Of a stretch of 64,000 bases of DNA, positions 1 to 64,000 are shown in pieces. Under the pieces are notes generated by a model, which was given only the letters and a program-made list of their open reading frames with translations, searched no databases and was not told the origin of the DNA. This DNA comes from Antedon mediterranea (Eukaryota; Echinodermata; Crinoidea; Comatulida; Antedonidae), in contig NC_092677.1 in the NCBI RefSeq assembly GCF_964355755.1, forward strand, positions 9,322,601 through 9,386,600, given 5' to 3'. How positions within the stretch are numbered: the stretch's first letter is position 1; every line of letters begins with the position of its first letter. The position numbers and the translations under genes are program-made.

Positions 1-1135
1 TGTTCCACCCAGGGACCAAAATGTGTACTGTAGTTATTTTCCAGGCGAAGTTTACCGACGGTTACGTCGTGTACTGTGTCGACGTACGCTACACTACAGC
101 AAAAACGAATTATGTTAATTGTTCGTATGTTCACCAATGTTTTAATTTACAAGTAACCTTCTGTACCGTGGGGCACCTAAAATAAATATTTCATCCATTA
201 CTAAACAAAAAAACATGCCATTTTCGCTTAGCCAACATAATATTATAGCTAAGTTATTAAATTTTCAATGTCCTGTATGTCATGAATTTCTCACCACTCG
301 GAAGTCCAGATGGTACGCACGCATACACTTGGGAGGAATAAAGTTATTTCCCCGACTGAAAAAGGTCTACGCTTGCGTTTGTTAAGCCTCTGGGCCTGAT
401 GTTTCCAAAGTATAAAATGCAATTTTTTGAAGACCTGCAGCTCTAGTTTTAAACATTTTCTTAGCTCAGCCCCAACAATAAAGCTGGTCATATTTCGAAG
501 TACAAGAAGTGCATTTTCCGGGACCTAACATCTCTATTTCATATTTCATTTCTTAGCTCAGTCACAACCATGATAGGGATTTATATATTTTGTTTCATGT
601 TTTGAAGTATAATAAAGTCCAATTTCCGGGACCTCCAACTCTATTTTAATTATTAAAAATATGGATTGAAACAGTCATCGCGCATCGTTTTTTTGCACGC
701 AGTATTTTATTTATGCATTATAAAAAATGGAAAAAATTGCCACCCTAAATCTGATTAAAATGACCTCAAATAACACTAGAACGGGTTGCTTCCGGGGCTT
801 CGCCCCCCTGGACCCCCACCGGGGGCCATTGGCGGCCTCCTGGTCCCCAGCCTAGTGATGCTCGCATATCCCCCTCGTCGGGGAATGTAGCCCCCGCGTC
901 GGGAAGATCCTGGCACCACCGCTGGTTTTGGAGTGTTTTACCATGGAGATCGCTGATATAATTTTACAATTTCCCTTGTAGACGACACATGTACACGCAT
1001 ATTGCGTTATATTCATTTAACGGCGTCACACAGCAGAACCATTGAAGCGTGAATTCAACGTGGATTTTGTGAAAAGAGTGTGTGAATTTGTTTTATTGAT
1101 AAGATAGAATAGTCATATAAATCACATAAACAACA
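1..1135. other. APRT upstream region, repeat-rich
   Basis: No gene is visible. The first 180 bases resemble part of an interspersed element near 34200-34290: both contain a 'tttacaa.taacctt.tgta' core followed by 'ggcac'. Bases 397-655 hold a decayed tandem repeat. A GC-rich patch (about 785-915, 'cttcgcccccctggac') stands out in AT-rich surroundings and looks like transposon debris. The APRT promoter and 5' UTR should lie within about 900-1135, but I see no clear TATA box. Confidence 0.5.
397..655. repeat. Decayed ~100-bp tandem repeat, three units
   Basis: Three diverged units begin near 397, 496 and 596. Each runs from 'aagtataa/aagtacaa' through 'ttccgggacct' (degenerate in the first) to an 'ctctattt' segment. 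The first two also share 'ttcttagctcag'. The ORF on the minus strand here (291-491) has no recognisable domain. Confidence 0.6.
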
Positions 1136-2443
1136 ATGGAAGTCAGACTTAACAAAATAAAATCTGCAATTATGGCGTATCAAGACTATCCTAAACCAGG
1201 CATCTTATTTCGGTAATAAATATGTTATTTTTTTTGTTTATATACTACTGTAATATAATAATTTTATTAGCCACAACAATTACACCGCAGGAGTGTAAAA
1301 GTAGTAAGTAACGTAGTAGTAGTGGTAGGAAAAAAAAGAGTTAATAACAGTTAGGCTTGTTAATAATACTTTGATCCTATGACAATGAACAAAGCCGGAG
1401 ATTAAGCCTCTTGCTTAAATCGGACATTCTTCATATACCTATTCGAAAAAGAATTTTTGTATTGTATTGACGAATTATTGGTAATTTATATACGTCGATT
1501 CATAAATATACGATTTTATATTTTCCAGTGATATATTTCCAGTTCTAAGGAATGCAGAATTATTCGAAGATCTGATAGAGTTACTTGTGGAAAAAATAAA
1601 AACACAAGTTCCAGATGTAGAATTAATTGTTGGTAAATATAATATGTTATTTGTTGTACTTTGACAGAAATGTAGTACATGAAGGTTTTACAACTTTATC
1701 CAAAACAAACAAAACTGCCAATCAATCATTCCTTACTTATTGAGAATGTAACATATACATTTAAATATTATTATTACTAACTACTGTATAAAAAATTTAA
1801 ATTTTTTTTTTTTTTCTTATATTTCCACCAGGCCTTGATGCTAGAGGATTTTTGTTTGGAACGCTGATTGCACAGAAACTAAAGATTGGATTTGTACCAA
1901 TTCGCAAGAAGGGCAAGCTACCAGGAGAGTGCTGTCAGGTTTCGTACAGTTTGGAGTATGGAACGGTGAGTAGTTACTTTAAAATTGGTAAAGATTGCAC
2001 ATTGTTGGAAAAAAATTAAATAACAAATAAAAGTTACAGTTATATATGTCAACTACTTGCATTTTTTAGGATGTTCTAGAAGCTCAGAAAGATTCCATTA
2101 AAGCAGGTCAGAAAGTTGTGATTATTGATGACCTATTGGCAACCGGAGGTAAAGTGATATTTGGGGATATTTTTTTAAATTTTTATTTACATTGACTTCC
2201 TTCCCTATCACCAAATGTTAGTCAGTTTCTTGCAGCACTTTTTGTATAAGTATAAGTACTATATTGCAAAGACAAGAACTAGTAGATAATTTCATTTTTC
2301 TTTCAGGGACCATGTCTGCTGCCAGTCAGTTAGTTGATAAACTTGAAGGGAATGTGTGCTTATGTATGGTGGTGATGGAGTTGGTTGATCTGAAGGGCTC
2401 TGCAAAACTAAAACACCCATTCTTTTCACTTATACAATATTAG
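1136..2443 (+). CDS. APRT: Adenine phosphoribosyltransferase (5 exons)
   Basis: APRT makes AMP and pyrophosphate from adenine and PRPP in cytosolic purine salvage. Exons are 1136-1212, 1529-1632, 1832-1965, 2070-2148 and 2307-2443, all with GT-AG junctions; they sum to 531 bases, or 176 residues, against 180 in human. The start is the ATG in 'caacaATGG'. Recognisable segments are [15 protein letters not shown] near the N-terminus, [10 protein letters not shown] at the start of exon 3, and the PRPP-binding motif [13 protein letters not shown] at about residues 121-133, split by the last intron. The stop is TAG at 2441-2443. APRT converges on NEDD8, whose 3' end lies 1.1 kb away. No frameshift or missing key residue is seen. 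Confidence 0.96.
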
Positions 2444-2470
2444 CTTCTTTTGTTAAAATAATAGTAGTAC

Positions 2471-2476
2471 AATAAA
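2471..2476 (+). terminator. APRT poly(A) signal
   Basis: AATAAA lies 28 bases after the APRT stop, in 'gtacAATAAAtgag'. The 3' UTR would be very short. Confidence 0.6.
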
Positions 2477-2571
2477 TGAGTTTGTACTTAGGGACCGAAT
2501 TTTATTTTATTATAATGTAAAATCTAAGGTTCTTTTCCATCTTTTCTATGCAAAGCAGCAAACAAAGTAAC

Positions 2572-2698
2572 CTCTGTCTACACCGTTATGTGACAAAATA
2601 ATGTGATATACCCATATATGGACATGATGTCATATCACCACCATATTTGGGCACGTCACACTTTTTTGTCAAACTAGTTTGATAGTGTACACAGAGCT
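2572..2698. mobile_element. Hairpin MITE family A, copy 1
   Basis: The ends are 'ctctgtctacac' and 'tgtacacagagct'. The middle contains CCATATATGG and CCATATTTGG. It lies between APRT and NEDD8, in the only gene-free stretch there (2444-3543), which otherwise shows nothing I recognise. Confidence 0.8.
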
Positions 2699-3543
2699 GA
2701 ATTGTGAATGCTTACAATAATAGTGAAATAAAATTTAAAATACAAATTAACATTTTATATTTTATTGATTACAAAATTTACAGTTTGACAACTCAACTAA
2801 ATAATAAAGAAATCTGGATAATTTTTCTAACCCATTACAATAGTCATTGTTAAATGTTAAAATTATAGTGACTGAAATAAGGTTGGAAAATATGAAGCCA
2901 TTTTTGACTAGTTTTATGGATTTAAATAATGGTTTCTGGGTAAAGGTAAAATGAATACAGTAAAACTTTCTGAGTTGATCATGAGATACAAATTGAAACT
3001 AATTGATACTTACATTTCCCAATGCTATCTATATTTAAAAATAGCGGTTATATTTGTTCAGCTTATTATAAAACTGCAAATAATATTTTGTTGTTAACTT
3101 TAGTTAGCACTATTTCAGATCACATATTTCACTACTGTAACTTTGTATTAGACAAATCGTATGGTTACCACAAAGAAGCATATGCATTATTATAGTGTGT
3201 TAACTTGAAAATAGAGTATTTATCTATTTTCATTAATTTATTCCAATCTCCCTTTATTTTCATGCAGACAAGTGATTTGGTAGTCGGGTCTTCTATTTCC
3301 TAGTATTCAAGTGTAACAGGTAGCTACCATGATGCAATGTAATTCAAAACTGATGTACCACAATCAATTAGATTGATATATGGCTTTAGAAGAGGTGCAT
3401 ATTTATACAGGCAAAACGGATCTGTATTATGAATCCAGTCCATTGACTCGAAGCATTTAGGGAGCCCATCCCTAATATTATAATTAACCAGTGAACTGGT
3501 GAGTTTTTGCTGGACACCTTGCTACTGTACATTAGCATAAGTA

Positions 3544-5798
3544 TCAATGGTTGCCTCCTCGAAGCGCTAGCACCAAATGCAACACAGATCCTCCCTGTAC
3601 TTTGTAGTCTGAAGCAGTTCTATCATCATTCCTAATAATAATAATATATAGATAAATTTATATAGCGCAAATAAATGATGTCTCTATTCACTCAACAATA
3701 AAGAGAAAGAGTGGAAAACCAAAGGAAAAGAACAAAAACACTAAGCTAGCACCCAAACCGGAGTATGGTGTGATACACCATCACCGCTAACTGGGGAACA
3801 GTGTGTAAGTACCCCAGTTAGCATTGGTTAAGTCTTGATGTTTTCAGGGATTCAGTGCTGCCTAGTCAGAAAACAACAGGCAAGAAAGGTAAACAAAAGC
3901 AAAAAAAAAAAAAAAAATATTACAGCGAGGCGAACAAACAATACAAAACAAAGAAATTGAAGATTAAAGATGTATTGTTTCCCAAAAACATTAAAAACTA
4001 TGATTAATTAAAATGATTTCACTTATAAAATGACAAAATAAATGGCAAAAACCCAATGGCTGGCAGCCAATTCTTTGCATTAAAATTACACTTTTTTTTA
4101 GGAAAATACATTTCTTTTTTATCCAATTTTACCAAAAATTGGATAAGTATGCAACAATATTCAACAAAAAATGTTTTTCAGGGGACAAATACATCTTTAA
4201 ACTTTGGCTGTTAGGATAACCATGAAATATAACAATCCTTTTAAAATTGTATCCAGGATTTTTTAGGGTTGACAAGAGACATTTGTGAGTAGATAACAGC
4301 TGTCAAGTGAGTCCTGATTGGTCGGTTAAAGAAGCTTTCACATTTACTTTACTTTTTTGTAGTAAAGTAATAACAATAACACCGTCTAGTTAGCAGAGTG
4401 ATGGGGTTTTTTAAAGCCTCATTTTCATTATTTTTAGTTCAGATAATTATAAATCTAGCGATTTTTACAGTATCAGAATGCAAGCCCACATCCACTATGT
4501 GGCTATGGTGACCCCCGACCCCAATTCTTCTGTAGTAAAAACACTTACATTTGTTTCCCACTAAAAATAAGTCTTTGTTGTTGCGGTGGAATACCTTCCT
4601 TTTCTTCTACTCTTTCTTTTATTCTGTCAACCTAAGGTCAAAGGATAGTTTTCAATTAACATTTGATATGTTATTAGGTAAGTAAAATAATTAGGGATAC
4701 AGGATGACTATTAACAAGGATAAGAGTAGCATTACATTTGAGAAAAATTACTGGGTGGTAATAACATGTATGTGCTCTGTTCAGAGGTTCCCATTTCCTA
4801 ACATCCAACATACAATGAGGGGTAGTATGTGGTGATTACAATGAAAGCAATGTTGTAATGACTTGTGTAGCATAATTGATTTATACAAATACCGCTTGGT
4901 GTGGAGATATCACTGCAGTAAAGCTCTGTCTACAAACTTTATGTGACAAAAAAAATGTGATGTTCCTATATAAGAATATGATGATGTCATGTCACTACCA
5001 TATTTAATCATATCACACTTTTTTTTGTTAAACTAGTTTGATAGTGTAGACAAAGCACACATTATCACCCTACCTTATCTGTTGGTTCAATATCAATTTC
5101 AATCTGTAAAAAAAAAATTATATAAAATTTAGATTATAAAACAAGTATTAAATTTATTTACTATACTTTTATTGTGTATTTATATTTTTACATGGCTACT
5201 AACTTGTTATGCAAAGTTGTTACTTACCTCCTTACCAGTTAGTGTCTGAAATATAAAACAAAGCAAACCTTAGTTACTATATTAGTATTAAACCTAAATG
5301 CTAAACTATTAATATTATATAATAAATTCTGTATGTAAGGTTTACTGTTTCCATACATCAAAAGGTAATAATTTCTTGTTAATAAGAGTTTAAGACTAGG
5401 CCTAGGCTATTTAAGTAGTTTATAGTAGTATAGACTATAGTATAAATAGTTGTACTAGCTAGTTTAGTAGGTAGTGACAGTATGTTAATTTACTGATTTG
5501 ATGATACATATAGTGATCATAGGAACTATTTTTAATTCAATCAATCAACAAAACGTTACTTTTCTGTAGCAATAATATTGTAGGCCTACATCATACCAGG
5601 AAGTCTGGGCCAGAGAGCCTAGGCCTAACTGTTGGTCTGCAATACAATCACTAAAACAGGACTCTAATCGGGTAAAGTTAACACCGCCGTTGTGGGCCTA
5701 GGCTGTACCTAGCATTAATTGATTTATTATTAAAACACGACAAACATATTGTTATAACGAAGATGTAAAAATTCGATTACCTTTACTTTGATCAACAT
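3544..5798 (-). CDS. NEDD8: Ubiquitin-like modifier NEDD8 (5 small exons)
   Basis: NEDD8 is a ubiquitin-like protein conjugated mainly to cullins, activating cullin-RING ubiquitin ligases. Minus-strand exons are 5781-5798 (MLIKVK), 5228-5245 (TLTGKE), 5074-5103 ([10 protein letters not shown]), 4549-4631 and 3544-3631; they total 237 bases, or 78 residues. The exons are too short to appear as long ORFs. Exon 4 reads [20 protein letters not shown] then LIFSGKQ; exon 5 ends [13 protein letters not shown]. The mature form would end at Gly76, leaving an Asn-His tail to be removed by a NEDD8 protease. Ala72 of the LALRGG end, which distinguishes NEDD8 from ubiquitin (LRLRGG), is present. All junctions are GT-AG and phases match. 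A family A MITE sits in the intron between exons 3 and 4. Confidence 0.96.
4921..5056. mobile_element. Hairpin MITE family A, copy 2
   Basis: Inverted ends are 'aagctctgtctac' and 'gtgtagacaaagc'. It lies within a NEDD8 intron, 18 bases from the exon 3 donor. Confidence 0.8.
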
Positions 5799-6252
5799 AT
5801 TGATTGTTACTGTAAAATAAAACAGTCAATTATAGTAGAATTAGGGAAACAATCCTGACAAAACTACGAATGGCTGGTTTGTGTTTTTGTGTCATCAAGC
5901 GCAGCGGGTGCGGGGAGAGTCTAGTCGCGATCCGAGAGCTAAGCTGCTAGAGCTGAGTCGAGAGAGAGAGAGAGTGATGATGATTATGAAGAAACAATTC
6001 CATTGGCCTAAATAACAGTCGTCAATTTATATTGCCCAATCGTAACAACCGTTTAGTAGAAAAATAGTTCGCGCGCACACACCGTAACCCCAGAGCCTGG
6101 AGCCAGAGTAGAGCAGCAAGCAAGAGAGAGAAGGTGAAGAATACTGTCAAAACATCTTTTTAGTTAGTCGAAACACCGAGAAAAGAGCATAGAAAGACAG
6201 CAAAGGTTTTACGCTTCTTCGGTTCCATCGCTGATACAATTTTAATGCTACA
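5799..6252. promoter_or_regulatory. Shared NEDD8/GMPR promoter region
   Basis: 454 bases separate the two divergent start codons. The stretch contains CpG-bearing segments ('gcgcagcgggtgcgggg', 'tagtcgcgatccgag', 'gttcgcgcgcac'), unusual in this AT-rich window, and a short (GA)n run near 5960. No TATA box is evident. That it drives both genes is inference from spacing and composition. Confidence 0.6.
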
Positions 6253-12955
<6,703 letters not shown>

Positions 12956-14741
12956 TATTTCAAAAATGTGTATTAAACTTGCAGTAGTTAGCCAACCTTG
13001 GAATTTAATGTGTAAAATGCTGATAAATATTACATATTACAATATTGAATATATTGTATAAAAATGTATTGTGGTGCAGTTGCAGTATATCTATTCTTAT
13101 TGATGGAAATAGGTTACTGCAGTAATTGCAGTATAAGTTACTGTAACGTGTGGGTGCAGCAGCGCTGGTGCAGTTCGTGGTATTTGTTTTGTAGAAATTA
13201 TGTATTATGGTTATTTTTGAAAGGCTGTAAAATGTTATTGGTGCTGGTGGTAGATACACTTTTGTTTTTAAATCATTCATAGAGAAATTTATTTTTGTAC
13301 CATGAATGCATGCATAAAAAAAAATAATGAAATATACTTTTACCTTGCACAAGATTACCGTGCTAAAAACAGCTGAATACTGTATGACATTTTTTGATAT
13401 AATTTCTTATTGTTAGGTGCATTTTTATTCTGTATTGTCAATCTTTGTAGTATAATTGTAGAACTTCCAACACAATCGCAGTTTCAATTGATGGGAGGGG
13501 AACCACCTAAATATGGCTGCATCAAATCAAACAATAAGATATGCCAGTTAGAAGTAGCTGCTACATTGCCCGCATGTTGTCAACGTGGGTGTTGTATTCT
13601 ATTATCATTGTATGATGATTTTTTTCCCATTATCAACATTTTATAACTGTATTCTGTAGAGGATCCAGGACTTTGAAATGGATTGGAATGGATCTGCCTA
13701 TATGCGATTTTCACAGTTAAGTACTTATTTTTACATACTCGCTAGCTCTCGAGTTGTGTAATAAACTCGATGGAGATGTGTGCGACAAAAATGATTTTTC
13801 CCCTGGAAACTTTATCAATTCAAAGGTTTAATTTTGAACAATAAAATTACCTTGATTCATTGCAAACTAAAGCATTAAATTGATTGAGTAAAAATATAAA
13901 GTGTTCCAGGTATGGTTGTTTAGTTAGTTATTATATGAATACCTGATTCATTATACAGCTACACACTTAATGCATTTATAAAGGTTTAACCATCAGAAAA
14001 CCAGACATAGACATACATAATTTCAGTATTGTAATCAAGATTCATTTATTTAAAAATCACAACATACTGTATTGGGAAATCTGTCAATATGGAAGAAGCC
14101 AGGTTTATGACCAAACAGCACTACAGTACACCAGATGGATGTATGTAGACTGAAAACAATATGCATTGCTGCAATTACGGCATTTTAAAGCTCTGTTTAC
14201 ACTATCAAACTAGTTTGACAAAAAAAAAAGTGTGATGTGCCCAAATATGGTAGTGATACGACATCATTGTGTCCATATATGGGCACATTCTTTTTGTCCT
14301 ATAAAAACTTGATAGTTTAGGACAGGGCTTTCAACAACCATGACAAATGATGATTGCATTGGTTCATTGAACTATCTCATCTTCACCTGGTACACGTTTG
14401 CTGATCCAAACACCGCTATTGGCCACCGGAAAAGAAACATTTTAAAATATCTGTCCCCATCTTGATCAACCTTTGTCTTCTATGTGTTATCTATATTTTT
14501 GTAACCACACCTCAATCACTTCTTAATGGAAACCCTCATTAAGTTATATCCAATTAGGTTCACACCAACCTGTGTAATATGTATAACTTATAAATCAATA
14601 AACATAAAGGGTGCTAGTTGAATTTTTGATTGGGACTACAAAACTAATTTTTCTATATATTGCTTAATCCTGAATTATGGATCTGCTTCTTGGGTTAAGT
14701 AAAACTCGCCAACATACAGACATAAACAATTCTGTGTAAAT
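12956..14741. other. GMPR-PSME3IP1 convergent intergenic region
   Basis: This holds the 3' UTRs of two convergent genes and one family A MITE (14188-14330). The ORFs at 13005-13352, 13064-13282 and 13410-13646 have no splice partners or recognisable domains and appear to be chance frames. Confidence 0.6.
14188..14330. mobile_element. Hairpin MITE family A, copy 4
   Basis: Ends are 'aaagctctgtttacac' and 'gacagggctt'. Both CCAAATATGG and CCATATATGG are present. Confidence 0.8.
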
Positions 14742-16509
14742 TTAACCCTCGCACTTTTTTTTCTTTATGGTGTTTGCTTTCAATTTACTTGAAGGAATTT
14801 CAAAATCTGAATCTGAACTAGAGTCTGAATCGGAGCTGTTTGAGTAAACGCCAAGTCCTGGTAAAACAGCGACATATTTTGCTACCGTTTCGCTACCATT
14901 GCTTGATATTGTGCTGGAGATTTCTGAAGAATTTGTTGTTTTACTATTTTTATTTGGAGATGATTCACTTTTATCTTCAGTATCACTCCTAGAAAATCAA
15001 ATCGTAAATTTAGTAAAAAATCATACTTTTAACTTTAATGTATATGATCCTTGTATAAGTATACTGTACTTGATTTTGTGTTAATGGGCGTTAAGTAGAC
15101 AAATGTTTCCTGGTACCTTTTCCGCTTGACTGCACCGGCTAATAATGATTGTTGAGATTTTCTGGAGGAAGATGATGATGATGCAGCAGCTTTGACAACT
15201 GGTGGTCTTTCAGTTTTTTGTTTTACATCGTCAATCAATTCAATTTCTGCTCTTGCTTTGTATGGGACAGTTAAGAATATAAGTTTTTTAGTAAATTATC
15301 GGGATACTATTGAAAAAATAGTGTCCCATTGTTGTTATTCAAGGCATAATTTAACTACATACTTATATTTATTAATTTAAATATACTAGCTTATATATAT
15401 AGTAGTACAGCCCTCTCCAGGACACACCTATTCAGGGGACACTCTCTCCTTAATAGAGGTTGTACTGTGTTAATATCAATGATCTATTAAAGGATATTCT
15501 GTATTCTTTAATTTCATTAATTTCTTCCTGCCATCGTTTATTCTCCATCTCAATTTGTCGATTTGATACTTCATCTAAAAACTCTGCCTCTTCATCCTCA
15601 AGACCCCTCACCATATTCTCTGGGAGAAAAAGTAAAATTGATGCTCACACTTAAATATATAATATTTAGGAATAAGATTAAGTTTAGAAGGGTGCAGACC
15701 ATCATCCATGAGGATAAGCTCACTCATCCTGAATTGTAAGGCATTATGTAAGCTCTGTTTACACTATCAAACTTTATGTGACATGTGATGTGCCCATATA
15801 TGGGCATGGTGTTGTCATACTGCTACCATATTTGGGCACATCTAGTTTCATAGTGTAGGCATATCTATTTTATTTTTGAAGTGGAGTTGTGGCTTGGTGG
15901 TTATGATGCTTGGCTACCACTCCTGGGTTCAAGTACCGTCACATGTCGGGATTTTTTCAAAGGACAAAATTACAACTCCACTCACAAGGTAATTGTAATA
16001 AGACTTTGTGTATATGTTTGTCTTGTGAACCTCTGAGGTTCCCTAATGATGGATCACCCTCAATAAATATGGTAAAAAAACAAATAGAGACCATGGCAAG
16101 TCAGTGTGGTGGTTATCAGTAACCACGCATTGTTTTCAAGCTCAATCGTGCAGATTGTTAGTTATTGAATAGTCAAACTATTTGAATCTTATTACTAAAT
16201 TGATGTGCTTCATCAAATTCTGCCTGTTTCTTGTCTTTTTGCTCCTGTAGCCTGTCAAACAGTGATCTTGGATCATATGCTTCTTCAGGGGCCTCTGTTT
16301 AAAAAATAATTGAGTACATTTATTTAGAAAGATTGGTAAATGAGAGAATAGGATGGATTGATTGGTATGATAAATATTTTATTATCTTTACCTAATGGTT
16401 GATCCTCAGTCCTAACTTTGTCCCATTCTTCTTGTCTTTTCTTTCTTTTTTCATCCAATTCACCTTCTGATATGAATGATTTAAATGATATTCCACTGCT
16501 GTCTGCCAT
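14742..16509 (-). CDS. PSME3IP1: PSME3-interacting protein (FAM192A/NIP30)
   Basis: The family is a nuclear protein that binds the PA28-gamma (PSME3) proteasome activator. Exons (minus): 16392-16509, 16196-16294, 15498-15619, 15117-15259, 14742-14988; 729 bases, or 242 residues (human 254). Diagnostic segments are [20 protein letters not shown] at the N-terminus, [20 protein letters not shown] in exon 2, NMVRGLDE-like [10 protein letters not shown] and EFLDEVS in exon 3, and [10 protein letters not shown] in exon 4. The C-terminus has [20 protein letters not shown], the acidic serine-rich PA28-gamma-binding segment. The ASSSSSSRK run is local low complexity. Intron 3 is a U12-type AT-AC intron; using it restores the frame exactly, whereas no GT donor fits. 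The start ATG opens exon 1 in good context. Confidence 0.94.
15260..15497 (-). other. U12-type AT-AC intron of PSME3IP1
   Basis: On the minus strand the intron starts ATATCCTTT, the minor-spliceosome 5' splice site consensus. It ends 'ccatAC', with a branch-point-like TTCTTAACT about ten bases upstream (15269-15277). Joining GAATACAGA to AAAGCAAGA keeps phase 0 and gives [14 protein letters not shown]. No GT-AG alternative preserves the frame. A family B repeat fragment (about 15408-15470) lies within. Confidence 0.9.
15408..15470. repeat. Dispersed family B fragment
   Basis: Contains 'cctattcaggggacac' and 'ccttaatagaggttgtactg', matching family B. It is inside the U12-type intron. Confidence 0.55.
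15751..15865. mobile_element. Hairpin MITE family A, copy 5 (short)
   Basis: Left end 'agctctgtttacactatc'; core CCATATATGG and CCATATTTGG; right end decayed 'tagtgtaggc'. In PSME3IP1 intron 2. Confidence 0.75.
15885..16100 (+). mobile_element. tRNA-derived SINE-like element
   Basis: The head resembles a tRNA promoter: an A-box-like 'gtggcttggtggttatg' and a B box GGTTCAAGTACC about 40 bases on. It lies in PSME3IP1 intron 2, adjacent to a MITE. The 70-residue ORF 15910-16122 is part of it, not a gene. Confidence 0.6.
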
Positions 16510-17443
16510 GTTTGTTTTTTTCTAGAAGCAGCCTGTAAATAAAAATGAATACATACAGGAAATTAGAAGTGCTGTGAAAAAAATAATCAGCTTAGCTTAA
16601 TATTATTGATAGTAGGACATGGAAAATGAATAGGCCTACAGCAGAAACTGGCTGGTTTATTACCAACACAGCAGGGGACGAAACGTCTCTAGTTAAGATT
16701 ACACAATGCCTAAGCCTGGCTCACTCTCTCTGACTCTCAGCCTAGAATCGATTGTCAGTGCCTACTGAGTGAGCCTAGCTTAAAAATAAGGATTATTTTT
16801 AGGAAAAACCCCCAGCCTCAATTATTTAAAAGCAACATATAGTTAGCGAGCCAATATATATATCTATAAAATTGTCTATTATTATCAATCTTTAAAAAAA
16901 AAAGCCTTTTATTTTACACAGTTTTCAACCATGCGAGTTTACGTTTACAAACGTCACACGTCGAGCGAGCTATGAAAAATAATATGATATAGCCCGCCCT
17001 CTTTAAATAAACTTCCTTAAATAAAAATCCTCTCTAGACTTTATGTTCTCAGTGTATGCTTAATGTAGGCCTATCCCCCCCCCCCCCCCGTGTACCCCAA
17101 CTAGACAATACATAACGCTTAGTAGATTGACAAATGACAAACATGCAGACTGGATGACCAACCGATAGACTGACTACACAACTTAATAACAGCTGACCGA
17201 TAACTGTATCATCTTCGTGACTGTTTGAAACGGTCCACCTCACATCAACCACAATGTGGTATTCATCGCCATTATCCATCATTGTCATAAATATAATCCT
17301 ATTCAAATGTTTCTATTTTATTCTTATAAATATTTGTTTCGCTTGAGCAATATTTTTTTTAAAATTCCTGATCATATTGCATACACACTACATTCTATAT
17401 GTGTATAGTATTGATAATTCCTCCGACGAAGTAAGCAGCAGCT
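16510..17443. promoter_or_regulatory. Divergent intergenic region
   Basis: 934 bases lie between the PSME3IP1 start (minus) and the next gene (plus). There is a short CpG-bearing patch near 16935-16975 ('acgtttacaaacgtcacacg'), a C11 homopolymer near 17077-17090, and otherwise AT-rich sequence. Promoters for both genes should lie here; the ORF 17049-17306 looks like chance. Confidence 0.4.
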
Positions 17444-18184
17444 ATGTCTAGATATATAATTAGAACGTCCCCGGGTGGATGGAGTCAACCAGGTCGACCA
17501 GCGACAAAGAATGTCCAAATGGCAATTGATATGGTAAGTAAATACAGACTAAATTAACTTTATATTTATCTGAACAATCGGATATTATTATAATTTCCTC
17601 ATCAACGTACTTCACAACGTACGCGTCTACGTCACACGGATTTGGAGTATTAAGCCACAGTTTTTATAGTCTATTATTAGGATATAAGTTCTTTATTTTT
17701 ATTCTATATTGATGAATCAACATTTACCTTTTACTTCTATACAGTTGAAAGGGGACTTTCAGAAAACATCAAAACAGTTTAAATTGGCTAAATTTGAAGC
17801 CAGACGGTACTGGGACCAGGAAGAATATATGGGGACTCAAAATTACTGTGTCGAGGTAGGAGGCTCCGATTATGTGTTGTCGAATCATGTAAACTCAAGT
17901 CAGAATGGCAATATATCAATATATATAGTATTCCATTAGGTTTACGGTCTGGAATTGAATATTATTTTAATACATAATTTTGTCATGGTGAAGACATTGT
18001 CAATACAAACGTCATTTTCTGTAATTTATCATCACTCAATTTAAATACAGTAATCTAATTTGTTTAATTGTAGGCCGATATCGGAGAGTGTGAGCCTCAA
18101 CTCGTGTACATTGAGTATCAGCAGAACTATAAAGGGCACGTTGCTTTGATTTCATTCCTTCGGACCTGGCCATGGATGAAGTAG
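17444..18184 (+). CDS. Unrecognised 103-residue protein (3 exons)
   Basis: I do not recognise this protein. Exons 17444-17533, 17745-17855 and 18074-18184 each hold whole codons (phase 0 introns), with clean junctions: 'atgGTAAGT', 'ctatacAG', 'gagGTAGG', 'ttgtAG'. The start is MSRYIIRTSPGGWSQPGRPA. Exon 2 is rich in Lys/Gln/Phe (LKGDFQKTSKQFKLAKFEAR, then RYWDQEEYMG). Exon 3 reads ADIGECEPQLVYIEYQQNYK and ends RTWPWMK. There is no signal peptide or membrane segment. Three phase-matched exons with good splice sites and a plausible start support a real gene. A short ciliary or mitochondrial accessory protein is possible, but that is a guess. Confidence 0.72.
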
Positions 18185-19881
18185 TCATTCTCATCTCAAC
18201 ATAATATAATTTCTGAATGTGTTTCGGACTCATTTTATAGTAATAAGGTTCAAGGTACACAAGTATAGATAAAATAAATAGTAATTTACATTGAGTGTAA
18301 TAACAATAATAAAATATTTTTGCAAGACAATTTTATAATACTTCTGTAAATTACATCTAGGCACCTACCGTAATTTAAAACCAATATGGTTTCAATATAT
18401 TCACTCAGTCTCCGGTTTTCGACCCAAATTACATTATACGTATACAGTACTGTAATTTATTATTCAAAGTTTAAATCGACAATATTATTACAATTGCGCA
18501 TGACCAGAACGAAACTTTGGATATAGTCTGACTATGACTATTGACCAATCAGATCACTAGGTTGGTGTACGCAAAGTACCGCCGATTTTCACATCACTTG
18601 CACTGAGCATGGTTCTTCAGATCGTACGTAGGCCTACACAAAAAGGTAATAAAAGTGAGTATTATTATGTACTATACTTATCGTAGAACTACTCTAATCA
18701 TCTACACAATATATTTAATTGATTTATACTTATACAAGCCATAATATATTGTTTCTAATACCTAGGCCTAGGCTATTTGCTAGGCCGCTTTTCCGACTCG
18801 TGTACTTAGCCATCGCCGCTTCTTCAGTATGTAAGTACGCGCTTCCTTAGCTGACCTACACTCTAGCCTAGCTAGCCCTTAGCAAGCTTCGAAATAGTTT
18901 ACAACAACATTCATAGTCACAACCTAATCCTTTAACTGAACAATTAGCATTCGTTCGATCGATAAATAATCAATCAATCGGAAGTAAAGATTAATTTCAT
19001 TTAATAATATTTAATATTTTTAAAAAAGTATGGAAATGAATGTTTGGCACAGCCGGCCTTCCATACGCACCGACACGTCTGCTAAAAACAACACGAAGGA
19101 AACTAGCTGAACAATTTATTGAGAAATAGTTCATTCATCGTTCTTTCCCGTAAATTAAGTGAGTATATTTTCAAATATGAAATGATCCTATAATTTAACT
19201 ATTTAGATAGTACTTTATGTATGTATATTTATATATTTTGTTTTAGAATATAGGGAAATATTACAGGTTATCGCTAGGCCAGCTATTCATGAAGAAAATC
19301 TCATTTTTCATCGTAGATTAACTGGCAATTAGTAGTTAAGCTTAACCTAGAACTATGTGTGGGGTCGTTTCGTCCTAATCAATGCTCTAAGGTTTAGAGA
19401 AAAAAAACAGTGTGTACGTTATTCCTGGGAATATCCAAAAAGTAATTAGTTTCCTGTTAACATAAATATTAATATAATATTTATATAAAATAAATAATAA
19501 AAAAACAAACATTATTATTATAACTAGACATGAAACTCGTCACTTTTTGACGAGTTAGTTTAGTTATCCGCACGACAAACGTGCATGTCATACGATAATA
19601 ATGCCTATCTATATTTAATATAAAAAATGTGAAAGATCTATTATGAAGATAAACAAATAAAGTTTGAAATATAGAATCATAAAATGGATTGCGCAATGCC
19701 TCACTTAATCTATATTAATCATAATATTTATGTAAATTATGAAATCATCATATTCTATCTTTTAAGATTTAATTCATTGTTTCTTTCAGATGTTAAGATA
19801 GTCTTTTTCTATGTATGGTGTGATGTTCTGACTGTTAAAGAAAATTCCAACAATACAAAAGAAAACTAAATAGACTACAAT
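18185..19881. other. Upstream region of SYS1
   Basis: An acceptor-like 'gtttctttcag' ends at about 19790, so the SYS1 coding exon probably begins there with about 90 bases of 5' UTR. Upstream non-coding exon(s) may lie near 18600-19160, but I cannot place them. A motif near 19527-19555 ('aactcgtc...gacgagtta') recurs near 59855. No other gene is visible. Confidence 0.4.
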
Positions 19882-20740
19882 ATGGCATCTTTTCGGAGCT
19901 ATGTGTGGGATCCAATACTAATCATATCACAGATGCTTAGTATGCAGACTGTATTTTATGTTTCTTTAGGATTCTGGTTAATTCTTATTGACAATATCTC
20001 AAGTACAAATAAATCATTAGATCAAATTTTTAATCACCAGGTGAGTTTTCTCTTCCATCTCAATCCATCCACCCCCCAAAAACACCTCCATCCTCTTTTT
20101 CTCTTCTTTCTTCTTGCCTCCCTTTCTTGCCCAACAACATCCATTATAAAATGATGACAGTGGCCATAAATAAACCATTTTTGGGTTATACAATGTGTGT
20201 ATAATAGCGGTACTGTATTTAAAGAGAGGTTACTATTAGCAGTAAAGAGTGGGCACTATTATGTGCTGTTTACTGGATATACCAGTGCACTATCAATTTT
20301 AATACTAACGCTATTTATATCATTTCATTTATTCTCAGTCTTTAGATATAAGTTCAGGGAGTGGAAAAGTAATACTAATAGCTTTTATGCTGAATTCATT
20401 AACAGGGTAAGTAGAAATGTAACAAAGTCAATTATTATTATTTTATACTTGTGTCCATATGTTTGCATTGTTTTATTGTACGATTCTTCTTGTTCTTTTC
20501 AGGGCTGTTAGTTTATGGCTCATTGTACGGCGTTCAAAGCAGTGTTGGGATTTTGCCATAACTGTCCATATAATACATTTACTAGCATGTTGGGTTTACA
20601 ACATTCGCTTTCCATCGACAATGACATGGTGGTTAACAAACATTTCATGTGCAGCATTGATGACAGTCCTTGGAGAGTATTTGTGCATGCGTAGTGAGAT
20701 GAAAGCAATTCCTGTATCAGGTGGAAGAGCTGATTTATGA
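19882..20740 (+). CDS. SYS1: Golgi-localised integral membrane protein SYS1 (3 exons)
   Basis: SYS1 is a four-pass Golgi membrane protein that recruits the small GTPase ARFRP1 (yeast Arl3), and so golgins, to the trans-Golgi. Exons 19882-20040, 20339-20406 and 20503-20740 total 465 bases, or 154 residues (human 156). The N-terminus FRSYVWDPILIISQMLSMQT is strongly family-like. Exon 2 contributes SLDISSGSGKVILIAFMLNS. Exon 3 contains RRSKQCWDFAITVHIIHLLA and the signature GEYLCMRSEMKAIPV near the end. The junction codon GG|G between exons 2 and 3 fixes the frame. Hydrophobic segments match the expected four transmembrane helices. The stop TGA is at 20738-20740. The gene is convergent with the nucleotidase-ankyrin gene. 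Confidence 0.95.
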
Positions 20741-20784
20741 CATAAAAAGTACTAAATAGTATTTATAGGTCACTGTTATTCAAC

Positions 20785-20821
20785 CATGGACCTATAAATT
20801 AGAATAATTTATAGGTCCATG
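20785..20821. repeat. Perfect 16-bp hairpin in SYS1 3' region
   Basis: Arms CATGGACCTATAAATT and AATTTATAGGTCCATG surround an AGAAT loop, 45 bases after the SYS1 stop. If transcribed, the 3' UTR would contain a strong stem. Confidence 0.85.
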
Positions 20822-22394
20822 ATCCAACTACCACATTTTATTTGACAGTAATCTCATATTTGGTCATGGAAACACAAATTATAGAAAATGTTCATATTTT
20901 TGACATGGCGACACAATTCTGTGATTCCAAATATTCAATTTAATAAGTGGTATACTGTATTATGAAAATCACCTGTAATTTTAAAATAAATTTGGTAGTT
21001 TTTATGGATTTAGATTTTTCTATTTTAGAAATATATTTTATTCAACAATATTTATCACTGATTTATGTGTTATATGTTAATTGTTAGTCTTGGTGTTTCA
21101 TATTTTTTAGCATCTTAGATGCTGTTACTTGTAAATGAAATATTTATAATAAAATATTTAATAAATGAAACTGTGCATTTCTCTGTGTTGTGCGTGAAAT
21201 ATGCTCTTCTAGTACTTTGGTCTTATTGCTTATTGACATCAGTGATTATTATAACTTTCCCCAAATCTATAGTTATTGATCAGTTCTTTAACATTTTCCA
21301 CCCATCTGATTTTATTTTATTTACCTCAGCATCATAAAAACAATTACATATTCACAGAATTACATATATACTGAAAACAAAGATTGAAAGATCAACACCA
21401 ATACTTTGATTTTATCTAAAGTATAGGTATGATATACCATGCATGCCAAGATGTTTTTTACAATTAAGCAGAATTGCCGTCTAAAGAACCTAGGCTACTA
21501 TGATTCAGATTATTTAAAACATAAATACGCGTCTTTTAATACCACAAATCGGCAGCAAAGTGTCTGTACAGTAGATAGATTGGGAAAATTGAAGCCTATT
21601 ATTAATTTTAAAATTTGTCCGTAGTAAATCTTAACATGGAGGAAAAATGTATATATATTAATGTTGATCACCATGTGTTTGAAAATTTTCTGTGTTGGTC
21701 ACCACATTAAGTGATCAATTCCACACCATCAATTACAGTGGAAATTGCACCCCATTTGTTATCTGTATAGAATTCACAAAGAGAATAAACCAAAAAAACA
21801 GAATCATGTTTAAAAGGAACATTTCTATTTATTCTTTAATCATTATAATTTGTATATTTCGTAAATTTTAATAATATATCACACATCAAGGTGGAATTTT
21901 TGTCTAGCTACTTCAGTTAATATATAATGTATGGCTATTATATTTATTATTGCGTATAAAGTACATCATAGTTTAATAACTAAAATAATCTTCTAAACCA
22001 GTTTCTTTCTATAAACTTATGTATATATAATATATATATATAAAGTACCTTTAAAACCAATAGTAACAATTAAAACATGCGTATCTTCACCAATTGTGAA
22101 AAAAAAACAGATAAAAATAAATTGTTTTTCTAACTATATACATTGAGTTTAAACATTGCACATATGTGAATACTGGCTGGAATAATGATGGCATTGAGGA
22201 AAAGATTGAAACAAAAAATGAATTATCATAAAATGTTTGGTATTTAAAATAAATTTATAAGAAATGCAACTTTTTGTTCAATAAGGCCCTGATAACTTCA
22301 GTAAATACTGTAAGTTATGCAACATACATGCCAATCAATCAAATTGATTCAACAAGGTAAAAATAGAACAATTAAGTTTTCTCTAGTAATGTGA

Positions 22395-22570
22395 TATTTG
22401 ATCAGAAGCGGTGCTCAGGGGCGGATCCGAACAGGACCCAGCCGGCCCGGGTCTCCTAAATTTTGCAAATTGTAATGTAAAATATAGGACATCAAATTAA
22501 GCTCAGCCCTTCATTTCACCATTTTTAGGCCCTGGGACCCCCTATTTTCAAAATCCACTGGAGGTTGGAA
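22395..22570. mobile_element. Interspersed repeat with 'aggggcggatcc' end
   Basis: Begins 'caggggcggatccgaaca' and includes 'taggccctgggacccc'. The block 'aattgtaatgtaaaatatag...ttaagctcagc...aggccctgggnccc' recurs at about 27235-27305. Class unknown. Confidence 0.5.
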
Positions 22571-22916
22571 ACAAAGAAAAATAAAATTAAAATATCATTA
22601 TAATACAAGTTACAGAAAATATCACATTCAATTGTGAAGTGAGCTTGTTGCCCATACATACTGCTTCTGCTTTAGTAAGTTTATCCTGCAAAATGCAGTA
22701 CTGATCAATACTGGTGCCACTCAATTCAGTTCATATTGTAGCTAGGTGGTTAAAAGTGTCTACAATCACAGTAAGAGTACAGTATATTGTTTTGTGCATT
22801 CAACTATGACATAAAAAAAACCAAAATGCATAGTATTGTTTGCATTGTTCACTAGGTAAATACTGTAATGAAAAATACATTCACATTTAGGTTTAGGTGG
22901 TTGAAAAGTATGATAT

Positions 22917-23116
22917 TTGTCATATTCGATTGGGAACTTTCCTTGTCAACGTAAAGATTCGTCGAGTACTTTTTGTATTCGAATTGTAAATTTGTGCTCA
23001 ACAGAAAGTCATTCGAATAGAAAACGTTGACAACGAAAGCTTTTTCGTTAAGAACAATCTCAACGCTAAAAATACTCCATTAAAGAACTACTCAACGGTC
23101 CACTCGAATACGACAA
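22917..23116. mobile_element. ~200-bp MITE with inverted ends
   Basis: Ends TTGTCATATTCGATTGG and, reversed, TTGTCGTATTCGAGTGG; the interior has further self-complementary pieces. It lies 130 bases beyond the nucleotidase-ankyrin stop codon. Confidence 0.6.
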
Positions 23117-23244
23117 TTGCATAATGTGCTTTTTGCTTTATCTTCATATATTTCCTTTCCTCGTTTATTTGTTAATCAACTGTATTGCATATTATTATGC
23201 TTTTACAGTATCTTAAAATTTGTTACTTTGTTATTGTACACTCT

Positions 23245-26200
23245 TCATGTGTTGTCTTCATTATCAACTACAATTCCCTCATCTATCTGTTCACCAACTG
23301 TATTGCTGACATCATTTTCTAACCTTTTCTCCTCTGATTCATCCTTTACTTCTTTCTCTTTTACTTCCTCTTTTTCATTCTTCTCTTCTGTATCTTCATT
23401 CTCAACTTGATCTTTTACATTGTTATTTTCTGATTCTTCAGCAACATTTTCATTTCTGTCAGCCTCTTCATTCGTTTTATCCTCATTTTCTTTTTTCAAA
23501 TTATTCTTATATTCTTCCGTTTCACTTTTGGTACCATCACCCTCCACCTCATCATTGTTGGTACCATTTCCAGCTTTGTTTATATCCTCCTTACCAGTAT
23601 CTTCTAACCTGTCCTCATCCTGCTCACTAGTTTCTTTTGATACTTCATAAATTGTCTCTATATGTCGTTCCTCCTCTTCTTCATGTATCACTTCTAATAT
23701 GCTGCCACGTCTTGAATCAATCCATGTTTCACTTGGTATAAGTCGATCAATCTTGAGGTCCTCGTCATCTGTCGTAACACTCTCTTCATCACTTAGTAAA
23801 GCCGGTGATGAGCGAAGGTTTTCCAAATCGTCGTTTTCAACAACATTCTCTTCTTCGTTGACCTTTTCCTCTTCGACCTCTTTTTCAATAACCTTTGCTA
23901 ATGCATCCACTAATTGTTGCTTTATTGCTGACATTAACTCATCCCTGTCATCAACTTGACTTGTCATCATGATTTTGATCTGCTCTCTGCCTTCTTCTGT
24001 CGCCAAGTCCAACGCACTTCGCCCTAGGTCATTGAGAGCATCAATATTAGCATCAAACTGGAGAAGAATTGCGGAGGCTTCCACTTGATTTTTCTCCACT
24101 GCATGCATTAGCGGTGTACTCTGAAAAATAAGTGATTTTAATCTTTCCTTAACGAATGATAGAATCAGTCATCCTAAACACAAAGTGCCTAGGTTGAGTG
24201 TAGAGTAGAGTGTATGAGAGTTGGGTTTAGTTATATAGAGGAGCGAGGTTGATTATTTAGGGTGTACAGTACTAACATGGACTAGTGTTAGGCACGTGTG
24301 GTATGTACTGTATTATATAGCGGTGTGGTACATGTTTATTAGCACCTCAAAGAATATATTAATATGTTTAATTAATACAGTATATAACATAGAAACAATT
24401 GCTTTTACTGTACTAGCAATGATGCACACACCTTCTGTAGATCGTCTCTACAGTTTGGATCAGCCTTTAGTTCTTCCATTAGATAAAAGGTAGTAAGGAC
24501 AGCATTAGAGCTTGCAGCTTTGTGGAGTATTGTTATATTTTCATGTAGATATTTCAGGTCTATGTTGTTGTTCAATAATTGTATTACCTGTAAACAAATG
24601 TTTATAATGTTATAATATAATTCAGAAATCTACCCTGCTATTTAAAACTGTACATCCATCAGAGGTCCCAACGTCTACATTATCAAACTTTTTGTGACAA
24701 AAAATGTGATGTGCCAATATGGACATGATTAAAGTCAAATCACTATCAATTTGGGCACAAATATGATAATGACACACAGAGTTATTCTTTTGCATCTGAA
24801 GTTATAGGAAACAATGAGGATTTCCAGATGTGGCAAAGGTGGATTATTGGGAGGTAAAGTTATTATCAGGAAAGAAATAGGTTATTATCATACTTACTGT
24901 GGCTATATCATCTTTCTCAACAGCAACCCAAACCTGTTGCATTGTGGTTTCTAGTTGGGGTTGTAGTGGGGATCCGGGTGGGGTTCCCGCTTCAATTATC
25001 TCTTGAACTTCTTCGGGTTCCGAGTCCTCGCTCTCTGATAAAGGCTCACATACTGATGGTAATATGAAAATATGATAAGTGCTGGGATCATCCTACTGGT
25101 TTATACCATAGCTCTGTCTACACTATCAAACTTTATGTGATGTGCTCATATATAGACATGATGATGTCATCATATTTCAGCATATCACACTTTTTTTTCA
25201 AACTACTTTTTTTTTCAAACTAGTTTGATAGTGGAGGCAAAGCTTTATATTATTGTCAAGGTCATCATTGACATAATCATTATCATTCTTATCAGGGCCA
25301 TTCACTTGGTATTAATAGACCACAATGTGGTTGTCAGAAGTCTGTCAACAATCAACTAATATGCAATGAATTTACCAGTTTTGAGATAATAAAGTTTTTT
25401 GAATTTTAAATTTGAAATCCGTAATCTGAGCTTTATAAACAATCTATACGCATGAAATTGTAGACCTCTTTAACTTGCCTAGGCTAATTCTATTTCCTTT
25501 CCTTTAAACCACACTCACCATTGTCATCATTCTTCAATTTAAGAACAGATTCATCTAATTCACCACGGGCAACTTGAAGAAACTTCTCCCTGTTTGAAGC
25601 AACTTCCTTCACTTGCTCCTCATTCAATTGTGTTATTCTTCCTTCAACCTCCGGAGCAATGGTGCATTTCGCATTTTCCTCTCGTTTTAGGCTGGCTTCA
25701 ATTAAAAAGCTGGGCTTCCTATATATTTAATCAAAATTTAATGTATTATTTATTAAGTTCAAATAAAATGATGTGAATGTACTGTCAACAACCAGTATAT
25801 TGGATTCCTATCTAAAGTGAATACCTACTACATTTTTATTACTTAATATCTCAGGGATTGGAGAAAAAACAACCACAAAAATTGATAACCAAGTATATTG
25901 TGCCTCTACTGTGTGCTGTGTATTATTTGATGATATTGATGATTTTATAAAATTTAAAATCGTTTTCTTACTTGGATAGGCTGATTAAACTCTGCCGATG
26001 ACCAGACCGACATGGTTTTAACCCTTTCACCATCTTAACCGACGCAAAATGATTCTGAACAATAGTTGATAAGATTGGTCCATTCTCCTCATCTACCAGG
26101 TATTCACAGTTCTTTAAAACTGAATAACCATCTTTGCCTTTTGCTATGTAATCCTTTGTACAGAACCTGTAAACCTATTCAAATTTAAATTGTTATCAGA

Positions 26201-29200
26201 GGTACTGTATTATTTATTTATAGTATATACTTATTCACCTTTTTTTCCCACAAAATTATAACCTCTGTATTTCAGTATGTCAAAATGTCTATGAAAATAT
26301 GGACTACAGTACTATTAAACATATTTGATGTAAAAAGTGCAATGTTATAGTGCCTTAAATTTGTCAAGGAGGCAACACTATCCATCTTACTTCAAGGGGT
26401 TACTCAACTTAATGCTGACAAAAGTACAGTCTCAACTCTTACTGATTACCTTATTTGGAAGTAAACGAGATTCTCCTTCTACACTGACTATTATTGATAA
26501 TGGATCTACTCTCTGACCAGGCAAGCCTGTAGGATCAAAGCCAAACTTCATACCAGCAACCTGAGGGAACCGGCCCTCTTTCTTTGGGTATTGAGAAACG
26601 CTGTTTTCAAGAGCCTGCCATATCTGCATGCCTAGAACATAGAATACACTGGAATTATTTTATACATCATTAGTATATGTGTTCTTATATGCTATAGCAG
26701 ATCTCTTATTTTGGTACACCACTTTTCTGGGGACACCTTTACATAAGAAAAACCTCATTTTTTAAAATACTACAGCCAACCCCCTATTCACTAGCCAAAC
26801 ATACTAAAGCTCTATCAAACTAGTTTACGTGACAAAAAAAGTTTGATAGTGTAGATAAGGTTTAAGGGGACAATTTTATTGAATGCTGAGGATTGGGATT
26901 GTACGTTTAATAACAAACTTATAAAAATTATTAAATACATTTTCAAAAACCCAAAATTTACCTGTAACCTTAAGTACTACGATAGAGTCTATGAGTGGCA
27001 ATATATTCAGTAGGTCTTTTTTCTTAAAATCTCCTTCTGGGTGAAGAGTGTCTGAACGAAATGTTCCAGAGTTTATTAACGACATATCAGCATTCATTGC
27101 TTCTAACATTATGTCAGCTACAAAATTACCTGCATGAAGAAAGAAGTGTTTGTTTGTTTATGATCTGTCAAGCTAGAGATGATGCAGGTACCTGGAGCTA
27201 GTCATTTATACCCACAGGCCCTCTGTCAATGTTGAAAATTACAATACAAAAGATAGAACATGTTTAAGTTCAGCACTTTACAATTGTTAGGCCCTGGGCC
27301 CTCCCTCTCTCCACCACTGATTGTTGCATAAAGGAATCTCAACAAAAACATTTTGAATAACCGAAAAATAAATGTATATAGTCTACCTAAATTAGTTTCT
27401 CGATTCCTAATAGAAGCAAAGCGTCCGTCAAGTTCAACTTCAACATTTCCAAGAGAACATCCTAGTTCTTGAGTCATTTGACCTTAGATATAAACAACAT
27501 GAAACGTTATGTTAAGCATTAACATTGATAATAGCGCCCTATTCATAAAAAGGATGAATGAAACAGGGTTTGAACCCTACTGTATTATATCGGATAACTT
27601 ACGCTGGTATTTTTCTACAATTGCTTTGACCTCTGGGTCCTCCTCAACTTTTGAGTCGACTGTCAGGGATTCTGTCGTTACTTTTACTTCTGGTAACTCA
27701 TAAAAACTAATATTTACTTTAGTTAATTGTCGAAACTCAGTTCCACTCTTGACAATGTATTTATTATTTACCTATAAAGACAGATTTAAGTTAATTTCAC
27801 AAATATATAAAGTTACTAGGTATGGTCAAATAGATTCTGCTCAAACACATCCTTCAAGGACAGCATTTTAAATGCTATCGGGCCTAGAGTGTTATTAGTG
27901 TTTTGATATACTGTAAGGAAACAGTAAATAATTATGTTAAAACAGAAACCAACATTTTTACTTACTAGTTTAACTTCATAATCATGATCGTGACCTCCAA
28001 GTATAAGGTCAATGCTATCAACTTCTTCAGCCAATCGTATATCATTTGGCATTCGCATATGCGTTAGAGCAATTATAAACTCTGCACCCTGTGAAATGTT
28101 AATTTAAAACCTTTTTACATTCTTTAGTTATATATTTGAAAATAACATTAGGGTAGGTAATATTATGATCTCGAGATGGCGCTATGTGTTGGACGTTGGT
28201 GTCTACTGATCGCGAGTTCAAATCCAACGCTCGTCACATTGATAGAATCCTTAGGCAAGACACTTAAAGCCGATTTTCCACTAGGCGAATTTGTTCGCAC
28301 GAATCGAAGGCGTCAGCTAATACGCATGCGTAGAGAAGGATGTGGAAGATGTAAACATGAATACACATGCGTACAAGCTGGCGCTTTCGATTCGCGCGAA
28401 CAAATTCGCCTAGTGGAAAATCAGCTTTACTTTACGTTTTCTTCTCTCCACCCAGGTGTACAAATGAGTACATGGTAAGGTAAAGACTTTGCGTTGATTA
28501 CTAGCTGCATTATTATGGGAGTATGTTTCCATGTTTGATCCAATAAATGACCATAGAAGTTTTACAACATTAGCTGCTTTATAAATCCATTATCATTATT
28601 ACTATATTTTAGTTTATTTAATTCCTCCAACCAACCTGTTCTTTTAATTCAATACACAGTTCTTTTGCTTTTGTTACAAAATCAATGTAAGTTAGGTTTT
28701 CCCTATCTATCGTTGCTAAAGTCACAAGCCATTCCTCTTCTACTAATCCCATAAGTCCAAGCTAAGATGTAAATAAAAACAATACATGGGTTGTCATCAA
28801 AGTTTAGTGTTTCAAGAAATTATAATTTTTTTTTTTTATGATTAATTTATTTTTTAGAATATCTATCAGGATAACCAATTAAGTTGGCCAATTATTAATG
28901 GGGTTCAAAATTAATCTGATAATCCTGTTATAAGTTCAAAAAAATACTATGCCCAAATCACATGCCCGTACCTTTGTACCCCTCCAGTAAAGAATTTCAG
29001 ACACAACACCGTCCGCTAGAGGGCGACCCGTAAAATTATCAATGACATTGCTTAAAAGCCAGGGGAACTCGGTATCCTTTGTAATGTCTTCTAGTTCATC
29101 TATACCAAAATCTACAAAAATATATATATTAAGAAAAGTAAAAATTCAATTTATAGGAAAGGCACATGTACAACGTTTTCTTATAGTTTATTAAGTGTAT

Positions 29201-32200
29201 GTATCTTTTTCTGGTGGGTAAACCTTGAAGTTCTTTGAACTTATTTGCCTACCAGCCATAATACCTCTCTTAAATGTATGATGCTTATTGTCAAACAATT
29301 GTTTCTATGTATATATTTAATAATGTGTGGAAATCAATAAAAACAAACAAACAATAAAAACAATATAGAAGTTCAAACAATACAGATTTAAGAGAAGTTG
29401 GTAGTAGTGTAGCGGAAGAGGAGTTCTTATTGGATACGTACATAAACCAGACCAATACCATATAATCTCTGTTCTTTTCAAATTCAATATATCTTTTGGT
29501 TTATGGTTCTGTGGTACCTAATCGGAACTTACCAAAATCATGATTTCCATAGACAGCAGCTTTGATATGCATAGCATTTAGGATTGGTATCATTTGGGTC
29601 CCTCTTGTCATGCTACTCACTAAAATAAACATCAATATAAACCAAATTTAATTAATTTAATAGCTTTTATTTATTTAGTACCGCTAATCTATCAATTGAT
29701 TAGTGGATTATAGAAAATATAAATATAATTCCTCCAGTAAGAAACTTTTTTCTCCACTTGGATGAATCAAAGATTGTAATAAGAAATATGAAAAACTGTA
29801 AACTGTACTACTAGTACTAGTAGTATTTAATTAGAAATAAATATATTAGATCTAATTTCTATTTCTCTGAAGTTGGTGTTTTAAAATGAAGACAAATACG
29901 CATACTCAGTGAAGGATTTAGTGCATCTCCACTAAAGAATACTGCTGGATGTAAATGCATATACTTCCGAATCATGGTGGCAAAGCGAGCAGCGCCACCA
30001 ACCGGTTCAACATCACGTTGCTCGATGTTGTATACATCGTTGAAGTGAAGGATTGTAATCTCGTGACGTTTGGCATTTGATGTGTACATTGCTTTGATTT
30101 CTGCAGACAAACGTCGACGAGATGATGACTTGCGCAATAATTCACCATCTTCATCTGATTCAAGGCCTTTGTGAAAAAAATGTAATAAATGAATAACTGT
30201 AACAGGTCAAAGTTGTTTTGTATCTGCTTGTACATTTATACATAGTATACATTATGTACACAACTTAAACAGTAACTCAATCCATTTACATAGTTTATAC
30301 CTACAAGAAACATACACTCTACTGATAGGTTTCTGTTTAAACTCATTCTATCCTCTCCTCTCTGTTTTGTATAAGCCCACCCTCTCCAGAGTCTGTAGTC
30401 TCTTCAGTCTGCAGTATTATTTGCCCAGCCCTTATTTTTCATCCTGTAGCCCAGATGACCAGTAATAGGCCCAACCTCTCCAGTTTGTGGTATAAGTCCA
30501 CTTTCTCCAGCATGTGATAATACATGGAAAATTCTTAATTAGTATAGTACAACCTATTGTAAAACAATATGCTAAAAAATTATCTTCAAAAAACGCCACA
30601 CTACGAAGTTAAATGAAGATACCTCCAACGTGGGTAGAAATCAATGAAATTGATTATGACACCAATACAATTCATTATCTTTAATTAATCTAGCAAAATG
30701 TATCTTCCATCATTTTTTCAAAACAATAATTACCCTCACAATGTATTTTTTTTAGTGTTGATCCTATATTACAATAATTCAATATCTCGTTTTCTTCAAT
30801 AAAACATTACAAAAAACAATACAATACTGTTAATGAACGGTGAAATCAAACATAATTGATATTAATATGACCCACAATCAATACAACATGTAAAATTATA
30901 CTTAACAATGTGTTTATTATTAGAACACACAATGATATTAAATTCTTTTGTTGACTAAATAGTGTTATTATTTCAAGATGATTAATTGAATTCTAACATT
31001 AAGCTATTGAGTGATTGATGATCCTCTGTTTGTAATATCATTGCTTAGTGATACGGTACGTTGGATACCAGTGCCAAAATCAATTTTCTTTCTAACTCTA
31101 TTTACACTTTCTTTAGATACCAATAGTGCGGTAAGGTCATAAAACTAATGACTTGCCATAATATATAATTAGTGATTCAAGTTGAGTTATCTTTAAAAGA
31201 TACCATAAGTAATAATAAGATTTGTTAAGCACGTATATTCATCGAAGTGCTCAATGCACTTGTGGAAAACCAAAGGAAACTAATCCATAAACCTAGAAAA
31301 ACTACAAAATCTAGACAAAACTGCATTTGCATTTAATAATAGCAATTTCTAAAACATTTGCATGTTTGTTATTTATACACATCTTTACTATTACAAGCAT
31401 ACAAATGACTGTAAATGTACTTGAAAGGTTTTTAACTACGGTACATTTGAAAAACTGGTATCTTTTCCAGTTGAGTACTTCTATGTATGCTACTTTTGTC
31501 TATTTTCATGATACATGATGGTTAAAAAACAAATTTAATCTATCCCTTTCTTTTAATTAATTTCAATGGAAGTATGTTAATTAATAACAAAATAACAAAA
31601 CTAATACAATAACAAAATCAATAGATTCCAAGTACTTATTATTGACACTACTCTCATATTTTATGACTGCAAATAAAAAATGTTGAGTTTAATTTTAGAA
31701 AATAACAATAGATTTCATATTCAAAATTCAATAATTTTAACTAAATAATGATGCATTATTTAAATAAAATTTAATTGGTTTACCTTTAATTTATTATATA
31801 AATGATCATCGTTCCTAGAAATATATTGAAAATTCCTCTATAAAACTATAGATAGTTAATATTAACAGTTTCAATGGGCTGATGAGAGTAATCAAAATTA
31901 GACAAATGATGAATGGGTAGTAGAATATTTTTGGCAGCACTTAGATTTTGGCCACAGAGTAGAATAGTGATAGATAGTGTACACTACAGGTTGGTTTTCC
32001 AGACATGTAAAACAACATATTTTACAGAATTTACAAAAAGCTGCCATGTACAGTAATAGAACCATTAAATAGAACCTTTACCGTGCTATATCTACTAAAT
32101 ATTAACAAAGTAGGTCCAGTTGCTACCACATAAGATAAGAATTGGTAGTTTATATTTTGGGCTAGTAAAAAGAAAAATTATTTAAGCCCTGAAAAACCAT

Positions 32201-35200
32201 GTTTTCAGTATTTTAACCTCCAGCATCATGTTTCTAATCAAAATAACAACATACAGTAGAGAGCCAAAACAACGATCTTGCAATGATATTTTATGTTGTT
32301 GAATATTGAGATTTTTAATTTATTATCTAGGCTTGCTACTCTAGACACTATCCATAGCCTGGTTACCCCCCAGTACATCCATGCACTATATTACAATGTC
32401 ATTATGTACATTCACTGGTACAACATGAATATCCACTTAAATTGAAACTTTGACCTTTCATAATATGCTTTCCCTTGCACTCAGTGGGGTCTACGATGAG
32501 CAACTCATGGCACAGAAGTTCACTACAAGGAGCACTATATAGGCTGTGGATACAGGTTATCAAGTCTAAGCCGTTGACCATCAACCTGGTCCAACTACCT
32601 AATACTGCTCCCTGAAGCTTTGAGCTTTTCGGAACTCCATTTTCGGCCATTTGTTAATACATAGACCGCAGGTGAGTGTGGTAGGGGGAACTGATTCAAT
32701 TGACTTTTGTTTATTGTTTTATACACAGAAAATGTTGTATTTGCATCAGTGTCATTTTCCATTTTATACATTATAGCTTTTATATTAATTCTAATTGAAC
32801 ACCTAATATTATTCAAAAAGGTACAATTGAATTTACAGCTTTATAGCCAGGACTTTATAAAACAGACAAAGTTTTAAATTCTGAAAAAACTATAATTATT
32901 CATGATGATTACTGTGCATATTATCAAATGATATCAGTAAACTTGACAAGTCTATCTTGGTTTTTGTTTACTAGTTCAAGTCTATGAAACGCCATGTATG
33001 CCAAACTGTTTATTCTTTGTACAAATCGCTGTTTAGAAGAGATAGAGATATTATTACATCACACAAATCACAATAAAACTTAAGGAGGCTGAGGTACTGT
33101 AGTCGACACATTATTGGTTTATCATGTTTAGAGTAATAATCCAGTACGAAATGTAGCTTTATGGCAGGTTGAATATTTATTTGGCTGTATTTCATGGAAA
33201 TATGTTGTCGAATGGATGCGAAAAAATCATGTGTTACATTTTTTTTTCATGCACTAGGGGTCGGTAGCCCTTTTAAAATGGCAATATAATAAAAAAAAAG
33301 TAGAGTTGAACTTATTTTTTAATCTACCCCTTTCTTCTCATAAATTTTAATGAATTAATTTTATCAAAATTGATACAATAGATTTGGTGATTCAAATTCC
33401 AAGTACAGTTCTTATTATTGACACCACTGGGCCACTGATTGCAAATAAAAAATGTTGAATTTAATTTTGGAAATAACAATAAATTTCATATTAAAAATTC
33501 AATAATTTTAACTGAATAATGATGCATTATTTAAATAAAATTTAATTGGTTTACCTTTAATTTATTTTATAAATGATCATCTTTCCTGGAAATATATTGA
33601 AAATGCCTCTATAAAACTATTGATAGTTAATATTAACAGTTCCAATGGGGTTGATGAGAGTAATCAAAATTCAATAACATCAATAAATAGACAAATGTTT
33701 AAATGGGTAGTAGAATATTTTTGCCACAGAGTAGAACAGTAATTATATAGATATAACTACAGGTTGGTTTTCCAAACATGTAAAACAACATAATTTACAG
33801 CATTTCAAAAATCTGCCATGTACAGTAACACAACCATTAAATAAAAAATATACCGTGCTACTGCTATATAACTAAATAGGGCCGTAGCCAGGATCTGTCA
33901 AGGGGTGGTTTGGACACTAAGTATTTGGGACACTGCGCCCCCTATAATCCTCTATGATGATGATACACTATACTTCATAAATACTGTAGGTAACCGCAGC
34001 GTTTCATTTTTTATGTACGTCGGAAGGCTGTATACTTTATGCATGCTGACTGCCGTGATCTAAACAATATAGCTACGCGGTTGTCTGGCAGTATCCTTTG
34101 TACAAATCGTTCGTGCTGTATGATGAGTACGATACACGCGTCAATATCATGTTACATCCAGGAATTTAAGTTGAAAATCGGCAATTCATTTGCAACTATT
34201 AGAAATTTACAGACACATAGAGTTATTGACGAACGAGTTTACGAATTTTTAAATTTACAAATAACCTTTTGTACTGTTTGGCACGTATTTAGAGGATTTT
34301 CAGAGATGAGGGTGAGGTATTGGGCATGTCAGGGATGGGGGTTCGCAGTCAGTTAAGGGAGGTTTCCCCCTGTCTACGGGCCTGCTAAAACTATTTACCA
34401 TGAATATCCACTTAAATCGAAACTTTGATCTTTCATAATAAGCTTTTTTTCCCTTACACTCAGGTGGGGTCCATGCTGAAAATCCGGCACAGGAGTTCTC
34501 TACAAGGGGCACTATGGCTGTATGGCTCAGTTATCACATCTATACCTACCAACCTCATCCAACATACCTATACTGCCCCCTGAAGCTTGAGCTTTTCGGA
34601 ACTCCTAACAGTTGGCACTTGTTCATACACAGACCGCATTTGAGTGTGTAAAGGGACACTGCTTTGATAGGTCTTTGTTTATTTTTTTATACACAGAAAA
34701 TGTTGTATTTGCATCAGTGTCATTTTTCATTTAATACATTACATAACAGCTTTTATATTAATTTTAATTAAATACCTAATATTATTCAAAAAGCTACAAT
34801 TACATTACAGCTTTATAGCCACTGACTTGTAAAAGAGATAAACTTGTAAATTCTTAAAAAAACTATAATTATTCATGATATTACTGTGCATAATACTGTA
34901 TCAAATGACATAACCGTGAACTTGACAAGTCTATTGTTTGGTTTTTTGTGTATTTTCTGTTTATTTCCTCTAGATCAAATCTATGAAACGCCATGTATGC
35001 CAGCCAAACTGTTTATTCTTTTTACAAATCACTGTCCAGAAGAGAATTATAAAATAGTTTATCCATCCTGTAATCGGAGAGTTACTTGTTGTTGGATGTG
35101 TATGAAAGAAAAATTAAGGTTTAGCGTAATTAGTCCAATACAAATGTAACTTTATGGCAGGTTATATTTCATAAAACTACTGTATAAGCGAAAAAATCAT

Positions 35201-38200
35201 CAACAGCCACCATTTTTATTAATTATCAAAAGTAGTCAAATTTGCAGCTAGCCAATGGATTTTTCATTTTATTTGATTTTATTAAACTGAAAACATTATT
35301 TTCTGGTTTATATTGAAAATGCCTCTAATAGAATAAAAGTTTAAAACTATTAATAGTTAATATTAACAGTGGACTGATGAGAGTGATAAACATTTTGTGA
35401 GTATTTTAAACTCAAGCATCATGATGTTTCTAATTAAAAACATGATGACTACTATATAGTTATGAATAAGTAAACTGTTAATTTATGCTTCGTTATGGCC
35501 AATTAAAGTAGTAGTAGCTTTTGTAAACTGTTATTATCATAGTTAATACTCAGCTTTGCATGGGGAGGAGAGTTTAATCATAGAGATATTATAGTTCACT
35601 ATAATATCTCTATGGTTTAATTTATCACTTAATGACAGATTATTGACAACACGTCCCTGAATATCAATACATTATCATTTCAGTACAGTGAGATCTATAA
35701 AAAGTCAAACTCTGTAGCAAACATACTATAATAATCTGAATAGAACATTATTTGATTTAAATATTAGAATGGTTTTGGCAATACATCTATTACTGTGATA
35801 TTCTGTACAAATAATTAGCCTATTGTAGTAACCAGGGTTGTAGCTACAACAAACTATGTTGGGGAGATCTTTAAAGAGAACTACTACAATTGTTGGGTTA
35901 AAGAATAAAAATTAATGACTAATAATTGTTGGAACAAGGCAATTCAAATAAACATAAATTTAGACTGCTCACCTAAACCGCCTCTTCCATGGACAAAATT
36001 TAAAATCTCAAAAGAAGCAAGCATTAAAATCTCAATAAGCTTTAACAGATAAAATATTTGCAACCATAGTAAAATCATTTACTACTGACATTTAAGAATT
36101 CTTTAATCTTTCAGTACAACATTCAAGAAAAGAACTTGTTATCAGAACAGGTGACTTGCATATCATTAAATTTGGTAGAGACCAAAAAACTCTTAAATTA
36201 TCCAATTTCATGAAGATTTTCTTCTGAGAAATCAATGTGTATCTACATAAAATAATATGAATACAAAATATACCGTATCATAGTATGGCTTTATCAAGTA
36301 TTAATATTTCTCCATGTGGCAAAAAAATTAAATATTAACATACTGTACAAACTACAACATTGACCATGAAATACATTTGTGACAACATACATTACACCTG
36401 TAACTATTACCACAATTACTTTTGATTTATTTAGTAATTATTCCATGCTTACAGTTGGGTAATTGGATACTTGCAATTTGCAAACAAGATTTGATCAAGG
36501 AGGTTTACCCTAAGGGAAAATAAAATTAATCTTCATCCACATGAACAATGTTTGCAATATTCAATAATTTCTTAAAGTAAAAGATATTCTACATAATACA
36601 ATTTTGTGCATTTAATAGATGAATACTTTTTTTACGTTTTGATTAATTTTGACAGAAGACTGGTTTAGGATTGTTTGTACAAGCAACTATCGGCTTAAAA
36701 AGATTGAGTACGCAAGCTGAACATAAAATGGTAAGTTATATGGATAATAAAAATAATTAGTAAATGGCTACCAGGATTTAATTTTCCTTCTTCCTTAATT
36801 TTAAAGGACTTTCTGATTGTTGTATTTTTATATCATTATAATTTTCTGAATTACAGTACATTCTTTTTTTAAATAATCTTTTATTCTAAATGAATAATTT
36901 ATTATAATATTAAAAATAACATTATGTCAATGTATAAAGAACAGAATTAGAGGAAGAAAAATGAAATCATTTGAAAATCTTGGTACAGTAAGTTGGTGAA
37001 GTTTGAATGTAGAACCTCTTTTAAGGGGACACAATAAACTGTCCCCTTAATAATAGTGATTTCCCCTGAATAGGGGAGTACCAAAGGAAAGACTTCTATT
37101 CTTGACTATGTATAGCAAAATGTAATTAGTTTTTCTTTCAGTGTTGCACTTGTGTTCATTTATTTAAACCTGGCATTACTTAGTGTCTATTTCACTGACC
37201 ACTAGTAATAGGAAAGCACATCAATATCATTGATGTCCAGTTAAGGTGGTGGTCGATAATTAACACCTTAAGGTACCGTATTTGATGCTGTTTTGTGAAC
37301 AAATTATAAAGTATTTGTAACGTTTTAATATAAAAACTGCACAATTATTTTTATGTTAATCAAGAATTTTGTTAATGTTGGTAAAATGTAGACAGCACTG
37401 CAGATACTATTGTTACACCCTAACCCGTAAGTACAGTATTTACAGGGGGTACAATTTAATAGCAGACGAACATTTTAACCTGTTAGTGTTACTTAGTATA
37501 GAACCTTTATTATTAATAAGAGGAAACCCCCAAGGACCCATACTTTAAATTGTCCTTTTAATAGGAGGTGTCCCCTAAATAGGGGTTGGCACATATTTCC
37601 CTTCTGTTCATTAGTAGAAATGATCATGAGAGAGGAGGAGGGGTTACTGTAAGAAAACCAATGGTAAATTTATTAAATAAATAATAAATTAATACATTGA
37701 CAGACACAGAGGTACAGTTGTATTCAACCAAAAATGATATGAAAAATACAAACATAAACACATCATTTTATAGATCATTACAATAATAATAATTGAACAT
37801 CTTTTCTTTATAGAAATATTCAATATTATTTAACACAAACCTATGACCTACTTTGAACATATAAAAAAATAATCAATGCAAATTGATGTTTTCTGTATTT
37901 GCAATTGATGTTTTCTGTATTTGCTATTGTTGTTTAGTAACTAACGAATTATTGACACCTTTCCATGATAATACTATGAAATTATTCATACAGTCTACAT
38001 GTTATGTTTATCTATGTCTGTTGAGACTATAGATACTGTATGCTTAGTCTCTAGTCCTAGTTATACCATAGAGATATTATAGTGATCACTATAATATCTC
38101 TATGGTTATACTACTGTTTGTATAATGCACAAATTTATGAACACTTTGTGTTAGTTCCAAACTGCATTAGATTAGTTATTCAATGACAGTTAAAAAAATC

Positions 38201-38706
38201 ATGAGGGAATATTTCAACAATTTAATATACATCATAAACAGAAATGAACTGTTCATTAATATGAGGTAATATTGAAATATTAATCAAATCTTATCGTCTT
38301 ATAATTGTTTTTTTTTTAAATTATTTTATTTGATTCGATTTAACTGTATTATCCCCATAGGAAAACTCTGTTGGCTTTACTGTACATACAAAGATAATAA
38401 GAAATTTACAAGGAATGATAGAAAAGACAGTATCTTAAAATTAAAATATTACACATTATAAACACAATATAATATTTACAAAAAATAACATTCAAAATTG
38501 TCGGGTGATATACCAAAAAAACGATAAGGAGGAAATCTGTGGAAATGAAAAAAAGACATCCCGAGATTCGAATAAAATCAATAAATGTGAAAAATGCATC
38601 CTTGAAATTATGTCTACCTACCATTGTCGTAAAGAACATGTCCGCGCCACCTTTTCACATTATCGTCAACAGGTAAGCTACTGGCTTTGGTGCAACCTCC
38701 TCCCAT
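23245..38706 (-). CDS. 5'-nucleotidase-type metallophosphoesterase with ankyrin repeats
   Basis: Exons (minus): 38622-38706 (less certain), 29906-30166, 29533-29619, 28972-29111, 28636-28761, 27966-28088, 27603-27771, 27387-27482, 26962-27129, 26450-26631, 25972-26174, 25519-25718, 24898-25052, 24432-24587, 23245-24120; 3027 bases, or 1008 residues. Metallophosphoesterase motifs: HFNDVY (about 69-74), FFSGD, GNHDFDFG (140-147), ALTHM, GGHDHD (264-269). A 5'-nucleotidase C-terminal domain follows (about 363-560: INSGTFRSD, KDGYSVL). Ankyrin repeats lie near 652-770 (STPLMHAVEKNQVEASAILL), then a Glu/Asn/Lys-rich tail of about 230 residues. The proposed first exon reads MGGGCTKASSLPV, an N-myristoylation/palmitoylation-type start whose phase fits exon 2. 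No signal peptide is seen, unlike secreted CD73-type enzymes, so I infer a membrane-tethered or cytosolic enzyme of unknown substrate. Confidence 0.88.
24671..24783. mobile_element. Hairpin MITE family A, copy 6 (decayed)
   Basis: Recognisable by 'acattatcaaactttttgtg' and 'tttgggcacaa...acacagag'. In an intron of the nucleotidase-ankyrin gene. Confidence 0.6.
25111..25244. mobile_element. Hairpin MITE family A, copy 7
   Basis: Ends 'gctctgtctacactatcaaa' and 'tttgatagtggaggcaaagc', with a small internal duplication 'ttttttttcaaacta'. In an intron of the nucleotidase-ankyrin gene. Confidence 0.75.
26700..26790. repeat. Dispersed family B fragment
   Basis: 'tctggggacacctttac' followed by 'acagccaacccctattca' matches family B blocks. 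Intronic. Confidence 0.45.
26806..26861. mobile_element. Hairpin MITE family A, copy 8 (deleted core)
   Basis: Only the two ends remain: 'aaagctctatcaaactagtt' joined to 'agtttgatagtgtagataag', a 56-bp deletion derivative. Confidence 0.65.
27235..27310. repeat. Copy of the 22395-22570 interspersed repeat
   Basis: Shares 'aaattacaatacaaaagata', 'ttaagttcagc' and 'taggccctgggccct' with the other copy. It lies in an intron of the nucleotidase-ankyrin gene. Confidence 0.45.
28165..28480 (+). mobile_element. tRNA-derived SINE split by a MITE
   Basis: The head has a B-box-like 'GAGTTCAAATCC' near 28213 and continues 'cttaggcaagacactt', closely matching the SINE at 59205 ('cttagacaaaacacttt'). The tail 'ctctccacccaggtgtac' resumes after 28430. 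The two halves are separated by the MITE at 28267-28427. The 100-residue ORF here is not a gene. Confidence 0.7.
28267..28427. mobile_element. 161-bp MITE nested in the SINE
   Basis: A perfect inverted repeat of about 27 bp (including CTAGGCGAATTTGTTCGC) bounds it, extending less perfectly to AAGC/GCTT ends. Flanking TA on both sides fits a TA target-site duplication, as in Tc1/mariner-type MITEs. Local GC content is higher than in the surroundings. Confidence 0.8.
31530..33240. repeat. Tandem duplication, unit 1
   Basis: Matches 33310-35210 in order over many blocks: 'gatgcattatttaaataaaa', 'ttaatattaacagtt', 'catgtacagtaa', 'gaatatccacttaaat', 'gcttttcggaactcc', 'gaaacgccatgtatgcc'. Divergence is clear, so the duplication is not recent. 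Confidence 0.85.
33310..35210. repeat. Tandem duplication, unit 2
   Basis: Second unit of the 1.8-kb repeat. It differs from unit 1 by an inserted element at 33879-34383, which replaces about 320 bases of unit 1, and a short SINE-tail-like segment at 35045-35100. Confidence 0.85.
33879..34383. mobile_element. ~500-bp inserted element with inverted ends
   Basis: Starts 'agggccgtagccagga'; the reverse of the right end reads 'aggcccgtagacaggggg'. It is present only in unit 2 of the tandem duplication. An internal part (about 34220-34290) resembles the left edge of the window. Confidence 0.6.
35300..35440. repeat. Tandem duplication, partial third unit
   Basis: 'tattgaaaatgcctct', 'agttaatattaacagt', 'ctgatgagagt' and then 'agcatcatg...tttctaat' recur in the same order as in units 1 and 2, with an internal deletion. 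Confidence 0.7.
35579..35616. repeat. Near-perfect palindrome, copy 1
   Basis: CATAGAGATATTATAGT, then a one-base centre, then its exact reverse complement. The same sequence recurs at 38067-38106. Confidence 0.9.
37008..37085. repeat. Dispersed family B fragment
   Basis: 'agaacctcttttaagggg', 'gtccccttaataatag' and 'cccctgaataggggagta', a typical family B arrangement. Confidence 0.5.
37498..37592. repeat. Dispersed family B fragment
   Basis: 'tagaacctttattattaata' to 'gtcccctaaataggggttgg', about 490 bp after the previous copy. Confidence 0.5.
38067..38106. repeat. Perfect palindrome, copy 2
   Basis: CCATAGAGATATTATAGT followed by GATC-centred reverse complement; same arms as at 35579-35616. 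Confidence 0.9.
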
Positions 38707-38976
38707 CTTGTCTATTTTAAGATCATTGTTTATGTTTGTTATTTGTCAGAATTGACTGCAGATGAAGTTCTAACATGAACGTGAAGCTATCTGAAAATAC
38801 AAAGAACATGATGATTTTAATTTAGGCATTGGTTTTTGAAAAGCAGTATATGGTTAGCTAGAAGGAATGTTGCCAGACTGTTTTTTACATTATAAATAAT
38901 GAAGTAGAAATATCCATCTCTCTACCGGCTTTCAACACATTATCAGCACCACAAATAGATATAACTTGGAAGACTG

Positions 38977-39816
38977 AGGGCCTGTTTCTGCTGCAACTGC
39001 TCAAAATACGGTATAAAAATACGGTATAAAATACGATATTTTTTATACCGTATTTTTTAGTACCCCGTTTCTGCTAACAATACTTCTTGGGTGGTCGTGT
39101 TAAATTTCATCCTTTTTGCCCAAATTGCCAATCATTTATTTGGTCGATAATTAAAAGTCGTAATAAAGGAAGTTTAAGTTCAAGGCCTAGCCCTAGTGAT
39201 AGAGATGTTGTGAGAGCACAGAAAATATCGTAATGAGGACAAGTAATTCGTTGCCTCCCCAAGTTATTGTCTTTTGCAATGTTTTACTGCTTTCGCAGGC
39301 TCTTCAGCTTTGAGTTTACTTGCTTTGGAGACAAGTCTATTCCGTACTCCTGCTTTACTTTTTTAGAAATGTCTTTATAAATGTGGTTGTCCCTTTTATT
39401 ACCTTTTAGTTTGCCGGACATTTTAGCTTCCTCACCCCCTCCTTCCCCACCCCTGCTTCCCCACACAGATTTAAATAGTAAATACTGTGACGTCTTCGCT
39501 CCAAATTTTCGCCGAATATATCTATAGTTATACACGTGTGTAAAACAGCTGACAGCGACAGAAAATAAAAATGTCGCAGGTAAAAAAAAATACGGTATTT
39601 TTTATTGGCAGCAGAAAAGGGTACAAAAAATACGGTATAAATTTGTAAATGCCGTATTTTATCCACAAATTTTGTGGGGAAAATACGGTATATATATTTT
39701 TTTTATGAGTGCAGTTTCTGCTGCCAAAAAAATACGGTATAGGCCTAGGCCTATATACGGTATTAAAAAAATACCGTATTTTATACGGTATTTTCTTGGC
39801 AGCAGAAACAGGGCCT
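38977..39816. mobile_element. Harbinger-like non-autonomous transposon
   Basis: The ends AGGGCCTGTTTCTGCTGC and GCAGCAGAAACAGGGCCT are inverted. Sub-terminal regions are packed with 'tacggtat' and its complement in both orientations, giving strong secondary structure. A 46-codon Myb/SANT-like fragment lies inside. PIF/Harbinger elements encode a Myb/SANT-like protein beside the transposase; no transposase is visible here. The flanks do not show a clear TWA duplication. Confidence 0.75.
39284..39421 (-). pseudogene. Myb/SANT-like domain fragment in the transposon
   Basis: Reads MSGKLKGNKRDNHIYKDISK then KVKQEYGIDLSPKQVNSK and ends LKSLRKQ before a stop. This is the second half of a Myb/SANT-like DNA-binding domain of the kind carried by Harbinger transposons. 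The first helix with its Trp is absent or frameshifted, so this is most likely a remnant rather than a working gene. Confidence 0.6.
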
Positions 39817-41109
39817 ATGGCGAAGATAAAAATGGCTATTTTGACCGGCCAGGTGTAACAGAATAGATGATGGAGTACGTACAGGTGTGTATTGGTACGG
39901 GGGGAGAGAGCTTCTTCCAGCTAGCTGAGTTGCAAGTGAAGACGATCTGATATCGATGATGATGACAAAACCATGATGATCATATATGAGGAACACACAT
40001 CTAAGGTTAAGATACAAGATAAAATTACAACATGCTGAATTATAAAAGACTTACTAATTCAATGCTCTAATCAGTCATTTTGCCAATGTTTCTCTCCTCT
40101 TCTGACCTTCGAATGTTGTTTATGAATGTTTAGAAAGTTTTCGTTGTCTTTTCCCCCGTCTTCGCCGGCGACCTCGATCCATTCGTGCGTGTAATTTTCT
40201 CAATAGCGCCCCCTATAATAGCGCTAATTCTGTTACTTTTTAAAAACTATCGCTGGGAGTGTAGTGTGCGTACGTAGCAGCTGCCTATGCAATATTTTTT
40301 TTTTTAATCCAGTTTAACAAAAACTTTGAAAATGGAGAGATTTCAAATTAGATATTACGAAATCATCTTTAGTAAGACTACAATGGTATTAAACAACAAA
40401 ACAGTCAATTGCATCAATCATAAACTGATTTCTTCACCAATTTATACACACTCTGACAAAAACAATTTTTTGGAGATTAATTTCAAAGTTTATTCAGTTA
40501 TTTTCAAATATTATAATTGAAGAATTAATTACAACACATTTATTATAAAACAGAAAAAATATTGCTATAATATTTATACCAACTTTCTATAAATAAAGCC
40601 CAGAGAAATTAAAATTAATAATCACCTAAATTTCTTTCGTCTAAAAAGTGATTTCATGGTTGATATATCATCAATTGTCAAAAAATTTTCACTATTGCAT
40701 AGGATAGGACTCAATAAAACTACAGTATCTTAGAGGGACGGTTTTAACTGGATATTTTTGCCGAAATAATGGATGTTTTGGTGTCTCCCTACTTTTTTTT
40801 TCTATTCTACGATTCTCTTATTTTTTTTATTACAAAAAAAAATGTAACTGTGTATGCAACACGTGCATGTTGCAAAAGCTAGACCCAGTGGTGCAGTCTG
40901 AGCCTAAATGGAAGAAGACAAATTCTGCACTTCTCTTCATTTTCGAGAGAACATGTGGATGTTAGTGAAACACCCAAATTCTGATCTGTATAATAAAAGA
41001 AGAAATGTAATGGAATGTAATTGCGTATTGAAAATCTAGAAAAATACAGAAATAATTCCATTGCTATTTTATATAATGAGTAACGTATTGATGGAATCTG
41101 GATTTCTTT

Positions 41110-44100
41110 TTATTTTAGAGGGATACTGTTAATAAATGATGTAAACATTTTCAAAGATTCTGCAGGCTTGTCTTGCGGCACCATATGTCCAGCTCCTTTT
41201 ATAGTCACAAGTGACAGATTCTTGTAGTCTTGTACAAAACCAGCTATTTGACTGTTTACTACCCATTCTCTGCGATCGCCGACCTTGTCAAGCTTCAGCG
41301 ACTCGACAAACCACTCATCGCCGAGGAAGTTGCACGCCATGTCGATGTCTCCATTGTAGACCATTCCACGGTACTTTTGGAGTAGTGATTGGTATTGGGT
41401 GAACATTGTATCATATGTCCTTGTGTATTGCGCTCCCACAATATCACTGAATAGAAGGAACAATATGGATTATGAGTAATGATTTTAGAACAGTATATTG
41501 TCCAGCAATACTGTACATAACAATCACACAAAGCAGCACCATTATTAAAACACCATCATTATCAACATCATGATAACCAACACCATCATTACCAACACTA
41601 TTAGAACACCATCATTACCAACATCACTAGAATACTGTCATTACCAACACAATTAGAACACCATCATTACCAACATCATTAGAGCACTATCTTTAGCAAC
41701 ACCATCAGAACACAATCATAACCAACACCATTAGAACACCAACACCATCATTACCGACACTATTAGAACACCATCATCATCAACACCATCATTACCAACA
41801 CCACCATCATCATCAACACCATCATTACCAACACCACCATCATCATCAACATCACCAACACCTTCATAACTGATACCATCATTACCAACACTATTAGAAT
41901 ACAACCACTACCATCCAACATCATTAGAACACCATCATTACCAACACCAGTATCATTTTCTCCATTAGCCAACCGACAAAGGCAATAAACAAACCTGCAG
42001 ATGTCCCAGTCTTGTACAGTATCTGGAATATGTAAAGCTTTGCGTACAGCTGGATCATTTAGATAGGTAATGATGGCTGTTGCATTTATACATGGTGGGC
42101 TTTCACTTATTTTCATTGTGTTTTTTATCTACAAATAAATAAATATAAATATAAATATAACTTTTTAAATTACAAAATCTTTTAATATATAGTGTGTTTC
42201 ACAGTGGTGTTTAATAGGAGTGGTTTTTAATTTAATATTAATGCTCTTCTATAGCTGGTTTCCATTCACCACATTGTATACGTGAAACAATGCTCTTCTA
42301 TAGCTACTTTTAATCCTGTGAGTCTTGCTAATGTTTTAGCTTTCACACCTATTCCCATCCAACTTTACTTACATTCCCCAACTTCCTGGACTTCTCACTC
42401 CTGAGGACGATTGAAGCATATTGATCATAACGTTGAGAAACTCAACATACTGTACGTGGTGTATTGCAAACTTTATATCAAAATATGAATAAAGTAATAC
42501 TTACCAATGGCTTATACTTAATCTTGTAAGCTCTAAACAGGTTGGACATGGCGGCCTTAAAGGTTTTAACATGTGGTGGGATTCCTCCAGCACAATCGCC
42601 ATACAAGTTGTAAACATTTAAACCAATGTTGTAGATGATGTTCATCGCTTCACCAACCTGGTGTAGTAAAAAACAAAAGGCTCTGTCTACACTATCAAAC
42701 TAGTTTTACAAAAAAAAGTGTGATGTTCCCAAATATGGTAGGGATTAAGAATACAACACATAGTGTGTATGTAATTTTTGCCACAGATTTTCTGTTTTGT
42801 GCTACAGAGAGGCTTAACTTGAAGCTATCATTCTATTATAGTCCTTTAATCGTAATTGATTTTTATACACTGTTTAATCTATAGTATTAAGATGTGTTTA
42901 ACAGGCTTACAATCCTAAGTTTTAGTTTCAACGCAACAGAAATTGTCTGTCGTTCACAGAGATGCTTATATAGTACACGGTTTATTCTGAGATGCAAAAT
43001 GTGGCCAACTCTTATTACGATCTCAACATAAATGGTCTGTACATTTTACCAGTAGTGGCATTGGATTTGTTTTGCTAAACATTTTGTTTTTTAAATATAT
43101 GCTACCTACCACAAGAGAGCATTCAGATTGTGTGTTGTCATGGAAATTGCAGGCAGTATCATTACAACAGCTGGTTTGAAGCTGAGTCCATAAGCTAAAA
43201 AGTTTCAATTACATTTTATTAATTTATAAATTAGAAGTACAACTATCTTCTTTATTCTTTAAGTTCAGTTTCAGTTTTATTTCACACAACATATTATATA
43301 TACATTTGTACTTAATATTAGATAATAATAATACATTTGATTGTGTGTGGAGATTTTAATAAGCCATAACTGAACCTCCAGGTAAAACAATAAATATGAT
43401 GATGACCATGAGATAAACAAGAAAAAAAACAACACATGATATGCACTTCCTTTAAAAGATGCTGAAGTATTTGACAATTTGAGATTAAAAGTAGTCTGTT
43501 GTCTGGCATACTAACTTGTTTAAAAATAAAATTAAGTTGTACTTTAAGCCCTAAATATTATTTCAAGATGGATTTGAGTGCCCGAGTTTGTACAGCACTA
43601 AGTTATTAGTTAAAACGATAGTCCATAGTGTACATGACAATAAATAGTTAAATAAACATGTTAAACTTTATTGCCAACATATTGTGTAGTTGAATTACAA
43701 TGACAGCCTACCATCATTAATAATAATGTATTCAGTTTTTGTAATACAGTCTGTATTCTTATATTACAAAGTACCAGTTATATTATTACAGTCATCAGAA
43801 ATAGGTCAGATACTTTAAGCTCTGTCTACACTACATCAAACTAGTTTGACAAAAAAAGTGTGATGTGCCCAAATATGGTAGTGATATGGGCACATCACAT
43901 TTTTTGTTACATAACGTTTGATAGTATAGACAGTCTGTATTCTGATATTTCAAAATAACATTTATTTTATTAGTCATCAGAAATTGTTTAGATACTTACA
44001 AGAAATTGGATACTTACTCAAGTCCAAATAGGCCGTGATAATACCCAAAATAGATGAGAGAATCGTCATTAAGAGCATAGCTAGATAAACCATTTCCAAC

Positions 44101-46957
44101 AGCAAAGCCCTAATTGAGAAATAACTTATTGTTTATTTATTATGAACACTTATCTATTAGTAAACCTAATAAGTACTGGTCTAGCATTTAATGCTTAGTA
44201 AAAACATAGAAGTATTATTATAGTGAACGTTATATAACATACAGTATCTATGGTAAACTTATCTATTAGTAAACCTAATAAGTACTGGTCTAGCATTTAA
44301 GGCTTAGTAAAAACATAGAGGTTATTATAGTGAACGTTATATAACATACAGTATCTATGGTAAAACTTATCTATTAGTAAACCTAATAAGTACTGGTCTA
44401 GCATTTAAGGCTTAGTAAAAACATAGAGGTATTATAATAGTGAACGTTATATAACATACAGTATCTATGGTAAAACTTATCTACTGGTTAGCAAACTACT
44501 GTACTATATATTAAACGTAACAGCATCAGATGATGTTGGAAAAACTCCCAGATTAAGATTAGTCTAAAAAAAATAACACTTTATTGATGTAGATGTAAAT
44601 GCTGATGTGTGGGCTTCAGAAGACCCTGCTGAGGCTAGAGTGGGAGTCAATAGAAACCTATAATTTTTAACAAATTATTAAAAAATAGGAAATTTAAAAG
44701 CATAGTATTGTCATCATATACACCACATATTCATTAACCCTGAGTAATGTTGTACCTTCATGTTAATAGACGCATTCCCTTTCAAGATTCTCATTGACAA
44801 AGTTGGAACGTAAATGCCTCCGTAACTTTCGCCAGTTACATAAAATGAATTATTTGCAAACTGTGGGAACTTGGTGAAGAAATCTTGAAGAGCCAAGTAG
44901 TTATCCATTGATACCTAAAAAAAATAGAATAAATGTTTCCTTTCATATTGGTATTAGTATTTGAAAATCAATATACAAAGCACTCTGTGCTTCCATTTAG
45001 CGCTAAACAAATACTGTTGTTCTGCAAACTGAAGCCGTTACGTGAATGACACAATCTCTCCTTCACGATAAGATCAACAATGGCAATGACAAGAATCTAC
45101 TTTGATGTTATATACCCACATGAATGGTAAAAAATTTCATTTGGTGAAATATGAAATTCTACTTTCACTCTGGCTTTGCCTTATGAAATATAATCATCTT
45201 TCACCTCATGAAATTATTTGTGCCATTGCACTCATAAACATTATTGTTTGTATATTATTATGATGTATTATAATATTCTAAAGGCACTATTGTGTACAAA
45301 CCCACCGTCAACTGTTTAGAAAAATAATAATGTTCATTTGATGAATACAGTAATACACTACAGTTAAATACTGTATAAATACATACACTCTCTATCACTT
45401 ACCTAGAGATTTGGTATTATGTACTACATTATTCGTCCATTATATTTTTTAGATTTCGTTAAAGACCGTTTTTTGTTTAAATTGACTCTTTTTCATTTTG
45501 TTTCTAAATCTAAAATAGTTCATGTATGAGGATCATTAATGTTTAATTAATAATGATTAACAATGTTGTAGTGGGTCTATTGTATTCCCCTAAATGATTT
45601 AGTCTTGGCTAGACATACTTCATCATCATTAGTGGCATATTTCTTGTCGTCCGAGTAGGAAAAACCTACTCCTGCAGGTGCCTCAAGGAATAGAACATTA
45701 GATGCATTGTTCCAGCTGTAAGGGTTCATATAGACAGTTTTCCCATCGTCACGAAGCTGGGAAAGAAGAAGGAAAGAAAAAACATGTTCATTACTGTAAT
45801 AGCTTTTATGAAGTGGTTTTTAGAGCTTCTCTAATAGGCTGCAAACTAAATGGTGTTAACAGGGCCATAGCCACCAGTCATTTATATCTTGTGGCTTCAT
45901 CACTGTGTAATCAAAAGGAATGCTAAAATTACAATATTAACAAACATGTATATACATACACATGTATTTTACTTTTTTTCCCCTTGCAAATTCTTCTTCT
46001 TCCCTTGCCAACTTCTTTTATGTATTATTCAAGAGAAGGCAAGACAAATTATTACGAAAGAATAAATTGGAAAGTAATGGTACTATGACTCCATAGAGTT
46101 TAGCTTTCTGAATGTATAATACAAGAATAGTAAAGAATTTGGGCTGTAACAAAAGGTTTTGAAAGAGTTCATTATTCTAGATGTTTGCTTTTAAGATATT
46201 CATGTGATTGTATGAGGAGGTAAATGTATAAATATTGTCGTACATGAAATGGTCCAAGTTCAGACAGCATTCCATCTAAGGAGCTGCAACCAGGTCCTCC
46301 ATTCATCCACAATGTCACTGGATCGGTTTCTGGTTTTGACTGGGACTCTACAAACCTTTAAAAAAAGATGTTGCATCATCGATTACCGAACATCTTAATT
46401 ATGTGGTGTAAAAACAGTGAACTTTAAAAAAAATATATTTGGAAATATTTATGGATGATTTCATGAATACAGTTTTTAGTCTGATTCCCAGATAAAATGC
46501 ATTCATATGAATGATTGGCTATTCCTAAATTTAAAAATGATTATACAGGTATTGAAATATAGGCCAATAATATAGGCCTATTTATATAGGCCTACGGAAC
46601 TAGGGTCCAATTAATAATTACGTTATTAAAAATTAAACTATAAACTTAACTATCATCATAGGCCTATAATATCAATCAAGGCTTTAGCCTTTGGACCGTT
46701 TCCAAGTGGTAATTGACAGTCAGGGGATAAAGAGTGAGAAATATAAATAACATCTAGGCCTACCAATAGTGTAACTTCTTAGTTCCACTGGCTTTCAAGT
46801 AGCCAGAGTAATGTTTGAAGTTGGGTTGGACCGCTAGACCAGGCAGAGCAAGAACTTCATCAGGGTTGGCTCCTCCGTTCCGTCTGCATTTTACGCTCCC
46901 GACACACACTAGGCCTACACTAACCGTAACCAACAAGGTTAAACAAAAGTTATTCAT
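41110..46957 (-). CDS. CTSA: Lysosomal serine carboxypeptidase, cathepsin A (9 exons)
   Basis: Cathepsin A is a lysosomal carboxypeptidase; in vertebrates it also stabilises beta-galactosidase and neuraminidase. Exons (minus): 46764-46957, 46244-46355, 45619-45756, 44756-44914, 44018-44109, 43110-43194, 42505-42657, 41995-42128, 41110-41446; 1404 bases, or 467 residues (human 480). A signal peptide covers about residues 1-23 ([20 protein letters not shown]). The substrate-binding segment [13 protein letters not shown] is in exon 2. The catalytic serine is Ser178 in GESYGG; the aspartate is in [10 protein letters not shown] (389-391), and the histidine is His443 in [11 protein letters not shown]. 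Cysteine pairs resembling human ones ([10 protein letters not shown]) are kept. It is more like cathepsin A than CPVL or SCPEP1, from the spacing and GDEWFVESL. All nine exons are phase-consistent. Confidence 0.95.
41530..41960. repeat. CCATCATTACCAACA-type low-complexity array
   Basis: Irregular repetition of 'acaccatcattaccaacacc' and 'ttagaacaccatcattacc' in the last CTSA intron. The 117-residue ORF on the minus strand (41763-42116) is exon 8 read through into this array. Confidence 0.85.
42677..42748. mobile_element. Hairpin MITE family A, copy 9 (half element)
   Basis: Only the left arm: 'ggctctgtctacactatc' through CCAAATATGG, then unrelated sequence. In a CTSA intron. Confidence 0.75.
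43817..43934. mobile_element. Hairpin MITE family A, copy 10
   Basis: Starts 'aagctctgtctacactaca', contains CCAAATATGG, ends 'gatagtatagacagtctg'. The centre is partly deleted. In a CTSA intron. Confidence 0.8.
44149..44480. repeat. ~107-bp direct repeat, three units
   Basis: Three consecutive near-identical units begin 'acttatctattagtaaacc' and end 'cagtatctatggt'; they differ by a few indels ('gaagtattatta', 'gaggttatta', 'gaggtattata'). In CTSA intron 4. High identity suggests recent origin and possible length polymorphism. Confidence 0.92.
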
Positions 46958-48719
46958 TGTTAAACAGCGTTTGTTTTGCTGACTTTTAACCAGGTATCAT
47001 TAATTTATCTTTTTTTATACAGCAGATCTGAACAAACAATTTTTTTCCCGTCGCACGAGTTCCGCTTGACCGGTTTCAATCAGGTGGTGTAGAAAATCAC
47101 ATGATTGAAAAGCACGTGGCAAGTTGCGCTTGAATGATTTTGCTCATAATATTGATGATAGACTGCTGTTGATTTCCCTAAATCGGGTCGGGAATCTAGA
47201 TGCCCGAAGCTGTTGACGCGAATTGTTTTTAAAAATACATCACCCAAAAAAAAATAGCAAATAGAGTTTCTTCCATTAGTTTCCCACTTTACTGCAGCAC
47301 GTGTATTTTCAGTCATTATATTATAGGCCTATATAGAACAAAATGTTATAGCCAATTTTGGATCTAACTCCCGTCAAGTCAGTCATTAATATTAATAAAA
47401 ATACACTGCTTTAGCTGTCGGGGAATTGAAACCCGACACAGTTGATGTGAACATCATACCAAAAAATAACCAGGCAAATTAGATTTCTTATTAAATTTCC
47501 ACTTTAAATACTGTTGTATAGTTTAGGTTTAGAACAAAATACAAACAATTCCCGACAACTCTCCCGTCGAGTCGTGCATTTGCATGCATTTGTGTTAAAC
47601 AATAATATAAAGCATTGTTTGGTCCACCACGTACTGTACTAATTCTAAAAACCCATACGGTATATTTTGTACCGGAGATAAAACCTCGAAAAAGTTACTA
47701 TTATTGAAAGACTGAAAAGTATAGGCTTAAACTAATATCTATATTGCACCAAATCAAAATCAAGTAAGCAAATTGCAAAATATATTATTCTTAAATACTG
47801 TTCAAGTATCAATTGGCTATGAATGAACCTTAATGGAGGTGTCCCTAAAAATAAGATTCAAAATATACAAACAATTTGAACCTTGATTCCCACTACAATA
47901 GACGTAACGCAATGACAAGCGGCAGTTGGAATACATCGTATTTTATTGTTCAATTTGCGGTTTACGTCATTGAGTTACGTCCTAGTGAGAAGTCCAAGCT
48001 TACATTCTTAATATCATATTATACGATCTATAATAATTTAATAAAGCAATATCCCATGGGATTACACCTTTTTACTGTAATATAAAAATTATATGATTTT
48101 ATATCGTTTGTTTCGTTTTACTTATATCAAACTGTAAACAAAATTAAAAAAACCCATAAGAAGTTCTTTCGCTAATGTGACGCAATTTCACAGAAACCTT
48201 TCACAACTTTTGGTATTCCCCCCCCCCCCCCCCCCCCGTCTCTGCCACCAATTTTTCGCTTTTGGGACGACCTAAATAAACTAGGCTCATAATGGAGACT
48301 TACTGCCGACCAAGTTCCAATTCCCGTTTTCCTTAATAAGACTGATATTAAACTGAATATAATCGTGAGCTATTTCACTTGCGTTTAAATTTAGATGAAT
48401 AATCTCCATCACTGATGAATTAATTCAATCCATGATGAAGAGTGAACTTTAGTCTTTCACTTAAGACACGTTTCTCTTGAAAAATCGATTGTATAAAAAA
48501 GATCGTGCAGTTAAACATTTCTCAATTGAGACCATTTTTTAAAACCAGACGATCAGGCCTGAATCAGTTTGGGTTTTAAAAACCCTTTTCCAAAACAGGT
48601 TCTTTTTAAAGTGGACGCAGAAGATACCATTCTTCCAAAATACGATATTTAAATCTGTATTCTCTTGCCTAGTAAAAACGGGATCAAAAGTTGTGCGTTT
48701 TAAGGAACTCCCCCACCCT
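46958..48719. other. CTSA-ITFG1 intergenic region
   Basis: Holds the CTSA promoter side, a diverged direct duplication (about 47160-47330 and 47410-47560, both with 'ttga/ttgg...aaaaaata...gtttctt/atttctta...ccacttta'), a MITE (47878-48001) and a poly-C run (about 48220-48238). The ORFs 47080-47316 and 47876-48085 are chance frames. Confidence 0.5.
47878..48001. mobile_element. MITE family C, decayed copy
   Basis: 'cttgattcccactac...gacgtaacgcaatgacaagc' to 'gttacgtcctagtgagaag...ccaagctt' parallels the full copy at 51705-51885. Confidence 0.55.
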
Positions 48720-57671
<8,952 letters not shown>

Positions 57672-57882
57672 TTTTCCCGTTTTTTTTTTTTTTATTTTCA
57701 ATGAACCCGGAAATGCTTTGTAATACTAATGAATATGCATATGGGCAGTCAAGCGCAGAAAGGTAGTCAAGTGGAACAGCAATCAAAACAACAGTTCAGT
57801 TTCAGTTCAGCAGCTCTCCTCCCAGCAGGCCTAGCCACTGGCCTAGCCAGCTAGCTTTGCCCTATGTTTGTTGCAATTAACA
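57672..57882. promoter_or_regulatory. Shared ITFG1/PHKB promoter region
   Basis: Only 211 bases separate the divergent start codons of ITFG1 and PHKB. The stretch includes a repeated 'cagttcagtttcagttcag' segment (57790-57812) and no TATA box. The same two genes are head-to-head in human, so shared regulation is likely. Confidence 0.7.
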
Positions 57883-60800
57883 ATGAACAAAATGGAAAAT
57901 GATTCGTATTCAGAGCTTGTGAAACGACTCAATGATTATTATCATATGAGTAAGGACCTAAATAAACTATAATAATATAATTAATAATGATAAATAACTA
58001 GCTAGGCCTAACTAGCTAAAAGGCTACTACTACTAGGCCTACTAGTACTACTACTACTACTACTACTCTACTAGTAGTAGGGCCTAAGTTAGCCTATATA
58101 AATTTAATTTTTAGTACTGTAGGTCTACCTCCAAGGCCTAGATATTATCAATATTAGTACTAGCCTAGGCCTAGTAGTATTAAGAATAGCTTTATATACT
58201 GTATTCTTAAATTTATTGGATTTAGGTGACATGAAATCGGTTCTGCTAACCTTATATACGCTTTTGATATCGGTCGTGTTTGACGCTGGTTGCGATAGAA
58301 TTAACTTATGGTGTCTATTATTGTATGCAGCGCTGCTAGATACACTTTTAATTATATTGGTCGTGTTAGAAGCAGCAGCTGGTCGCGATAAAATCCACTT
58401 CTGGTATATTGTTGGTACAGTACTGTATACACTTTTGATTGTACCAGTTGTGTTTGACAGTCTTCTTGAATAATACTGTATATTGAAGTTAAAGTTACTC
58501 ATCCTTGTTATCAATAGAAAATTCATTTTCTTCTGCATTAATAATCATAAATATTGCCATAAATTGCAATTATTATAAATAGCAATTATATATTGTATTT
58601 TTTTATAAATTAAAAGTGAAAAACTAAATCATAATCATATGATTAAGTAACGTTAAAATGAGAAATCAAAGTGAAGAAAATATCATGCAAAAGCGATTTT
58701 CTAATCTTCATTGTCACATAATCAAGGCAATCTAACAACAGGACACTGAACGCCTTGCCAAGATAGGAACTCTTACAATCTTTTGATCTTATGTCTGGCT
58801 GCTACAAATACCAACAGTACTGTACTGTGGCGTGTTGTGTCTGTTGTGGCGTGGAACTGATCGTGTTGCAGCCACATATAAACCATTTGATCTCCCGTCC
58901 TGTTGTTAGATTGCCTTTGGATAATAAGTATGATAAGCAGTTATCACAAAATTTATTCATTCATCATACAATTTCTCATTTGTTAATTGATAAAATGTTA
59001 CATTGTTTTGCAGTTAAGAATCAAATATTGCATTACCAATGTCCTACCATTGGAATGTTTCCGTCAGACAGCGATGGGGAGGAGATCAAAGTGAGAGACA
59101 GTGTCTACTGTGCTGCTGCTATCTGGGCATTGGCACTTGCTTACAGGTAAAGATAATTACTGTATAAATCAACTTAATGGCAGATTAAATTTGAACTGTA
59201 AGTGAGGCAGTTTGGCCCAGTGTGTTAGACATTGCACTACTGATTGTGAGTTTAAATCCAACACTCATCACATTGCTTGTATCCTTAGACAAAACACTTT
59301 ACTTGCTTGCCTCTATCCACTAACGGGCATTGATTACTACTGTAGCTGCATTGCACATGCATCGTAGACATGGTTTATAGTTTTACAAAAAACTAAACAT
59401 CTTTACATTCAAATTATGCTATATCTCCTTTTAATTTAACTGTTACTTTTTTGTAATAAGTACTTCAAAAGTACAATTATCTACTCTGAAGTATACGTGC
59501 AAGGTCGTTAAATTTCAGTCATGTTTATTTTTCAGGAATATTGACAATGATCAGGGAAGAACATATGAACTTGAACAAAGTGCTGTAAAATGTATGAGAG
59601 GCATTTTGTATTGCTATCTCAGACAAGCTGATAAGGTAAAATTAACTGATATACAGGGGTCCCAAGTCTACCGCTACTCGCGGTAGTCTACCGCTTTTAG
59701 TACCCATCTACCGCGCTACCGCTATCTCGACGTTTTCTACCGCATTTTGATTTTTTTAACGCATTTTCAAATTTCAAAAAGAAGTAGAAGCCCTAGGCTA
59801 GGCGGCCTAGGCCTGTGCCTAAAGAAATACATAGTGAATGAAAATTAAATTTGAACTCGTCACCAGGACGAGTTAGGTGATCCATGTAAATGCTATACAA
59901 CATGCACTTTAAAATATGTGCACAGAATTTGAGTGTATAGAAAAAAAATAGCAATAGGCTCTTTTATTTGTCTACAATTATGCATGGAGAAATAAGTTAA
60001 ACATTTCTCCAAGAATTGGTCCATTTGATTGTCTTCAACAGAATCCTAATTTAGGATAAATGACTTTCGTAAACACTATTAAGTTAATCCTATCTGAGTC
60101 ATGATCCAACCACCTAATTGATTGTCATCAAATGTCATACCAGGCCAGCTATGTTGATTAATATACCATATTAGAGTTCAGTCAAACCTCTCTAAAGATC
60201 ACTTTATTATTAATTTTACTTTATGTTAATTTTAGGTAGAAAAATTCAAGAAAGACCAGAATGAGAGTAGTGCCCTTCATTCTAAATTCTTACCTGGAAC
60301 TGGTAACCCCCTCACGGGTCGTCATAGACATCTTCAGATCGATGCTGTATCACTATTTCTGCTGTACCTTGTTCAAATGATTTCATCTGGTCTACAGGTA
60401 TAATATTTTATTTTGAACTTTGGAAATTTTTGGGGTGGCAATTATTCTGATGGGTCTGAAAAGTAAGTTAATTTACTGTACTGTATTAACATCTGCAGTC
60501 CTCTTTGATGTTACACATACATGTACACCAACTTTCATTTTCTCTAAGCTTCCACCAAACAGCACTCTATCATCCACAACAACAGCTGAGGTGGACCAGT
60601 ACACAGGAGTAACCTGCCTACTCTTTTAAAAGATGCACTGAGTTCTAAGCCACTGGATCTCAAGTGTACACTGGAGATCCAGTGTACACAATACCTCCAG
60701 TTTTAAGTCATATCAGATCTCCTCTGCTACTTGACTTGACATCAAATTAGTATGGTTGTGCAACTCAAATTCAAAACTTACATTTATGAAGAAAGTATAT

Positions 60801-63800
60801 TTGACCCCTAGATTATTTATAGCATGGATGAAGTTGCATTTATACAGAATCTTGTGTACTATGTTGAGAGAGCCTACAGAACACCAGACTATGGAATGTG
60901 GGAGAGAGGCAGCAAATACAATACTGGCAAATGTGAACTACATGCTAGGTTGGACAAATCAGTTTATCTTTATATTTTAATTATATCTACAATTAAAATT
61001 ATTTATTAAATTTAATTACTAAGTATTGTTAGGCGCTCTGTTCTTTGTAGGGTGCCATATAAAAACTTGTATAGAATAGAATAGAAAATATCATAAGAAG
61101 CCTAAACTAGACCTAAATTTTCTGAAAATGTTATTGTTTTTATATTGAATTTTATATTATTTACTTTATTATGCTTTTAGACCACTTAATCAGTTTTATG
61201 CAATAATATACTGTACCACTGCCTATGTAACTTGCTCTTGAAATTGAAATACTTTTCGCTTGTACCAATTTTGTATTATTTCTAACAATATTAAAGTAAC
61301 TTTGTTCAATCCACAGTTCTGTTGGTATGGCAAAAGCAGCATTGGAGTCTATCAATGGTTTCAATTTATTTGGCAAGGAGGGCACAACATGGTCTGTTAT
61401 GTACGTTGATGTCGACGCCCACTTTCGAAACCGAACCATTATGGAAAGTCTCTTGCCGAGAGAAAGCTCGTCAAAGGTCATTTAAGTTCATTCTTATTGT
61501 TCAATGAAGCCTAGCAGCTTCTTTGCATTGACCTGATGTTGCTGACGAGATTCGAACCCGGAATCTTATAAATTTTAAAGTTATCATATTGTAAAACTTG
61601 CATTCAAGCTGACCTCATTTGCAAACAATTTGGGATTTAGATTTTATTAAAATTTAAAGATGTACTGTCCCCCTGAAAAAATACTTCTTAAAAACGTTTT
61701 TGTTGAATATCCCATTTTAATAGCTATTTATTTTGACTAAAAATATTATTTATTTTGTCAATGTAAGTGAAAAGTCAAGTGAAAACATTAGTTGGGTTTT
61801 TTTTTCTATGGAAGTGATTTCCTTTATTAAAACTACAAAATGGCCTATCAAAGTCTGATTTGATTAATCTTCATTTTCCATGTTCTTGGGGGACAATGCA
61901 TCTTTATATTATTTTTTTCGCAATTATTCTCAAATGTACTTAGTATAAAGTACAAATTACGTCAGAGTAGGGCAAAACTTAACTCTCTGACGCAAAGCTA
62001 CTCCACAGTAGTTAAATACAATTACAAATATCTAAATAGTTATTGGTTTTATTTTTGAAACAGAACACTGATGCATCCTTGCTACCAATGCTAAGCTTTC
62101 CATCCTTTGCTATCGATAATCAACAATTATGTGCACGAACAAAGGAAAAACTGCTTCGCAAGTTAGAAGGAAAGTACGGTATGAAGCGGTTTCTACGAGA
62201 TGGTTATAGCTGTGTACTTGAGGACAAGAACCGACGATATTACAGACCAGCTGAAATTAAGGTACAATAATGATTGATTTGAAGCCATTTGTGAAGAGCA
62301 ATCTACATATTAAGATTTTGTAATTTTTATCCTCATTTTTGCAGTATTCATTTAAGCATTTTTAATCACGGTTTTACGTTTCTATGAGAATAAAATACAT
62401 GAATGTTATATATGAAATAATAAACAGTTACTCAAAAACCATGGTAATATTTTGACCCATTCGCTATATAATATATTTATTTGTAACTATTTAATCACAT
62501 AAATATATTAAATATAGAGATAATTAGAACCTCCTTTGTATTCATATTTTTCAGTTATTTGATGGAATTGAGAGTGAATGGCCAATGTTCTATGCGTACA
62601 TGGTAATTGATGGGGTTGCTAAGGGTAACAACGATCAAGTTGAAGAGTACTATGAGAAGATGTTGTCAAGTTGCATACAAACAGAAGATGGTAAACAAAC
62701 CGATATTTGTGTAATAATAGCAAGGAACTTCCGATTTGCGACGACCGACGACCAAACTATATTGTGTTAGTTCATTGTGCTCATGTGGATTTATTAGGAT
62801 GTGTGTCCTCCCTCCAAACATATACATAAGACATCAATAACAAAGAGGAAATCAGGATAATCTATAGTGTTGGTTGACTTTTAAGGTGGTAGCATTGGTG
62901 GTTGCTGGGATGATGTTAATGATAGTTGTTATTATGATGATACTGATTGTTGCTGATTTTGAAAATTATGGTAGTGAGTTTGATTATAACAGTTGTGGTA
63001 CCTTTAAGATGCAAGCTTAGAAATATGCTTTTTTTTTTGTTTTTTCAGGACTTTTAATGCCAAAATGCTACAATGTCCCCAGAAATTATGTAGACAGGGA
63101 AAAAGCAGAACCTGGTAGTCAGATACGCTGTACAAATGATAATAAAAGTATTTTTCTTTGGGGGCAGTCTATTTTTATCATCGCTCAACTTTTAAGTAAG
63201 TTTAGTTTGTTTTTCAAAAGCGGGGTTTATATAGTATATGTGTATTTACTTTATATGTGATGTGCCCATATATGGACATGATGTCATATCACTACCATAT
63301 TTGGGCACATCACACTTTTTTTGTCAAGCAAGTTTGATAGTGATAACAGAGCTTTAAAATAATTAATTTGATGGTTTGCAGAAGACAAGCTGTTAGAGAT
63401 GGATCAACTTGACCCCATAGGTCGTTACCATAGTAAAGCAACTGTGCGTAAACAAAAACATAACACAAGATATTCAGCATTTGAGGTATGTATGATTAGG
63501 TTTCATTTTAGCATCATCGTTGAAAATCTTGATCGTGTTCCAATGTTACCCATGCATACAGTATTATACTCCAAGAAAGGACATTTAATATGTTGACATA
63601 ATTTAAATTTATTCTGGCTCTTATCACAGGGTACACCAGAAGATATGACAGTACAGATGGTGTTCATTGCAGAGAGCAAAAGACTTCAGGCCACCCTAGC
63701 TACCTATGGTATAGTCACACAGACGCCCACACAAGTTGAACCCATAGAGATTTGGCCCCCTAGTGAACTGGTTAAGGTAAATACACCAAGAAATTTATGT

Positions 63801-64000
63801 TTTCATTTGTTAATCTATGTACAAAATATCTCCAAAAGTTGTTAGAATTATCCCTTTTGCTGTCTAGTTTTTATATTTTTCTTAACGATGTTTCCTTGCA
63901 TCTAGGTCTATACTTTGTTAGGATGCAATGAGAAGCTAGGCCTCACTGGGAGACCGCTACGGCCTGTTGGAAGCCTGGGAACATCCAAGATATATAGATT
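57883..64000 (+). CDS. PHKB: Phosphorylase kinase regulatory subunit beta (5' part, 12 exons seen)
   Basis: PHKB is a regulatory subunit of the hexadecameric phosphorylase kinase that activates glycogen phosphorylase. Exons: 57883-57949, 59014-59146, 59536-59635, 60236-60397, 60812-60948, 61317-61476, 62064-62261, 62555-62690, 63049-63195, 63382-63485, 63630-63776 and 63906 to the edge; about 528 codons, roughly the N-terminal half of the about 1090-residue family. It encodes the glucoamylase-like (GH15-type) domain: [63 protein letters not shown], then KIFLWGQ-like SIFLWGQ and QVEPIEIWP. The beta subunit is indicated by [12 protein letters not shown] and QADK rather than the alpha-subunit equivalents. 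The start ATG at 57883 leads directly into [18 protein letters not shown]. All internal phases agree. Confidence 0.95.
58021..58080. repeat. CTA/TAG microsatellite
   Basis: 'actactactactactact' flanked by 'ctactagtagtag' in PHKB intron 1. Confidence 0.9.
58250..58470. repeat. ~87-bp tandem repeat, 2.5 units
   Basis: Units start 'tatacgcttttgatatcgg', 'tacacttttaattatattgg' and 'tacacttttgattgtaccag', each followed by 'tcgtgtt/ttgtgtt'. The period is about 87, a multiple of three, so frames stay open on both strands (85 and 137 codons). Intron 1 of PHKB; no splice sites support coding use. Confidence 0.7.
58724..58917. mobile_element. 194-bp MITE with 21-bp perfect inverted ends
   Basis: The ends start AAGGCAATCTAACAACAGG and finish with the exact reverse complement (58897-58917). 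In PHKB intron 1, about 100 bases before exon 2. No other copy is in the window. Confidence 0.85.
59205..59340 (+). mobile_element. tRNA-derived SINE
   Basis: A-box-like 'ttggcccagtgtgttag' and B-box-like 'GAGTTTAAATCC', followed by 'ctcatcacattg' and 'cttagacaaaacacttt'. Same family as the copy at 28165. In PHKB intron 2. Confidence 0.65.
62722..62800. mobile_element. MITE family D fragment
   Basis: 'gaccgacgaccaaactat' then 'gttcattgtgctcatg' matches, in reverse, the inner right part of the element at 54661-54801. In PHKB intron 8. Confidence 0.6.
63247..63355. mobile_element. Hairpin MITE family A, copy 12
   Basis: The left end is lost ('ttatatgtgatgtgcccata'); CCATATATGG and CCATATTTGG are kept; the right end 'gataacagagct' is followed by TTA. 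In PHKB intron 9, 26 bases before exon 10. Confidence 0.8.

Follow-up and report, generated by a model that had tools for sequence, protein, structure and literature searches.

This locus raises the question of whether a phosphoesterase of the 5'-nucleotidase type is truly joined to ankyrin repeats in a single animal gene and, if so, to which branch of its superfamily the enzyme belongs and where in the cell it would act. The window, meaning the whole stretch of 64,000 nucleotides analysed here, corresponds to C8:9322601-9386600 of the Antedon mediterranea genome, which was searched over 354 Mb in 18 contigs. We re-derived the gene model independently from the raw minus strand of the window and obtained 15 exons running from 38706 to 23245 and encoding 1008 residues, with GT-AG borders at 14 of 14 introns and zero internal stops; exon and residue counts equal those of the preliminary description, whose phase-consistent model was thus borne out. 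Upstream, the gene is delimited by a serine carboxypeptidase exon (41110-41469, 4e-31), likewise on the minus strand. We favour, with a probability of about 0.62, the reading that this single-copy animal gene encodes an intracellular, membrane-tethered and ankyrin-targeted enzyme of the bacterial-type branch of the UshA/5'-nucleotidase superfamily, not of the CD73 branch. The features of the gene are as follows.

38622-38706, minus strand: proposed exon 1 (MGGGCTKASSLPVDDNVKRWRGHVLYDN), beginning with the ATG at 38706; Gly2 is a candidate for N-myristoylation and Cys5 for S-acylation; donor score 10.4, rare acylation pattern
29906-30166, minus strand: exon 2, with the basic stretch KSSSRRRLS (RRLS is a PKA-type site), the alternative start Met55 (30089), block I HFNDVYN (D72, Y74) and block II GD (D109)
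29533-29619, minus strand: exon 3, initial part of GNHDFDFG (N141, H142)
28972-29111, minus strand: exon 4, metallophosphoesterase domain
28636-28761, minus strand: exon 5, metallophosphoesterase domain
27966-28088, minus strand: exon 6, ALTHM (H243) and GGHDHD (H266, H268)
27603-27771, minus strand: exon 7, end of the catalytic domain and linker helix
27387-27482, minus strand: exon 8, start of 5_nucleotid_C (R356), from Pfam
26962-27129, minus strand: exon 9, INSGTFRSD (N382, R387) and ILPL, where L408 replaces the stacking Phe/Tyr
26450-26631, minus strand: exon 10, 5_nucleotid_C
25972-26174, minus strand: exon 11, end of 5_nucleotid_C, with Y488 (second aromatic) and D494
25519-25718, minus strand: exon 12, charged linker from enzyme to ankyrins, open in phase and supported by codon score
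24898-25052, minus strand: exon 13, acidic linker (SESEDSEPEE) followed by the beginning of the ankyrin region, supported by codon score
24432-24587, minus strand: exon 14, ankyrin repeats, from Pfam
23245-24120, minus strand: exon 15, final ankyrin repeats, a second PKA-type site (RRGS, residue 854), acidic tail (36% D+E) and stop TGA
23164-23169, minus strand: polyadenylation signal AATAAA, about 75 bases beyond the stop

An additional exon at 24795-24635, between exons 13 and 14, was considered and dropped because its donor is poor and its omission restores a regular ankyrin repeat.

A Pfam search of the 1008-residue model (hereafter the window protein) revealed Metallophos (residues 66-270, 4.4e-9), 5_nucleotid_C (residues 342-500, 3.3e-39) and Ank_2 (residues 686-769, 9.9e-11, 42.5 bits) in that order, each over its gathering cut-off, with Ank_4 and Ank likewise above cut-off; given these E-values, the matches are not due to chance. 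Metallophos followed by 5_nucleotid_C is the layout of the UshA/5'-nucleotidase superfamily, and the relatives of the window protein in the PDB are CD73, Thermus 5'-nucleotidase (2z1a) and UshA. Joined to the enzyme are about three to four adjacent ankyrin repeats, of which the scored Ank_2 match starts at residue 686 in exon 14 and an earlier first repeat was judged by eye. Behind them, after about residue 786, comes an acidic tail of 223 residues, so that both the domain order and the tail of about 230 residues described previously were confirmed. A literature search for a fusion of ankyrin repeats with 5_nucleotid_C found none.

CD73, the enzyme that produces extracellular adenosine, had served as the comparison in the preliminary description and proved misleading: within the UshA superfamily the window protein sits on a different branch, and two ordinary CD73-type genes exist elsewhere in the genome. 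These two, at C7:25807000-25816999 and C7:3259000-3268500, are the only other 5_nucleotid_C genes in the genome, which leaves the window gene as the sole copy of its kind found. In the tree both fall with human CD73 (100/100); they mostly retain its cysteines and display, by eye, a hydrophobic start in their first exons and a GPI-like hydrophobic stretch in downstream ORFs. The gene at C7:3259000-3268500 reads T, Q and G at the places of N390, R395 and D506, and may be inactive since several substrate residues are lost. The window protein clusters instead with 10 sequences from bacteria, archaea and phage, a group of 11 in all (support 100/99), which includes Azospirillum, Methylobacterium, Tistrella, Deinococcus, Cetobacterium, haloarchaea and a Microcystis phage, and a forced grouping with CD73 was rejected (p-AU 1.46e-7); this sample is small and holds no other animals, so the tree neither dates the gene nor shows transfer. 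Descent from CD73 was rejected on this test, on the lack of a signal peptide and GPI-type tail, and on the absence of the CD73 cysteines (CRxREC, CxxC and the Cys-bearing insertion after block I). The NDxY motif, a deletion after block I and the side of the tree all place the protein in an NDxY-containing branch, in which its best identity is 35%, to Azospirillum. Scanning prokaryote genome contigs with the window protein alone gave a single distant homologue, and a search of viral contigs for its relatives gave none.

The active site was read from an alignment with CD73. The CD73 residues D36, H38, D85, N117, H118, H220, H243 and N245 correspond to D72, Y74, D109, N141, H142, H243, H266 and H268, and R354, N390, R395, F417, F500 and D506 to R356, N382, R387, L408, Y488 and D494, respectively. 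The two-metal ligand set (D, H, D, N, H, H, H/Q/N) is thus kept entirely except for the block-I His, which is replaced by Tyr. The earlier statement that all metallophosphoesterase motifs are present holds for nearly all of them and fails at block I, which reads DVY (within NDVY) where DxH would stand. This Tyr, which could weaken the metal site, is common to three homologues in the alignment, from Azospirillum, Methylobacterium and the Microcystis phage. Compensation for the lost DxH His by a gained GHxH His was considered and dropped, GHxH being found in most DxH members as well.

In UshA and CpdB the base is held between two aromatic residues and the domain rotates to the metals (PMC10454023). 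The window protein offers L408 and Y488 at these places, a single aromatic, and L408 is unique among 29 alignment rows, the other 28 carrying F or Y. Nucleotide hydrolysis is therefore possible for this sequence and not assured, one stacking aromatic being Leu; this lowers the nucleotidase claim and leaves superfamily membership unaffected. As the Pfam nucleotidase name carries no implication of 5'-nucleotidase activity (PMC10454023), "nucleotidase" is used here as a family name only.

The window gene seems to be a moderately unusual variant within a known enzyme family. Azospirillum WP_014249418.1 (35%) and Microcystis-phage mggB (33%) share its two-domain layout, its NDVY block I with the one-residue deletion after it, and its other metal ligands; unlike it, they possess neither ankyrins nor an acidic tail and carry Phe at the place of L408. 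The phage homologue, annotated 'mannosylglucosyl-3-phosphoglycerate phosphatase', lies at 857-2443 of its record beside a gene annotated zur. CD73 (NT5E) has the identical two Pfam domains in the same order, and the equivalents of its R354, N390, R395 and D506 are kept, whereas the window protein is without its signal peptide, GPI-type tail and cysteines and carries Tyr where CD73 has His38 and Leu where it has Phe417. We know of no 5_nucleotid_C domain in purple acid phosphatases, to which a resemblance is possible in chemistry only, as a lead. Their motifs (PMC2553084) provide D, D, Y, N, H, H and H as ligands, the same seven types as in the window protein, although block II (GDx2Y) contributes the Tyr there and block I (DxY) here. 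In other invertebrates, names alone served for comparison: the 'YfkN-like' or 'mannosylglucosyl-3-phosphoglycerate phosphatase-like' proteins of Biomphalaria (XP_013093293.1; PMC6281880) and Octopus (XP_014777376.1; PMC6145028) have names that suggest the same superfamily, the mggB name matching that of the phage member. Drosophila CG11883 is listed among 5'-nucleotidases (PMC10637773). CG11883 may be a further member of the branch. Labels such as 'YfkN-like' on invertebrate proteins may conceal a distinct animal enzyme family.

Neither a signal peptide nor a GPI-type tail was found in the model, the top hydrophobic 19-mer being internal (residues 402-420). This result hinges on exon 1, and neither of the candidate starts, MGGGC or Met55, gives a signal peptide. 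The view that the protein is not secreted is therefore supported, and the sequence is probably that of an intracellular protein: the lack of a hydrophobic end, the loss of the CD73 cysteines and the ankyrin/acidic C-terminus all suit the cytosol. By itself the cysteine argument is weak, because the Azospirillum relative, which looks exported with its hydrophobic, signal-like N-terminus, is likewise without the CD73 cysteines, as are the bacterial relatives in general; given that N-terminus, it is the gene model that carries the case for a shift to the cytosol.

From exon 2 up to 48 kb, every phase-compatible ATG-to-donor stretch whose donor scored above 6 was taken as a first-exon candidate. 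Among the 13 obtained, the MGGGC exon, 8.5 kb from exon 2, has the top donor (10.4, slightly helped by its being one of the 14 donors that trained the score), and its ATG lies in a good Kozak context (AAGATGG). We also scanned the 1445 ATGs of the window that are followed by ten open codons: a myristoylation pattern occurs at 10, an additional Cys at positions 3-6 at 3, and K/R at position 7 as well at 1, namely MGGGCTK, which has the Met-Gly start of the NMT consensus. The proposed acylated N-terminus thus agrees with the pattern of myristoylation plus palmitoylation, and the MGGGCTK exon is a plausible best candidate for exon 1, no firmer because the codon score fails to separate two of its frames. 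In the AT-rich repeats upstream of it, an ORF with a borderline Myb/SANT-like domain (39284-39601, minus strand) looks like a mobile-element remnant. Within the long first intron, short palindromes (accatagagatattatagtg...) were seen by eye on the minus strand at about 38060-38110 and 35585-35615, one motif appearing twice, like a small inverted-repeat element.

The start codon is where the favoured reading meets its main alternative: the same fused enzyme could begin at Met55 after a non-coding first exon, as a soluble cytosolic protein with no lipid anchor, the MGGGC exon being a chance occurrence. Met55 is in frame in exon 2, eight residues ahead of the catalytic domain, the proposed exon 1 is short (85 bases) with two frames that are not told apart (codon score 0.25 vs 0.26), and short reading frames occur upstream of its ATG. 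Yet no candidate has a better donor than that exon, its start context is good, and its frame runs on in phase through the open residues 29-54 of exon 2, so we regard a start at Met55 as rather unlikely. At the other end of the enzyme, two adjacent genes might be imagined: the phosphoesterase would stop around exon 12, and a small ankyrin protein would begin in exon 13 at a Met close to residue 654 that stands ahead of the first ankyrin-like helix. The codon score was trained on exons 2-11, which leaves only exon 1 and exons 12-15 as proper tests; from exon 2 through exon 15 it prefers the chosen frame, weakly in exons 3 and 14 (0.02 for the latter, which would suit two genes). Against a split, exon 12 scores 0.31 (other frames -0.72 and -0.66, with stops) and exon 13 scores 0.37 (other frames -0.55 and -0.60, with stops), the latter being open and coding-like in phase upstream of that Met. 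Exons 12-15 would all be open in phase by chance with a probability of about 3e-16 at the intron stop frequency, and the roughly 104 linker codons with about 3e-4. Neither AATAAA nor ATTAAA was found in intron 12, ahead of the ankyrin exons. As the linker exons look like in-phase coding sequence and intron 12 is without either signal, this sequence likely represents one fused gene, as had been proposed, and the chance of two genes appears very slight.

The fused protein might also be a catalytically weak or dead enzyme retained as a binding scaffold or as a sensor of a phosphorylated ligand. The Tyr at the block-I His and the Leu at one stacking Phe would fit such a role, and catalytic loss does occur in the NDxY-containing branch, as two Azospirillum relatives within it (matches from 401 onward) are missing most metal ligands and are apparently dead. 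The window protein, in contrast, keeps N141, H142, H243, H266, H268, R356, N382, R387 and D494, as well as all others checked, and its block-I Tyr is also present in prokaryotic homologues that otherwise look active, which makes a dead scaffold improbable.

Under the favoured reading of a membrane-tethered intracellular enzyme, Gly2 would be myristoylated and Cys5 palmitoylated and, together with the basic RRRLS, would keep the protein attached to a membrane from the cytosolic side, where the PKA-type site in KSSSRRRLS could serve as a switch for membrane binding. The N-terminal domain would hydrolyse a small phosphate ester at a putative two-metal site formed by D72, Y74, D109, N141, H243, H266 and H268, the ligands being assigned by alignment. 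The C-terminal domain would bind the substrate and, through the hinge rotation described for UshA, deliver it to the metals, and the ankyrins would bind a partner that positions the enzyme. With no export signal, with ankyrins and with a probable lipid anchor, the enzyme may dephosphorylate small molecules at the membrane inside the cell. An intracellular, lipid-anchored relative on a separate, bacterial-type branch, if true, would mean that the enzyme fold also works cytosolically in animals, and the ankyrin fusion offers a handle on its partner and pathway. A bolder proposal, which we consider unlikely, is that animals hold beside surface CD73 a second nucleotidase-type enzyme of the other branch, placed by ankyrins at the inner membrane face and acting on a non-nucleotide or signalling phosphoester with a Tyr-containing, perhaps iron-based site like that of purple acid phosphatases.

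An exon of the purine enzyme IMP dehydrogenase/GMP reductase lies at 12611-12955 on the plus strand of the window, about 10 kb from the 3' end of the phosphoesterase gene, probably by coincidence. At 55894-56684 the window contains 29 copies of a 27-base unit with 95% matches, and three frames are open across it.
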